Of a stretch of 64,000 bases of DNA, positions 1-64,000 are shown one piece after another. Source of the DNA: Nocardioides luti (GTDB lineage Bacteria; Actinomycetota; Actinomycetes; Propionibacteriales; Nocardioidaceae); NCBI RefSeq assembly GCF_014212315.1, contig NZ_JACKXE010000002.1:372001-436000 (forward strand), in the 5' to 3' direction. The notes beneath the pieces were generated by a model that saw only the letters and a program-made list of their open reading frames with translations, was not told the DNA's origin and searched no databases. A program made the position numbers and the translations under genes. The first letter of the stretch is position 1; every line of letters begins with the position of its first letter.

Positions 1-190
1 TCCGCAATTCCTAGCCGGGACCAGAAACGGCCCCACCCCATCGGGGGAGGCCGGCACCATTTCTCGTCGCATCACCCCTGCCGGCCTTATGATTGCCCTG
101 GTTGCTCCGAGGTGCTGCAGACACTCCGCGGGCGATCTCCCCTGGAAGCTCGACCAGTCGCGAGCTGGTCGAACTCCGCTCCACGAACGA

Positions 191-230
191 CCCCACGGCA
201 CCGGCCCCCGTCCGGAGCCGTGGGGTCTTT
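191..230 (+). terminator. Hairpin followed by TCTTT, likely terminator
   Basis: CCCCACGGC (191-199) pairs exactly with GCCGTGGGG (217-225), with a further CCGG/CCGG pairing inside the loop, and TCTTT follows. It would end a plus-strand transcript that enters from the left of the window. Confidence 0.55.
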
Positions 231-314
231 CACGGCTTACCACCGGGCGCCTGCCAGGGAGATCCGCCGCGTCTTCGAAGACTCCCAGGAGTCCTTCTGT
301 CGAGTAACCACCAA

Positions 315-356
315 GTCCGGTCCGTCGCCAAACCGGCTAGTGGCGACTTGCCGGAC
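315..356. other. Two-step hairpin of unknown role
   Basis: GTCCGG (315-320) pairs with CCGGAC (351-356) and, inside it, TCGCCA (325-330) pairs with TGGCGA (341-346), separated by a symmetric 4x4 internal loop. A smaller hairpin, GACTCC/GGAGTC around 279-293, lies just before it. No T-run follows. It could be a structured RNA or a processing element; nothing in the sequence decides. Confidence 0.35.
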
Positions 357-454
357 CCCCAGGAGTTTCGGGCGCTGCATTTGGCATCCATTCCTTCCCC
401 GCCGGGGGGTTCACTGCGGCTCGCAGGTTGGAAGGCATGAGTAGATTTCGGCTG

Positions 455-498
455 CACCGCCTCACCGTCCACCCCCGTTCGGCGAGGCGGTGTCTCGT
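455..498 (+). terminator. Hairpin, possible terminator
   Basis: CACCGCCTC (455-463) pairs with GAGGCGGTG (484-492), followed by TCTCGTCT. This is the second terminator-like stem in the first 500 bases. Confidence 0.45.
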
Positions 499-739
499 CT
501 ATGCGGTGCCGGTCGGCTTCGAGCGCTGCGTGCGGGGTACGGCGGGTACATGGCAAATCCGAACAGCACGCACGTCCTCTGGTTGACCTCATCGTGACGG
601 CAATCCTCATCGCTCTCGGAGCCATGTTTGTCCGCAGGCGCTCAAAGGAGACGACACGGACCAGATCGACTCTCAGCAGGGTCAGTCCGTTGTGCTTCGA
701 GCATGCCGGCCGAATCCAGGTGTGCGGCAGGCGCCTGTG

Positions 740-934
740 ATGGAACAACCTGTCGGCATGGAATGGACAGACCTCGCCCAGGAGTACATAGACACCTTCG
801 GCCAGCACCCGGCGGCCCCGTACGACCCGCCTCTCCTGCCGCCCGGCGTCACTGCCGATTCAGAATCCGGGGAGATCGGCGCAGCGGATCGCTTGGTTGC
901 AACTGATGAGTCAGAGCAGGCGCCGAACGAGTGA
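740..934 (+). CDS. Possible small protein (64 aa), unknown
   Basis: An open frame from ATG 740 to TGA 934 encodes an acidic 64-residue peptide rich in Pro, Asp and Glu, with a high proportion of G/C third bases. No domain is recognised and no strong ribosome binding site is visible. The rest of 500-1300 holds only short overlapping frames on both strands with no recognisable family, so this entry is tentative. Confidence 0.2.
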   Translation: MEQPVGMEWTDLAQEYIDTFGQHPAAPYDPPLLPPGVTADSESGEIGAADRLVATDESEQAPNE

Positions 935-1306
935 TGTTGCGCCACGCAAGCAGCGGCGCATCATGGCGACCGCGGACCACCCATACTCCCCCAGATCGCT
1001 GGACCGTCTCAGCCCGGGATAGTCGATCGAGCCGCTGTTTGGGCCAATCCGCACCGCCCTCTCCAGCGGGGAGCTAGCCAGCCTCGACGATTCTCCGCAG
1101 CAGCACGCTCTCCTAGCCTCGGCCCGGCCCAAGTACGCAAACAACTCAGCACACGCTGCGGGCCGCCACGTGACCCCCGGCCTCGGCGACGTCTGCCTGC
1201 CGGTTTCAAGTCGCTTTGGGGGCAATGCCCAAAGATGCGGGTCGACATCGTGCAACCCACGATGTGACGGTGCCGTCTCCCCCGCTGTTCGCCAGACCGG
1301 TCAGAG

Positions 1307-1322
1307 TTTACGAACTGGAAAC
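1307..1322 (+). promoter_or_regulatory. GlnR-like box upstream of amt
   Basis: TTTAC (1307-1311), six bases, then GAAAC (1318-1322) fits the actinobacterial GlnR half-site pattern gTnAc-n6-GaAAc except at the first base. It lies 85 bases before the amt start. A second GAAAC is present at 1346-1350, inside the hairpin GGAAAC-ata-GTTTCC (1345-1359). Binding by GlnR is inferred from the pattern only. Confidence 0.4.
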
Positions 1323-1406
1323 GACGCAGGTCCGTTGCGGTAAAGGAAACATAGTTTCCTCAGCGGAAGCGAGGTACCGGCCTCGAACCCACCGCAGGAG
1401 AGACAC

Positions 1407-2663
1407 ATGGACACAGGAACCACGGCCTTCATGCTGTGCTCGATCATCGGCCTGACGGTGATGATCCCCGGGCTGGCGCTGTTCTACGGCGGCATGGTCA
1501 GCGTGAAGAGCTCGGTGAACATGATGATGATGACCTACGGCGCAGTCGCGGTCGTCGGGCTCCTGTGGTTCGTCTTCGGGTTCTCCCTGGTCTTCGGCGA
1601 CTCCATCGGCGGCCTGTTCGGGAACCCCGGCGACTTCTTCGGCAGCTCCGGCCTGTTCAGCCCTGACGGGTCGACGGCTCAAACCAGTTACTCGGGTCTG
1701 CCCATCCTCCTGTTCTCACTCTTCCAGGCCCTCTTCGCCTGCATCACCGTCGCCCTGATCTCCGGTGCGGCAGCCGACCGGATGAAGTTCTCAGCGTGGA
1801 TGGTGTTCGCCGGGATCTGGGCGGTCGTGGTGTACTTCCCCGTCGCCCACTGGGTCTTCGCATTCGACGGCGTCGTCTCGGAGCACGGAGGCTGGATCGC
1901 GAACAAGCTCGGGGCCCTCGACTTCGCGGGTGGCACCGCGGTGCACATCAACGCCGGCGCGGGTGCCCTCGCTGTCGCGATCGTGCTCGGCAAGTCCGCC
2001 AACTTCGGGCGTGGTACCAAGCCGCACAGCGTCCCGCTGACCCTGCTCGGCGCCGGCCTGCTGTGGGCCGGGTGGTACGCCTTCAACGGCGGATCGTGGC
2101 TCGGCGCCTCGGACGGCGCGGCGTTCGCCATGGTCACCTCCTTCCTCGCCACCTGCGCGGCCACCTTGGCCTGGCTCTCGGTCGAGAAGCTCAAGGACGG
2201 ACACGTCACCGGCATCGGTGCCGCGTCCGGCGCGATCACCGGCCTGGTGGCGATCACCCCCGCCTGCGGCGACGTCACCCCCATGGGCGCGATCGTCGTC
2301 GGCCTCGTGGCCGGAGCGATCTGCCCGCTTGCGGTCGGCCTCAAGGACCGCTTCGGCTACGACGACTCACTCGACGTCGTCGGCGTCCACCTCGTCGGCG
2401 GCATCATCGGCACCCTGATGATCGGCATCGTCGGCTCCGCCGAGTCCGTCCAGGGCATCGACGGGCTGCTGTACGGCGGTGGCCTCGACCAGTTCTGGCG
2501 CCAGCTGGCCGCCGCTGCCGCCGTCCTGGTCTACTCGTTCGTCGTTTCCCTCGTGCTCGCACTGGCGATCAAGTCGACCATGGGCATCCGGATCTCGCCC
2601 GAGGACGAGGAGCTGGGCATCGACGCGAGGCTGCACCGCGACCCCGCCTACGAGCTCGCCTGA
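1407..2663 (+). CDS. amt: Ammonium transporter Amt/AmtB
   Basis: A 418-residue integral membrane ammonium/ammonia channel with the usual Amt length and many hydrophobic spans. The twin conducting-pore histidines are visible: His180 in GGTAVHINAGAG and His328 in DVVGVHLVGG. The ATG follows GGAGAG at good spacing. No glnK or glnD follows, unlike the usual amtB-glnK-glnD order; instead the gene runs towards the minus-strand nitrogen operon that ends at 2762. A GlnR-like box upstream suggests induction under nitrogen limitation. Confidence 0.95.
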   Translation: MDTGTTAFMLCSIIGLTVMIPGLALFYGGMVSVKSSVNMMMMTYGAVAVVGLLWFVFGFSLVFGDSIGGLFGNPGDFFGSSGLFSPDGSTAQTSYSGLPILLFSLFQALFACITVALISGAAADRMKFSAWMVFAGIWAVVVYFPVAHWVFAFDGVVSEHGGWIANKLGALDFAGGTAVHINAGAGALAVAIVLGKSANFGRGTKPHSVPLTLLGAGLLWAGWYAFNGGSWLGASDGAAFAMVTSFLATCAATLAWLSVEKLKDGHVTGIGAASGAITGLVAITPACGDVTPMGAIVVGLVAGAICPLAVGLKDRFGYDDSLDVVGVHLVGGIIGTLMIGIVGSAESVQGIDGLLYGGGLDQFWRQLAAAAAVLVYSFVVSLVLALAIKSTMGIRISPEDEELGIDARLHRDPAYELA

Positions 2664-2700
2664 CGCACACTCCGGGCCGACGCAGTCGCCCGACCGGTCC

Positions 2701-2734
2701 ACCGGCTCGCTCCACTCCAGGGGAGCGGGCCGGT
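2701..2734. terminator. Hairpin between convergent amt and regulator
   Basis: ACCGGCTCGCTCC (2701-2713) pairs with GGAGCGGGCCGGT (2722-2734) around a short loop, with one bulged base. It sits between the 3' ends of two convergent genes and could stop transcripts from both sides. Confidence 0.5.
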
Positions 2735-2761
2735 TCCGCGTTCCGGTCCGGGCTTGGTCGA

Positions 2762-3421
2762 TCAGACCGACGTGTCGGGAAAGGCGATCACGGACAGGAA
2801 ACGAATGGGGAACTCGATCAACGCGGTCGGACCATGCGCACCCTCGCCGTCGAGGGTCACCGAGTCGCCGCGCTCGAGGCGGAAGACTGAGCGGCTGTGG
2901 CCGTACTCCATGACACCCTCGAGCATGTAGATGAACTCGGTTCCCGGGTGCTGGAACAGCGGGTGCACCTCGCTGTCCTCGGTGAGCTCGACCATGAGGC
3001 ACTCGAGGCGTCGGTGCTCCCCGCGCAGCGACCCGAGCAGGTGATAGCCGTGACCGACCTGGGTGCCGTTGCGCACGATCGGAGTCCCTTGACCGGCCCG
3101 GACGAAGGCCGCCGGACGCTCCGCGTCGGAGCCGCGGAACAGCGAGCCCACGGGGACGTCCAGCCCCTGGGACAGCAGTGCCAACGTGGCCAGGCTGCAC
3201 GAGGTCTGAGCGTTCTCGATCTTCGACATCATCGCCTTCGAGATGCCGACCTTGGCCGCCATGTCAGCCACCGACAGTCCCTGCTGTTGGCGTAGCAGGC
3301 GCACGTTGACGCCGATCGCTCCCTCGAGCGAGAACGGGACATCGGACTCCCCACGGTGGCGCTGCCGCGTACTGCCGGTCCGGTTCCGCAGGAGCCGGGA
3401 GCTGTCAGCCAGGTCCGTCAT
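2762..3421 (-). CDS. XRE-family regulator with C-terminal cupin
   Basis: A 219-residue DNA-binding protein. Residues about 37-93 form an XRE helix-turn-helix (LSVADMAAKVGISKAMMSKIE), and about 145-210 form a cupin sensing domain (HPLFQHPGTEFIYMLEG). Proteins of this design usually control amine, amino acid or nitrogen catabolic operons and sense a small ligand in the cupin. It is the last gene of the glnT-glx operon, about 70 bases after the hydrolase gene, so it is the natural local regulator. The ligand is unknown. Confidence 0.88.
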   Translation of the reverse strand: MTDLADSSRLLRNRTGSTRQRHRGESDVPFSLEGAIGVNVRLLRQQQGLSVADMAAKVGISKAMMSKIENAQTSCSLATLALLSQGLDVPVGSLFRGSDAERPAAFVRAGQGTPIVRNGTQVGHGYHLLGSLRGEHRRLECLMVELTEDSEVHPLFQHPGTEFIYMLEGVMEYGHSRSVFRLERGDSVTLDGEGAHGPTALIEFPIRFLSVIAFPDTSV

Positions 3422-3491
3422 ACAGGCGATCCTAACGACCGAGTTTCCTCTCAGGAGACAGCGTCCCCGGCGGGTCGCGGCACGACCGGTG

Positions 3492-4691
3492 TCAGCCAGC
3501 GAGGTGACGCAGCACCGCGCTCAACGCCCCAACTCCGGCCTCGCAGTCGGCTGCGTCGACGTGCTCGGCTGGGGAGTGCGAGACACCCGTCGGGTTGCGC
3601 ACGAACAGCATGGCCGTCCGCACTCCCTGCGTCGCGAGGACGCCGGCGTCGTGCCCCGCCCCGGTGCCGATCACCGGCACGCCGCCGAGCAGAGACGCCA
3701 GATCGGCCACCAAGAGGTCGTCGAAGCGGGTAGCGGGAGTGAACGACTCGCGCGTCGCCCGCACACCAAGACGCTCCTCGAGCAACGGGACCAGGCGACG
3801 TACGTCGTCCTCCACCGGTCCACGAGCATCCAACCAGCCGGTCACCGACGACGGGATCGCGTTGACGCCGTTCGGGCGGACCACGACCTTGCCCACGGTC
3901 GCCACGCAGCCGAGCTGCGCTCCGGTGGCCCGGGCACCGGTGATCAGCGCTGCCAGGTCCAGCATCGGGTCCCTCCGATCCTCGAAGCGAGTCGTGCCGG
4001 CGTGGTTGGCCTCCCCCATCAGGTCGAAGCGCCACCGCCCGTGCGGCCAGATGGACGAGCCGACCGCGACGGGGACAGTCGGTCCGTCGAGGTCGGCGAG
4101 GAGACGGCCCTGCTCGAGGTGCAGCTCGACGAACGTGCCGATCCGGGCGAGGGTCTCGTCGTCACGGCCCACCCGCGTCGGGTCGCGCCCCGCGGCGATG
4201 AGCGCCTCGGCCATCGTGAGTCCCTCGCCGTCGGTCAGGCCCAGGGCGTGCTCGGGCGTCATGGCACCGGAGAGCAGGCGTGACCCTGAGCAGGCCACCC
4301 CGAAGCGTGCCCCTTCCTCGTCGACGAAGTTGGCGACCCCGATCGGTCGACCTGGCACGAACCCGGACGCCCGTAGACCGGCTACGGCTGCCAGCGACGA
4401 GGCGACGCCGAGCGGACCGTCGTACGCCCCGCCGTCGGGAACCGAGTCGAGGTGGGAACCGGTGACGATGCCCGGTCGATGGTCCCGGACCGCGGCGTCG
4501 GGGTCGCCCCACCAGGCCCACTGGTTGCCGACCCGGTCTTCGGTGACCGTGAGCCCGAGGCCCGTCGCGGTGCTGGCGAACCACTCCCGCAGGTCGGCGT
4601 CCGCGCGCGTCCAGGCGAAGCGCCGATACCCTCCGGTCGCGTCGTGGCGGCCGAGCCCCGCAATCTCATCGAGCAGGGCCGTGACCTTCAT
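3492..4691 (-). CDS. M20-family amidohydrolase, allantoate/N-carbamoyl type
   Basis: A 399-residue dinuclear metal hydrolase. The M20 ligands are visible: His80 and Asp91 (GSHLDSVPDGGAYDG), the Glu pair at 125-126 (FVDEEGARFG), His191 (ELHLEQG) and a C-terminal His372 (GVSHSPAEH). Relatives cleave allantoate, ureidoglycine or N-carbamoyl-L-amino acids and release ammonia. The start codon overlaps the stop of the upstream oxidoreductase by one base (TAATG), so the two are translationally coupled. Exact substrate cannot be read from sequence; its place in a glutamine/glutamate-like operon suggests release of nitrogen from an acylated or ureido amine. Confidence 0.85.
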   Translation of the reverse strand: MKVTALLDEIAGLGRHDATGGYRRFAWTRADADLREWFASTATGLGLTVTEDRVGNQWAWWGDPDAAVRDHRPGIVTGSHLDSVPDGGAYDGPLGVASSLAAVAGLRASGFVPGRPIGVANFVDEEGARFGVACSGSRLLSGAMTPEHALGLTDGEGLTMAEALIAAGRDPTRVGRDDETLARIGTFVELHLEQGRLLADLDGPTVPVAVGSSIWPHGRWRFDLMGEANHAGTTRFEDRRDPMLDLAALITGARATGAQLGCVATVGKVVVRPNGVNAIPSSVTGWLDARGPVEDDVRRLVPLLEERLGVRATRESFTPATRFDDLLVADLASLLGGVPVIGTGAGHDAGVLATQGVRTAMLFVRNPTGVSHSPAEHVDAADCEAGVGALSAVLRHLAG

Positions 4692-5875
4692 TAGCGCATC
4701 TCGCCGGCACCGACGTAGGGGTGGAGACTGGTGAGGAGCTCGCCTTCCTCGAAGCGCTCGAGTCGGAAGTCGGATGCGGGGATGTCCGGGTCGGTGCTGT
4801 CGCCCTCGAGGACGAGGTCGGCGACGAGGTCACCCACCGCGGGGGCGATCTTGAAGCCGTGCCCCGCGAAGCCGGCAGCAAGGACCAGGCCCTCGAGGCC
4901 GCCGACCGGAGCAATGACGGGGTTCCAGTCCGGGGGGACGTCGTAGACGCCGGCGTAGGTATGGGTCACGGTCGGGTCGGGGAAGCCCGGGAAGCGGTGG
5001 ATGAGCTTCTCGGCGTATTTCTCGATGCTGGTGTCAGAGGCCAGGTTGGAGTAGCGGTCAGGGTCGACGGGCTGCCCGTCGCGCACCCGGTGGTCGCTGT
5101 TGCCGACGAGGAACTGACCGGCGCCCTCGATCCGGCAGTACTGCAGGCTCACGAGGTCGGAGATAACCGGCAGGTCGGGCAGGCGCTCGCCGGCGTCGAC
5201 GACCAGGAGATCGGAGCGGTACGCCTCGACCGGGAACGCGACACCGAGGTCGGACAGCAGCCGGGCCGACCACCACCCCGAGGCCACGACCACGACGTCG
5301 GCGTCGACGATCGATCCGTCACCGAGCTCGACGCCGGCCACCCGGTCACCCCGGGTCAGGACGCGCGCCACCGGCGTGTTCTGCCGGACGCTGGCGCCGT
5401 GGTCGCGCGCTACCCGACCGTAGTGGAGCGCGAGCTGGGTGGCGTCGGCGAAGCCGCCGCGGGGTTCGTACGTCGCCAGTGCGACGTCGTCGACGTGCAT
5501 CATCGGCCAGAGCCCGGCCAGCCGGTCGATGTCGATCAGCTCCACCTCGACGCCCAGCCCTTGATGCATGACGGTGTTGTCGCGAAGCGGCTGCTCGTTC
5601 TCCGGTCCGACGATGACGCTGTAGCCGACCTGCCGAAACCCGACCTCCGGTCCGAGCTCCTCGAAGACCGGCAGGCTGCGCCAGGCCATCGCGGCGATGG
5701 ACGGCACGCCGTAGTGGGTGCGCACGATGCCGGAGGACTTGCCCGTCCCGCCGCCCGCCAGCAGGTGTCGCTCCAGGACGAGGACGTCGGAGATGCCGCG
5801 TGCCGTGAGCGCCCGGGCGATGGACAAGCCGATGAGCCCGCCACCGACGACGACGACGTGCGTTCCGCGGTCCAT
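4691..5875 (-). CDS. FAD-dependent amine oxidoreductase, sarcosine oxidase beta/DAO family
   Basis: A 394-residue flavoprotein. The N-terminus has the dinucleotide-binding motif VVVVGGGLIGLS, and the C-terminus the family pattern GFAGHGFKIAPAVGD. It resembles the beta subunit of sarcosine oxidase and the MgdA subunit of N-methylglutamate dehydrogenase. The start chosen is the ATG at 5873-5875, which overlaps the glxD stop by one base; the open frame continues upstream only inside glxD. No alpha, gamma or delta subunits accompany it, so it probably acts as a single-subunit oxidase or dehydrogenase on an N-alkyl amino acid; the substrate is inferred. Confidence 0.85.
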   Translation of the reverse strand: MDRGTHVVVVGGGLIGLSIARALTARGISDVLVLERHLLAGGGTGKSSGIVRTHYGVPSIAAMAWRSLPVFEELGPEVGFRQVGYSVIVGPENEQPLRDNTVMHQGLGVEVELIDIDRLAGLWPMMHVDDVALATYEPRGGFADATQLALHYGRVARDHGASVRQNTPVARVLTRGDRVAGVELGDGSIVDADVVVVASGWWSARLLSDLGVAFPVEAYRSDLLVVDAGERLPDLPVISDLVSLQYCRIEGAGQFLVGNSDHRVRDGQPVDPDRYSNLASDTSIEKYAEKLIHRFPGFPDPTVTHTYAGVYDVPPDWNPVIAPVGGLEGLVLAAGFAGHGFKIAPAVGDLVADLVLEGDSTDPDIPASDFRLERFEEGELLTSLHPYVGAGEMR

Positions 5876-7230
5876 CAGAGCGAGCCTCCGTTGTTCCAGC
5901 CGGGGATCCAGCTGGTCCCCGCCAGCGGGACCCGGGCCATCGCCGCGCCCTCGATCGAGGTCGCGACCATGTCCTCCGGCTCGAGGTGGGTCACATGGGC
6001 CTTCCCGCAGGCCCGCGCGATGGTCTGCGCTTCCATGGTGAGCACGCGCAGGTAGTTCGCCACCCGCCGCCCGCCCTCGACGGGGTCGAGGCGCTGCTGC
6101 AGCTCGGGGTCCTGGGTGGTGATGCCGGCCGGGTCCAGGCCGGCTTGGAAGGCGTCGTAGAACCCGGCCGCCGAGCCGAGGCGTTCGTAGTCCTCCTCGT
6201 AGCGCGGGTCGTTGTCGCCGAGCGCGATCAGCGCCGCGGTGCCGATCGCCACCGCGTCGGCCCCCAGCGCGAGGCACTTCGCCACGTCCCCGCCGTTGCG
6301 GATGCCTCCGGACACGATCAGCTGCACACCGTCGGGCCGCTTGTGCACCCCGAGCTCCTGGAGGGCCTGGACGGCCTGCGGGATGGCCGCCAGCGTCGGG
6401 ATCCCGACGTTCTCGATGAAGACCTCCTGCGTGGCGGCAGTACCACCCTGCATGCCGTCCACGACGACGACGTCGGCGCCGGCATGCACGGCCAGCTTGA
6501 CGTCGTAGTAGGTGCGCGAGGCGCCGACCTTGACGTAGATGGGCTTCTCCCAGTCGGTGATCTCGCGCAGCTCGTTGATCTTGATGGTGAGGTCGTCCGG
6601 GCCGGTCCAGTCCGGGTGCCGCGAGGCCGAGCGCTGGTCGATCCCGACCGGCAGGTCGCGCATGCCTGCCACCCGCTCCGACACCTTCTGACCGAGCAGC
6701 ATGCCTCCCCCACCCGGCTTCGCACCCTGGCCGAGCACGATCTCGATGGCGTCGGCCCGGCGCAGGTCGTCGGGGTTCATCCCGTAGCGGTTCGGCAGAT
6801 ACTGATAGACGAGGTGCTTGGAGCTTCCCCGCTCCTCAGGCGTCATCCCGCCGTCGCCGGTCGTGGTGGAGCTGCCGACGTCCGAGGCACCCCGACCCAG
6901 GGCCTCCTTGGCGCGTCCGCTCAGCGCACCGAAGGACATGCCGGCGACGGTGACGGGGATGTCGAGGTGCAGGGGGAACTTCGCGTGGCGCCCGCCCAGG
7001 ACGACGTCGGTCCCGCAGCGCTCGCGGTAGCCCTCGAGCGGGTAGCGCGAGACCGACGCCCCGAGGAAGAGCAGGTCGTCGAAGTGCGGCAGCGCCCGCT
7101 TCGAGCCCCAGCCCCGGATGTCGTAGATCCCCGTCTCGGCGGCGCGCTGGATGGCGGCGATGGTCGCGCGGTCGAAGGTGGCGGACTCGCGCAGGCCGCG
7201 GCGGGCCCGGTCGTCGGAGGTGGCGGTCAT
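5875..7230 (-). CDS. glxD: FMN-binding glutamate synthase-like subunit (GlxD/MgsC type)
   Basis: A 451-residue homologue of the central plus FMN-binding domains of glutamate synthase. Visible family signatures are VAGMSFGALS, GEGG-like TGDGGM, GQGAKPGGGGMLLG and VSGGIRNGGDVAKCLALGADAVAIGTA. In full-length GltB this domain takes ammonia from the amidotransferase and reduces 2-iminoglutarate. As a separate gene it matches GlxD of rhizobia and MgsC of N-methylglutamate synthase. It ends where the oxidoreductase begins, and starts 20 bases after glxC, so the modules are co-expressed. Confidence 0.9.
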   Translation of the reverse strand: MTATSDDRARRGLRESATFDRATIAAIQRAAETGIYDIRGWGSKRALPHFDDLLFLGASVSRYPLEGYRERCGTDVVLGGRHAKFPLHLDIPVTVAGMSFGALSGRAKEALGRGASDVGSSTTTGDGGMTPEERGSSKHLVYQYLPNRYGMNPDDLRRADAIEIVLGQGAKPGGGGMLLGQKVSERVAGMRDLPVGIDQRSASRHPDWTGPDDLTIKINELREITDWEKPIYVKVGASRTYYDVKLAVHAGADVVVVDGMQGGTAATQEVFIENVGIPTLAAIPQAVQALQELGVHKRPDGVQLIVSGGIRNGGDVAKCLALGADAVAIGTAALIALGDNDPRYEEDYERLGSAAGFYDAFQAGLDPAGITTQDPELQQRLDPVEGGRRVANYLRVLTMEAQTIARACGKAHVTHLEPEDMVATSIEGAAMARVPLAGTSWIPGWNNGGSL

Positions 7231-7250
7231 GGCGGCGGCCTCGGTCCTGG

Positions 7251-7931
7251 TCAGTAGGAGTTGTCGGCGTGGAAGTGGTAGAGCGTGCGGGCCGAGCCCA
7301 AGCGCGTGTACGTCGTCGGGTCGTCGTCGTAGCCGGCCGCCTTCAGCAGACCGGCGAGCTCGGCGAGGTGCTCGGGACCCATCGCCTTCTCGACGCAGTC
7401 CGCCCCGAGCGACGTCGCCGTACCGCGCAGGTAGATCCGCGCCTCGTAGACAGAATCGCCCAACGCCTCCCCGGCATCACCGCGCACGACGAGCCGCCCG
7501 CGCTGTGCCATGAACGCGCTCATGTGACCGACGGAGCCCCCGACCACGATGTCGAGGCCCTTGAGGGAGATCCCGCAGCGAGCACCGGCGTCGCCGTCGA
7601 TGACGAGCAGCCCGCCCCGGCCGGTGGCACCCGCCGACTGCGAGGCGTTCCCGGTCACGTGGACGGACCCGCTCATCATGTTCTCCGCCAGCCCCGTGCC
7701 GGCGTTGCCGTGGATGGTGACCTCGGCCTGCTGGTTCATCCCGGCTGCGTAGTAGCCGACGTGGCCCTCGACCGTCACGGACACGGGAGCGTCGAGACCC
7801 ACCGCGACGTTGTGGGCCCCGGCGGCCCCTTCGATGACGAACGAGCCGCTGAGGCCCGGAGCGTGCAGCGCCTGGTTCACCTCGCGCAGGGGCACTCGGG
7901 CGAGGTCGAACGTCGTGTCGGCGGCGCTCAT
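7251..7931 (-). CDS. glxC: Glutamate synthase GXGXG-domain protein (GlxC/MgsB type)
   Basis: A 226-residue protein made of the right-handed beta-helix that forms the C-terminal part of GltB. Repeated Gly-rich turns are visible (VVGGSVGHMSAFM, VVRGDAGEALGDS, IHGNAGTGLAENM). In glutamate synthase this domain holds the amidotransferase and synthase domains together. The ATG at 7929-7931 overlaps the glxB stop by four bases (ATGA). The open frame extends further upstream but only inside glxB, so the shorter form is preferred. Confidence 0.88.
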   Translation of the reverse strand: MSAADTTFDLARVPLREVNQALHAPGLSGSFVIEGAAGAHNVAVGLDAPVSVTVEGHVGYYAAGMNQQAEVTIHGNAGTGLAENMMSGSVHVTGNASQSAGATGRGGLLVIDGDAGARCGISLKGLDIVVGGSVGHMSAFMAQRGRLVVRGDAGEALGDSVYEARIYLRGTATSLGADCVEKAMGPEHLAELAGLLKAAGYDDDPTTYTRLGSARTLYHFHADNSY

Positions 7932-8839
7932 GCCGGCACCGCCGCTCGGGTCCACGCGTAGATGACCTCGGGCTCGGGCTCCCAGATGCGTGCGGAGGCA
8001 ATGCCCGGCAGGTGGGCCAGGGCGCGGTACTCCGAGGCCATGGCGACCCAGTCGCCGGTCTCCGCGATGACCGCCGGCTTGCACGCGATCGCGTCGCGCA
8101 CGACCGCGAACGAGTCCCGGTCGGAGACCAGGAGCGTGTAGAACCCGTCGAAGGTGCGGGTCAGCTCGGTGAGAGCCGAGGCGACGTCCTTGCCGGCCGC
8201 GAGCTGCTGGGCCACGAAGTGGGCGCCGACCTCGGTGTCGTTCTCGGAGTCGAAGGTGACGCCGGCCGCGCGGAGCTCGCGGCGGATCGTGGCGTGGTTG
8301 CTGAAGGACCCGTTGTGCACCAGGCACTCCCCCGGCCCCACGGCGTACGGGTGCGCACCAGCCGGTGTCACGGCCGACTCGGTGGCCATCCGGGTGTGCC
8401 CGACGCCCTGCCAGCCTCCGGCGGAGGCGAGGCCCCAGCGCTCGGCCAGCGCGCGCGGCGTCCCGACCCCCTTGAGGACCGCGAGGTCCTCGCCGAAGCC
8501 GCCGACCAGCACATCGGGGTAGGCCGTGCGGACGGCCGCCATCAGTGCTGTGGGCGACGCCTCGGCATGTGCGAGCACGACGCCTCCGACGTGCGCGGCA
8601 TGCACCCGGTCACCCAGGGCCGTGGTCAGCGCGGCGCCGACCTCGCCGGCGTCGAGCCCCTCGTCGATCAGCGAGACCGTGCAGCGACCCGCCGGCGCCC
8701 ACTCGTGGTGGCCGTAGACCGCGATCCCGGCCGAGTCCGCGCCACGGTCCTGCATCTCGCAGAGCATCCCGGTGAGCAGCTCGCCGAGCCGGGGGTAGAG
8801 CTCGGGGTTGCGCAGGTGCAACCCGACGATTCCACACAT
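7928..8839 (-). CDS. glxB: Class II glutamine amidotransferase-like (GlxB/MgsA type)
   Basis: A 303-residue Ntn-type amidotransferase. Cys2 directly after the initiator Met is the expected catalytic residue (MCGIVGLHL), and GHTRMATESAVTPAGAHP and LVHNGSFSNH are the glutamine-site motifs. It corresponds to the N-terminal domain of GltB as a free subunit. It would release ammonia, or methylamine from gamma-glutamylmethylamide, and channel it to GlxC/GlxD. It lies 46 bases after glnT. Confidence 0.9.
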   Translation of the reverse strand: MCGIVGLHLRNPELYPRLGELLTGMLCEMQDRGADSAGIAVYGHHEWAPAGRCTVSLIDEGLDAGEVGAALTTALGDRVHAAHVGGVVLAHAEASPTALMAAVRTAYPDVLVGGFGEDLAVLKGVGTPRALAERWGLASAGGWQGVGHTRMATESAVTPAGAHPYAVGPGECLVHNGSFSNHATIRRELRAAGVTFDSENDTEVGAHFVAQQLAAGKDVASALTELTRTFDGFYTLLVSDRDSFAVVRDAIACKPAVIAETGDWVAMASEYRALAHLPGIASARIWEPEPEVIYAWTRAAVPA

Positions 8840-8885
8840 GCTGTCGCTTCCGTCCTCTCGTGGGGTCCAGCTGATGGGGATCGGC

Positions 8886-10223
8886 CTAGAAGGCCGTGAG
8901 GTAGCGCTCGATCTCCCACTCGGAGACCGCGGCGTGGTAGGCGAAGAACTCGTTCTTCTTCAGGTGTGCGAAGTAGTCGGAGACCCCCGGTCCCGCCGCG
9001 TCGAGGACGCCACGGATCACGGGGTCGGCCTCGAACGCTTCGACCGCGCTGAGGAGCGTCGCGGGGAACGGCGTGTCCGGGCCGCTGCCCACATCACCGA
9101 GCACGGCACCACCGGCAATGCCGTCGAGCCCGGCACCCACGGCCGCCGCGACCGCCAGGTAGGGGTTGGCCGAGCCGTCGCCGCCGCGCAGCTCGATGCG
9201 CTGGTCGTCGGGGACGCGCACGTAGTGCGTGCGGTCGTTGCCGCCGTACGTCGGGAGCTTGGGCGCCCACGTCGCCCCGCTCGCGCTCGAGGCGATCGCA
9301 CCGGTGCGCTTGTAGGAATTGACGGTGGGGGCGATCACCGCCTGTAGGGCGGTCGCATGGGCCAGCACGCCCGCGACGAAGGACCGCGCCGTCGTGGAGA
9401 GCCCGAACCCGTCGACATCGGCGTCGGTGCCGTCGGCCCCTGCGGGGAAGACCGGCTCGCCCGTGCTGGCGTCTCGCAGCGACAGGTGAAGATGCAGGCC
9501 GGAGCCGGTGCGGTTGCTGAACGGCTTCGGCATGAACGTCGCGATCATGCCCCGCTCATGGGCCATGACGTTGAGCAGGTAGCGCAGCGTGATGACCCGG
9601 TCGGCGGTGGTCAGCGCTTCGGCGTACTGGAAGTTCTGCTCGAACTGCCCGTTGCCGTCCTCGTGGTCGTTGGCGTAGTTGCCCCAGCCCAATGCGTTCA
9701 TCGCCGTGCTGATCGAGGCGAGGTGGTCGTACATCCGCGTGACCCCGCGGGCGTCGTAGCACGGCTGGGCCGCGACGTCGTCGCTGTCAGCCGGGACCAG
9801 GGCACCCCCCGCATCGCGCTTGAGCAGGAAGTACTCGACCTCCGCGCCCGCATAGGGCGAGAAGCCCGCGGCGGCCGCCCGGGCGACGACCTCCTGGAGG
9901 ATCACCCGGGGCGCGAAGGGCCACGGCTTCCCGCTGACCCAAGGGTCGCAGTGCACGATCGCGAGCCCCGGCTTCACGAACGGGATGGGCGTGAACGACG
10001 TCGCATCCGGCATCGCCATGATGTCCGGGTCCTTCGGCTCCTGGCCGATCGCGCCCACGGCGTACCCCGCAAACCCGACGCCCTCGTCGATGAGCTGCTC
10101 GATCGCCTCGACGGGCACGAGCTTCGCGCAGGGCTTGCCGTTCAGGTCCACGAACAGGGCGAGCACGAAGGTCGTGCCCGACGCCTCGCACAACTCGGCG
10201 AGGTTTGCACGCTCAGCGTTCAT
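8886..10223 (-). CDS. glnT: GlnT-type glutamine synthetase / gamma-glutamylmethylamide synthetase
   Basis: A 445-residue glutamine synthetase-fold ligase. The sequence contains signatures typical of the GlnT/GmaS group: ALFVDLNGKPCAKLVPVEA, GQEPKDPD, SNYANDHEDGNGQFEQN-like GNYANDHEDGNGQFEQN, and the ATP-site RTGSGLHLHLS. Members ligate ammonia or methylamine to glutamate. The start chosen is ATG 10221-10223, with GGAGG five bases upstream; an in-frame start 36 bases earlier lacks such a site. It is the first gene of a seven-gene operon with glxBCD, so its amide product is probably the substrate of the GlxBCD complex. Confidence 0.9.
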   Translation of the reverse strand: MNAERANLAELCEASGTTFVLALFVDLNGKPCAKLVPVEAIEQLIDEGVGFAGYAVGAIGQEPKDPDIMAMPDATSFTPIPFVKPGLAIVHCDPWVSGKPWPFAPRVILQEVVARAAAAGFSPYAGAEVEYFLLKRDAGGALVPADSDDVAAQPCYDARGVTRMYDHLASISTAMNALGWGNYANDHEDGNGQFEQNFQYAEALTTADRVITLRYLLNVMAHERGMIATFMPKPFSNRTGSGLHLHLSLRDASTGEPVFPAGADGTDADVDGFGLSTTARSFVAGVLAHATALQAVIAPTVNSYKRTGAIASSASGATWAPKLPTYGGNDRTHYVRVPDDQRIELRGGDGSANPYLAVAAAVGAGLDGIAGGAVLGDVGSGPDTPFPATLLSAVEAFEADPVIRGVLDAAGPGVSDYFAHLKKNEFFAYHAAVSEWEIERYLTAF

Positions 10224-10279
10224 CCGATCCTCCGTCTCCCACCAAGATCTTTTGTCCATTCACAGTAGACGGTAGCGAT

Positions 10280-10295
10280 ATTTCGCAAGAGTTAC
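10280..10295 (-). promoter_or_regulatory. GlnR-like box upstream of glnT
   Basis: Read on the minus strand, GTAAC, six bases, then GAAAT matches gTnAc-n6-GaAAc at nine of ten specified positions, including all of the first half. It lies about 57 bases before the glnT start. The same architecture occurs upstream of amt. Confidence 0.45.
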
Positions 10296-10365
10296 AGCGA
10301 TGGCAATTCCGTCTCTCGACCCGAGCGGTTCGCTTGCCACCGACACCGAATTTCCGAACAGGGGG

Positions 10366-10550
10366 GGGTGGCCGCGTCCACGTCATGGGGCGCGGGTGTC
10401 GGTTGACTCTTCGAGGCGAATCGACGCATCCGACGCAACGAACTGGCTGGACTTCTGCGCCGTGCCAGAGTCGACGTGGTCGCACTCGTCCTGGCTGATC
10501 CGCATCGAGCAGAACCGCACTGCCGCCACCGAGAGCGGCGTCCACAGCCG
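10366..10550 (-). pseudogene. Decayed copy of the thiC 3' end and bluB start
   Basis: Read on the minus strand, one frame encodes [15 protein letters not shown], then KSSQFVASDASIRLEE, against [15 protein letters not shown] and [16 protein letters not shown] at the C-terminus of the intact ThiC at 15035. About 40 bases later comes MTWTRP, against MTWNRP at the start of the bluB-cobT gene. So the fragment keeps the same gene junction as the intact locus at about 15.0-15.2 kb, in the same orientation. Similarity stops at both ends. It cannot encode a functional protein. Confidence 0.8.
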
Positions 10551-10569
10551 CCATCTCCTGACAACGGCG

Positions 10570-11733
10570 CTAGGCGTCTCTTCGCCGCAGTGCACTTCTG
10601 ATGAGTATGCGGAGGTACGCCATACTCGGGTATGGGTCTCGGAGGTCCCACACGGAGTGAGTGGATTTCCATGCCCTCATAAGGGGTTGCATGACCTGGC
10701 GGCCTGTGCGCCAGCCGCTACGCAGGTCGCCGTACAGCCACTGGTAGCGCATGCCGCTGCGCGCCCGCGGTGCCACGACATCGCCGATCGTGGCGGCCGT
10801 GGCCCATATTGCGGCGAGGTCGACCCCAGCGGCGGCCGCGAGCGCCATCGACCCGTAGCAGCGGCCGTTGACGTCGATGAGGAGCGGTCCTCGGGCGGAG
10901 TCGAGGAACTGTGCCTCGGCGAGGCCGCGCCAGCCGATTGAGGCTAAGAAGCTGGTGAGTAAGTCAACGAGGTCGGATTCGATCTCGACGGTCTTGGCAA
11001 AGACGCTGACGCCCGCTTCGGGAGGCCACAAGCTCATCGCTCGTTGCTGCACGGCGGCGAGCACCCGACCCTCATTACCCATGACCACCGATACGGCAAC
11101 CAGCTGTCCGGTGACGTGCTCCTGCAACAGGGGCTCCGCACCGCGTGCGCGCATAGCGCGTGCCGCCGCTCGCAGCTCATCAATGTCAGACGAGACCAAC
11201 GTCTCTGAACGCAGTTGGGCGTGGGAGCGCGACTTGAGCACTATCGTGCGGCTCACCGCGGACAGCGCCTCGTCGGTGGCCAGCTCCGTGTGCGGCACGC
11301 TCAGGCCCGCACGACGCGCGGCTGCCGTCATGTCGAGCTTGTCGAGTATCAGGCGTACGGATTGCCGGCTGCCGTACGGCACGTTGCAAGAGAGTGAGTC
11401 TCGAGATTCAGATAGCGCCAGCATCTCAGAGTCGCCGCCGGGCAGGACCACGCCATATCGTGCGGTGGCAACAGCGGCATCCACCGAGGTCACGACGTCA
11501 CGGTGCAGGGGGTGCCAGTCTTGGGTGTGACGTGATGCCCCGACAAGGCTGTTGCGCGTTGGCGTGCAGACGCCGACGTTCCAACCGAGTCGCGACAAGG
11601 ATCGTGCAGCCGCCAATAGACCGCGAGAATCATCGCTTCCGACAAGCAACACGCGGCCGGCTGCGGGGCGAGGACGCGCGAGGATGGCCGCGCGCGGATT
11701 CTCGACTCTACGGACGGAATCTGAGCCAGGCAC
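10570..11733 (-). CDS. ATP-grasp family ligase, substrate unknown
   Basis: A 387-residue protein with a Rossmann-like N-terminal region (GRVLLVGSDDSRGLLAAARSL), a pre-ATP-grasp segment with LDKLDMTAAARRAGLSVP, and an ATP-grasp core with an ATP-binding Lys (TIVLKSRSHAQ), LLQEHVTGQLVAVSVVMG and the metal site LIDVNGRCYGSMALA. It resembles carboxylate-amine ligases found beside surface-polysaccharide or peptide-modification genes. The GTG at 11731-11733 has GAGGAG four bases upstream; the frame is open further up but without such a site. It stands alone among decayed genes, so it may be the survivor of a lost cluster. Confidence 0.65.
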   Translation of the reverse strand: MPGSDSVRRVENPRAAILARPRPAAGRVLLVGSDDSRGLLAAARSLSRLGWNVGVCTPTRNSLVGASRHTQDWHPLHRDVVTSVDAAVATARYGVVLPGGDSEMLALSESRDSLSCNVPYGSRQSVRLILDKLDMTAAARRAGLSVPHTELATDEALSAVSRTIVLKSRSHAQLRSETLVSSDIDELRAAARAMRARGAEPLLQEHVTGQLVAVSVVMGNEGRVLAAVQQRAMSLWPPEAGVSVFAKTVEIESDLVDLLTSFLASIGWRGLAEAQFLDSARGPLLIDVNGRCYGSMALAAAAGVDLAAIWATAATIGDVVAPRARSGMRYQWLYGDLRSGWRTGRQVMQPLMRAWKSTHSVWDLRDPYPSMAYLRILIRSALRRRDA

Positions 11734-11904
11734 GGAACTCCTCGGGACGGACGTCGAGCAAGGACTGGTCAACCAGCAGCAGCCGCACGGGCGATCTTCG
11801 CAAGCTGTGACTTCAGTGAGATACGTCCCGGAGCACCGACCCACGTAGCCACAACCGTACGGCAGTTCAACTGGCTGAAGCCCATGAAAGCCTCCGAGCT
11901 GCGC

Positions 11905-12600
11905 CTACTCGACGCCCACGTCCAGCCACCCGCATCGCTGGTGCGTCAAGAAGCCCGAAGCGGCAAGTACCTCCGCGGGAGAGGCGGGGCACAGCGCACG
12001 ACCTAGGTCTCCGAGCGGCATCGAGGTGATCACGGTCGAGAGGTCCGACGCTCCCTCCACGAGGTTTCCGCAACCAAGGCCGGAACCACGCCGTCGCGGT
12101 GCTCGATGCGGAGAACCGGCGACTTTATATGGACGGCGGCCCCGCGCTCGACCACCCTGTCCCGCGCGCGCTTCTCTATCATGCCGGGACCAGGATGCGG
12201 ACACTGAAACTCCTCGGTCGGGCTGGTGATCTGCTTCCCGCGCCGGAGCCGCAGCGCGATGAGAACCGCACCGGGCAGCGAGAGACTTCTCGATACGCTG
12301 GGCGGCCCAGTCAGCCTGGGTGCTCGAGGCGCTGACCCCCAGACCTTCTCGGTACGTCTTGAACAAGTGCGGTGGAGCCGCCAGCCGCACCGTGCCGCGA
12401 CCCAACCCTCGAAAGACCTCTGGTCCGCGGGAGGGCCGACCCTCTGGCACAAGGCCCAGGCGAGCGGTTCCGCCGCGACCGCCCACCGCCATGAGCGGAT
12501 ACACACGTCTGCGACTCGAACGCGTGACACCTTTGACCCTGCGGACCTCGCCGTGATCGTACAGAAGATGACCACCCATCTCGATGAATCTGGGCGCGTC
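11905..12600 (-). pseudogene. Broken UDP-galactopyranose mutase-like flavoprotein
   Basis: On the minus strand two frames alternate and together give a recognisable NAD(P)/FAD oxidoreductase of the UDP-galactopyranose mutase type. In order: FIEMGGHLLYDHGEV (about 12588), PPADQRSFEGWVAARCGW (about 12431), PHLFKTY and ASSTQADWAAQRI (about 12369-12270), ITSPTEEFQCPHPGPGM through VHIKSPVLRIEHRDG (about 12240-12060), and VITSMPLGDLGRALCP (about 12040). At least four frame changes are needed. The N-terminal GxGxxG part and the C-terminal third are not seen, so the gene is dead. Confidence 0.75.
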
Positions 12601-12635
12601 GGCCTGCTCCGGGGTCAGAGTTACCAGAGGTAGCC

Positions 12636-12720
12636 TGTTACATCTCCGGTACAAGCAGCCGGCCGCCCTCGACGTTTTGTGTGGGTCAACATGGGTGAGT
12701 CATTCAGTACTGCGACGTGT
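12636..12720 (+). repeat. 85-bp dispersed element, copy A
   Basis: This stretch aligns with 47407-47491 over the same length. The best-kept parts are GTTACA-n6-GGTACAA at the left, TCGACGTTT in the middle, and GGTCA-CATGGGT-AGTCA-TCAGTACT-CGAC at the right. Copy A lies between two pseudogenes. The function is unknown; the left part looks like an operator and the right part contains an ATG. Confidence 0.6.
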
Positions 12721-12899
12721 AGCCATTTGTGCACGTCCAGCTCGAACCCGGAGTTGAACAACGAGGGCTTGGGCTTGCTGGGCCCTTGTTGCGTCCACCC
12801 GCAGGGTCACCACGGCGACTTGAAGCGCTCCGTCGGGCACTCGGTTCTTGAGACGCGAACCTCCGGCAACGGGCTCGACCAGTTGGTCGGCGTCCGTGC

Positions 12900-13326
12900 A
12901 CTTGTCGACTGATTGAGCATCAGCCGAATGCCCGAGCCGTTCTCCCGGAGAGGTAACCCGACCGCCTCTAGGATGAGGTTGTCGTAGGTGACCACAACGA
13001 GCGGTCAACGGATGCCGCAATGTGTCGTCCCAGATCGCTTCGGCACTGTCGCTGCCTTGCCAGGTGCCGTAGTGACACTCGCACGACAACGGGTCAGTCT
13101 CCGGTTCGAGCCGCAGCGTCGTGCCGATGATGGCTGCGGCCTGCTGCGCCCGGATGATGTCCGAGGTCAGCAACCGTTCTGCCCCTCGTGCGAGACAGTT
13201 GGGATCCGCCTTCGACAGCTTGGCGGCGACCGCGCTCGGTCAGTTCCGTGGAGACGGTTCGGCTCTCCACGTGCCCGGCCGCGTTCCAGGTTGACTCCCC
13301 TGTTGGATCAGCAATAGCTCCGTCAT
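12900..13326 (-). pseudogene. Broken histidine phosphatase, probable former alpha-ribazole phosphatase
   Basis: The ATG at 13324-13326 overlaps the bluB-cobT stop (ATGA), as expected for an operon member. It reads MTELLLIQQG, then a one-base shift right at the catalytic RHGE motif moves the family pattern GESTWNAAGHV...TELTERGRRQA to another frame, and the first frame resumes with LLTSDIIRAQQAAAIIG and ECHYGTWQGSDSAEA. Catalytic Arg-His are also mutated to Gln-Gln. A shorter third piece (VVTYDNLILEAVGLPL, about 12996) may be the C-terminal part. Position after cobT suggests the lost enzyme was CobC, which dephosphorylates alpha-ribazole phosphate. Confidence 0.75.
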
Positions 13327-15023
13327 GGCGCCGTGCGGCCGATCCCCTGGCGTAGCTTGAGTCCGCTGATCAGCATGGCGACCGCCAACGATGCTCCGAC
13401 GCCCTCCCCGGCCCGGAGGCGCAGGTCGAGCAACGGTTCGAGACCCAGGTGCTCCAGGACGGCAGCGTGTGCGCGTTCGCGGCTGCGCTGGCCGGCTACG
13501 AGGTACGCCGCAGCACCGGGCTCGATGCGCACGGCGACCAGCGCCGCGACGCTCGTGGCGAGGCCATCCAGGACGCTGACCGCTCCGGTCGACGCGGCGC
13601 CGAGCACGGCGCCGGCGAGGACGCAGAACTCCGGTCCGCCGACGGCGGCCAGCACCTGCTCAGGGAGGAGCCGGTCCTCTCCGCTCCCTGCACGCATCCG
13701 CGCCACCGCGGCTTCCACGACTTCGGTCTTACGCCGCACCATCGTGGTGTCCGCGCCTGCCCCGAGCCCCACCACCTCGGCGGCGGACAGGTCGAGCAGC
13801 GCTGCTGCAAGAGCCGCAGCCACGGTGGTGTTGCCGATGCCGACCTCTCCGAGGGCCACCAGCCGGTGCTCCTGTCCTGCATCTGCCCCGCGTCGTCGGC
13901 CACGCTCGATCAGGCTTGAGACCTGTTCGGCGGTGAGGGCGTCGGTTGTCACGAGGTCACCGGTCGCCGAACCCGCGTCGACTACCTCGAAGTCGAGGCC
14001 GGCGGCTGCCGCGGCGACCGCACCGGCGGACTCCCCGACGTGGCTGGCCGCAATCACGTCCTCAGTCACGGAGTCGCGGTAGGCGGAGACGCCGTGGGCA
14101 GTCACCGGGTGCCGTCCGGCCACCAGCAGCAACCGGCCGGTGGGGGTATGGTGCGCGCGTCCCTGCATCGCGGCCTCGACCCGGTCGACGTAGCGGTCCA
14201 GCAGGCCGAGGGATCCCGGCGGCGAGAGCAGTACGTCGGCATGGTCCCGCGCTCCCACCACGGCGTCGTTCTGCGGGGCCCGCAGGTGCGAGGGCGGTGC
14301 CGGCGTGGTTACGCTCCACCGCTCGGCGAAGATCACGTCCTCGACCGGCTGACGCCGCGACCAGCCTGCCCGCTCCAGTCCCGGGGCGGGCGGCCGCTCG
14401 TCGGGCCACCCAAGGCAGAGCCAGCCCAGTGTGACCACTCCATCAGGCACGCCAACCAGACCCTCGAGGTCCTTCTGCTCGAAGAGGGTGACCCAGCCGA
14501 TGCCCAGGCCCTCGGCGCGCGCGGCCAGCCAGAGGTTCTGGATGGCGCATGCGCACGACCACACATCGGCGTCGGGGAACGTCGCCCGGCCGAGCACCCC
14601 CGCAGCCGCCGTGCGCCGGTCGCAGGCGACGACCACGCCGAGCGGAGCCTCGCGGATGCCTTCGAGCTGCAGGTCGAGCAACCGCCGGCCCGCCTCGGGG
14701 TCCATCTGGCGGGCCTGACGCAGCCGCTGCTCGTCGGCCATCCGGGCGGCCCGGTCCCGGGTGGCCGGATCGGAGACCACGATGAACCGCCAGGGCTGGC
14801 TGTGCCCGACCGACGGCGCCATGTGTGCAGCCGCCAGCACACGGCGCACCGTCTCCGGGTCGACCGGGTCGGGCCGGAAGCGGCGTACGTCTCGACGGGC
14901 AGCGACGACGTCGTAGAACGTCTCCCGGGCGGTCTGCGGGAAGGCCCAGCCCTCGACCTCGGCGGCCCGCTCGGCCGCCGAGGTCTGGTCACCGAGGAGG
15001 GGTACCGGGCGGTTCCAGGTCAT
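13323..15023 (-). CDS. bluB-cobT: Fusion of BluB (DMB synthase) and CobT phosphoribosyltransferase
   Basis: A 566-residue two-domain protein. Residues about 25-245 are a BluB flavin-destructase/nitroreductase domain (ARRDVRRFRPDPVDPETVR, MAPSVGHSQPWRF) that makes 5,6-dimethylbenzimidazole from FMNH2 and oxygen. Residues about 265-566 are CobT, which activates it with nicotinate mononucleotide; the signature LGEVGIGNTTVAAAL carries the catalytic Glu region. The ATG at 15021-15023 lies 11 bases after thiC; the longer open frame upstream lies only inside thiC. The gene is therefore the tail of the thiamine operon. Its stop overlaps the start of a broken phosphatase gene. Confidence 0.93.
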   Translation of the reverse strand: MTWNRPVPLLGDQTSAAERAAEVEGWAFPQTARETFYDVVAARRDVRRFRPDPVDPETVRRVLAAAHMAPSVGHSQPWRFIVVSDPATRDRAARMADEQRLRQARQMDPEAGRRLLDLQLEGIREAPLGVVVACDRRTAAAGVLGRATFPDADVWSCACAIQNLWLAARAEGLGIGWVTLFEQKDLEGLVGVPDGVVTLGWLCLGWPDERPPAPGLERAGWSRRQPVEDVIFAERWSVTTPAPPSHLRAPQNDAVVGARDHADVLLSPPGSLGLLDRYVDRVEAAMQGRAHHTPTGRLLLVAGRHPVTAHGVSAYRDSVTEDVIAASHVGESAGAVAAAAAGLDFEVVDAGSATGDLVTTDALTAEQVSSLIERGRRRGADAGQEHRLVALGEVGIGNTTVAAALAAALLDLSAAEVVGLGAGADTTMVRRKTEVVEAAVARMRAGSGEDRLLPEQVLAAVGGPEFCVLAGAVLGAASTGAVSVLDGLATSVAALVAVRIEPGAAAYLVAGQRSRERAHAAVLEHLGLEPLLDLRLRAGEGVGASLAVAMLISGLKLRQGIGRTAP

Positions 15024-15034
15024 GGGGCGCGAGT

Positions 15035-20200
<5,166 letters not shown>

Positions 20201-20204
<4 letters not shown>

Positions 20205-20830
20205 GACGTGTGAACGAGCTCGGCGATCTCCCGGGCCGCGCCGGGTGGGTCGGGGTCCTTCCAGACGGCGGCGACCACGGCGACGCCATGGGCACCGGAG
20301 GTCATCACGTCGCGCACCCGCGCCGCGGTGATCCCCCCGATCGCGATCGCCGGGATCTCCCGTGCGGTCGCGGCGAGCACGTCGAGACCGAGGGGGTCAG
20401 GCAACCCGTCCTTGGTCGAGGTGGCGTGCACCGGACCCACCCCGGCGTAGTCGGCGCCCTCGGCCCGCGCTGCGATCGCGTGCTCCGGACCACGGCAGGT
20501 GGCACCGACCAGGAAGTCCACCGGGGCGAGCGCCCGCGCGTCCGCGACGGACAAGTCGTTCCGGCCGAGGTGCACCCCGTGCGCCCCGGCGGCGAGTGCG
20601 ACGTCGAGGCGGTCGTTGACGATCACCCGCGTCCCCCGTGGCGCGAGCTCGGCCAGCAGCTCACGCGTCCAGGCGACGACCTCACGGTCACTGGCTTGCT
20701 TTGCACGGACCTGGACCGCGTCGACGCGCGGAGTGCCGACGGCGCCCTCGCCAACGACGGCGAGCAGGCGCGTCAACGCATCCCGATCGAGGGGTCCGAA
20801 ATCGGTGATCAGGTGGAACCGTGGCAACAC
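20201..20830 (-). CDS. thiE: Thiamine phosphate synthase ThiE
   Basis: A 209-residue TIM-barrel enzyme that joins HMP pyrophosphate and thiazole phosphate. Signatures are VQVRAKQASDREV, VNDRLDVALAAGAHGVHLGRND, ADYAGVGPVHATSTK and IGGITAARVRDVMTSGAHGVAVV. It is the first gene after the TPP riboswitch and starts with GTG. It keeps the full active-site set, in contrast to the second ThiE-like protein downstream. Confidence 0.95.
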
Positions 20831-20834
20831 GTCG

Positions 20835-20940
20835 ATCTCACTTCCTTCGCCGGCATGATCCGGAGCAGGTTCGACGGTCGGGGCGGCATCAGCCCCATCT
20901 CAGCCCGATGCATCGGGCTCCCGTGTGGATGCGGAGGACA
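20835..20940 (-). promoter_or_regulatory. TPP riboswitch (thi box)
   Basis: On the minus strand the conserved thi-box elements are in order: GGGCTGAGATGGGGC at about 20893-20907, then AACCTGCTCCGGATCATGCC followed by GGCGAAGGAAG (about 20842-20872). The 3' end lies about 10 bases before the thiE GTG, so it probably controls translation initiation or early termination. It heads the whole thi operon including bluB-cobT. Confidence 0.93.
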
Positions 20941-20989
20941 CTAGCACCGGACCGGTCCGTGCCCACGGGTGTCGTCCGCACGGGTGTGT

Positions 20990-21190
20990 TGGTAGCGTGC
21001 CGAACGCCAGTCAACCTCCCGTGGTCCGCCGCGGGGGCGCAGGGAACCCGGTGCGAATCCGGGACTGACGCGCAGCGGTAAGGGTGACGGGCGGGGCCCT
21101 GTCTTACGACAGCCACTGGACCGCGGGGTCCGGGAAGGCGTCCCGCACCGGGTGATCCCGAGTCCGAAGACCTGCTGGCCCTTGCGGCAA
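20990..21190 (+). promoter_or_regulatory. Cobalamin riboswitch upstream of cobG
   Basis: Plus-strand elements of the B12 class are present: AGGGAACCCGGTGCGAATCC (about 21038), CTGACGCGCAGCGGTAAGG, the B12-box part GCCACTGG (about 21112), GGGAAGGC (about 21131) and GAGTCCGAAGACCTGC near the 3' end. It lies back to back with the TPP riboswitch. Confidence 0.93.
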
Positions 21191-21248
21191 CAGCCGCGAG
21201 GTCACTCGAGGACCCCGCGCACGGGTCCCTGACCTCAGAGGACCATCG

Positions 21249-22082
21249 GTGCCCCTCCCACCCGTTCGACTCCGCCGTGACCGGTGCCCCGGCGTGCTCC
21301 GCCCCTGGCCCGCCGACGACGGCGCACTGATTCGCCTGCGTCTGGCCGGCGGCCACCTCCCAGCCGGATCCCTTGAGATCCTCGCGCAGGTGGCGCACGA
21401 CCACGGCGACGGGCAGGTCTACCTCACGGGGCGTGCCAACCTGCAGCTGCGCGCGCTGCCGTTCGTCGGCGGCCAGCTTCCTGACGAGGTGGTGGACGCC
21501 GTCGTGGGGACCGGTCTGCTCCCCTCGCGCAGCCACGAGCTCGCACGCAACCTGATGTGCTCCCCGCTCACCGGGATCTCCGGAGGTCGGGCCGACCTGC
21601 GGCCGGTGGTCCATGAGCTCGACGAGCGCCTCTGTGCCTTACCTGAACTGGCCGCACTGCCGGGCCGGTTCCTGTTCGTGCTCGACGACGGCCGGGGCGA
21701 CCTCGTCGACCGCGAAACCGACCTCGGTGCCGTGGTCCTCGACGCGGACACCGCCCAGCTCAGGGTCGGCGCGGGCTGGGGTGCGGTCGTCCCACTGCCC
21801 GACGTCGCCGAGGAGTTGGTCCAGCTGGCCCACCGCTTCCTGCTGGAGCGCGGCCACGACGAGACGGCCGCCTGGCACGTCGCCGAGCTCGAGTCCCCGC
21901 TGGCGCCTCCCGCGCCAGGCGACGCCCGAGTACCCGCCGCCTCCGGCATCCCGTCGTACGACGGAGTGCTGCACGTGCCCGTCCCGGACGGCGTCCTCAC
22001 GCCCGACCTCGTCGGCGACCTGGTCGGACCCGGTCACGACCTGGTGGTCACCCCGTGGCACGGCGTGGTGGTGACGCCATGA
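21249..22082 (+). CDS. cobG: Short CobG-like precorrin-3B synthase
   Basis: A 277-residue protein of the nitrite/sulfite reductase ferredoxin-like half-domain family (GGHLPAGSLEILAQVAHDHG, VYLTGRANLQLRAL, RNLMCSPLTGISGG, LPGRFLFVLDDGRGDL). CobG hydroxylates precorrin-3A with oxygen and normally has more than 400 residues with a four-cysteine 4Fe-4S/siroheme-type domain; that cysteine set is not visible here. First gene of cobG-cobH-cobIJ under a cobalamin riboswitch, GTG start, stop overlapping cobH (ATGA). Confidence 0.8.
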   Translation: MPLPPVRLRRDRCPGVLRPWPADDGALIRLRLAGGHLPAGSLEILAQVAHDHGDGQVYLTGRANLQLRALPFVGGQLPDEVVDAVVGTGLLPSRSHELARNLMCSPLTGISGGRADLRPVVHELDERLCALPELAALPGRFLFVLDDGRGDLVDRETDLGAVVLDADTAQLRVGAGWGAVVPLPDVAEELVQLAHRFLLERGHDETAAWHVAELESPLAPPAPGDARVPAASGIPSYDGVLHVPVPDGVLTPDLVGDLVGPGHDLVVTPWHGVVVTP

Positions 22083-22756
22083 CTGGCTCGATCGAGGGAC
22101 CGGCCCGACCGGCCCGCCATTACGCCTACGTCGACCAGGGGTCCGCGATCTACGCCGAATCGTTCGCCACGATCCGTGCCGAGGCGCGGCTGGACGCGCT
22201 GCCCCCGGAGGCTGAGTCGGTGGCGGTGCGGATGGTGCACGGCACCGGGCAGGTCGACCTGGTCGACGATCTCGTCGTGCACCCGCGTCTGGTGCCTGCG
22301 GCGCGGACCGCGCTGGAGGCGGGGGCGCCGATCCTCACCGACGCCCACATGGTCGCCTCGGGGGTCACCCGCGCTCGACTCCCCCGCGACAACGACGTGG
22401 TCTGTCTGCTTCGCGACGCGCGCGTGCCCGACCTCGCGCGCCGGTGGGGCACCACGCGATCGGCCGCCGCGGTCTCGCTGTGGGTGCCGCTCCTCGAGGG
22501 AGCGGTCGTGGCAATCGGCAACGCTCCCACGGCGTTGTTCCACCTGCTGGAGCTGCTCGTCGAAGGGGCTCCTCGGCCCGCTGCGGTGATCGGCTGCCCG
22601 GTCGGCTTCATAGGCGCTGCGGAATCCAAGCAGGCGTTGGAGTCCTTCGCGGACGACCACGGTATCGACGTCCCCTTCCTCACCGTGCGGGGCCGCCGCG
22701 GCGGCTCGGCCATGACCGCCTCGGCGCTCAACGCGCTGGCCCAGGAGCAGGAATGA
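22079..22756 (+). CDS. cobH: Precorrin-8X methylmutase CobH
   Basis: A 225-residue enzyme that moves the C11 methyl to C12, giving hydrogenobyrinate. The catalytic His is His54 in RMVHGTGQVDLVDDL. Other signatures are DAHMVASGVTR, IGNAPTALFHLLEL and IGCPVGFIGAAESK. The ATG at 22079 overlaps the cobG stop; an upstream in-frame start lies in cobG without benefit. The stop overlaps the start of cobIJ. Confidence 0.95.
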   Translation: MTGSIEGPARPARHYAYVDQGSAIYAESFATIRAEARLDALPPEAESVAVRMVHGTGQVDLVDDLVVHPRLVPAARTALEAGAPILTDAHMVASGVTRARLPRDNDVVCLLRDARVPDLARRWGTTRSAAAVSLWVPLLEGAVVAIGNAPTALFHLLELLVEGAPRPAAVIGCPVGFIGAAESKQALESFADDHGIDVPFLTVRGRRGGSAMTASALNALAQEQE

Positions 22757-24321
22757 CCACGCCAACTGGACACTTCTACGGCGTCGGGCTCGGCCCCGGC
22801 GACCCCGAGCTGATCACCGTCAAGGCCGCGCGGCTGGTCGCCTCCGCCGACGTCGTCGCCTACCACGCGGGCGTCGGCAAGCAGTCCAACGCGCGCCGCA
22901 TCGCCGCCGACCTGATCCCGGCAGACGCGATCGAGGAGGAGCTGCGCTACCCAGTCACGACGGGCAGCACGGCCCACCCGGGGGGCTACGCCGGGGCGAT
23001 CGCGGAGTTCTACGAGGAGTCGGCCGCCCGGCTCGCCACCCACCTCGAGGCCGGACGGACCGTCGTGCTGCTCGCCGAGGGGGATCCGCTGTTCTACGGG
23101 TCGTTCATGTACATGCATGACCGGCTCGCCGACCGCTTCCCTACCGAGATCGTGCCCGGGGTGCCCGCGTTCGCGGCCGCCACCGCCGCCGTCGCCTCAC
23201 CCCTGGTCCGGCAGACCGATGTGCTCACGATTCTGCCGGGCACGCTGCCCGAGCCGGAGCTCGCGCGCCGCCTGGCCGACACCGACGGTGCGATCATCAT
23301 GAAGCTCGGTCGCACGTTCCCGGCTGTGCGCTCGGCGCTGGAGCAGGCAGGCCGGCTCGAGCACGCGCTCTACGTCGAGCGGGCCTCGATGCCGGCAGAG
23401 CGCTGGCTGCCGGTGTCGGAGGTGGATCCTTCCTCGGTGCCTTACTTCTCGTTGATCGTGGTCACCGGTGACAGCCGCCATGCGGAGCCGACCGGTCGAC
23501 GCGCAACGGTGCCGGCGACGGTCGCCGGCTCGACCGCCGGCGAGCTCCTCGTCGTCGGGCTCGGCCCGGGGCCGGACGCATGGATCACCCCGGAGGTAAC
23601 CGAGGCGCTCGCGTCGGTGGACCACGTCGTGGGCTACGCGCCCTACGTCAACCGCGTCCCCCAGCGCGCAGGGCTGACCCGGCATGCCTCCGGCAACACC
23701 GTCGAGCTCGACCGCTCCCGGCTCGCTCTGGACCTGGCCCGTGCAGGGGAGAAGGTCGCGGTTGTCTCCGGCGGCGACGCCGGGGTCTTCGGGATGGCGG
23801 CGGCGGTGCTCGAGGCTGCCGAGGATCCGGCGTACGCCGACGTGGCCGTGCGCGTCCTGCCCGGGATGAGCGCCGTGCAGGCCGTCGCGGCGAGGGCTGG
23901 CGCCCCGATCGGCGGTGACTTCGCGGTGATGAGCCTCTCGGACCGACTCAAGCCGTGGTCGGTGATCGAGCGGCGGCTGCGCGCGGTGGCCGCGGCCGAT
24001 CTGGTGCTGGCGATCTACAACCCCGCCTCGCGCTCGCGGACCAGCCAGGTCGTGGAGGCGCAGAAGGTGCTCCTCGAGCACCTGCCCACCGACACCGTGG
24101 TCGTGGTCGGCCGCGACGTCGGCCGGGGCGAGGAGTCGCTCGAGGTCACCACGTTGTCCGGTCTCGACGCCGCCTCGATCGACATGAAGTGCCTGCTGAT
24201 CATCGGCTCGTCCGGCACCCGGCGGTCGGCGTCCGGGGCGGTGTGGACCTCGCGCTCGACCCCCACCGCCCCGGAGCCCTTCGCTCAGCCCAGCGACGAG
24301 CGATCACGTGCCGGGTCGTAG
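22753..24321 (+). CDS. cobIJ: CobI-CobJ fusion, precorrin-2 C20- and precorrin-3B C17-methyltransferases
   Basis: A 522-residue protein of two SAM-dependent tetrapyrrole methyltransferase domains. CobI, about 1-245: FYGVGLGPGDPELITVKAAR, AEGDPLFYGSFMYM. CobJ, about 258-505: LLVVGLGPGPDAWITPE, VSGGDAGVFGMA and LAIYNPASRSRTSQ. The first methylates C20; the second methylates C17 with ring contraction. The C-terminus carries a low-complexity tail, and its last 37 bases overlap the 3' end of the convergent cobM gene. Confidence 0.95.
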   Translation: MTTPTGHFYGVGLGPGDPELITVKAARLVASADVVAYHAGVGKQSNARRIAADLIPADAIEEELRYPVTTGSTAHPGGYAGAIAEFYEESAARLATHLEAGRTVVLLAEGDPLFYGSFMYMHDRLADRFPTEIVPGVPAFAAATAAVASPLVRQTDVLTILPGTLPEPELARRLADTDGAIIMKLGRTFPAVRSALEQAGRLEHALYVERASMPAERWLPVSEVDPSSVPYFSLIVVTGDSRHAEPTGRRATVPATVAGSTAGELLVVGLGPGPDAWITPEVTEALASVDHVVGYAPYVNRVPQRAGLTRHASGNTVELDRSRLALDLARAGEKVAVVSGGDAGVFGMAAAVLEAAEDPAYADVAVRVLPGMSAVQAVAARAGAPIGGDFAVMSLSDRLKPWSVIERRLRAVAAADLVLAIYNPASRSRTSQVVEAQKVLLEHLPTDTVVVVGRDVGRGEESLEVTTLSGLDAASIDMKCLLIIGSSGTRRSASGAVWTSRSTPTAPEPFAQPSDERSRAGS

Positions 24322-25037
24322 AGGAACGACTCCCCGCCACCGCTCGGGTCCAGCGCCCGCCCGACCAGGATCACCGCGGCCTGCCGGAGGCCCGCGTCCT
24401 CCACCTGGTCGGCGATGTCGGCGACGGTGCCACGCAGCACCTGCTCGTCGGGCTGGCTGGCGCGGTGGACAACGATCACCGGGCAGTCGGGGCCGTAGTC
24501 GCCCACGAGCTCGGCCATCGTCTCGCGCGTCCGGGTGATCGCGAGGTGCAGCGCAAGAGTGGCACGCGTGGCGGCGAAGCCGGCCAACGCCTCGCTCTCG
24601 GGCATCGCGGTGGAGCGGGCCTGGGCGCGGGTCAGGACGACGGACTGGGCCACCAGCGGGACGGTCAGCTCGCGACCGACGAGGGCAGCCGCGGCGGCGT
24701 ACGCCGGGACGCCGGGCGTGACGTCCCACGGCACGCCGGCGGCCTCGAGTCGCCGAGTCTGCTCGGCGAGGGCGGAGTAGAGCGAGGGGTCACCCGAGAC
24801 GAGGCGGACGACGTCGCGCCCGGTCGCGTGGGAGTCGACCAGCTCGCTGATGATCTGGTTAAGGTCGAGCGCTTGGGTGTCGACCAGCCGCGCCTCGGCG
24901 CGGCAATGGCCGAGCACCTCGGCGTCGAGGTAGGTGCCCGGATAGAGCACCACGTCGGCGGCACTCAGCATGGCGGCCGCGCGGAGGGTGATCAGGTCGG
25001 CGGCACCGGGGCCGGCGCCGACGAAGTGGATGGTCAC
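24285..25037 (-). CDS. cobM: Precorrin-4 C11-methyltransferase CobM
   Basis: A 250-residue SAM-dependent methyltransferase: IHFVGAGPGAADLITLRAA, RLVSGDPSLYSALAEQ, DVTPGVPAYAAAAA and LALHLAITRTRETM. It adds the C11 methyl group of the corrin ring. The GTG at 25035-25037 overlaps the cobL stop (GTGA), so cobL-cobM form a two-gene minus operon lying between two plus-strand riboswitch operons. Confidence 0.95.
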   Translation of the reverse strand: MTIHFVGAGPGAADLITLRAAAMLSAADVVLYPGTYLDAEVLGHCRAEARLVDTQALDLNQIISELVDSHATGRDVVRLVSGDPSLYSALAEQTRRLEAAGVPWDVTPGVPAYAAAAALVGRELTVPLVAQSVVLTRAQARSTAMPESEALAGFAATRATLALHLAITRTRETMAELVGDYGPDCPVIVVHRASQPDEQVLRGTVADIADQVEDAGLRQAAVILVGRALDPSGGGESFLYDPARDRSSLG

Positions 25038-26248
25038 GACTGCTCCTTGACGTAGGCCCACTGGATCACGGCCCGGGCCGGCGTCCAGCCGGTGAAGGTG
25101 CCGATCGGTTCGGCGTGCTCGACCGCGATGCGGGTCAGCTCGCCGCCGTGCTCGGAGTGCAGCCGCACCAGCAGCTGCTCGGTCTCCAGGGTGACGCCGT
25201 GCACCACAAGCCGGCCGCCTGGTCCTAGGGCAGCGAGGCACGTGTCGACGACACGGGCGCGGGTGGCACCGCCGCCGACGAAGACCGCGTCGGGCGCGGG
25301 CAGCCCGGTCAGGGCGTCGGGGGCACGGCCGTGCACGACCTCGAGATCGGGGACGCCCAGCGCGCCGGCGTTGCGGGCGATCCGCGCGGCCCGGTCGCTG
25401 TCGGACTCCACGCCGATCGCGCGGCACGACGGGTGCGCCCGCATCCACTCGATGCCGACCGACCCGGCGCCTGCGCCGACGTCCCAGAGCAGCTGGCCCG
25501 GGGCGGGCGCGAGGCGGGAGAGTGCCGACGCGCGGAGGTCGCGCTTGGTGAGCTGGCCGTCGTGCTCGTACGCCGAGTCGGGCAGACCGGGCGACCACGA
25601 GGCAAGACCCTGACCGACCACCTCGAGGGCGATCACGTTCAGGCGGGAGACCTCGCCCTCCCAGCCATCGGCCACGCCCTCGACGCGCGTCTCGTCCCCG
25701 CCCAGGTCGCCGAGCACGCTGATCCGGCTTGCGGGGTACCCGTGCTCGACCAGCAGACGCGCGACCACAGCGGGGGTGGTTTCGTCGGCGGAGAGCACGA
25801 GCACGCGTCGGCCTGGGGCGAGCGCGCGCAGCAGCAGCCGCGGGTCGCGTCCGACCAGGCTGACGACGTCGTGGTCCTCAGCGGCCCAGCACATCCGGGC
25901 GCGGGCCAGCGCCACCGAGGAGACGGCCGGCTCGACGTGCACCGCATCGGCGCCGAGCAGCTCGGCCAGCGTCGAGCCGATGCCGCTCACCAGAGGGTCA
26001 CCGGAGGCGAGCGCGACGACGTCCAGGTCGGCGTACTTCGCCATCAGGCCGGGAAGACCGTCGCGCAGCGGGCTCGGCCAGGCTTCCCGCGCCTGCTCGG
26101 AGACGTCCGGCAGCAGGGCGAGGTGACGACGTCCGCCGAGCACCACCGCGGCGCCTTCCACCATCGTGCGCAGGCGATCCGGAACCCCGACCCACCCGTC
26201 GGCGCCGAGGCCGACGACGGTGATCCGCGGACGGCCGTTGGAGGTCAT
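25034..26248 (-). CDS. cobL: Precorrin-6Y C5,15-methyltransferase (decarboxylating) CobL
   Basis: A 404-residue two-domain enzyme. The N-terminal CbiE-like domain (ITVVGLGADGWVGVPDRLR, LASGDPLVSGIGSTL) methylates C5, and the C-terminal CbiT-like domain (LLWDVGAGAGSVGIEWMR, VFVGGGATRARVVD) methylates C15 and decarboxylates. The ATG at 26246-26248 is followed by the conserved N-terminus; the open frame upstream overlaps the riboswitch of the divergent operon and is not used. It shares the 26.25-26.46 kb region with that switch but has no visible one of its own. Confidence 0.95.
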   Translation of the reverse strand: MTSNGRPRITVVGLGADGWVGVPDRLRTMVEGAAVVLGGRRHLALLPDVSEQAREAWPSPLRDGLPGLMAKYADLDVVALASGDPLVSGIGSTLAELLGADAVHVEPAVSSVALARARMCWAAEDHDVVSLVGRDPRLLLRALAPGRRVLVLSADETTPAVVARLLVEHGYPASRISVLGDLGGDETRVEGVADGWEGEVSRLNVIALEVVGQGLASWSPGLPDSAYEHDGQLTKRDLRASALSRLAPAPGQLLWDVGAGAGSVGIEWMRAHPSCRAIGVESDSDRAARIARNAGALGVPDLEVVHGRAPDALTGLPAPDAVFVGGGATRARVVDTCLAALGPGGRLVVHGVTLETEQLLVRLHSEHGGELTRIAVEHAEPIGTFTGWTPARAVIQWAYVKEQS

Positions 26249-26255
26249 GGGGTCA

Positions 26256-26432
26256 GACGCTATCGTGACGCCCGACAGGCACGAGGTGCCCCGACGGCCA
26301 CGAGACGAACAGGCCCGACGGGAGAATCTGGGAAGCCGGTGAGAGTCCGGCACAGGCCCGCTGCGGTGACCTGGACGACGTCGATCGCGAGACCGGCACC
26401 GATCCAGGAAGTCCGAAGACCGGCCTCGCGCC
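26256..26432 (+). promoter_or_regulatory. Cobalamin riboswitch upstream of the chelatase operon
   Basis: GGGAAGCCGGTGAGAGTCCGG, then CACAGGCCCGCTGCGGTGA (about 26329-26368) and CCAGGAAGTCCGAAGACCGG (about 26403-26422) are the conserved core elements. It ends about 35 bases before the ATG at 26467. Confidence 0.9.
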
Positions 26433-26466
26433 ACTTTGTTCGCTGGCTGACGAGCGGGAGCCTCCC

Positions 26467-28581
26467 ATGCCACTGCAGTTTCCCTTCAGCGCCGTCGTGG
26501 GATCCGACGACATGGCCCTGGCCCTGGTCCTCACCACGATCTCGCCCGGCGTCGGCGGAGTCCTGGTGCGCGGCGAGAAGGGCACCGCGAAGTCCACGAT
26601 CGTGCGTGCACTGGCCGCCGTCCTGCCACCGATCGACGTGATCGCAGGCGACCGGTTCTCCACCGACCCACGCGACCCCACGCCGCTCTCACCGGACGGG
26701 CCGTTCGCGGCGGACGCCCCGACGGAGACGCGGCCGGTGCGGCTCGTCGAGCTGCCGGTCGGCGCCACCGAGGACCGCGTCCTCGGCTCCCTGCACCTCG
26801 AGCGCGCGCTGTCGGAGGGCAAGGCGGAGTACGAGCCTGGCCTCCTGGCCCGCGCCCACCGCGGGATCCTCTACGTCGACGAGGTCAACCTCCTCCAGGA
26901 CCACCTCGTCGACCTGCTGCTCGACGCCGCCGCCATGGGCCGGTCGAACGTCGAGCGCGACGGTGTCTCGGTCGAGCACGCCGCCCGGTTCGTCCTCGTC
27001 GGCACGATGAACCCCGAGGAGGGCGAGCTCCGTCCGCAACTGCTCGACCGGTTCGGCCTCACCGTCGAGGTCGCCGCGCCGCGCGACCCGGCCTCCCGCG
27101 CCGAGGTCGTTCGCCGCCGGATGTCCTACGACACCGATCCGGAGTCCTTCACCCGCCAGTACGCCGAGTCGGAGCGCGCGCTCACCGACCGGATCCAGGC
27201 GGCCCAGAAGCTCGTCGCGGAGGTCGAGCTCCGCGACGACGTACTTCTCAAGATCGCCGAGGTCTGCGCCGCCTTCGAGGTCGACGGCATGCGCGCCGAC
27301 ATCGTCACGGCCCGGACCGCCGTCGCCCACGCCGCCTGGCACGGCCGCACCTCGGTCACCACCGCCGACGTCCGCGCCGCCGCCCGCCTCGCACTCCCCC
27401 ACCGTCGCCGCCGCAACCCCTTCGACGCCCCCGGGCTCGACGAGGAGCTGCTCGACCAGGTGCTCGGCGACGACGACCCCGCGCCGGAGCCCCCCGAGCC
27501 GCAGGGCGGATCCGAGGGGGAAGGGACCGAGGGGGAAGGGCCCGCGGACGGCCGTCTGGACACCGACCAGGACGGTTCCGGGGATCGTGAACCCACGAGC
27601 GGGACGCAATCACCGTCGGACTCCTCCTCGAGCCCCTCCGATGGCGGCGAGAGCGCGCCGCCGTCGACGGCCGGCGAGGCCCCAGCAGACGCAGCCGCCG
27701 CTGGCGATGCTCCCGGCCGGCCGGACACCACCGTCGACGCGCGGACCCCCTATCGGCCCAAGCTCTTCACGGTCCAGGGCACCGGCGAGGGCGAGGCCGG
27801 TCGGCGCAGCCGCGCGATGACCGAGTCCGGACGTCGGATCGGGTCCCGACACAGCACGGGCGGGGCAGGCTCGATCCACGTCGCCGAGACCGTGCGCGCG
27901 GCCGCGCCCCACCAGCTCGCCCGCGGCCGAACGTCGGGCAGCCTGCTCTTCCGCCCTGACGACCTGCGCGTGGCGACCCGCGAGGGACAGGAGTCCAACC
28001 TGGTGCTCTTCTGCGTCGATGCCTCCGGGTCGATGGCCGCGCGTCGCCGCATGGAGCAGGTCAAGACCGCGATCCTCTCGCTGCTGCTGGACGCCTACCG
28101 GCGCCGCGACCAGGTCGGGCTCGTGACGTTCCGGGGCGACCGCGCCGAGCTGGTGCTGCCGCCCACCCGCTCCGTCGACATCGCCGCGACCCGACTCGAA
28201 GCACTCCCTGCGGGAGGGCGTACGCCGCTGGCCGAGGGCCTGCTCGAGGCCGCCCGTGTGCTGCGCGTCGAACGCGTCCGCGACCCGCGTCGACGCCCGC
28301 TGCTCGTCGTCGTCACCGACGGTCGCGCGACCTGGGGACCCGACGCCGTCGCACGGGCGCGGACAGCAGCAGCTCACCTCGCGGGGACCGGGGTGACGTC
28401 ACTGGTCGTCGACTCCGAGACCGGCTCGTTCCGGCTCGGGCTCGCCCGGGACCTGGCCGGGGTACTACGCGCCGAGCACGTCCCGGTCGACGAGGTCAGC
28501 GCGACCGGGCTCACCACGCTCGTCCACGACCGCGTGCATCCTCGCACGACCGCCGACACCAGTACCGAAGGAGCAGCCTGA
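26467..28581 (+). CDS. ChlI/ChlD-type fused chelatase subunit, putative cobaltochelatase
   Basis: A 704-residue protein. An AAA+ ChlI domain (Walker A GEKGTAKST at about 36-44, Walker B GILYVDEVNLL), an acidic Pro/Ser/Asp-rich linker (about 335-430), and a C-terminal von Willebrand A domain with the MIDAS motif DASGSMAARRRM (about 516). It would be the ATP-driven partner of CobN for cobalt insertion into hydrogenobyrinate diamide, replacing separate CobS/CobT chelatase subunits. The start is supported by the riboswitch just upstream. Its stop overlaps the cobO start by one base. Confidence 0.9.
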   Translation: MPLQFPFSAVVGSDDMALALVLTTISPGVGGVLVRGEKGTAKSTIVRALAAVLPPIDVIAGDRFSTDPRDPTPLSPDGPFAADAPTETRPVRLVELPVGATEDRVLGSLHLERALSEGKAEYEPGLLARAHRGILYVDEVNLLQDHLVDLLLDAAAMGRSNVERDGVSVEHAARFVLVGTMNPEEGELRPQLLDRFGLTVEVAAPRDPASRAEVVRRRMSYDTDPESFTRQYAESERALTDRIQAAQKLVAEVELRDDVLLKIAEVCAAFEVDGMRADIVTARTAVAHAAWHGRTSVTTADVRAAARLALPHRRRRNPFDAPGLDEELLDQVLGDDDPAPEPPEPQGGSEGEGTEGEGPADGRLDTDQDGSGDREPTSGTQSPSDSSSSPSDGGESAPPSTAGEAPADAAAAGDAPGRPDTTVDARTPYRPKLFTVQGTGEGEAGRRSRAMTESGRRIGSRHSTGGAGSIHVAETVRAAAPHQLARGRTSGSLLFRPDDLRVATREGQESNLVLFCVDASGSMAARRRMEQVKTAILSLLLDAYRRRDQVGLVTFRGDRAELVLPPTRSVDIAATRLEALPAGGRTPLAEGLLEAARVLRVERVRDPRRRPLLVVVTDGRATWGPDAVARARTAAAHLAGTGVTSLVVDSETGSFRLGLARDLAGVLRAEHVPVDEVSATGLTTLVHDRVHPRTTADTSTEGAA

Positions 28582-29195
28582 TGCCCCAGGGCCAGCCACT
28601 CACCGTCCCGGACGACGGTCTCAGCACCCGCGAGCGCCGCGAGCAACCGCTGCTGATGGTGCACACCGGTGACGGCAAGGGGAAGTCGACTGCCGCCTTC
28701 GGGCTCGCGATCCGCGCCTGGAACCAGGGCTGGGACATCGGGGTCTTCCAGTTCGTGAAGTCCGCCAAGTGGCGCATCGGCGAGCAGACGGTGCTCGAGC
28801 GACTCGGCACACTGCACCAGGAGTCGGGCGAGGGCGGCCCCGTGGAGTGGCACAAGATGGGTGCCGGGTGGTCGTGGTCCCGGAAGGCTGGCGACGAGAC
28901 CGACCACGCCGCCGAGGCAGCCGAGGGGTGGGCCGAGGTCAAGCGCCGGATCGCCGCGCAGACCCATGACCTGCTGATCCTCGACGAGTTCACCTACCCG
29001 ATGGAGTGGGGGTGGGTCGACGTCGAAGACGTCGTCGACACCCTGAGCCAGCGGCCCGGGCGACAGTTCGTCGTGGTTACCGGCCGGCGTGCGCACCCCC
29101 GGCTCGTCGAGGTCTCCGACCTGGTCACCGAGATGACGAAGGTCAAGCACCAGATGGACCGCGGTCAGAAGGGCCAGCGAGGCATCGAGTGGTGA
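28581..29195 (+). CDS. cobO: Cob(I)yrinate a,c-diamide adenosyltransferase CobO
   Basis: A 204-residue BtuR/CobO-type enzyme that adds the 5'-deoxyadenosyl group to Co(I). The P-loop is GDGKGKSTAAFGLA near residue 31; further signatures are VFQFVKSAKW and LLILDEFTYPMEWGWV. The conserved C-terminal KHQMDRGQKGQRGIEW is complete. The ATG overlaps the chelatase stop (TGATG). Confidence 0.97.
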   Translation: MPQGQPLTVPDDGLSTRERREQPLLMVHTGDGKGKSTAAFGLAIRAWNQGWDIGVFQFVKSAKWRIGEQTVLERLGTLHQESGEGGPVEWHKMGAGWSWSRKAGDETDHAAEAAEGWAEVKRRIAAQTHDLLILDEFTYPMEWGWVDVEDVVDTLSQRPGRQFVVVTGRRAHPRLVEVSDLVTEMTKVKHQMDRGQKGQRGIEW

Positions 29196-29199
29196 CGCC

Positions 29200-31611
29200 G
29201 TGACCAGCCTTCCCCGGTTCGTCGTCGCAGCTCCGGCGACCGGCCAGGGAAAGACCACCGTCGCGACCGGTCTGATGGCCGCGCTGACCCGCGCGGGCCG
29301 TGTGGTCAGCGGCCACAAGGTTGGGCCGGACTACATCGATCCGGGATTTCACGCCCTGGCGAGCGGCCGCCCCGGCCGCAATCTCGATCCCCACCTGGTC
29401 GGCGAGGACAGGATCGTCCCGCTGCTGCTGCACGGCGCCGCGGGCGCCGACGTCGCCGTCGTCGAGGGCGTGATGGGCCTGTACGACGGCCGGGTGGGTG
29501 GTGAGGGCTTCTCCTCGACAGCGCACGTCGCCGCCCTCACCGGGTCGCCCGTCGTGCTGGTCGTCGACATCTCCCGATCCTCCCGTTCGATCGGGGCGGT
29601 GGTACACGGCATGGCGACCTTTGACCCGCGCGTCGAGGTCGCTGGTGTGATTCTCAACAAAGCCGGTTCGCCGCGCCACGCGCAGGAGGTTGCCAGCTCG
29701 ATCGGACTGCCCGTCCTGGGCACGATCGGTCGCGACGACGCGTTCGCCGCGCCCTCGCGCCATCTCGGCCTCGTTCCCGCGGCAGAGCGCGAAGAGGCCA
29801 CGCACACCCTCGACCGGCTGGCGGACCACGTTGCCCAGACGGTCGACTTGGATGCCGTGCTCCGGATCGCGCGCACCGCTGCCGACCTGTCCGCCGATCC
29901 GTGGGACCCGGTCGCCGAGGTGCACCCTCCTAGCGATGCTCGCCCCATCGTCGCGATGGCCGGCGGTCGCGCGTTCACCTTCCGCTACACCGAGACCGAG
30001 GAGCTGCTCCGCGCAGCCGGATGCGACGTCGTCAGCTTCGACCCGCTCACCGACAAGGCGCTGCCCGCCGGCACCAGCGGCCTCTACCTCGGCGGCGGAT
30101 TCCCCGAGGTCCACGCCGTCGCGCTGGCCGCCAACACCGCGCTGCGCGAGGACCTGCGCGTCGCCGTCGCCGACGGCATCCCGACGGTCGCCGAGTGTGC
30201 CGGCTTGCTCTACCTCTGCAGCACCGTCGACGAGGCGCCGATGGTCGGTGCCCTGGTGGCCGAGGCACGGATGACCGCGCGGCTGACCCTGCGTTACCCC
30301 ACCGCCACGGCAGCCACCGACTCACTCCTGACCCGGGCCTCCGAGCAGGTGAGCGGCCATGAGTTCCATCGCACCCACACCCGCCCCGAGGCCGGAGACA
30401 CCCCTGCCTGGACGATCGACGGCGAGAGGGTCGGCTTCGCCACGCCGACCCTGCATGCGTCGTACCTGCACACCCACTGGGCCGGTCACCCCCACCTCGC
30501 CCAGCGCTTCGCCGACGCCGTCCACGCCGCCACCCCGCACATCCAGACGGCCTCCAGCACCAGCGTGGTGGGGCAGGCCCGCTCGGCACCGCTCGCGGAC
30601 CCCCTGCGCCACCACGGCGACGCGGAGGCCGAGGAGGGGTTGCTCGACCTCGCCGTCAACGTCTATGGCGGGCCACGGCCGTCCTGGCTCGACGGCGCCC
30701 TGCGAGCCAGTCTCGACGAGATCGGGCGTTACCCGACCTCCGTGCGGGCCGAGCAGGCGATCGCCGCCCGCCATGGCCGCGACGCCACCGAGGTGCTGGC
30801 GACCGCCGGCGCCGCCGAGGCGTTCACGCTGCTCGCGCGGCTGCGCGCCTGGCGGGCGCCGGTGGTGGTGCACCCGCAGTTCACCGAGCCGCATGCAGCG
30901 CTCGAGCTGGCCGGCCACCACGTCGTCGAGGTTCGCTGCCGGGCGGAGGACGGGTTCACGCTGCGGGGCGAGGACATTCCCGAGCGGGCCGACCTCGTCG
31001 TGCTCGGCAACCCGACCAATCCAACCGGTGTGCTCCACCCTGCTGCGACGATACGTGGGCTGCTGCGGCCCGGACGGGTGGTCGTCGTCGACGAGGCATT
31101 CATGGACACCGTCCCCGGCGAGCCCGAGTCGCTGGCCGGTGGGGCGCACCTCGGTCTCGTCGTGCTGCGCAGCCTGACCAAGCACTGGGCGATCCCCGGG
31201 ATCCGCGCCGGCTACCTGCTCGCCGACCCCGAGGTCGTGGCCGACCTGCGCCGTCACCAGGTCCCTTGGTCGGTCTCGACGACCGCGGCCGCCGCGATGG
31301 TGGCGTGCTCCTCTGACGTCGCCTCGGAGGAGTCGCGACGCCGTGCCGCCCAGCTTGTCGCCTGGAGGTGCGGGCTCGAGGAGGCCCTGCGTGCGCGAGG
31401 CATCCCGTTCGTGGAGTCGTCCGCCTCGTTCGTCCTCGCTGAGGTCGGCGCGGGTGTCCACGTGGCTTTGCGACGGCTCGGGGTCGCCGTACGCCGGGCC
31501 GACACGTTCCCCGGGCTCGGCCCCTCGTGGGTGCGGATCGCCGTACGACCCGAGCCGCAGACCCGGCAGCTCCTCGACGCGCTGGACGCCCTTGCGCCGC
31601 AGCGCAGCTGA
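29200..31611 (+). CDS. cobBC: Fusion of cobyrinate a,c-diamide synthase (CobB) and CobC/CobD-like aminotransferase
   Basis: An 803-residue two-enzyme protein. Residues 1-about 455 are CobB: P-loop ATGQGKTTVATGL, KVGPDYIDPGFH, and a class I amidotransferase part with Cys near 332 (VAECAGLLYL) and HASYLHTHW. Residues about 470-803 are a PLP-dependent class I/II aminotransferase of the CobC/CobD type with the Schiff-base Lys661 in SLTKHWAIPGIRAGY, linked to aminopropanol or threonine-phosphate metabolism for the nucleotide loop. GTG start four bases after cobO. Confidence 0.93.
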   Translation: MTSLPRFVVAAPATGQGKTTVATGLMAALTRAGRVVSGHKVGPDYIDPGFHALASGRPGRNLDPHLVGEDRIVPLLLHGAAGADVAVVEGVMGLYDGRVGGEGFSSTAHVAALTGSPVVLVVDISRSSRSIGAVVHGMATFDPRVEVAGVILNKAGSPRHAQEVASSIGLPVLGTIGRDDAFAAPSRHLGLVPAAEREEATHTLDRLADHVAQTVDLDAVLRIARTAADLSADPWDPVAEVHPPSDARPIVAMAGGRAFTFRYTETEELLRAAGCDVVSFDPLTDKALPAGTSGLYLGGGFPEVHAVALAANTALREDLRVAVADGIPTVAECAGLLYLCSTVDEAPMVGALVAEARMTARLTLRYPTATAATDSLLTRASEQVSGHEFHRTHTRPEAGDTPAWTIDGERVGFATPTLHASYLHTHWAGHPHLAQRFADAVHAATPHIQTASSTSVVGQARSAPLADPLRHHGDAEAEEGLLDLAVNVYGGPRPSWLDGALRASLDEIGRYPTSVRAEQAIAARHGRDATEVLATAGAAEAFTLLARLRAWRAPVVVHPQFTEPHAALELAGHHVVEVRCRAEDGFTLRGEDIPERADLVVLGNPTNPTGVLHPAATIRGLLRPGRVVVVDEAFMDTVPGEPESLAGGAHLGLVVLRSLTKHWAIPGIRAGYLLADPEVVADLRRHQVPWSVSTTAAAAMVACSSDVASEESRRRAAQLVAWRCGLEEALRARGIPFVESSASFVLAEVGAGVHVALRRLGVAVRRADTFPGLGPSWVRIAVRPEPQTRQLLDALDALAPQRS

Positions 31612-31612
31612 T

Positions 31613-31750
31613 GCCCTAGGGTGCTGCCTGCGGGCACGAGGAAGCCGGTGGGATTCCGGCACAGTCGCGCTACTGTGACACCTCCTCCAGACAGGTCCCC
31701 CGGGACCGGTCGGGCGGTGGTGGAGTCAGACCCGAGTGTCCGTCCACCCC
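31613..31750 (+). promoter_or_regulatory. Cobalamin riboswitch upstream of cbtBA
   Basis: GAGGAAGCCGGTGGGATTCC, then GGCACAGTCGCGCTACTGTGA (about 31662-31681 core), and GGAGTCAGACCCGAGTGTCCG near 31722. Begins directly after the cobBC stop and ends about 35 bases before the cbtB start. Confidence 0.9.
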
Positions 31751-31784
31751 ATCAACAGGGACGCAAGCATCCCTAGGAGGACAC

Positions 31785-32003
31785 ATGTCTCACGCCATTT
31801 CCGCCGCCCCCACCACCGACGTCGCCGTCCCGGCGATCCCCGTCGCCGAGCTGGCGCCGTGGGCGCTGTTTGTCGGACTTTTCGCCACGCTCGTACTGTT
31901 CTTCGTCAGCGCCGACCAGGGGGCCGTCTCGCTCACCTCGGGCACGCTCCTCCACGAGTTCGTGCACGACGGTCGCCACCTGCTCGCCTTCCCCTGCCAC
32001 TGA
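31785..32003 (+). CDS. cbtB: Cobalt transporter subunit CbtB
   Basis: A 72-residue protein with one transmembrane helix (LAPWALFVGLFATLVLFFV, about 23-41) and the C-terminal histidine-rich LHEFVHDGRHLLAFPCH that is expected to bind cobalt. AGGAGG precedes the ATG. Paired with CbtA downstream and under its own cobalamin riboswitch, consistent with B12-repressed cobalt uptake. Confidence 0.92.
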   Translation: MSHAISAAPTTDVAVPAIPVAELAPWALFVGLFATLVLFFVSADQGAVSLTSGTLLHEFVHDGRHLLAFPCH

Positions 32004-32107
32004 GAGCGGCCGTCCTCCACGGACAGACCGCTTCTCGCTGTAGCAGCTTCCCCGGGAGAACGGGCCGTCTCGACGTGCCCGGACCCGGGCCTCTGAACGG
32101 AACCTCG

Positions 32108-32878
32108 ATGACCGCACGGGCCCTGCTCGTCCGTGGTCTGATCGCCGGTCTGCTCGCCGGCGTCGCCACGTTCCTCGTCGCCCACCAGGTCGGCGAACCG
32201 CCGGTGGAGACCGCCATCTCGCTGGAGGAGTCCTCCGCCCACCACTCCGGGGCCACCGCTGGAGCCCACTCGCACGACTCCGAGGAGGCCGTCGTGTCCC
32301 GCGAGACCCAGAGGACGTGGGGGTTGCTGACCGGGACCCTCACCGTGGGCACCGCGCTTGGCGGCCTCGTGGCCCTGGGATCCGCGCTCGTCGCCGGCAG
32401 GGTCGGGCGCCTGCGCCCGACCGCGGCCACCGCCGTCGTGGCCCTCACGGGCTTCACGACAGTGGCCTTCGTGCCCTTCCTGAAGTACCCCGCCAACCCA
32501 CCGGGCGTAGGCACGGCCGAGACGATCGGCGCCCGGACCGAGCAGTACTTCGGGTTCCTGCTCGTCTCGCTGGTCACGGGGATCCTCGCCCTGGTGCTGG
32601 CCGGACAGGTGTGGCCCCGGTTCGGCACGTGGGGTGCGGTCGTCATGGGCGTCGCCGCGTACGTCGTCGTCACGTCAGTCGCGGCCACGCTGATGCCGGG
32701 GCCCGACGCGGTGGGCTCCTTCCCGGCCGACACCCTCTGGGCCTTCCGCCGCGGGTCGCTGCTCACCCTCGTCACGTTGTGGGCGGGCATCGGCGTCGTG
32801 CTGTCCGGGCTCGTCGGCCGCCTCGAGAAGCACGAGACAGCGAAGTCGCAGCGCCGCGCCCTCGCCGCTTCCCTGTGA
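32108..32878 (+). CDS. cbtA: Cobalt transporter subunit CbtA
   Basis: A 256-residue membrane protein with five or so hydrophobic spans and a histidine-containing loop after the first span (SSAHHSGATAGAHSH, about 42-56) likely to collect metal. FVPFLKYPANPPG is a CbtA signature. The start chosen is ATG 32108, in front of a typical membrane N-terminus; the frame is open further upstream across the cbtB 3' region. About 100 bases separate it from cbtB. Confidence 0.9.
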   Translation: MTARALLVRGLIAGLLAGVATFLVAHQVGEPPVETAISLEESSAHHSGATAGAHSHDSEEAVVSRETQRTWGLLTGTLTVGTALGGLVALGSALVAGRVGRLRPTAATAVVALTGFTTVAFVPFLKYPANPPGVGTAETIGARTEQYFGFLLVSLVTGILALVLAGQVWPRFGTWGAVVMGVAAYVVVTSVAATLMPGPDAVGSFPADTLWAFRRGSLLTLVTLWAGIGVVLSGLVGRLEKHETAKSQRRALAASL

Positions 32879-32884
32879 GGACGC

Positions 32885-33652
32885 GTGCCTGACTCCTGGC
32901 GCCTCGCGGTGGGCACCCTGACCGTCCTGAGGGGCCCGGCTCCCCGCTGCGTGGACCGCCGTACCGCAGGGGCGGCGATGCTGATCGCCCCCCTGGCCGT
33001 GCTCCCGCTCGGTGCGGGCGTCGCGCTGGTGCTGCTGGCCGGCCGCGCGGCGCACCTGCCTCCGCTCGTGACCGGCATGCTCGCGGTCGCAGTGCTCGTG
33101 CTGGGCACGCGCGCCTTCCATGTCGACGGGCTGTCCGACACCGTCGACGGGCTGACCGCCTCCTACGACCGGGAGCGGTCGCTGGCCGCCATGCGCACCG
33201 GGACGTCGGGGCCGGCCGGCGGCGCGGCGGTCCTGCTGGTGCTCGGGCTGCAAGCGACGTCGATGGCCTGGTTGGCGGGCCAAGCACGCGGCGCCGTGCT
33301 CGTCGGCACCCTCGTGTGCGTGTCGCGCTGCGCGCTGGCGCTCACCTGCCTCCGCGGCGTGCCGGCCGCTCGCGACGACGGACTCGGGGCGGTCTTCACG
33401 GAGTCGGTCCCCCGCCTCGCCGCAGCGACCTCCATGCTCCTCTCCTTCGTAGCCGTCGGTCTGGTCACCGGGTGGGCCGGGCTGCCGTGGTGGCGCGGGG
33501 TCATCGCCGTCGCCCTGGGTCTCGTCGTCACCCTGCTGCTCGTACGCCGCGCCGTACGCCGCCTCGGTGGGGTGACGGGCGACGTCTTCGGGGCCGCGGT
33601 CGAGCTGTGCCTGGCGACCCTTCTCGTCGCTCTGGCCGGGGCCACTTCGTGA
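32885..33652 (+). CDS. cobS: Adenosylcobinamide-GDP ribazoletransferase CobS (CobV)
   Basis: A 255-residue membrane enzyme that joins alpha-ribazole (phosphate) with adenosylcobinamide-GDP. The aspartate motif FHVDGLSDTVDGLTA (about 80-94) is the CDP-alcohol-like catalytic site. GTG start six bases after cbtA; the stop overlaps cobD (GTGA). Confidence 0.95.
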   Translation: MPDSWRLAVGTLTVLRGPAPRCVDRRTAGAAMLIAPLAVLPLGAGVALVLLAGRAAHLPPLVTGMLAVAVLVLGTRAFHVDGLSDTVDGLTASYDRERSLAAMRTGTSGPAGGAAVLLVLGLQATSMAWLAGQARGAVLVGTLVCVSRCALALTCLRGVPAARDDGLGAVFTESVPRLAAATSMLLSFVAVGLVTGWAGLPWWRGVIAVALGLVVTLLLVRRAVRRLGGVTGDVFGAAVELCLATLLVALAGATS

Positions 33653-34575
33653 GCCGCGCCCTCGGGCTGGTCCTCGGGTTCGCCGCCGACCTGGTCTTCG
33701 CCGACCCCGGCCGGTGGCACCCGGTGGCGGGCTTCGGCCGGCTGGCCGCCGCTGCCGAGTCGCGGTGGTGGTCGCCGTCGCGCGGCCGTGGCGTGGGGTA
33801 CGCCGGGAGCCTCGTCGGCGCGGTCACGCTGGCCGGGGCACTCCTCGAGCGGAGCACGCGCGCTCGTCCCGGGTCACACACCCTCGTGACCGCGGCTGCG
33901 ACCTGGGTCGTGCTCGGAGGCTCCTCGCTGGACCGCGAGGCCCGGGGTGTCGCGACTCTTCTCGCGGCCGATCGGCTGACCGAGGCGCGGCAGCGGCTCA
34001 CCCACCTGGTCGGCCGCGAGACCGCGACGCTCACCGCCGACGAGGTCGCCCGGGCGGTGGTCGAGTCGGTCGCCGAGAACACCTCGGACGCCGTGGTGGC
34101 CCCGCTCGTGCTCGGTGCGGTCGCGGGCGTGCCCGGGCTGCTCGGGTACCGCGCCGCCAACACGCTCGACGCGATGGTCGGCCACCGCAGCGAGCGGTAC
34201 GCCGAGTTCGGCTGGGCCTCCGCCCGGCTCGACGACCTGCTCAACCTCCCGGGCGCGCGGGTCACCGCGCTGCTGGCCGCGTTGCTCGGACCCGATACCG
34301 GTGGCGCGCTGACGGCCTGGCGTCGAGACTCACCGGGACACCCCAGCCCCAACGCCGGACCGGTCGAAGCCTCGTTCGCGGGTGCTCTGAGCCTCCGCCT
34401 CGGCGGCACCAACCACTACGGCGAGCGCACCGAGCACCGGGCCGTGATGGGGTCCGGCGCGAGTCCGACGGCAGCGGCCATCTCCCCCGCACTGGCCCTG
34501 GCCCGACGCGTCGATTTCGGCGCCCTCGCGATCGCAGTGCTGTTCACGCTCCGGACCCGCCGACCCCGCCGGTAG
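33649..34575 (+). CDS. cobD: Adenosylcobinamide-phosphate synthase CobD/CbiB
   Basis: A 308-residue membrane protein that attaches aminopropanol (phosphate) to the f-propionate of adenosylcobyrate. Signatures are DLVFADPGRWHPVAGFGR near the N-terminus, ESVAENTSDAVVAPL, YRAANTLDAMVGHRSERY and HPSPNAGPVEASFAGAL. It starts at GTG 33649, overlapping the cobS stop, and ends 15 bases before the convergent cobU. Confidence 0.95.
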   Translation: MSRALGLVLGFAADLVFADPGRWHPVAGFGRLAAAAESRWWSPSRGRGVGYAGSLVGAVTLAGALLERSTRARPGSHTLVTAAATWVVLGGSSLDREARGVATLLAADRLTEARQRLTHLVGRETATLTADEVARAVVESVAENTSDAVVAPLVLGAVAGVPGLLGYRAANTLDAMVGHRSERYAEFGWASARLDDLLNLPGARVTALLAALLGPDTGGALTAWRRDSPGHPSPNAGPVEASFAGALSLRLGGTNHYGERTEHRAVMGSGASPTAAAISPALALARRVDFGALAIAVLFTLRTRRPRR

Positions 34576-34590
34576 CCGCCGTCCGGCGCC

Positions 34591-35118
34591 TCAGAGCACC
34601 AGCGCCCGCCCGGCCACCACGAAGTGGACCTCGTCGCAGGCGGCCGCCAGGCGCTGGTTCACGGTGCCGAGCACGTCGCGGAAGAGACGCCCGGAGCGGT
34701 GTTCGGGAACCACGCCGAGGCCGACCTCGTTGGTGACCAACACGACCGGGCCCGACGCTGAAGCCAGGGCCGCCACAGCCGTCTCCACCCGGGAGTCGAC
34801 CAGGGCCCGCACCTCGTCCGAGGGTAGTTCCCACGCCTTCGCCTCGTCGAGAATGGCCGCGAGCCAGGTGCCCAGGCAGTCCACGAGCACCGCTCCGTCC
34901 AGCGAGAGCGCGGCAGCCAGGTCGCGTGACTCCAGCGTGGTCCAGGTCGCCGGTCTGCGTGCTCGGTGCGCGGTGATGCGCGCGGCCCAGTCCGGGTCGG
35001 GGTCATCGACAGGGGTCGGCCCCGGAGCGACGTAGGTGACCGACTCCTCATGCTTCAGCAGGCCCTCGGCGTGGCCGGACTTCCCGGACCGGACGCCCCC
35101 GGTCACCAGCACCTTCAC
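34591..35118 (-). CDS. cobU: Adenosylcobinamide kinase/GMP transferase CobU (CobP)
   Basis: A 175-residue bifunctional enzyme. The P-loop is GGVRSGKS (7-14); AHRARRPATW contains the histidine expected to accept GMP; VLVTNEVGLGVVPEH and FRDVLGTVNQRLA are family signatures. Its start overlaps the cobK stop by four bases, so it is the last gene of the minus cobN operon. Confidence 0.95.
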   Translation of the reverse strand: MKVLVTGGVRSGKSGHAEGLLKHEESVTYVAPGPTPVDDPDPDWAARITAHRARRPATWTTLESRDLAAALSLDGAVLVDCLGTWLAAILDEAKAWELPSDEVRALVDSRVETAVAALASASGPVVLVTNEVGLGVVPEHRSGRLFRDVLGTVNQRLAAACDEVHFVVAGRALVL

Positions 35119-35852
35119 GGCAGGCTCCTCACCCAGGTGACGGCCTGGTCGACGTCGGGCACGGTGCGTACGCCGCTCGGCGCGGCCGGGCGGCGTACGA
35201 CGACCACCGGGATCCCGAGCTGGGCGGCCGCGTCGAGCTTGGGACGCGTGTAGGAGCCGCCGGAGTCCTTGGTGACCAGCACGTCGCTGTGGTGCTCTCG
35301 CATCACCTCCAGCTCGGCGTCGAGACCGAACGGGCCGCGATCGAGCAGCAGCCGCCAGCGCGTCGGCACCGTCCCGGGATCGTCGACCACCCGCGCCATT
35401 GCCTCGAGGTCGGCCAGCGTGCGCGTGAAATCGGCGAGCGACTGTCGTCCGACGGTGAGGAACGGCCGCTCGCCGAGGGTCGCCGCCACCCTCGCGGCCT
35501 CGCCGTGACCGTCGACCCAGTGCCAGTCCGCGGCCCCGGGGCTGGTCAACCAGCCGGGGCGCTGCAGCCGCAGCAGTGGGACTCCCGCGCTCGCGCAGCC
35601 CTGCGCGGCGTGGGCCGAGATCTGGGCGGCGAACGGGTGCGTCGCGTCGACGACGGCGTGGTGTCCGGCGTTCACGAGGTGCTCGCGGAGACCCATCGCC
35701 CCGCCGAAGCCGCCAACCCGGACGTCCCCCACCGGCAGCCGCGGTTGCTGCACCCGTCCCGCCAGCGACGACAGCACCGGGACCCCCGCCTCCAGCAGCC
35801 GGGCCGCCAGGTCACGTGCCTCGGCGGTGCCGCCGAGCACGAGCACGCTCAT
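35115..35852 (-). CDS. cobK: Precorrin-6A reductase CobK
   Basis: A 245-residue NADPH-dependent reductase: VLVLGGTAEARDLA at the N-terminus, VVDATHPFAAQISAHAAQ, and VTKDSGGSYTRPKLDAA near the C-terminus. It reduces precorrin-6A to precorrin-6B. Both ends overlap neighbouring genes by four bases. Confidence 0.95.
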   Translation of the reverse strand: MSVLVLGGTAEARDLAARLLEAGVPVLSSLAGRVQQPRLPVGDVRVGGFGGAMGLREHLVNAGHHAVVDATHPFAAQISAHAAQGCASAGVPLLRLQRPGWLTSPGAADWHWVDGHGEAARVAATLGERPFLTVGRQSLADFTRTLADLEAMARVVDDPGTVPTRWRLLLDRGPFGLDAELEVMREHHSDVLVTKDSGGSYTRPKLDAAAQLGIPVVVVRRPAAPSGVRTVPDVDQAVTWVRSLP

Positions 35853-37330
35853 CGACCGGCCCCCGGAGGCAGGAGGGGCCAGGTCCCGCGCGGACCGGAC
35901 GTGGCGAGGTCGAGCAGCGCGTCCACCGCGAGGTGCTCCTCCACCAGGTCCCCGAGGAGCTCGAGCCGGCGCTCGCGGGCGGCTGGGAAGCTCACCGAGG
36001 ACGGCGCTCGTGACCCGCCGAGGAGCCGGGCGACCTCGCCCAGGAACGCCTGCCGGAACGCATCACCCTCCATGCTGCCGTGCCACATCGTGCCGAAGAC
36101 CGCCTCGTCCCGGGCACCTCCCAGGAACTCCTCGGCCTCACCACGTGTGACGCGTCCGTGGTGGATCTCGTACCCGCCCGTCGGCAGTCCTAGCGCGCTG
36201 CCCTCCGGCAGCCCGAGCACCTTGTCGGGCGAGAAGTCGGTCCTCGCGTCGAGGAGACCGAGACCCTCGACCACCTCGCCCGGCCCACCCTCGACGCCGA
36301 GGGGGTCCGCCACCGTGCGGCCGAGCATCTGGAACCCGCCGCAGATGCCGAGCACCGGCCGACCGGCGCGGGCGTGTGCCAGGATCGCGCGGTCGAGTCC
36401 GCGACGGCGCAACCAGGCGAGGTCGGCGATGGTCGCGCGGGTGCCGGGCAGCACGACCAGGTCGGCGTCCGACAGACTCCGCGGGTCGCTGGTGAACACC
36501 ACGTCGAGGTCGGGCTCGAGCCCGAGCGCATCGACGTCGGTGAAGTTGCTGATCCGCGGCAGGCGTACGACGACGACCTTCAGCACGGACTCCTGCGGAC
36601 CACGCCGGCCCTCCAGGTCGAGCGCATCCTCGGAGTCCAGCCACACGTCGGGGTGCCAGGGCAGTACGCCGTGGACCGGGCGGCCCGTCAGCCGCTCCAG
36701 CTCCTGCAGCCCCGGGGTCAGCAGCGAGGCGTCGCCGCGGAACTTGTTGACCACGAAGCCCGCGACCAGTCGCTGATCCGCCGGCTCCAGAAGCGCGACG
36801 GTGCCGTACATGGCGGCGAACACGCCGCCACGGTCGATGTCGCCCACCACGATCGCCGCCATGTCCGCGTGCCGCGCCAGGCCCATGTTGACGTAGTCAC
36901 CGGCCCTCAGGTTGATCTCGGCGGGGCTTCCCGCGCCCTCCGCGACCACCACGTCGTAGCGGGCGGACAGGTCGTCGAAGGCGTCGTACGCCGCTCGCGC
37001 GAGGTGGCGTCGTCCGTCGACGAAGTCGCGCGAGGAGACCTCGCCGGCCGGGTGACCCATCACCACGACATGGCTGCGCTGGTCGCCGCCGGGCTTGAGC
37101 AGCACCGGGTTCATCGCAGCCTCCGGCTCGGCCCGGGCCGCCAGCGCCTGGATCCACTGGGCCCGGCCGATCTCGGCGCCGTCCCGGGTCACCATCGAGT
37201 TGTTGGACATGTTTTGCGCCTTGAAGGGTGCGACTAACACCCCCCGCCGGGTCAGCGCCCGACACAGACCCGTGGTGACGATGCTCTTGCCCGCGTCGGA
37301 GGTCGTACCGGCCACCAGCAGGGCGCTCAC
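35849..37330 (-). CDS. cobQ: Cobyric acid synthase CobQ
   Basis: A 493-residue amidotransferase that amidates four side chains of adenosylcobyrinate diamide. N-terminal ATPase motif GTTSDAGKSIVTTGLCRAL, then PFKAQNMSNNS, and a class I amidotransferase domain with the Cys in GICGGFQMLG and TGGYEIHHGR. The GTG at 37328-37330 overlaps the upstream ferredoxin gene (GTGA); the longer frame upstream lies within that gene. Confidence 0.96.
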   Translation of the reverse strand: MSALLVAGTTSDAGKSIVTTGLCRALTRRGVLVAPFKAQNMSNNSMVTRDGAEIGRAQWIQALAARAEPEAAMNPVLLKPGGDQRSHVVVMGHPAGEVSSRDFVDGRRHLARAAYDAFDDLSARYDVVVAEGAGSPAEINLRAGDYVNMGLARHADMAAIVVGDIDRGGVFAAMYGTVALLEPADQRLVAGFVVNKFRGDASLLTPGLQELERLTGRPVHGVLPWHPDVWLDSEDALDLEGRRGPQESVLKVVVVRLPRISNFTDVDALGLEPDLDVVFTSDPRSLSDADLVVLPGTRATIADLAWLRRRGLDRAILAHARAGRPVLGICGGFQMLGRTVADPLGVEGGPGEVVEGLGLLDARTDFSPDKVLGLPEGSALGLPTGGYEIHHGRVTRGEAEEFLGGARDEAVFGTMWHGSMEGDAFRQAFLGEVARLLGGSRAPSSVSFPAARERRLELLGDLVEEHLAVDALLDLATSGPRGTWPLLPPGAGR

Positions 37331-37680
37331 GCGGGACCTCCTCCGCGGGTGTGCGTGCCGAACCGGTGTGGCACGAGCTCGCGCGGCAGGGCGCCGCCGT
37401 CCTGGACCCACGTCACCAGGCGCTCGGTCGTGCGCCGGTTGAGCACCCCGCCAAGCCAGGTGTCGTGCGGGCGCCGCCCAGCGGTGAAGTCCCGCACCAG
37501 CACGACGTTGCTACGGTCGCAATGGTCGAGGCAGTCCACGACGCGCACCCGCACGCCGAAGGCCCCGTCGCAGTCAAGCAGGGCGTCCCGCTGGGCGTCG
37601 TGGTCGGTCCTCGGGTGCTTCTCGGCTGTGCCGCAGCAGCAGCCGCGGCACAGCAGCACGTCGCGGTCGGGCCGGCTCAT
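37327..37680 (-). CDS. Thioredoxin-like (2Fe-2S) ferredoxin domain protein
   Basis: A 117-residue protein with the cysteine pattern of thioredoxin-fold 2Fe-2S ferredoxins: LLCRGCCCGTAEKHP near the N-terminus and VVDCLDHCDRSNVV in the middle. It may supply electrons for cobalt reduction or for corrin-ring steps; this is inferred from its place between cobF and cobQ. The ATG at 37680 overlaps the cobF stop by four bases. Confidence 0.82.
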   Translation of the reverse strand: MSRPDRDVLLCRGCCCGTAEKHPRTDHDAQRDALLDCDGAFGVRVRVVDCLDHCDRSNVVLVRDFTAGRRPHDTWLGGVLNRRTTERLVTWVQDGGALPRELVPHRFGTHTRGGGPA

Positions 37681-38399
37681 CGGTGCCTCAGCAGGTAGAG
37701 ATCCATCACCCAACCGGCGGCAGCACGCGCCCGCTCGCGGGCCTCCTCGAGCTCGCGCAGCACGTCGCCCACCCGACCGGAGATAAGCTCCTCGCTCGGC
37801 GTGCCGAGGTTGGCGCCCCACCAGATCCGCCAGTCCTCCAGCCCCGCGAGGTCGAGCGTGCGGTTGAGCATCACGACGAGGTTGTCCTGGCCCTGCTCGA
37901 TCGCCTCGCGCAGCCGCCGACCGGTCGTCACGTGGACCGGTCGACCCACCTCGTGCAGCACGATCCGGTGCCTGGCCGCCAGCAGCTGCGGGGCGCTGAT
38001 CCCGGGCGTGACGTCGACCTCCAGGTCCACGCGCTGCGCCATCGCCTCGACGATCCGCAGAGTCGAGTCGTACAGGGACGGATCACCCCACACCAGCATC
38101 GCGACGTCGCCGGGTCGTTCGTCGAGGACCCGCAAGTGCGCGGTGACCCGAGCCTCGTGCCAGTCGTGGACCGCGCGGGCGTAGTCGTCGGGGTCGTCGC
38201 GGTCGCGCGGCGGATCGGAGACGACGACCAGGGGCGGGTCGCCGTAGGCCCGGCAGACCTCGGCGCGCACTTCAAGCAGCGGGTCGGCCTGGCCCTTGGC
38301 GAAGGCGAGGACGTAGTCGACCGTGCGCAGGGCGTGGGCTGCCTCTCGGGTGACGTGCTGCGGGCCCATGCCCACCCCGATGACGCGGACGCGCCTCAC
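37677..38399 (-). CDS. cobF: Precorrin-6A synthase (deacetylating) CobF
   Basis: A 240-residue SAM-dependent tetrapyrrole methyltransferase: VRVIGVGMGPQHVTREAAHAL, VWGDPSLYDSTLRIVEAM, DVTPGISAPQLLAARH. It methylates C1 with loss of acetate, a step specific to the aerobic pathway. The GTG at 38397-38399 overlaps the cobN stop (GTGA); the upstream open frame lies within cobN. Confidence 0.93.
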   Translation of the reverse strand: MRRVRVIGVGMGPQHVTREAAHALRTVDYVLAFAKGQADPLLEVRAEVCRAYGDPPLVVVSDPPRDRDDPDDYARAVHDWHEARVTAHLRVLDERPGDVAMLVWGDPSLYDSTLRIVEAMAQRVDLEVDVTPGISAPQLLAARHRIVLHEVGRPVHVTTGRRLREAIEQGQDNLVVMLNRTLDLAGLEDWRIWWGANLGTPSEELISGRVGDVLRELEEARERARAAAGWVMDLYLLRHR

Positions 38400-41300
38400 T
38401 CGCGATCCTCCAGGTCTCCCTCGAGGTCGAGGTAGATGCGGCGCATGCGGTCCAGCACGTCGGGGTCGGGCTCGGCCCACAGCCCTCGGTCGACCGCCTC
38501 GTGCAGCTTCTCCACGATGCCGCGGAGGGCCCACGGGTTCGACTGCCTCATGAAGGCCTGGTTGGTCTCGTCGAGGACGTACTCCTGGGCGAGCGCGGCG
38601 TACATCCAGTCGTGGACCACGCCGGTGGTGGCGTCGAATCCGAAGAGGTAGTCGACGGTGGCCGCGAGCTCGAAGGCCCCCTTGTAGCCGTGCCGCTGCA
38701 TCGCGCCGATCCAGCGCGGGTTGACCACCCGCGCCCGGAACACCCGGTTGGTCTCCTCCTGCAGCGTCCGGGTCCGCACGGCGTCAGGGGTCGTCGAGTC
38801 ACCGACGTACGCCTTGGGGTCGCTGCCGGTCAACGCTCGCACGGTGGCGACCATGCCGCCGTGGTACTGGAAGTAGTCGTCGGAGTCGGCGATGTCGTGC
38901 TCGCGGGTGTCGATGTTCTTCGCGGCGACGTTGATCCGTCGGTAGTTCACCCGCATGTCGTCGGCGGCCGGCGCACCATCCAGACCCCGCCCGTAGGCGA
39001 AGCCGCCCCAGGCCGTGTAGACCTCCGCCAGGTCGCGGTCGTCGCGCCAGTTCCCCGACTCGACCACCTGGAGGATCCCAGCGCCGTACGAGCCCGGCTT
39101 GGAGCCGAAGATCCGCGTGGTGGCCCGCCGCTCATCGCCGTGCTCGGCGAGGTCGGCTCGGGTGTGCGCCCGCACGAAGTTGAGGTGGTCGGGCTCGTCG
39201 AGGTCCGCCACCAGGCGTACGGCGTCGTCCAGCATCGCCACGACGTGAGGGAAGGCATCCCGGAAGAAGCCGGAAATGCGGACGGTCACGTCGATCCGCG
39301 GACGGCCCAGCTCCTCGAGGGGTATCACCTGCAGGTCGCTGACCCGACGGGAGGCCTCGTCCCACTGCGGTCGTACACCGAGCAGGGCCAGCACCTCGGC
39401 GACGTCGTCACCCGACGTACGCATCGCGCTGGTCCCCCAGACCGAAAGCCCCACCGACTCCGGGTGATCACCGGTCTCCTCGAGGTAGCGCTGCACCAGC
39501 GAGTCGGCCATCGCGCTACCGGTCTCCCAGGCCAGCCGGGACGGCACGGCACGAGGATCGACGGTGTAGAAGTTGCGGCCCGTCGGCAGTACGTTGACCA
39601 GTCCACGCAGCGGTGAACCCGAGGGCCCCGCCGGGATGAACCCGCCGTCGAGCGCGTGCAGCACCGCGTCGAGCTCGTCGGTGGTGCGCTCCAGCCGGGG
39701 CACCACCTGGGTGGCGGCGAAGTGCAGCACCTCCTGGACAACCGGGTCGTCGTGCAGCTTGGCTGCGGTCCCGACCTCCCAGTCGGCGTCGTCCATCCGC
39801 TGCACCAGGCCGCGGGCCTGTCGCTCGATCTCGTCGACGGCCACGGTGGCCTCCGCGCCCTCCTTGAGGCCCAGGGCGGCGCGCAGGCCCGGGACCGCGC
39901 GGGACTCACCCCCGAACACCTGGGCGGCGCGGAGGATGGCGAGCACCAGGTTGACGCGCGCTTCGCCCGCCGGCGCCTGGCCGAGGACGTGCAGGCCGTC
40001 GCGGATCTGGGCGTCCTTGATCTCGCAGAGCCAGCCGTCGACGTGCAGGATGAAGTCGTCGAACTCCTCGTCGTCGGGGCGCTCGTCCAGGCCGAGGTCG
40101 CGGTGCATCTCCGCGGCGTGCATCAGCTGCCAGATCTCGCCGCGGATGGCCGGAAGCTTGGCCGGGTCCATCGCCGCGATGTTGGCGTGCTCGTCGAGCA
40201 GTTGCTCGAGTCGGGCGATGTCGCCGTATGACTCCGCGCGCGCCATGGGCGGGATCAGGTGGTCGACGATCGTGGCGTGCGCACGGCGCTTGGCCTGCGC
40301 CCCCTCCCCCGGGTCGTTGACGAGGAAGGGGTAGATCAGTGGCAGGTTACCGATCGCCGCGTCGGTGGCACAGGCCGCGGAGAGCGCCGCGTTCTTGCCG
40401 GGCAGCCACTCCATCGAGCCGTGCTTGCCGAGGTGCACGACCGCGTGAGCGCCGAAGCCGCCGGTGTCCTCCGATGCGCCCAACCAGCGGTAGGCCGCGA
40501 GGTAGTGGTGTGACGGCGCGAGATCGGGGTCGTGGTAGATCGCGACCGGGTTCTCCCCGAAGCCCCTGGGCGGCTGGATCAGCAGGACGACGTTGCCGGC
40601 GGTGATCGTGGCGAGCACGATCTCCCCGTTGTCGTTGACGAAGAGCCGTCCGGGCGCCGGACCCCACGCCTCGACCATCTTGTTCCGCAGCTCCGGGTGC
40701 ACGTCGGCCGTCCACGCGCTGTACTGCTCCGGCGTGATCCGCACGTGCGCGTCGGTCAGCTGGGTCTGGGTCAGCCATTCCTCGTCCTGGCCGCCTGCCG
40801 CGATCAACGCGTGGATCAGGGCATCACCGGCTTCGGTGTCGTCCTCGAGCTCGAGGCCCGGGACCGCACCCACGGGGCCGAGGTCGTAGCCCGCGTCACG
40901 CATCCGGCGCAGCAGCCGGATCGTGGACACGGGGGTGTCCAGGCCGACGGCGTTGCCGACCCGCGAGTGCTTGGTGGGGTACGCCGACAGCATCAGCGCG
41001 ACCTTGCGCTCGCAGGGCGGAATCCGCCGCAGGCGTGCGTGGTTGACCGCGATGCCGGCGACCCGGGCGCAGCGCTCGGGGTCGGCGACGTATCGCGGCA
41101 AGCCGTCCTGGTCGATCTCCTTGAAGGAGAACGGCGCGGTGATGATCCGCCCGTCGAACTCGGGGATAGCGATCTGGCTGGCCGAGTCGAGCGGCGTGAC
41201 GCCGTCGTCGGATGCCTCCCACTCCTCGCGACTGCTGGTCAGGCAAAGTCCCTGGAGCACGGGGATGTCGAGCGCGGCGATCCGCGCAACGTCCCACGCC

Positions 41301-41992
41301 TCATCGTCCCCTCCGGCACTGGCCCCGGCCGGCTGGCTCCCGCCGGCGGCGAGCACGGTCACCACCAGGGCGTCGAAGGCGCCCAGGGCTTCGTACAGCT
41401 CGTCAGGCGAGGACCGGAGCGAGGAGCTGAAGATCGGCACCCCGACCGCCTGGCCGGTGGCGTCGACGGCGTCGGCCAGGGCATGCGCGAACGCGGTGTT
41501 GCCACTGGCCTGGTGGGCTCGGTAGAAGAGCACGCCAACCCGAGGCAGGTCGACCGGTGTCACTGGTCGCTCCAGCACACCCCACGCGGGGATCTCAATG
41601 GGGGGCTCGAACCCCTCCCCGGTGAGCAGCACCGTGTCAGAGAGGAATGCGTGCAGCTGGGCCAAGTTGGCGGGTCCGCCCTCGGCGAGGTAGCGGTGCG
41701 CCTCGGCAGCGATCCCGATCGGTACGGTTGAGAGCTCCATCAGCTCGGCGCTGGGCTGCTGCTCGCCACCCAGAACGATCATCGGCATCCCGGTGGTCCG
41801 GATCCGCGCGAACCCGGAGCACAGGTCGTGCGGCGAGCCCAGGATGCGGCCCACCACCAGGTCGGCGCCCTCGATGGCCTCGGCCATCGACTGGTGGCCG
41901 GGCCGGGCCGGGTTGGCCCAGACGTAGGCGGCGCCCGAGGAACGGGCGGAAAGCAGGTCGGTGTCCGACGTCGAGAGCAGGGCGATGCGCAT
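38396..41992 (-). CDS. cobN: Cobaltochelatase subunit CobN
   Basis: A 1198-residue large chelatase subunit that binds hydrogenobyrinate diamide and cobalt. Visible signatures are VVHLGKHGSMEWLPGKNAALS, PLIYPFLVNDPGEGAQAKRR, SVWGTSAMRTSGDDVAEVL and RVVNPRWIGAMQRHGYKGA. The ATG at 41990-41992 gives the family N-terminus MRIALLSTSDTDLL; frames further upstream run through the riboswitch. First gene of cobN-cobF-ferredoxin-cobQ-cobK-cobU. Its ATPase partner is encoded at 26467 in another operon. Confidence 0.96.
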   Translation of the reverse strand: MRIALLSTSDTDLLSARSSGAAYVWANPARPGHQSMAEAIEGADLVVGRILGSPHDLCSGFARIRTTGMPMIVLGGEQQPSAELMELSTVPIGIAAEAHRYLAEGGPANLAQLHAFLSDTVLLTGEGFEPPIEIPAWGVLERPVTPVDLPRVGVLFYRAHQASGNTAFAHALADAVDATGQAVGVPIFSSSLRSSPDELYEALGAFDALVVTVLAAGGSQPAGASAGGDDEAWDVARIAALDIPVLQGLCLTSSREEWEASDDGVTPLDSASQIAIPEFDGRIITAPFSFKEIDQDGLPRYVADPERCARVAGIAVNHARLRRIPPCERKVALMLSAYPTKHSRVGNAVGLDTPVSTIRLLRRMRDAGYDLGPVGAVPGLELEDDTEAGDALIHALIAAGGQDEEWLTQTQLTDAHVRITPEQYSAWTADVHPELRNKMVEAWGPAPGRLFVNDNGEIVLATITAGNVVLLIQPPRGFGENPVAIYHDPDLAPSHHYLAAYRWLGASEDTGGFGAHAVVHLGKHGSMEWLPGKNAALSAACATDAAIGNLPLIYPFLVNDPGEGAQAKRRAHATIVDHLIPPMARAESYGDIARLEQLLDEHANIAAMDPAKLPAIRGEIWQLMHAAEMHRDLGLDERPDDEEFDDFILHVDGWLCEIKDAQIRDGLHVLGQAPAGEARVNLVLAILRAAQVFGGESRAVPGLRAALGLKEGAEATVAVDEIERQARGLVQRMDDADWEVGTAAKLHDDPVVQEVLHFAATQVVPRLERTTDELDAVLHALDGGFIPAGPSGSPLRGLVNVLPTGRNFYTVDPRAVPSRLAWETGSAMADSLVQRYLEETGDHPESVGLSVWGTSAMRTSGDDVAEVLALLGVRPQWDEASRRVSDLQVIPLEELGRPRIDVTVRISGFFRDAFPHVVAMLDDAVRLVADLDEPDHLNFVRAHTRADLAEHGDERRATTRIFGSKPGSYGAGILQVVESGNWRDDRDLAEVYTAWGGFAYGRGLDGAPAADDMRVNYRRINVAAKNIDTREHDIADSDDYFQYHGGMVATVRALTGSDPKAYVGDSTTPDAVRTRTLQEETNRVFRARVVNPRWIGAMQRHGYKGAFELAATVDYLFGFDATTGVVHDWMYAALAQEYVLDETNQAFMRQSNPWALRGIVEKLHEAVDRGLWAEPDPDVLDRMRRIYLDLEGDLEDRE

Positions 41993-42029
41993 GCGCCTGG
42001 TCAGCTCCTCCTCGGGATTCTCGTCCCGG

Positions 42030-42163
42030 CTGGGTGGATGTCTCGTGGCCAGTGTCTGGCTGTGCCCGCCGCCGGTGGGACGAAGGGCATCACAGTGGCG
42101 GAACCGCCCCGGACTCGCACCGGGTTCCTGATCCCACGAGACGTGTGCGGTCAGCCTAGAGGA
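42030..42163 (-). promoter_or_regulatory. Cobalamin riboswitch upstream of cobN
   Basis: On the minus strand: CAGGAACCCGGTGCGAGTCC, then GGCGGTTCCGCCACTGTGATG and GCCAGACACTGGCC in order (about 42131 down to 42045). It overlaps the last 13 bases of the ferredoxin-like frame upstream and lies about 40 bases before the cobN ATG. Confidence 0.93.
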
Positions 42164-42438
42164 CGCCGCGCGCGTGGGAGACGCTGCGTCTCGAGGATCT
42201 GAGCTCGGACCAGGTACTCGGCCACCAGGGCCCGGGCGGTGTCGGGGTCGACGTGTTCGTACCAGACGTCGTCCGGCTGGACGCTGACCACGGGCCCCGG
42301 ATTGCACGGGAACTGACAGCCGGTCTGCGTCACCAGGACGTCTTCGTCAACGGGCCCCTGCTGCATGAGGGCGAGCACTAGCACTTCGGCCCTCCGATCG
42401 GACGACAGCGCCGTGCGCCAAGACGCACGACACCTCAA
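42151..42438 (-). CDS. Ferredoxin-like (2Fe-2S, thioredoxin fold) protein, possibly eroded
   Basis: The last 95 residues of this frame fit a thioredoxin-fold 2Fe-2S ferredoxin: VLVTQTGCQFPCNPGPVVSV, then DDVWYEHVDPDTARALVAEYL. The first cysteine pair of the family is only half present (LRCRASWRT, with Trp where the second Cys is expected). No clear start exists; TTG at 42436-42438 is the nearest. The frame stays open far upstream without similarity. It may be a decaying gene. Confidence 0.5.
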   Translation of the reverse strand: MRCRASWRTALSSDRRAEVLVLALMQQGPVDEDVLVTQTGCQFPCNPGPVVSVQPDDVWYEHVDPDTARALVAEYLVRAQILETQRLPRARRPLG

Positions 42439-42891
42439 GACCTGATGCCGATGAAGGGGGGACGTCCTCCCACGCCCGCGACCTGAGGCCCGGTACGCTG
42501 CCCAGCAACGGACTCGCACTCGACACGAGCTCGGCTCTGTCGGGTCCGTGAGCAACGGGCCGACGCCGCGATCTCCGGACCGGGCCCCGCTCGCTCCCGC
42601 ACCCAGCGCAGCGACCCCGCCGCAACGATCCGGGCCAGCGGCACCTCTCTCATTGCCCGAAAGCGTGCTACGACGCCGGCACAAGTTGCCCCAGTGTCGC
42701 GACGTGCTCCGACCGGTTCGAGTCACGCACGACGTTCACACCTCGTCACTTTCGCGCGCAGATCGAGAGCTCGCTGCGGCGTTGAATCCTGCCTTTCGGG
42801 CGCTTGTGACGTCCAGTCGTCGAGTTCGCGAGTTGCCACCACCTGTTGCTTGGCCGTCTTGCCTGCGTCCAGCGGCGGATGCCATGGTCCG

Positions 42892-42929
42892 GATGTGCTG
42901 CCGCCACGCGGTTGCGGCGGCAGCACATC
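42892..42929 (-). terminator. Strong hairpin after the DUF4396 gene
   Basis: GATGTGCTGCCGCC (42892-42905) pairs perfectly with GGCGGCAGCACATC (42916-42929) around a 10-base loop. It lies 36 bases downstream of the membrane protein stop at 42965. There is no T-run. The rest of 42440-42890 shows no gene that can be supported. Confidence 0.5.
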
Positions 42930-42964
42930 GGGACGCGATGCGCGGACAGTTAGCTGCGCATTGC

Positions 42965-43648
42965 TCAGGTGGGGACGACGGCCTGGTTGCGGCGCAGCAG
43001 CCACATGACAGCTGGGTATCCGGTGGCCAGACCGATGATGACGCCTACCTGCATGAGGAACCAGAAGGTGCCCTCGGTGACTGGCGGCATGGCGCTGTTG
43101 TAGTAGAGGAGGAGCATCCAGCCGACCATGCCGATGTCGAATGCCGTGACCGTGAAGATGGCGGCGGTGGTGGCGGCGCCGACGGAGAGCCAGCGGGCAT
43201 TTCCGGTGCTGGAACCGCGACCGGCGAGGTACCCATAGACCGCCAGCATGATGATGACCAAGACGGCGATGACGAGGATCATGGGCCACATCGCCTCGCC
43301 GGCGATCGTCCACCCGACCGCGACGACGAGCGGGACCGCGATCAGGTGGGCGACGGCGGAAGCGCCGCCTCCGGGTAGCACCGCGAGTGCTGTCGCGTCC
43401 GTGACTGGCATCGTCTCGTCCGCAGAAGTCGACGACCCAAGGCGTCCGCGACTCAGATAGGCGAGGATGGCGAAGGGACCGAGGTAGAGCGCTGAGGTGA
43501 CCCACACCAGTTCGGGGGCAACGCTGTGGTGGCGGCGGCGGGCCAGGTAGATGTCGGCCGCGATGAAGGCAGTGCTGAGCAGGGAGAGTGCGATGTAGGT
43601 CCAGGCGACGGGGGTGAGCCAGTCGGGGATGGCGGAAGCCATTTCCAT
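42965..43648 (-). CDS. Integral membrane protein, DUF4396-like
   Basis: A 227-residue protein with six or so hydrophobic spans. The segment SAVAHLIAVPLVVAVGWTIAG and the C-terminal half (FDIGMVGWMLLLYYNSAMPP, FWFLMQVGVIIGLATGYP) resemble DUF4396 proteins, in which a conserved His and polar residues lie within membrane helices. Function unknown. It follows another small membrane protein gene on the same strand after 194 bases. Confidence 0.7.
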   Translation of the reverse strand: MEMASAIPDWLTPVAWTYIALSLLSTAFIAADIYLARRRHHSVAPELVWVTSALYLGPFAILAYLSRGRLGSSTSADETMPVTDATALAVLPGGGASAVAHLIAVPLVVAVGWTIAGEAMWPMILVIAVLVIIMLAVYGYLAGRGSSTGNARWLSVGAATTAAIFTVTAFDIGMVGWMLLLYYNSAMPPVTEGTFWFLMQVGVIIGLATGYPAVMWLLRRNQAVVPT

Positions 43649-43842
43649 GAGTTGTTCAGTCCTTCGTGGTGGGGAGTAGGTCCGATCGGGTTCCCGATGC
43701 GCCGCATCCGCCCTGTGAGCGTTGCGGACGAACGGGCGACCGGTTCAGGTCGTGACGGGCGCACGAGGCGCACCGGTCGGGCAGCTTGCGGCTAGGCATG
43801 CCACCGGAGGCTGGCTCAGAGGAAGGAGTCCTGAGCGACCTG

Positions 43843-44268
43843 TCAGACCCGGAACACGCACACAGAGATCGGTGACAGCACGACCCAGGGCGTTCGTTCG
43901 CGTAGCCGTCGGCGCGGGAGGCCAGGCCGCCGAATGCGGGCCAGGAGCCCAAGGTACGTGTGACGACGAGACGTCTTAAGCAAGACCAGCACGCTGGTCA
44001 CCATCAGCCAAGCGCCCGCGCAGACGACACTGGTGGCGTCGATGACACAACCGTCGGCGCACATGTCAGCCATGGCGGGCGACGCCGCGGCAACCTCCTC
44101 GGCCACAGAGACAGCGGCAGTGGGGATCGGGGCCACCTCGTCGCTCATGTCGGCCATCGGAGCGACGGAGGTCAGAGCGGAGAGGACGGTGCAGGTCAAG
44201 CCCACTACCAATGCGATCGCTGCACCGAGAGAACTCCGCAGCACTACAGCAAAGGTCGGCCCGGGCAT
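43843..44268 (-). CDS. Small membrane protein with a cysteine-containing loop
   Basis: A 141-residue protein, not assigned to a family. It has an N-terminal hydrophobic segment (about 10-34), a Met- and Cys-containing loop (MADMCADGCVIDATSVVC, about 66-83) and a second hydrophobic helix (about 80-97), then a basic tail. The Met/Cys loop could bind a metal, but that is inference. The region 44269-44511 on its 5' side shows no supportable gene. Confidence 0.5.
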   Translation of the reverse strand: MPGPTFAVVLRSSLGAAIALVVGLTCTVLSALTSVAPMADMSDEVAPIPTAAVSVAEEVAAASPAMADMCADGCVIDATSVVCAGAWLMVTSVLVLLKTSRRHTYLGLLARIRRPGLPRRRLRERTPWVVLSPISVCVFRV

Positions 44269-44511
44269 GCCACGAGGCTACCGGACCGCCGAGGTCACTC
44301 TCCTTCTCGGCGAACCGAGACCCTCCACGTCCCGGTTCGGTAGGGGCCGCGTTCGGCCCGCACGGCACCAAGCCCTCGGGCCCGCCTAGTAGTCACCAGA
44401 CTTGTTGGATCGCCGCAGGCCTCGATGAGCATCGATACCCGTTCGTCTCGGGCTTGGCCACCACCCCGGAAGCGCCGCTCGGTCTATGGGTTGATCGACC
44501 CGCACGGTCTC

Positions 44512-45402
44512 TCACGACGCATCGCTTGCAGAGTCCTGAGTGAGCTCCCGATTGGTGGCAGCCCAGTTGGAGAGAAGCTGTAGGCCGTCGGCTGTCGGGG
44601 ATCCGGGCGGGGCTGAGAAGGCCACAAGCTGGAGCCCGCGCTCACCGCTGAGGTCGAGCGCTTCGAACGAAAGGTCGAGGTCGCCGACCACCGGATGACT
44701 GATCGACTTGATGCCTGTGCGGTGTTCCCTCACGTTGTGAGATGCCCATAACTTGCTGAAGGTCTCGCTGCAGGTGGTGAGCTCGCCGACAAGGTCGCTC
44801 AGCTCGCGGTCGTAGGGTGTCCTGCCTGCCTCGCTGCGGAGCAGCGCAACGATCTGCTCAGCTGACTCCTCCCACTGCTGGTAGAAGGCGGGAGCCGCAG
44901 GATCCAAGAAAAGGAAGCGGGCGAAATTTGCTGATCGGGTGGCGTCCTCGTACATCGGGGAGAAGAGCGCGCGTCCGAGCGCGTTGATCGCGACCACGTC
45001 CATCCGTCCGTTCTGCACCACCGTCGGCACGTCGCGCATGGCGTCGAGCAGTTGTTGCACTCCGGGGCGAACCGATCTCGATCGCGGTCGACTCTTTCGT
45101 CGGCTGGGTTCAGCGCCCTCGTTGGCTGCCCGGACGAGATGACGCAGGTGCGACACCTCCGCCTCGTCGAGCTTGAGGGCCCGAGTGATCCCCACGAGCA
45201 CTGACTCCGAGACACCCGTGGCGTTGCCGCGTTCGAGTCGCACGTAGTACTCCACACTCATACCCGCAACAAGCGCCACCTCTTCACGTCGCAACCCGGG
45301 CACACGACGTCTGCCCTTGTAGTCAGGGAGATCGAGGTCGGCGGGCGTGAGCCTGGCCCGCCGGGTGGTCAGGAACTCGCGGATCTCGTTCCGGATGTCC
45401 AT
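44512..45402 (-). CDS. Helix-turn-helix regulator with MmyB-like ligand domain
   Basis: A 296-residue regulator: XRE helix-turn-helix at about 30-90 (GLRREEVALVAGMSVEYYVRLERG) and a MmyB-type PAS-like ligand-binding domain at about 115-285 (VQQLLDAMRDVPTVVQNGRMDVVAINALGRALF region). Such proteins are commonly divergent from an SDR or reductase gene that they control. Here the divergent gene is an SDR, and an 18-bp palindrome lies between them. Confidence 0.9.
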   Translation of the reverse strand: MDIRNEIREFLTTRRARLTPADLDLPDYKGRRRVPGLRREEVALVAGMSVEYYVRLERGNATGVSESVLVGITRALKLDEAEVSHLRHLVRAANEGAEPSRRKSRPRSRSVRPGVQQLLDAMRDVPTVVQNGRMDVVAINALGRALFSPMYEDATRSANFARFLFLDPAAPAFYQQWEESAEQIVALLRSEAGRTPYDRELSDLVGELTTCSETFSKLWASHNVREHRTGIKSISHPVVGDLDLSFEALDLSGERGLQLVAFSAPPGSPTADGLQLLSNWAATNRELTQDSASDAS

Positions 45403-45450
45403 GCTGCCGACGCTAGAGCACCAGTCCTCTTCCAGGGAGGCACTGGCAGG

Positions 45451-45468
45451 GACCCTCTAGAGAGGGTC
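45451..45468. promoter_or_regulatory. Palindrome between regulator and SDR gene, candidate operator
   Basis: GACCCTCT (45451-45458) and AGAGGGTC (45461-45468) are exact inverted repeats around AG. The element sits 48 bases before the regulator start and about 95 bases before the SDR start, where a shared operator would be expected. Confidence 0.45.
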
Positions 45469-45562
45469 TGCCTCAACCCGCGGAGACGCCGTTGACTTGT
45501 CCTGTCACAAGCAACGTCGTCGGCCAATGTGGTGCGACGGCCCACAAGAAGGAGACAGCCCC

Positions 45563-46408
45563 ATGGCTGAGAACCCTCAGGTCTGGTTCGTCACGGGCGC
45601 AAGCCGCGGCATGGGCATCGACATCGCCAAGGCGGCCCTCGCTGCTGGTCACCACGTCGTTGCCACCGGTCGCGACCCTCAGCGCGTCCTGGCCGCCGTA
45701 GGCGAGCACGAGAACCTGCTGGCCGTCGCCCTTGACGTCACCGACCCCACCGCGGCTGCGAACGCGGTCGACACCGCGGTCGAGCACTTCGGTCGTGTCG
45801 ACGTGCTCGTCAACGACGCCGGCAACTTCTACGCCGGCTTCTTCGAGACGCTCAGCCCCGAGCAGGTCCGCGCCCAGATGGAGACCAACTTCTTCGGCAC
45901 CCTCAACGTCACCCGTGCGGCCCTGCCGGTGCTGCGCCGCCAGCAGGCGGGCCAGGTCATCACCGTCACGTCAACCGCGGGATTCGTCGGCGGCGCGTTC
46001 ACCTCGGCCTACACGGCGTCCAAGCACGCACTCGAGGGCTGGATGGAGTCGCTGGCCGACGAGGTTGCTCCGTTCGGCATCTCCACCATGTCGGTTGAGC
46101 CCGGATTCTTCCGCACTGAGTTGCTCGTCGAGGGCTCCTCGACCATCTGGCCCGAAATGGTCATCGACGACTACGCCGACAACACCGCCCAGACCATGGA
46201 CGCCTGGCGTGCGATGCACGGAACCCAGGTCGGGGATCCCGCCAAGCTGGCCGCCGCCCTGGTGACGATCTCCGGCGCCGGACCGCTCCCCCGCCGCTTC
46301 ATCGCGGGCTCGGACGCCATGGCCGCGGTCGAGCAGAAGCAGGCACATGTCCAGCAGCAGATCGACCACTACCGCGACCTCTCCGCGTCCCTGTCCTACA
46401 ACAACTGA
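45563..46408 (+). CDS. Short-chain dehydrogenase/reductase
   Basis: A 281-residue SDR oxidoreductase. The cofactor motif is TGASRGMG near residue 12; NDAGN follows, and the catalytic set is Ser in VTSTAGF and Tyr-x3-Lys in SAYTASKHALEG. AAGGAGA precedes the ATG at 45563; an earlier in-frame ATG lacks a good site. Substrate unknown. Followed after 55 bases by another NAD(P)-dependent reductase gene. Confidence 0.9.
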   Translation: MAENPQVWFVTGASRGMGIDIAKAALAAGHHVVATGRDPQRVLAAVGEHENLLAVALDVTDPTAAANAVDTAVEHFGRVDVLVNDAGNFYAGFFETLSPEQVRAQMETNFFGTLNVTRAALPVLRRQQAGQVITVTSTAGFVGGAFTSAYTASKHALEGWMESLADEVAPFGISTMSVEPGFFRTELLVEGSSTIWPEMVIDDYADNTAQTMDAWRAMHGTQVGDPAKLAAALVTISGAGPLPRRFIAGSDAMAAVEQKQAHVQQQIDHYRDLSASLSYNN

Positions 46409-46463
46409 CCCAGCCCGCCCACGCTCCTCGAGCGCGCCACCACCTCACGAACGGACACCACTC

Positions 46464-47213
46464 ATGACCGCCCCACTCGGCATCATCGGCACCGGCGCCA
46501 TCGGCGGCACCCTTGCTCGCCTCGCCATCGCAGCAGGCCTCGACGTCATCCTCGCCAACTCCCGTGGACCCCAGACCCTGAGCGATCTCATCACCCAACT
46601 CGGTCCTCGCGCTCGCGCCGGCACCGTGACCGAGGTCGCGCGGGAGGCAGACATCGTCGTCGCCGCCATCCCACTGAGCGCCCACCCAGCACTGCCCGCC
46701 GATGAGCTGGCAGGAAAGGTCGTCCTCGACACGACCAACTACTACCCGCAGAGGGATGGACAGATCCCCGCTCTCGACGACCAGACATCGACCGCCAGCG
46801 AGCTCGTCCACGCCCACCTGGCCAACTCCGACCTCGTCAAGGCTTTCAACAACATCACCTTCGCCAGCCTCGGCAACGGGGCACGACCGCCCGGCGCGCC
46901 AGACCGAAGCACTCTGCCGATCGCCGGACAGAGCGCCTCGGCCAAGCAGCGAGCCACCGACCTGCTGAACCAGCTCGGGTACGACGCGCTCGACATCGGC
47001 GACCTCGACGGCAGTTGGCGCAGCGAACCGGGCACCCCGATCTACTGCGATCCCTACATGCCCGCGTGGCCGACCGAACCCATGCCCCTTGACCAGCTCG
47101 TCGCCTGGCTCCTCGCCGCACCAGTCATCCCTCTGTCCAGGGACGCAGCTCAGGAACTCATCACCGGCGCTGAACGCGGACCCGCTGGAGGCTACTTCCC
47201 CGAGACGACCTGA
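46464..47213 (+). CDS. NAD(P)-binding reductase, F420-dependent NADP reductase-like
   Basis: A 249-residue Rossmann protein with LGIIGTGAIGGTLARLAIAAG at the N-terminus, written here in two parts LGIIGTGAIG and GTLARLAIAAG, then ILANSRGP and VVLDTTNYY. The family includes coenzyme F420:NADPH oxidoreductases and related imine or ketone reductases. The ATG at 46464 fits the motif spacing; the open frame upstream overlaps the SDR gene. It likely works with the SDR under the divergent regulator. Confidence 0.8.
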   Translation: MTAPLGIIGTGAIGGTLARLAIAAGLDVILANSRGPQTLSDLITQLGPRARAGTVTEVAREADIVVAAIPLSAHPALPADELAGKVVLDTTNYYPQRDGQIPALDDQTSTASELVHAHLANSDLVKAFNNITFASLGNGARPPGAPDRSTLPIAGQSASAKQRATDLLNQLGYDALDIGDLDGSWRSEPGTPIYCDPYMPAWPTEPMPLDQLVAWLLAAPVIPLSRDAAQELITGAERGPAGGYFPETT

Positions 47214-47406
47214 GTTCGATGGTCTTGGCAGCAGGGCCCGACATCACCTGACGATGGTGAGACCTGCCCCTATCCGCACTCCGCTCAACCGAGCGCGGCG
47301 ATGATCCGCGAACTCGTCCAGCAGACCAGAGCGCGTCGTCAGGCGGCGCTGAGCACGTCCGACCGACCGCACGTCAGGGTCTCGACGGCACCGCGAGAGA
47401 GCCTCT

Positions 47407-47491
47407 CGTTACACACGTGGTACAAACGAACATCAGCCGTTCGACGTTTGCGCAGGTCAGCATGGGTCAGTCAGTCAGTACTACGACATCT
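47407..47491 (+). repeat. 85-bp dispersed element, copy B
   Basis: Same length and order of conserved blocks as 12636-12720. It contains GTTACA-n6-GGTACAA, TCGACGTTT and GGTCAGCATGGGTCAGTCAG. It is followed directly by a REP-like hairpin. The surrounding 47214-47836 contains no convincing gene. Confidence 0.6.
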
Positions 47492-47498
47492 GATGTTC

Positions 47499-47542
47499 CT
47501 CGCTGGTTGAGGAGGTCCCGCAGCGACCGTCTCGACACCAGT
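47499..47542. repeat. Imperfect hairpin repeat, REP-like
   Basis: CTGGTTGAGGAGGTC and the partly complementary GACCGTCTCGACACCAG flank a short loop. Sequences of the form 'ctggttgagg...tctcgaaaccag' are, from general knowledge, common intergenic repeats in Nocardioides-like genomes. A genome count is needed to confirm that. Confidence 0.4.
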
Positions 47543-47549
47543 GCGACTC

Positions 47550-47580
47550 GACCCTCCCGGACCCTCCGGGAGGGTCTCGT
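47550..47580 (+). terminator. Stable hairpin, possible terminator
   Basis: ACCCTCCCGGA (47551-47561) and TCCGGGAGGGT (47565-47575) form an 11-bp stem with a three-base loop, followed by CTCGTCCTCT. Confidence 0.5.
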
Positions 47581-47606
47581 CCTCTCCGGGAGCCTCAGGG
47601 TCACGC

Positions 47607-47659
47607 CATGACGCACAGAGCACCTCGGCCACGGCGTGTCGGGTGCTTCGTGCGTCATG
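47607..47659. repeat. Long inverted repeat
   Basis: CATGACGCAC (47607-47616) pairs with GTGCGTCATG (47650-47659) and GCACC (47620-47624) with GGTGC (47642-47646), giving an almost continuous 18-bp stem. Role unknown; possibly a bidirectional terminator or a mobile element end. Confidence 0.45.
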
Positions 47660-47836
47660 ACGTCGGCCCGGTCACGGCGAGCACGGTCGTGCCCACGACG
47701 GTGCGCTCGGCGTACGCGCCCGCGTCGCCCGTCCGGGCCACGACCGTCGTGCCGAGCATCCCGCACCGAATCGACTGATCTGTACGGCTCGCACGTCCTC
47801 TGGTCCAGGGCTTCAACCAGACTTCATGTCAAGGAC

Positions 47837-48349
47837 TCAGGTGCCGACGCGGAGCTCGAAGCCGTCGGTGCTGTCGTCGCCGGGGCTGTGGTCGGTGACG
47901 CCCGCGACGGCGCCGACGACGCCGGCCAGCAGGAGCAGGCCGACGACGGTGGGGCCGGGGGCCGTCGGGTGGGCGGCGCGCCAGGTGTGGAAGTCGCTGC
48001 GCGTGAAGGCGGCCAGCGAGGCGATCGCGGCCGTGGTCGCGAGGAGTGACAGCAGGTCGAGGGGGTCGAGGTCAACGGCGAGGCCGATCGCGCCGAAGAC
48101 CACCTGGATGACCAGCACGACCCACGCCAGGACGGTGCGCCAGCGACGCGCCGCCAGCACCCCGGCCGAGACCCAGACGACGACCAGCACGTTGACCGGC
48201 ACGGACAGGGCCACCGAGAGGGCCTGGTCGGCGGGGCCGGACCGCACGAGCTGCAGCACCTGCCCCACCAGGCAGCTCAGGCCGAGCACCCAGGCGGAGG
48301 TGGGGACCTCGCCCGGCGATGGGACGTCGTACGCCGGGTCCTGGGTCAC
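47837..48349 (-). CDS. Hypothetical membrane protein
   Basis: A 170-residue protein with four or five hydrophobic spans (for example LVLVIQVVFGAIGLAVDL-type stretches and GLLLLAGVVGAVAGV near the C-terminus) and no recognised domain. Its start overlaps the stop of the upstream CtlX-type gene by four bases, so the two are co-expressed. Confidence 0.65.
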   Translation of the reverse strand: MTQDPAYDVPSPGEVPTSAWVLGLSCLVGQVLQLVRSGPADQALSVALSVPVNVLVVVWVSAGVLAARRWRTVLAWVVLVIQVVFGAIGLAVDLDPLDLLSLLATTAAIASLAAFTRSDFHTWRAAHPTAPGPTVVGLLLLAGVVGAVAGVTDHSPGDDSTDGFELRVGT

Positions 48350-49380
48350 GGCGCCAGGGTGTCGACGTACCGACCGTCAGCGGTGACCGGGTGGTCCTCG
48401 TTGATCGCGCGCACGGCCTCGGTCAGCTCGGTCGGGACGTGCGCGGGGCGGCGGTCGAGGTGCACGCCGGCGATCATGCAGCGCACGGAGCCGCCGGCCA
48501 GCTCGATGGTCGGGATGTCGACGGCGACGATCTCGCAGGACTCCTCGATGGCCGCGACCTGGTCGGGCCGCAGGCTGCGGCGGGCCCGCGCGGACATCGC
48601 CATCACGTAGCGACGCCGACCCTCCGGCGTACGCCCGCACAGCTCGACGGCGTTGCCGGCGAACTCGCGGATCTGCTCCTCGCTCAGCTCGACGACGGTG
48701 CGCCCGTTGACCGAGAGCCGCTCGCGGACCTGCTCGCGGCGCTGCTCGTCCGGGATCATCCCGAGCGCGATCAGGGCGACGTCCGTGCCGATGCAGGCGA
48801 TCACGTTGGTGTGGTAGACCGGAACGCCCGCGGAGTCGACCGCGTCGAAGGCCATCGGCTCGTAGCCGAAGTCGGTGCAGAACCGCTCCAGCACGTGGGT
48901 GTCGGCGCGGTGGCTGATCGCGGTGTAGGCCACGCGGGACACGTGGTCGAGGACCATCGCGCCGGTGCCCTCGAGGAAGATGCCGTCGGGCTCGAGGCCG
49001 GAGTAGTCGACGATCGTCTGGACGCGGTACTCCGACTTGAGCAGCTCGAGCACGTCGGCCCGGCGCTCGTGGCGGCGGTTGGAGGCGTACATCGGGTAGA
49101 CCGCGATCGTGCCGCCCGCGTGGGTGGAGAGCCAGTTGTTCGGGAAGACGCTGTCGGGCCGCGTGTGGTCGTGGTCCTCGAAGACGTGGACGCGCACGCC
49201 GGCCCCGCGCAGCGCCTCCGCCACGGCGTCCATCTCGGCCAGCGCGGCGGTCGAGGTGGCGGCGTCGGACTGCCCCGGGGGGACGTCCTGCTGGAAGGCG
49301 TTGTCGGCCGCGGTGGCCGGGTTGGGGAGGAACCGCTGGGCGCGGATCAGGATGACGGCGGACGGGGCTTGAGCACTCAC
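48346..49380 (-). CDS. ctlX: CtlX-type amidinotransferase-fold hydrolase
   Basis: A 344-residue pentein-fold protein like CtlX, an enzyme linked to citrulline/arginine use, and related to dimethylarginine hydrolases. Key motifs are RPDSVFPNNWLSTHAGG (substrate loop), EGTGAMVLDHVSRVAYTAIS, VYHTNVIACIG with the catalytic His, and the C-terminal nucleophile Cys in GGSVRCMIAG. It would hydrolyse a guanidino or ureido group and release ammonia. Starts with GTG in a 56-base divergent gap from the exonuclease gene. Confidence 0.85.
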   Translation of the reverse strand: MSAQAPSAVILIRAQRFLPNPATAADNAFQQDVPPGQSDAATSTAALAEMDAVAEALRGAGVRVHVFEDHDHTRPDSVFPNNWLSTHAGGTIAVYPMYASNRRHERRADVLELLKSEYRVQTIVDYSGLEPDGIFLEGTGAMVLDHVSRVAYTAISHRADTHVLERFCTDFGYEPMAFDAVDSAGVPVYHTNVIACIGTDVALIALGMIPDEQRREQVRERLSVNGRTVVELSEEQIREFAGNAVELCGRTPEGRRRYVMAMSARARRSLRPDQVAAIEESCEIVAVDIPTIELAGGSVRCMIAGVHLDRRPAHVPTELTEAVRAINEDHPVTADGRYVDTLAP

Positions 49381-49436
49381 GATGGGAGGCTAGAGCATCG
49401 GGTCGGCACCGCCCCAACTACGCTGGCCGAACTCCC

Positions 49437-50489
49437 ATGACACCCTCCGGAACCCCCTTCGCCGAGCGCCGTCTGCTGCTCGCCGTCGACGCGCCCTCGC
49501 TGCTCCACCGCAACCACCACGCGCGGGTCGAGAGCGGTCTCCACGACCGGGGCGGGCGGCCGGCCTGGGCGCTGCACGGCATGCTGCGGCAGATCCTCGA
49601 GGCCATCGACGTCTTCGCGCCGGACGCCGTGGTCTTCGGACTCGACGACCGCGTCGCCTCGGTCCGCGAGGGCCTCTACCCCGACTACAAGGCCGGCCGG
49701 GCGGCCAAGGACCCGGCACTGGTCGACCAGCTCGACCGCGCCGGCGCGATGCTCGACGCGATCGGCTTCCTCACCGTCACCCCGCCCGGGCTCGAGGCCG
49801 ACGACGTCAACGCGTCCGCGGCCACCTGGGCCGAGCGCGAGGACTGGAGCTGCGTGCTCATCACCTCCGACCGCGACTCCTTCGCCCACATCAGCGACCA
49901 CACCCAGGTGCTCCGGCTGATCAACGGCGGCATCGCCGCCTCTCCCCTGCTCAACCCCGCACGCCTCTTCGCCATGTACGGCGTGGCCGCCGAGCGCTAC
50001 CTGGAGTACGCCGCGCTGCGGGGCGACGCGAGCGACAACCTGCCGGGGGTGCCGGGCATCGGCGAGAAGACCGCTCCGGTGCTGCTGTCCGAGATGGGCT
50101 CGATGCAGTCGGTCTGGGCCGACATCGACCACTGCGCCGGGACGAACCTCGTCGCCACGCTCGACTCCTGGAGCGAGGAGACCGGGCAGCGCCGGATCGG
50201 CGCCGGGCTGCTCAAGCGCCTGACGGCCCCCGGGGCTCGCGAGCGCTACGAGTTCAACCACGCGATCATGTCCGGCCGCACCGACCTGGACCTCGGGCTG
50301 ACCCCGGACGTCCCCGGCACCCCCGGCGTGCTGCCGCTCGACATCGACCGGGTCTCCCGGGTCGTGGGCCATCTGGGCGTCGACGCGACCACGGACCTCG
50401 CGCTGCGCGTGCTCACCGAGCCGCCCGCCTCCACGACGAGCGCCTCCGCGACGACCGGCCCCGTGACCCACCCGAGAACTCCTGACTGA
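49437..50489 (+). CDS. 5'-3' exonuclease/flap nuclease (Pol I N-domain type)
   Basis: A 350-residue stand-alone homologue of the DNA polymerase I 5'-3' exonuclease domain. Acidic metal ligands are visible in LLAVDAPSLLHR, VVFGLDDR, GLEADDV and ITSDRDSFAHI, and the helix-hairpin-helix region is GDASDNLPGVPGIGEKTA. It would process flaps in repair or replication. The Ala/Thr/Ser-rich tail after about residue 325 looks disordered. Confidence 0.9.
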   Translation: MTPSGTPFAERRLLLAVDAPSLLHRNHHARVESGLHDRGGRPAWALHGMLRQILEAIDVFAPDAVVFGLDDRVASVREGLYPDYKAGRAAKDPALVDQLDRAGAMLDAIGFLTVTPPGLEADDVNASAATWAEREDWSCVLITSDRDSFAHISDHTQVLRLINGGIAASPLLNPARLFAMYGVAAERYLEYAALRGDASDNLPGVPGIGEKTAPVLLSEMGSMQSVWADIDHCAGTNLVATLDSWSEETGQRRIGAGLLKRLTAPGARERYEFNHAIMSGRTDLDLGLTPDVPGTPGVLPLDIDRVSRVVGHLGVDATTDLALRVLTEPPASTTSASATTGPVTHPRTPD

Positions 50490-50559
50490 TCGCCGGACGA
50501 CTGGGTACGGTGGTCCGGCCGCATCACAGCGGCTCTCCCGCACGAGATGAGGACCGCCC

Positions 50560-51396
50560 GTGATCGAGTTCCGCTCGGTGAGCAAGCAGTTCCCGGACGG
50601 CACCACCGCCGTGGAGGACTTCAGCTTCGTGCTGCCCTCGCGCAAGACGACCGTCCTGGTCGGCTCCTCCGGCTGCGGGAAGACGACCCTGCTCCGCATG
50701 ATCAACCGGATGATCGAGCCGACCAGCGGCCAGGTCCTCATCGACGACGTCGACGTGGCGACCCAGGACCGGGTCAAGCTGCGCCGCAGCATCGGCTACG
50801 TCCTGCAGTCCTCGGGCCTGCTCCCGCACCGCAAGGTCGTCGACAACGTCGCGACCGTGCCGGTGCTCAACGGCGTCCCGAAGGCGAAGGCCCGCGAGCA
50901 GGCGCTCGAGCTGCTCGACAAGGTGGGGCTCGACCGCGGCCTGGCCAACCGCTACCCCCGCCAGCTCTCCGGCGGCCAGCAGCAGCGGGTCGGGGTCGCG
51001 CGGGCGCTCGCCAGCGACCCCAACATCCTCCTGATGGACGAGCCGTTCGGCGCCGTCGACCCGATCGTGCGGGCCGACCTCCAGAACGAGCTGAACCGGC
51101 TGCAGCGCGAGCTCGGCAAGACGATCGTCTTCGTCACCCACGACATCGAGGAGGCCTTCGTCCTCGCCGACCAGGTGATCATCTTCCGCAAGGGCGGGGT
51201 GATCGCCCAGGCGGGCAGCCCGGCCGAGATCCTCGCCGCGCCGGCCGACGACTTCGTCGCCTCCTTCATCGGCGCCGACAAGGGCAAGCGCGACCTCTTC
51301 GTCCAGGAGCGCCCCGACGACGGTGGCCGACGGCTCGTCGTCGACGCGAACGGCCGCGCGATCGGGGTCCTCGGGGACGGATCACCCGCCTCGTGA
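50560..51396 (+). CDS. Osmoprotectant ABC transporter, ATP-binding protein
   Basis: A 278-residue ABC ATPase of the OpuCA/ProV group: Walker A GSSGCGKTT, LSGGQQQRVGVARAL signature, Walker B ILLMDEPFGAVDP and FVTHDIEEAF. The C-terminal tail is too short for the paired CBS domains of OpuCA. GTG start; its stop overlaps the first permease gene (GTGA). Confidence 0.92.
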   Translation: MIEFRSVSKQFPDGTTAVEDFSFVLPSRKTTVLVGSSGCGKTTLLRMINRMIEPTSGQVLIDDVDVATQDRVKLRRSIGYVLQSSGLLPHRKVVDNVATVPVLNGVPKAKAREQALELLDKVGLDRGLANRYPRQLSGGQQQRVGVARALASDPNILLMDEPFGAVDPIVRADLQNELNRLQRELGKTIVFVTHDIEEAFVLADQVIIFRKGGVIAQAGSPAEILAAPADDFVASFIGADKGKRDLFVQERPDDGGRRLVVDANGRAIGVLGDGSPAS

Positions 51397-52034
51397 ACTG
51401 GACCGAGAACAACCTCGACCTGATCCGCGAGCTCACGATCAACCACGCGCGGCTCTCGGTCATCCCGATCATCGCGAGCTTCGTGCTCTCGATCCCGCTC
51501 GGCTGGCTGGCCAACCGCAACACGGCGATGCGCTCGCTGGTGATCGGCGGGGGCAGCCTGCTCTACACGATCCCCTCGCTGCCGCTGTTCGTGATCCTGC
51601 CGCTGGTCATCGGCACCCGCGTCCTGGACGAGACCAACCTCGTCGTCGCCCTCAGCATCTACGGCGTCGCGATCATGTCCCGCTCGGCCGCCGACGCCCT
51701 GGCGTCGGTGGACAAGCCGGTCCTCGACGCCTCGACCGCGATGGGCTTCTCGCCGCTGTCGCGCTTCCTCAAGGTCGACCTGCCGCTCGCCGGACCAGTC
51801 CTGCTGGCCGGGATCCGGGTGGTGTCGGTGAGCACGATCGCCCTGGTGTCGGTGGGCGTCATCATCGGCTCGTCGAACCTCGGCTACCTCTTCCAGAACG
51901 GCAAGCAGCGCGGCATCCTCGAGGAGGTCGTGGTCGGCGTACTGATCAGCCTCGTCCTGGCCCTGGTCTTCGACCTGCTGATCGTGCTCGCGGGGCGCCT
52001 GCTGCTCCCGTGGAACCGGAAGGCGCTGGCATGA
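51393..52034 (+). CDS. Osmoprotectant ABC transporter, permease 1
   Basis: A 213-residue permease of the OpuCB/OpuCD type with five hydrophobic spans and the cytoplasmic coupling loop DASTAMGFSPLSRFLKVDLP. GTG at 51393 overlaps the ATPase stop; its own stop overlaps the second permease. The open frame upstream lies inside the ATPase gene. Confidence 0.92.
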   Translation: MNWTENNLDLIRELTINHARLSVIPIIASFVLSIPLGWLANRNTAMRSLVIGGGSLLYTIPSLPLFVILPLVIGTRVLDETNLVVALSIYGVAIMSRSAADALASVDKPVLDASTAMGFSPLSRFLKVDLPLAGPVLLAGIRVVSVSTIALVSVGVIIGSSNLGYLFQNGKQRGILEEVVVGVLISLVLALVFDLLIVLAGRLLLPWNRKALA

Positions 52035-52789
52035 ACCTCCTGCTCAGCGCGCTGCGCTGGATCTTCGACCCGGCCCACTGGCAGCCCGGCAGCCAGAGCC
52101 CGCTCCCCCTCCAGGACCGCCTGCAGGAGCACCTGCTCTACACCTTCGTCTCGGTCGCCATCGCCTGCCTGATCGCGCTCCCGCTCGGCTTCCTCATCGG
52201 CCACACCGGCCGCGGCCGCCAGCTGGTCATCGGCTTCACCGGCTCGATGCGGGCGCTCCCGACCCTGGGGCTCCTGTTCTTCCTGCTGATGGTCTTCGGG
52301 CGCTTCCTGTCGTACGACACCGCGCCGATCGTCGGCGCCACGATCGCGTTCGTGATCCTGGCCATCCCCTCGATCCTGGCGGGTGCCTACTCCGGCCTCG
52401 AGTCCGTCGACCGCACCACGATCGACGCGGCCCGGGCCACGGGCCTGACCGAGTGGCAGATCCTCACCCAGGTGGAGATCCCCCTCGGCCTCCCCCTCAT
52501 CGTCGGCGGGATCCGGGCCGGGACGCTGCAGGTCATCGCCACCGTGACCATCGCGTCGTACGCCGGCCTCGGCGGGCTGGGGCGCGTCATCACGGCGGGG
52601 ATCGGCCTCAACGACTACGATCGGATCCTCGGTGGGGCTCTGCTCGTCACCATGCTGGCACTGGTCGTCGACGCCGTCTTCGCCCTGCTCCAGCGCTTCA
52701 CGGCCACAGCAGGGCTCCGCGAGTCCCGCACGACCGCCCGCACGGGCAGCCGCCGGTCACCGCGACCGACCACGCGCGAGAGCGTGTGA
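52031..52789 (+). CDS. Osmoprotectant ABC transporter, permease 2
   Basis: A 252-residue permease with the coupling loop DAARATGLTEWQILTQVEIP and several spans. Forms a heterodimer with permease 1. The basic tail after about 228 (RESRTTARTGSRRS) is cytoplasmic. ATG at 52031 overlaps the previous stop. Confidence 0.92.
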   Translation: MNLLLSALRWIFDPAHWQPGSQSPLPLQDRLQEHLLYTFVSVAIACLIALPLGFLIGHTGRGRQLVIGFTGSMRALPTLGLLFFLLMVFGRFLSYDTAPIVGATIAFVILAIPSILAGAYSGLESVDRTTIDAARATGLTEWQILTQVEIPLGLPLIVGGIRAGTLQVIATVTIASYAGLGGLGRVITAGIGLNDYDRILGGALLVTMLALVVDAVFALLQRFTATAGLRESRTTARTGSRRSPRPTTRESV

Positions 52790-52808
52790 TACGAAGGGAA
52801 CACACCCC

Positions 52809-53738
52809 ATGACCAGTTTCCGTAACCGGACCGGCCGGATCGGGGCCGTCACGCTTGCGGCGGGCCTCGTCCTGTCGCTCGCCTCCTGCTCGTCCAGCGA
52901 CCCGACGGCCCCGCCGAAGGCGGACGGGGGCGGCGACGCCGTCGTCGTCGGCTCGTTCGCGTTCCCCGAGAGCGAGATCCTCGGCGAGATCTACGCCCAG
53001 GCCCTCGAGGCCAAGGGCATCGACGTCACGACGAAGTTCAACATCGGCCCGCGCCAGCAGACCATCCCGGCCCTGCAGGACGGCTCGATCAACCTGATCC
53101 CGGAGTACAACGGCAACCTGCTGGCGTACTACAACCCGGACTACACCGAGCGCACGACCGACGAGGTCAACGGTGCCCTGAGCGACGCCGTCGCCAAGGA
53201 CAAGCTGCGCGTGCTCGACTCGGCCGAGGCCGAGGACAAGGACGCCTACGTCGTCACGAGCGAGACCGCAGCCAAGGGCATCTCGTCGATCGGCGACCTC
53301 ACCAAGATCGAGCCGTTCAAGCTCGGCGCGAACCCGCAGTTCGGCGAGCTGGGCTACGGCATCCCCGGGCTCAAGAGCGTCTACAAGGTCTCCGACGTCG
53401 ACTTCGTCCCGATCGAGGACTTCGGCGGGCCCGACACGGTCAAGGCCCTCGTCGACGACAGCGTCCAGGTCGCCGACATCTACACCACGTCCCCGGCCCT
53501 GACCGCCGAGAAGCTGGTCGTCCTCGACGACCCGGAGAACCTCATCTCGGCGCAGAACATCACGCCGCTGATCGCGGACTCGGTCTACAGCGACGAGATC
53601 GCCTCGGCGCTCGACGCGGTCTCGGCCGCGCTGACCACCGACGACCTGATCGCCCTGCGCGACCGGGTCGAGGGTGACGAGAAGGCCTCGGCGGCCACGG
53701 CCGCCAAGGACTGGCTGGCCGAGAAGGGCCTCGACTGA
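52809..53738 (+). CDS. Osmoprotectant ABC transporter, substrate-binding lipoprotein
   Basis: A 309-residue lipoprotein with a signal peptide and lipobox SLASC, Cys27. The mature part is of the OpuAC/OsmF type (FAFPESEILGEIYAQALE, GSINLIPEYNGNLLAYY, PVYKVSDVDFVPIEDFGGP-like VYKVSDVDFVPIEDFGGP). It binds glycine betaine, choline or a related quaternary amine. Twenty bases after permease 2. Confidence 0.92.
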   Translation: MTSFRNRTGRIGAVTLAAGLVLSLASCSSSDPTAPPKADGGGDAVVVGSFAFPESEILGEIYAQALEAKGIDVTTKFNIGPRQQTIPALQDGSINLIPEYNGNLLAYYNPDYTERTTDEVNGALSDAVAKDKLRVLDSAEAEDKDAYVVTSETAAKGISSIGDLTKIEPFKLGANPQFGELGYGIPGLKSVYKVSDVDFVPIEDFGGPDTVKALVDDSVQVADIYTTSPALTAEKLVVLDDPENLISAQNITPLIADSVYSDEIASALDAVSAALTTDDLIALRDRVEGDEKASAATAAKDWLAEKGLD

Positions 53739-53784
53739 TCCGTCCCACCTGCTCGACGCGCACCACCTGAACGACCTGCAGCAC

Positions 53785-53820
53785 GACGAAGGCCCGGACC
53801 GCACGGTCCGGGCCTTCGTC
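53785..53820. terminator. Perfect 16-bp stem terminator between convergent operons
   Basis: GACGAAGGCCCGGACC (53785-53800) pairs exactly with GGTCCGGGCCTTCGTC (53805-53820) around GCAC. It lies between the 3' ends of the osmoprotectant operon (+) and the Liv-type operon (-). Confidence 0.75.
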
Positions 53821-53847
53821 GTCCGCACGGGTGCCGACGTCGTCCAT

Positions 53848-53981
53848 CGAGTCGGCGCGTCTGCAGACGTCAGGACCGTCGAGTCGGCGCGTCTGCAGGC
53901 CCCGGAACGGCCGAGTCGGCGCACCTGCTGCTGCAGATGCGCCGACTCGGTGTGCTTCTCGTCGGCAGATGCGCCGACTCG
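53848..53981. repeat. Cluster of five 17-19 bp direct and inverted repeats
   Basis: CGAGTCGGCGCGTCTGCAG occurs at 53848-53866 and 53880-53898, a variant CGAGTCGGCGCACCTGC at 53912-53928, and inverted copies around 53931-53949 and 53965-53981 (GCAGATGCGCCGACTCG). The cluster ends nine bases before the stop of the substrate-binding protein gene at 53990. Confidence 0.75.
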
Positions 53982-53989
53982 GCGGTGGG

Positions 53990-55228
53990 TCAGTTGCCGA
54001 GGAACCCGGCGACGTCGTCACCGACGTACATGTCGGTGACGGCCTTCGCGCCACCGGGCACGTCGGCGGCCTGGAAGATGTAGCTCGAGTCGCTGGGCGA
54101 AGTGCCCACCTGGTAGGCCAGCGGCACGGCGAGGCCGCCGGTGTCGACGGTGCCGAGCTCGTCCTTCGCGGCGAGCACGCCCTCGGGCGTGAGGTCGCCG
54201 TTCTCGCAGGCCTTGTCCAGGATCTGGCGCATGACGTCGGCCGCGGCGGTGCCGAAGACGACACCCAGCGTCGGGTCACCGGGGTAGGCGGCCTGGTACT
54301 CCTTGAGCAGGTCGGGGAGCTTGTCGAACGGCGCGACCGGCGAGGCGACGAACAGGTTCTTCTCCAGCGCCGGGCCGGCGGGGCCGTCCAGCAGCGCGGG
54401 GGCGAAGACCGGGTTGTTGCCGGCGATCGGGACGTCGAGCCCGGCCGAGGCGGCCACGCCGGCGACCGAGGCGGTCTGCCCGGGGGCCACGGTCAGCGCG
54501 ATGGCCTTGACGCCCTCGGCCTTGAGCTTCGTGACCGGCGCGGTCATGTCGGTGTCGGTCGACTGGATCTGCTGCTCGACGACCGTCATCCCGTGCTGCT
54601 CGGCGAAGTACTTCGAGCCGGCCAGGCCGCCCTCGCCGTACTCACCCTCGAAGTAGATGTGGCCGATCTTGTCGCCCTCCTTGATCTTGCCCTCCTTGAG
54701 GAGGTAGTCGAGGACGTTGATCATCTCGACCTCGTACGTCGCGCCGACGATCGTGATCTCGGGGCTCTCGGTGAGCGACTGCGCCCACGCGGCCGGGATG
54801 TTGACCATGGAGTCCTGGTCGAGCTGCGGCAGCAGGCCGGTGTTGATCGGCGAGCCGATGGTCTGCTCGATGGCCAGCACGTCGTTGTGGATCGAGCTGT
54901 AGAGCTGGATGCCGCGCTGGGTGTCGTAGCCGTGGTCCTTGACCGTCTCGTCGATGGTGTACTTGCCGCAGATCTTGTCGCCGGCGTTCTGCTTCTTCCA
55001 GTAGAGCGCCTGGGCGTTGGTGATGTCCTTGCCGAGTGCCGCGAAGACACCCGTCAGGTCGGTGAGCGACCCGAGGTGGATGGTGGTGCCGTCGATCCCA
55101 CGGCCGACCTTGACGCCGTCCTGCTCGGTGGTCGCGCTGTCGCCGGCCTTGGTGCTGCAGCCGGACGCCGCCAGCACCATGGCCGCCGACACGAGCGTGA
55201 CCGCCCCGCGCTTGGTCATTCTGTTCAT
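53990..55228 (-). CDS. Branched-chain-type ABC transporter substrate-binding lipoprotein
   Basis: A 412-residue lipoprotein: signal peptide with lipobox LAASGC (Cys24), then a type I periplasmic binding fold of the LivK family (IHLGSLTDLTGVFAALGKD, VKDHGYDTQRGIQLY, ITIVGATYEVEMIN). GAGGAGA is eight bases before the ATG at 55226-55228, which overlaps the permease stop. The ligand is unknown; an acyl-CoA ligase in the same operon suggests a carboxylic acid. Confidence 0.92.
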   Translation of the reverse strand: MNRMTKRGAVTLVSAAMVLAASGCSTKAGDSATTEQDGVKVGRGIDGTTIHLGSLTDLTGVFAALGKDITNAQALYWKKQNAGDKICGKYTIDETVKDHGYDTQRGIQLYSSIHNDVLAIEQTIGSPINTGLLPQLDQDSMVNIPAAWAQSLTESPEITIVGATYEVEMINVLDYLLKEGKIKEGDKIGHIYFEGEYGEGGLAGSKYFAEQHGMTVVEQQIQSTDTDMTAPVTKLKAEGVKAIALTVAPGQTASVAGVAASAGLDVPIAGNNPVFAPALLDGPAGPALEKNLFVASPVAPFDKLPDLLKEYQAAYPGDPTLGVVFGTAAADVMRQILDKACENGDLTPEGVLAAKDELGTVDTGGLAVPLAYQVGTSPSDSSYIFQAADVPGGAKAVTDMYVGDDVAGFLGN

Positions 55229-56448
55229 CTGTTGTCTCCTCGAGTTGACGTGCCGGCTTGCGCCGTTGTGGTGATCGGGTCCTGATCGGCACCGGGGGGC
55301 GCCGCCGGGGCGGCTCCGGGTGCACGTGCGGGGCGCCGCAGGCGGCGCGCGAGACCGACGAGGCCGCCGGGCTCGAAGAGCACGACGAGGATGATCGCCG
55401 CGCCGTAGAGGAAGGCGGCCGCCTGGCTCGCCACGATCCCGGGCTGGCCCGGGTCGACGATGAACGGCAGCGCGCCGGCGTACTGCTGGAAGACGAGCGG
55501 CAGCGCGCTCACGAAGGTGGCACCCAGCACCGAGCCCCAGACCGAGCCGAGGCCGCCGAGCACGATCATCGCGAGGAACTGCACCGACAGCGTGAGCCCG
55601 AAGGACTCCGGCGCCACGGAGCCGATCGACAGCGCGTAGAGGACACCGGCGAGGCCGGCGTACATCGACGAGACGAGGAACGACTTGGCCTTGTAGTCGC
55701 GGACGTCGACGCCCATGACCGAGGCCGCGACCTCGCTGTCGCGCAGGGTCTGCAGCGCCCGACCGGGTCGCGAGCGGAGCAGGTTGGCGGCGAACCAGCA
55801 GGCGCCGATGCAGAGCACCAGGCCGAGGTACCAGAGCCGCTCGGGCTGCCCGAAGGGCACGCCGAGGACGGCGAGGTACGGCGACTCGTTGCCGCCGAAG
55901 CTGAAGCCGAAGACCGAGAACGTCGGCACCAGGCGGCCGTTGAAGCCACCGGTCACCGAGCCCCACGTGTTGAGCACGTGGTCGCCGATGAACACCAGGC
56001 CCAGCGAGGCGATGCCGAGGTAGATCCCGCGCAGGCGGGCCGCGATCGGGCTGAACACCAGCCCCATCACGCCGGCGGCGACCACGCCGAGGACCATCGC
56101 GAGCAGCGGCGACCAGCCGAGGCCGCCGTACGGGTTGGCCGTGCCGCCGGGCTCGCCGGCGACGTAGGTGTAGGTCACGGCACCGACCGCCAGGAAGAAG
56201 GCGTGCGCCAGCGACAGCTGGCCGGTGGTGCCCACGAGGAGGTTCAGGCCGACGGCGCCGATGACGGCGCCGAAGACCGCGAAGCCGGTGCGGAGCCAGA
56301 ACTCCTCGACGTAGAGCGGCAGGGCGAGCAGCACGACGAGCAGGGCCAGGCCCAGCACGAGCTTGACCAGCCGGCCGGCGGTCGGGGTCGAGCGACGGCT
56401 CGTCGCGGGCTGCTGCGAGGGGCGTTCCTTCACGGTGGTCTCAGACAC
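55225..56448 (-). CDS. Branched-chain-type ABC transporter permease LivM
   Basis: A 407-residue permease with about ten hydrophobic spans. LLVGTTGQLSLAHAFFLAVG and SEVAASVMGVDVRDYKAKSF are LivM signatures. The C-terminal 45 residues are an Ala/Pro-rich tail. The gene shares eight bases with livH and four with the binding-protein gene. Confidence 0.92.
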   Translation of the reverse strand: MSETTVKERPSQQPATSRRSTPTAGRLVKLVLGLALLVVLLALPLYVEEFWLRTGFAVFGAVIGAVGLNLLVGTTGQLSLAHAFFLAVGAVTYTYVAGEPGGTANPYGGLGWSPLLAMVLGVVAAGVMGLVFSPIAARLRGIYLGIASLGLVFIGDHVLNTWGSVTGGFNGRLVPTFSVFGFSFGGNESPYLAVLGVPFGQPERLWYLGLVLCIGACWFAANLLRSRPGRALQTLRDSEVAASVMGVDVRDYKAKSFLVSSMYAGLAGVLYALSIGSVAPESFGLTLSVQFLAMIVLGGLGSVWGSVLGATFVSALPLVFQQYAGALPFIVDPGQPGIVASQAAAFLYGAAIILVVLFEPGGLVGLARRLRRPARAPGAAPAAPPGADQDPITTTAQAGTSTRGDNR

Positions 56449-57331
56449 GAGTCATCTCCCGGGTTCCGAAGAGTCCGGACGGTCGCACGAGGAGCACGGC
56501 GACCATCACGACGTACGGCACGACGTCGCCGAAGCCACGACCCAGGAACGCGATCTCGTCCTGGTAGCCGGCGGCCATCGCCTCGGCGACGCCGATCAGC
56601 AGGCCGCCGACGAGGGCGCCCCCGGTGGAGTCGAGACCCCCGAGGATCGCGGCGGGCAGGGCGCTCAGGGCGACCGTGGCGACCGCGGGGGTCACGCCCG
56701 GGGTCGGCGCACCGACCGCGAAGAGGCCCGCGACCGCGGCGAGCACGCCCGCGATCATCCAGGCGACCATCGAGACGCGGCCCATCCGGATGCCCATGAG
56801 CGCGGCGGCCTCGCCGTCCTCGGCCGCGGCCCGCATCGAGATGCCCCAGCTGGAGTACTTGAACGTGACGAAGAAGGCGGTGATGAGGATCCCGGCCACC
56901 ACGATGGCGAGCGCCCGGTTGGTGGTGATGCCGACGCCGCCGAGCGAGATCGACTCACCACCCCACGGGTGGCCGACGTTGAGGATGTCGGAGCCGATCC
57001 GGCGGGTGAGCTCGGTGACGATGATCAGGTCCACGCCGATCGTGAGGATGGCGAGGCTGATGACGGGGGCACCGCGGAGCCGGTTGATGAGGACCCGCTC
57101 GACGAGGATCGCGGCGACCGCGGAGCCGACGATGCCCAGCGCGACCGCCCCCCAGAAGCCGAGGGTCTCGTGGAAGCGGCCCATCAGGTAGGCGCCGAGG
57201 AGGAGCAGCGAGCCCTGCATGAAGCTGGTGACCTCGCTGGCCTTGAAGATGATGACGAAGCCCAGGGCGATGAGCGCGTAGATCGCGCCCAGCGACAGGC
57301 CGTTCAGCAGCAGGGACAGGAATTGCGTCAC
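56441..57331 (-). CDS. Branched-chain-type ABC transporter permease LivH
   Basis: A 296-residue permease with eight or so spans: LNGLSLGAIYALIALGFVII at the N-terminus and AAAEDGEAAALMGIRMGRVSM as coupling loop. ATPase gene upstream overlaps by four bases. Confidence 0.92.
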   Translation of the reverse strand: MTQFLSLLLNGLSLGAIYALIALGFVIIFKASEVTSFMQGSLLLLGAYLMGRFHETLGFWGAVALGIVGSAVAAILVERVLINRLRGAPVISLAILTIGVDLIIVTELTRRIGSDILNVGHPWGGESISLGGVGITTNRALAIVVAGILITAFFVTFKYSSWGISMRAAAEDGEAAALMGIRMGRVSMVAWMIAGVLAAVAGLFAVGAPTPGVTPAVATVALSALPAAILGGLDSTGGALVGGLLIGVAEAMAAGYQDEIAFLGRGFGDVVPYVVMVAVLLVRPSGLFGTREMTRV

Positions 57332-58190
57332 TGGGGACTCTCCTCGTGGTGGACCTGGTCCGCCGCGGCGGCGGGGTCGACGTCGTCGCCGGACCCGAGG
57401 TAGGCGCGGATGACGTCGGGGTCGGCCTGCGTCTCGTCCGGGGTGCCGTCCGCGATCCGGCGACCGAAGTCGAGGACCGTGACCCGGTCGGCGATGCTCA
57501 TGACCATCCCCATGTCGTGCTCGACGAGGACGATCGAGATGCCCAGGCCGTCACGGATCTGGAGGACGGCCTGCGCCATCCGCTCGGTCTCCTCGGCGTT
57601 CATGCCGGCCACCGGCTCGTCGAGCAGCAGCAGGCGGGGCTCGGTGCAGAGGGCCCGGGCGACCTCGACGCGCTTCTGGTCGCCGTACGACAGCACGCCG
57701 ACGGGGGTGTGGAACTTGGAGCCGAGCTCGAGGAAGTCCGCGATCTCGCGGACCCGCTCCCCGTGGCGACGCCCCTCGCGGGTGGCCGACGGGAGCCGCA
57801 GGCCGGAGGACACGAAGCCCGCCTTGGTCAGCGAGTGCCGGCCGAGCATGAGGTTCTCCCCCACCGACTGGCCGGCCGAGAGCGCGATGTTCTGGAAGGC
57901 GCGGGCGACCCCGAGCTTGGCGATCTTGTGCGGCCGCAGCCCGGTGAGCACGGTGTCGCCGAGGCGCACCTGCCCGGAGGTGGCGCGGTAGACGCCCGAC
58001 AGCACGTTGAACATCGTCGACTTGCCCGCCCCGTTGGGGCCGATGACGGCGTGGACCGTGCCGGGACGGACCGTGAAGGACACCTCGGAGAGGGCCTTGA
58101 GGGCGCCGAACTCGACCGTGACGTTGTCGACGGTGAGGGTCTCGACGTCCTCGCGGAGGTCGACGTCGGAGGTCGGGTCGGAGGTCGTGG

Positions 58191-58194
<4 letters not shown>
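57328..58194 (-). CDS. Branched-chain-type ABC transporter ATPase LivG
   Basis: A 288-residue ATPase: Walker A GPNGAGKST, signature LSYGDQKRVEVARAL, Walker B LLLLDEPVAGMNAEET, and the LivG-specific ARAFQNIALSAGQSVGENLM. ATG at 58192-58194 overlaps the livF stop; the longer frame upstream lies in livF. Confidence 0.93.
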
Positions 58195-59014
<820 letters not shown>

Positions 59015-59018
<4 letters not shown>

Positions 59019-60508
59019 GCTCGGGTCTCCAGACGTAGCGCGCGCTTGAGGATCTTGCCGGTGGAGGTCTTCGGGATCTCCTGGACGATGTCGACGACGC
59101 GGGGGTACTGGTGGGCGGCGACCCGCCCCTTGACGAAGGCGCGCAGCTCGCCCGCGGTGGCCACGGCCCCGGGCTTGAGGGTGACCACGGCGCGCACCTC
59201 CTCGCCCAGGCTCGGGTGCGGGACACCGACGACCGCGGCCTCGTCGACGGCGCGGTGCTCGTGCAGCACGTCCTCGACCTCCCGCGGGAAGACGGTGTCG
59301 GGGCCGCGGCTGATCAGCTCCTGGGTGCGGTCCACGACGTAGAAGAAGCCGTCGGCGTCCCGCACGCCGACGTCGCCGGTGCTCAGCCAGCCGTCGGCGA
59401 ACGCCGCCGCGGTCGCGGCGGGGTGGTCCCAGTAGCCCTTCATGACGTTCGGTCCCCGCACGACGAGCTCCCCGGGCTGGCCGTCGGCGACCTCGGCACC
59501 ACGCGCGTCGACGACCCGGAGGTCGACGCCGAGGACGGGGGTGCCGACCGAGCCGACGCGCCGGTGGTCGACCCGGTTGGAGGTCGTGAGCGGCGAGGTC
59601 TCGGCCAGCCCGTAGCCGTCGAGGACCAGGCACCCGAAGGCCTCCTCGAAGGCCAGCAGCACGTCGACGGGCAGCGGCGCGCCGCCGGAGAGGCACACGC
59701 GCAGCGCGGACAGGTCGGCGTCGGCGTGCAGGGGGTGCGCCAGCAGGGCGGCGTACGTCGCCGGGCCGGCCGCCAGCACGCTGACCCGGCGGTCCTGCAG
59801 CGTGCGCAGGGCGGCCTCGGCGTCGTGGCTGTCGTCCAGCAGCGCCAGGCAGGCGCCGGACCGCACGGCGGCGTTCAGCGCGGCGGTCTGGCCCAGCGCG
59901 TGGGACAGCGGGAGCCCGGCGAGGACGACGTCCTCGGAGGTCAGGTGCACCAAGTCGTTGACGACCACCTCGCAGTTGCGCGCGAGGTTGCCGTGGGTCA
60001 GCTCGGCGCCGCGGGGGGCGCCGGTGGTGCCGGCCGTGTAGAGGACGACCGCCGTGTCGTCGGGGTCACGGGGCTCGACCTCGTCGCGGGGCTCGGTCTC
60101 CCCCAGCAGGCCCGGGAGGCCGTCCGGGCCGAGCACGACCACGAGGACGCCGAGCGTGCGGGCGAGGGGCTCGACCGCGGCGCGCCCGCTCGGCACGACC
60201 ACGACGGTGCCGGCGCCGGAGTCGCGCAGCCGCAGACCGACCTCGTGCTCCGCGAGGCGCGGGCTCATCGGGACGACCACCGCGCCGAGACGCAGGATGC
60301 CGTAGTAGAGGGCCGTGAACTCCGGGACGTCCGGGAGGACCAGGGCGACGCGGTCGCCGACACCGACGCCGCGGACGGCCAGGAGGCCGGCGACCCGACG
60401 GCTCGCGAGGTCGAGGTCGGCGTAGCTGAGAGCGGTCTCCCCGAGCGTCACCGCGGCGGAGCGGCCGCGGGCGCGGGCCGTCCGGTCGAGGTTCTCGGCG
60501 AGGTTCAC
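59015..60508 (-). CDS. AMP-binding acyl-CoA ligase
   Basis: A 497-residue ANL-superfamily ligase: phosphate loop VVLYTAGTTGAPRGAELTH, LDGYGLAETSP, the hinge STGDVGVRDADGFFYVVDR, and the C-terminal catalytic Lys in PKTSTGKILKRAL. It activates a carboxylic acid to its CoA thioester. It is the first gene of the ligase-livF-livG-livH-livM-livK operon, so import and activation appear coupled. Chain length or aromatic nature of the substrate is not decided by sequence. Confidence 0.92.
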
Positions 60509-60609
60509 GCGGGGGGCTCCGTCGCAGCAGGGGTCGTCGGTCCCTCCCCATCATTTGTGTGACGGGCCCCACTCGGCCATAGTGACCACACTCACATCCC
60601 CGGTGAATG

Positions 60610-60627
60610 TTTGTTCCCCGGAACAAA
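60610..60627. promoter_or_regulatory. 18-bp palindrome between ligase operon and PucR gene
   Basis: TTTGTTCC (60610-60617), CC, GGAACAAA (60620-60627) is an exact inverted repeat located 13 bases before the preferred start of the PucR gene and about 100 bases before the divergent ligase gene. A half-degenerate copy lies at 61896-61913. Confidence 0.6.
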
Positions 60628-60639
60628 GGAGACGACTCG

Positions 60640-61866
60640 GTGTCCCCCGACGTGACCCGCTCCCACCCCCCGACACAGCCCTCGATCCACCCCCGGATCA
60701 CGGCCGCCTGCGAGAGCCTCCTGGAGGACGTCGACGACATCGCGTCGTCGTGCTCGGGCATCATCCGGCGCGAGGAGCCGCACTACGTCGACATCATGAG
60801 CTTCGAGGAGCTGGCCCACGCCGTACGCCCCAACATCATCGGCCTGGTCGAGAGCGTGATGGTCAACGAGACCAGCCTGCTGGCGGCCCCGCGGCGCACC
60901 GGCCGGGAGCGGGCGCAGGCGCGCGTGCCGCTCACGATGGTGCTGCACGCCTACCGCCTGACCGCCCTCCACATCTGGGACCGGCTGGTCCGGCTGTGCG
61001 GCGAGAACGCCGAGTCCAACCGGGCCCTGCTCGACTCGGCCTCGGCCCTCTGGAGCGCGGTCGACGTCTACTGCCAGGAGCTGGCGACGGCGTACCGCGA
61101 CGTCGAGACCGAGCAGCTGCTGCGCGACGTCCGGGTCCGCGAGGCCGCCCTGGCCTCGCTCTTCAGCGGGGTGAGCGGCACGGGTGAGCACTTCGCGGAC
61201 GTCGCCGACGCGCTGCGGCTGCCCAAGGTCGGCCGCTTCGTGGTCGTGGCGTCGGACTCGTGGCGGGTCGAGCCCGAGCGGGCGCCGGCGACCGCCGAGC
61301 GCGCGCTGGCCTCCCTCGGGGTGCGCTCGGCGTGGCGCTCGGAGGCCGACGGCGAGGTGGGCCTCGTGGTCCTGACCCACGCCCAGCGCATCGAGCGGCT
61401 GATGGACAACCTGGCCTCGCTCACCGTGGGACGGGTCGGGATCAGCGAGACCTTCGAGGCCGTCGTCGAGACGCCGCTGGCGGTCAACCAGGCGCGCCTG
61501 GCCCGCGACACGGCCACCCCGGGCCAGGACGGCGTGATGCGCTTCGGCGACTCCCGCGTGGCCGCGCTCGTCGCCGCGACCCCCGACCTCGCGCTCGGCC
61601 TCGCCCAGCAGGTCCTGGGGGCGGTGCTGGAGCAGACCGAGGAGGAGCGTTGCCTGCTCGTGGGCACCCTGCGGGCGTGGTACGACGCCCAGGGATCGGC
61701 CGCGGAGGCGGCCAAGCTGCTCCACTGCCACCCCAACACGGTCCGCTACCGGCTCTCCAAGGTGACCCAGCTGACCGGGCGCGACCTGCACGTCCCCAGC
61801 GACGTCGTGCACCTCTACTTGGCCCTCGAGGCGACCCGGCTGTTCCCGCCGGTCCCGGCCGACTGA
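60640..61866 (+). CDS. PucR-family transcriptional regulator
   Basis: A 408-residue regulator. The N-terminal two thirds resemble a RsbR-like/PucR sensor region, and the C-terminal PucR helix-turn-helix is clear (AAEAAKLLHCHPNTVRYRLS, then KVTQLTGRDL). The GTG at 60640 has GGAG eight bases upstream; an ATG at 60607 is in frame but overlaps the palindrome, so the GTG is preferred. Divergent from the ligase-Liv operon, its probable target. Confidence 0.88.
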   Translation: MSPDVTRSHPPTQPSIHPRITAACESLLEDVDDIASSCSGIIRREEPHYVDIMSFEELAHAVRPNIIGLVESVMVNETSLLAAPRRTGRERAQARVPLTMVLHAYRLTALHIWDRLVRLCGENAESNRALLDSASALWSAVDVYCQELATAYRDVETEQLLRDVRVREAALASLFSGVSGTGEHFADVADALRLPKVGRFVVVASDSWRVEPERAPATAERALASLGVRSAWRSEADGEVGLVVLTHAQRIERLMDNLASLTVGRVGISETFEAVVETPLAVNQARLARDTATPGQDGVMRFGDSRVAALVAATPDLALGLAQQVLGAVLEQTEEERCLLVGTLRAWYDAQGSAAEAAKLLHCHPNTVRYRLSKVTQLTGRDLHVPSDVVHLYLALEATRLFPPVPAD

Positions 61867-61895
61867 GCCCCGGCACCCACGCGCGCAGGGGTGCG

Positions 61896-61913
61896 GTTGT
61901 ACGCCGGAACAAA
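61896..61913. promoter_or_regulatory. Second copy of the TTTGTTCC-n2-GGAACAAA element
   Basis: The right half GGAACAAA (61906-61913) is identical to that at 60620-60627 and is preceded by CC; the left half GTTGTACG keeps five of eight positions. It lies about 90 bases before the next gene, just after the PucR stop. Confidence 0.5.
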
Positions 61914-62000
61914 GCCCGGTCCAGTCCGCCAAGGCTCGGGTCCCGCGGCCGGTCACCTCCAGTCAGGTCGTCGACAGGTGGAGCCACCGACGGTGGGCAC

Positions 62001-62816
62001 ATGACGACGACGACACCCGCCTCCGGGCTCCGCCGGACGATGCTGAACAAGGTCCCCGAGGTCACCCTCTACTTCTGGGTCATCAAGATCCTGTGCACCA
62101 CGGTGGGCGAGAGCTTCGCGGACTACATCAACGAGACCCTGGGCTTCGGGCTCACCAACACGACGCTGCTCTTCTCGGCCGCGCTGGTCGTGGTGCTGGT
62201 GTTCCAGTTCCGTGCCCGGCAGTACCTCCCGCCGGTGTACTGGCTGGCCGTGGTGCTCATCAGCGTGGTCGGCACCCTGCTCACCGACAACCTCACCGAC
62301 GCCCAGGGCACGCCGCTGTGGATCAGCTCCACGGTCTTCACCGTGCTGCTGGCCGTGGTGTTCGGCGTCTGGTACGCCCGGGAGCGCACGCTGTCGATCC
62401 ACTCGATCGTCACGACGCCGCGCGAGTCGTTCTACTGGCTCACGGTGCTGGTCACCTTCGCGCTCGGCACCGCCGTCGGGGACTGGACGCTCGAGCTGAC
62501 CGGCTGGTCGCCGGGTGCCGCGGTGCTGCTGCCGGCCGGCCTGATCGCGCTCGTGTTCGTGGCCTGGAAGGCGGGCGCCGGACCGGTGCTGACCTTCTGG
62601 ATCGCCTACATCCTCACGCGCCCCCTCGGCGCCAACATCGGCGACTTCCTGGCCTCCGACCGCTCCGAGGGAGGCCTGGGCCTGGGCACGCTCGGGACCA
62701 GCGTGCTGTTCCTCGCGACGATCGCGATCGTGGTCGCCTACCTGACCGTCACCCGCGTCGACCGGACCGAGGAGGGCCAGGTCACGTCGCCACGTCCTGG
62801 ACCCTCGTCGGAGTAG
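62001..62816 (+). CDS. Multi-span membrane protein, COG4705-like
   Basis: A 271-residue protein with about eight hydrophobic spans. KVPEVTLYFWVIKILCTTVGE is the family N-terminus. A short G-x4-D motif recurs four times at helix ends: GESFADY, GTLLTDN, GTAVGDW, GANIGDF, suggesting internal duplication. Function unknown; a transport role is inference only. The open frame extends upstream inside pucR but ATG 62001 fits the family. Confidence 0.8.
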   Translation: MTTTTPASGLRRTMLNKVPEVTLYFWVIKILCTTVGESFADYINETLGFGLTNTTLLFSAALVVVLVFQFRARQYLPPVYWLAVVLISVVGTLLTDNLTDAQGTPLWISSTVFTVLLAVVFGVWYARERTLSIHSIVTTPRESFYWLTVLVTFALGTAVGDWTLELTGWSPGAAVLLPAGLIALVFVAWKAGAGPVLTFWIAYILTRPLGANIGDFLASDRSEGGLGLGTLGTSVLFLATIAIVVAYLTVTRVDRTEEGQVTSPRPGPSSE

Positions 62817-62853
62817 CACCGAGAAGACGTCGGGTTCTGGCATCATTCGCTTC

Positions 62854-63597
62854 ATGACGACGGCCTCGGGTGAAGACAGACGGGCCCTCGTAGTCGAGGA
62901 CGACGAGGACATCCGGGAGCTGATCACCTTCACGCTGTCCACGCAGGGCTTCGACGTCACTGCCGTGGACAGCGGGCTCGCCGGGGTCGAGGCCGTCCGC
63001 GCCCTCGACCCCGACCTGATCACGCTGGACCTCGGCCTGCCCGGGATCGACGGGATCGAGGCGTGCCGCCGCATCCGCGAGCTCACCGACGCCTACGTCG
63101 TGATGATCACGGCCCGCGACGACGAGGTCGAGCGGCTGATCGGTCTCGAGACCGGCGCCGACGACTTCATCTCCAAGCCGTTCAGCCCGCGCGAGCTCAA
63201 GGCCCGGGTCAACGCGATGTTCCGCCGGCCGCGCCGCGGCCCCGCCACCGTCGCCGCGGTCGCGGCGCCGGTGGCCGCGGGCGACGAGCACGAGGTCCTC
63301 AACCACGGCGACCTGTCGGTGGACGTCGACGGCCGGCGCGCCTTCCAGAACGGCACCGAGCTCTCGCTCACGCGCACGGAGTTCGACCTCCTCACCGAGC
63401 TGATGCGTACGCCGGCCCGGGTCTGGTCCCGCGAGGCGCTGCTGCGCAGCGTCTGGGACACCGAGTGGGCCACCGACACGCACCTGGTCGAGGTGCACAT
63501 CGGCAACCTGCGCCGCAAGCTGGGCGAGACGCCCGGCAGCGCGCGGCTGATCCGCACGGTACGCGGCGTGGGCTACCGCATGGAGAGCTCGGGCTGA
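62854..63597 (+). CDS. OmpR/PhoB-family response regulator
   Basis: A 247-residue regulator. Receiver domain 9-125 with the acidic pair Asp16-Asp17, phospho-acceptor Asp59 (LITLDLGLPGIDG) and Lys in FISKPFSP. After an Ala-rich linker (about 130-145), a winged-helix DNA-binding domain (LSLTRTEFDLLTELMRTPARVWSREALL) fills 150-247. No histidine kinase is adjacent in the window; an Hpt-like protein lies convergent to it. Confidence 0.93.
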   Translation: MTTASGEDRRALVVEDDEDIRELITFTLSTQGFDVTAVDSGLAGVEAVRALDPDLITLDLGLPGIDGIEACRRIRELTDAYVVMITARDDEVERLIGLETGADDFISKPFSPRELKARVNAMFRRPRRGPATVAAVAAPVAAGDEHEVLNHGDLSVDVDGRRAFQNGTELSLTRTEFDLLTELMRTPARVWSREALLRSVWDTEWATDTHLVEVHIGNLRRKLGETPGSARLIRTVRGVGYRMESSG

Positions 63598-63633
63598 GCC
63601 GGCTGCCTCCAGTCGCTGGGGTGGCTCAGGCGC

Positions 63634-64000
63634 TCAGGCGCTGAGGCCGAGGTACTCCGCCAGCGCGTGGTCGGCGCGGGCCGCCGCGACGGGCAGCCGG
63701 GACGCCACGGTGCGGGCGGCGGTGACGTCGAAGCGCCGCACGTTGTCCTCGATGTCGAGCGCCAGGTCGGCGAGCTCGCAGGTGCCGACGGTGACCGAGG
63801 AGACCTTGAGGCTGAGGGTGGCGTCGAGCGCCGCGTCCACGTCCGCCTTGAGCAGGGCGCTGGTGATCCGGTTCACCCGGCCGGCCAGCATCTGGCGGTA
63901 CCGCGTCGCGAAGACGGAGGTGAAGGCACGGTCGTTCACGTCGATGGCCATCCGCACCAGGGCGGCTGCGTCGAAGGCAGGAACAGCGGACAGCGTGGAC
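63634..64000 (-). CDS. Hpt-like protein without the phospho-histidine, cut by window edge
   Basis: The visible frame continues to the right edge, so the N-terminus is missing. The four-helix Hpt signature is present (LSLKVSSVTVGTCELADLALDIE) but the usual His two residues before LK is Leu in DATLSLKVSSV. Such a protein could bind a response regulator without passing phosphate. The neighbour is a response regulator, and the two are convergent. Confidence 0.6.
   Translation of the reverse strand, partial: STLSAVPAFDAAALVRMAIDVNDRAFTSVFATRYRQMLAGRVNRITSALLKADVDAALDATLSLKVSSVTVGTCELADLALDIEDNVRRFDVTAARTVASRLPVAAARADHALAEYLGLSA

Follow-up and report, generated by a model that had tools for sequence, protein, structure and literature searches.

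Probable repeated decay of a cobC-like phosphatase gene behind a conserved bluB-cobT fusion in Nocardioides luti and related loci

As described in PMC8749415, CobS attaches alpha-ribazole phosphate to the corrin ring, giving adenosylcobalamin (AdoCbl) phosphate, and the CobC of Salmonella acts last, on AdoCbl-5'-phosphate. In Propionibacterium freudenreichii, the BluB/CobT2 fusion makes alpha-ribazole phosphate from flavin-derived DMB, and the words 'phosphatase' and 'cobC' are absent from the main text of that report (PMC4657239, main text). Mycobacterium smegmatis lacking an RNase H-CobC protein (MSMEG_4305) has less B12 in acidic or starved culture; B12 was not abolished, and the authors of that study suspect an additional enzyme (PMC7466739, in part). 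The locus described here resembles all three systems. Its bluB-cobT fusion has the same two domains as BluB/CobT2, in the same order, but is set in a row of thiamin genes that has cobC as its tail. This tail belongs, like Salmonella CobC and the TIGR03162 family, to histidine phosphatase branch 1, and it is ATGA-coupled to the gene making alpha-ribazole phosphate; in contrast to those proteins, the copy here is dead and an intact relative falls under the TIGR03162 cut-off. The genome also encodes a protein of the MSMEG_4305 type (NF005567), whose CobC-type domain contributes to B12 in M. smegmatis, but this homologue is at a separate locus and is a proposed stand-in.

The window, a stretch of 64,000 nucleotides (genome G000, contig C2, positions 372,001 to 436,000) from the 4.52-Mb, three-contig genome of Nocardioides luti, carries on its minus strand the row thiE, thiO, thiG, thiE-like, thiD, thiC and bluB-cobT, followed by the remains of cobC (Table 1). 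ThiC, ThiD, ThiO and ThiE passed curated cut-offs in a profile scan; thiG and the second thiE gave no profile match at the threshold used and are named from reading of the sequence. The BluB half of the fusion passed its cut-off, and the CobT half scored 215 bits on TIGR03160 (cut-off 319), matching model positions 4-324 of 334. The B12 gene bluB-cobT thus sits inside a thiamin row (13323-20830, minus strand) headed by a TPP riboswitch. The same thi gene order with a TPP riboswitch was present at four other loci (L171, L172, L078 and L141), and none of the literature titles surveyed concerned bluB or cobT with a TPP riboswitch and thiC.

Table 1 Features of the window, with strand and supporting evidence
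Feature	Position	Strand	Evidence or remark
Fossil thiC 3' end and first bluB codons	10377..10515	-	74% over 139 bases to 15014-15152, E 2e-19
cobC-like histidine phosphatase pseudogene	12838..13326	-	Start overlaps bluB-cobT stop; lower limit approximate
84-base deletion site relative to L157	13016..13020 approx.	-	Position 307 of intact gene
RHG motif remains	13299..13305 approx.	-	Arg codon to Gln, one-base deletion in His codon; alignment with L157, L161, L169
bluB-cobT fusion, intact	13323..15023	-	BluB TIGR02476 236 bits, cut-off 150
thiC, directly upstream of bluB-cobT	15035..16711	-	NF006763 928.5 bits, cut-off 650
TPP riboswitch, head of row	20825..20934	-	Rfam RF00059 62.5 bits
cobS, open frame	32885..33652	+	TIGR00317 94.9 bits, below cut-off 110
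cobU, intact	34591..35118	-	NF004469 163.8 bits, cut-off 161

A first-pass annotation had described a dead alpha-ribazole phosphatase gene still coupled to cobT. The coupling was borne out: the bluB-cobT stop (TGA, 13325-13323) and the phosphatase start (ATG, 13326-13324) form an ATGA overlap on the minus strand (13326-13323), and intact relatives with the same overlap exist. The frame from this ATG reads MTELLLIQQGSQPGTRPG... and ends after 28 residues. That the remains read as a histidine phosphatase also held. Pfam His_Phos_1 (PF00300) covers one piece, in a single 157-aa frame (12700-13173), with 28.4 bits against a cut-off of 21.7, and a whole-genome search with this family recovers the same fragment. 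Frameshift-tolerant protein-to-DNA alignment to the intact gene of genome G350 spans residues 1-165 of 166, with 68 identities in 136 and a score of 242 compared to at most 36 in six shuffles. Homology to this 166-aa gene stops near 12915, and likeness to the longer, 190-aa frame of locus L157 extends to approximately 12838; the annotated upper limit (13326) therefore stands and the lower one (12900) was slightly short. Among the five intact copies found in relatives, L082 was scanned against TIGR03162 (CobC), which was its top NCBIfam model with 68.3 bits (cut-off 162.9; PF00300, 127 bits). Because L082 lies below the curated cut-off, we take the substrate of cobC from the position of the gene.

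Branch 1 of the histidine phosphatase superfamily is marked by an RHG motif near the N terminus. In the nearest relative found (L157 in genome G496, BluB-CobT 97% identical), cobC is intact, with RHG and the same overlap. Compared to it, the window copy has lost the RHG motif of PF00300 and carries four indels (-1 in the motif His codon, +1, +1 and -84), one of which, the +1 beside the 84-base deletion, is alignment-dependent. The annotation had ascribed the loss of RHGE to a frameshift plus two substitutions. The frameshift is confirmed, but only one substitution (Arg to Gln) separates the motif from L157; the second 'Q' is read because of the one-base deletion. The two +1 shifts and the 84-base deletion are lesions beyond those listed before.

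Changes were polarised with L161 and L169, at sites where both agree. The window lineage of cobC accumulated 40 changes (19/10/11 by codon position, without third-position excess), of which 27 were G/C to A/T and 5 the reverse. The intact L157 lineage had 12 changes (5/3/4), likewise without third-position excess, which may reflect relaxed selection there or merely few changes; at this short distance, codon bias appears to part dead from living cobC weakly. For bluB-cobT, differences between the window and L157 fell 9/5/34 with a dN/dS of 0.19, and dN/dS was 0.10-0.21 across 12 relatives; judged by these ratios, the fusion is under purifying selection. With several disabling lesions relative to an intact orthologue at the corresponding position, and with codon constraint lost, the window cobC is almost certainly a pseudogene. 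Could the remains instead make a useful shorter protein, or be read by programmed frameshifting? The 157-aa frame does hold the PF00300 piece, but third-position excess is absent, the motif Arg and His are lost and 84 bases are deleted; we reject a functional short frame as highly improbable. Sequencing or assembly error is a comparably negligible explanation: metagenome bins sharing one series of names (RYN_) account for at least four of the broken-cobC relatives, but the 1.7-kb bluB-cobT frame is free of internal stops in all seven broken-cobC loci, and the window lesions are many and of several kinds, including the 84-base deletion and the 40 polarised substitutions. It too was rejected.

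To place the window among relatives, we identified BluB-CobT fusions or pieces in 38 of the 391 genomes sampled from the order (E <= 1e-60) and in 20 of 341 genomes of the family (E <= 1e-100); named records held at least 80 BluB-CobT loci, partly from the same genomes. We examined 22 loci, namely the 20 of the family minus that of G417, whose contig ends inside bluB-cobT, plus those of G295, G387 and Nocardia australiensis (L082). Frameshift-tolerant alignment of the sequence behind the fusion, the comparison of relatives that the annotation had proposed, found cobC intact in 5 loci (L157/G496, L161/G467, L169/G520, L042/G350 and L082), broken in 7 (the window, L077/G449, L078/G523, L079/G519, L162/G525, L080/G295 and L043/G259) and none in 10. 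Three of these assignments depend on how marginal alignments were scored: L166 was in between (77, shuffles at most 44) and was scored as 'none', with the gene start missing at the junction, and L078 (98 versus 60) and L080 (92 versus 52) were scored as broken, with 5' ends matching intact genes base by base. The broken call for L043 consists of one frame break and an out-of-frame start. In a coarser look at 44 of the at least 80 named loci, an open frame with an early RHG lay directly behind the fusion in L080, L082 and L092, the last of which is hardly a phosphatase. A tblastn search of the loci with the L082 protein found related phosphatases near the fusion, without overlap, in seven (L103, L121, L125, L131, L132, L136 and L137).

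The intact and broken copies are interspersed in a tree built from the DNA of 25 fusions, whose bootstrap values are not fully settled. The intact L157 groups with the window and L077 (99/100), and these three join L078 and L079 (100/100). L162 groups with L080 (100/100), apart from the window group, L043 lies outside a group (100/99) holding the intact L042, and the intact L161, L169 and L042 are among the remaining loci. On the premise that a dead gene cannot revive, we read at least four deaths from this tree; an unordered count by the program gave four changes for 'broken', three of them forced by supported branches. In a tree of the 3' half of the fusion, which adjoins cobC, L078 separates from L079 (96/87), L162 groups with L080 (92/82) and the window with L157 (83/56), and the same premise yields at least five deaths. 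No identical indel was found among the cobC copies of the window, L077, L078 and L079. A +1 is present in each of the window, L077 and L078 copies, all three within seven bases (positions 292-298) of a loosely aligning stretch, at different places and with different flanking bases. The Arg-to-Gln change is common to the window and L077, which group at 85/69, so a single origin of both deaths is possible. Near base 110, L162 and L080 both depart from L161 at a similar position, and they may share a change there. These comparisons point to four to seven deaths of cobC, with five the most likely number, and we consider it very probable that the gene was lost several separate times.

The fusion itself appears to have moved between hosts. 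The dS of bluB-cobT between the window and G496, G449, G523 and G519 was 0.07, 0.12, 0.17 and 0.18, respectively, compared to 0.34-0.51 for gpm in the same four genomes and 0.42-0.56 for the RNase H-CobC gene in three of them (not found in G523). G350 is the nearest genome by gpm (92% identical), yet its bluB-cobT dS was 1.14. These values indicate an exchange of the bluB-cobT segment between hosts that postdates the divergence of the two chromosomal genes. The dS of thiC was intermediate (0.17, 0.21 and 0.24 for G496, G523 and G519), between bluB-cobT and the host genes, and thus the block is not uniform. In G467 (L161/L172), bluB closely resembles that of the window over its first ~450 bases, and the remainder is far more diverged; on this pattern, its bluB-cobT is a recombination mosaic with a breakpoint inside the fusion. 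Plasmid carriage was rejected: with BluB-CobT as the tblastn query, a set of 72,556 plasmid records yielded 152, none with at least 80% query cover and all below 60% identity.

Behind cobC (up to ~4.6 kb, 11 loci), blastn at E <= 1e-8 gave a single match past base 620, of 97 bases between the window and L080, inside the glutamine synthetase-like gene of the window. Because matches stop at approximately base 620, the shared block seems to end with cobC. Past the pseudogene, a search of the next 2.6 kb (10260-12890) in eight genomes matched the ATP-grasp paralogue, thiC-bluB junctions and a few pieces below 50 bases, together with 70 bases at 86% in G496, which are the end of the G496 cobC. The ATP-grasp gene (10570-11844, minus strand) matches 1.07 kb at C1:3867071-3868144 with 72% identity, and a 48-base stretch at 12669-12716 is similar (83%) to 47441-47487. 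The fossil thiC-bluB junction (Table 1) is a direct repeat of the live one, in the same orientation, and the two flank the bluB-cobT/pseudogene segment; it could have been left by an older resident copy or by the insertion. In G449 such a junction occurs a second time, on another contig.

The annotation had also taken CobS and CobU to be intact. This held for CobU, which passed its cut-off, and in part for CobS, an open frame scoring below its own. CobS was matched in 21 of the 22 genomes, over the cut-off in 2, and the one miss was in a genome 84% complete. These results bear on whether the whole B12 pathway is decaying, with cobC the first gene to go and the host a present or coming B12 auxotroph. 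Another gene may indeed be short: in the B12 island, a 277-aa CobG frame (21249-22082, plus strand) matches the first 169 of 388 model positions and is short or truncated. Against decay, cobI/J, cobM, cobL, cobN, a chelatase subunit, cobO, cobB/C, cobQ, cobK, cobU and bluB-cobT are all open frames with family matches, the fusion is constrained in the 12 relatives at the low dN/dS given above, and CobS is matched almost throughout. We rejected whole-pathway decay, which seems improbable.

If the pathway runs, a phosphatase is needed. The annotation had proposed that the phosphate is removed by another enzyme or kept until the end of the pathway. The latter is no alternative: Salmonella CobC itself acts last and a phosphatase is still required (PMC8749415, in part). 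The former is plausible and has partial support, with 11 other PF00300 genes in the host genome (13 matches minus the pseudogene and a second gpm piece). The foremost is an RNase H/acid phosphatase (NF005567, 444 bits, cut-off 326; model positions 2-372 of 378) with both domains and the RHG motif, encoded on the same contig as the window, ~95 kb from the cobC remains. An MSMEG_4193-family gene (319 bits, cut-off 204) and gpm (454 bits, cut-off 366) also passed; of eight host PF00300 genes scanned, four matched only under the cut-offs and one gave no hit at the threshold used.

The presence of the RNase H-CobC protein does not, however, predict the loss. The RNase H-CobC family was over the cut-off in 13 of the 22 genomes, including four of the seven with broken cobC (G000, G449, G519 and G259); it was not over the cut-off in G523 (87% complete) or G525 (95%), and the best match in G295 was the RNase H part only. 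Four genomes with intact cobC were searched: the protein was over the cut-off in G496 and G467 but not G520, and G350 had its phosphatase half alone (233 bits). Intact and broken genomes were not separated, and RNase H-CobC as a predictor of cobC loss was rejected. By itself it would not explain the loss pattern, and redundancy is likely. A rival reading dispenses with any single replacement: low-specificity phosphatases would suffice, and cobC would be near neutral in the clade whatever else the genome carries. G523 and G525, in which cobC is broken and RNase H-CobC does not pass the cut-off, do have several weaker family matches, and the intact cobC of L161 and L169 show a dN/dS of 0.75 over 193 codons, as if relaxed; intact copies may already be under relaxed selection. 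But L157, L161 and L169 keep long open frames and motifs, a third-position excess between L161 and L157 (17/19/46) argues that selection held for a time, and G523 and G525 are fragmented assemblies. We regard near-neutrality as unlikely, although less so than decay of the pathway.

The reading we prefer, as the moderately probable one, is that cobC, the last gene of the thiE...thiC-bluB-cobT-cobC row, died by redundancy. Resident histidine phosphatases, the RNase H-CobC fusion protein first and then other members of the family, would dephosphorylate alpha-ribazole phosphate or AdoCbl phosphate; cobC would thereby become redundant in these hosts, and the tail gene would drift to death with bluB-cobT kept. 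That such stand-in phosphatases are the reason for the loss is the part on which we lean only slightly to the affirmative side. More tentatively, and with rather more doubt than belief, the horizontally travelling thiC-bluB-cobT-cobC segment may repeatedly shed its phosphatase in new hosts because, of all B12 steps, the nucleotide-loop phosphatase alone could be supplied by any actinobacterial host; if so, retention of cobC would report the quality of the host's own phosphatases.

A pseudogene arising by redundancy is of an already known kind, and its recurrence beside a conserved, horizontally exchanged partner is unusual; among the titles and abstract openings returned by a literature search, none concerned recurrent loss of a bluB-cobT-linked cobC. 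The pattern suggests that other enzymes readily take over this step of B12 synthesis. If true, these loci would provide several natural cobC knock-outs beside intact orthologues, in close species and with the partner gene under selection, and thus a ready comparison for tracing the stand-in enzyme that dephosphorylates the lower-ligand nucleotide of B12 and for addressing why the step is dispensable. It would also carry a warning that a missing cobC is poor ground for calling B12 auxotrophy.
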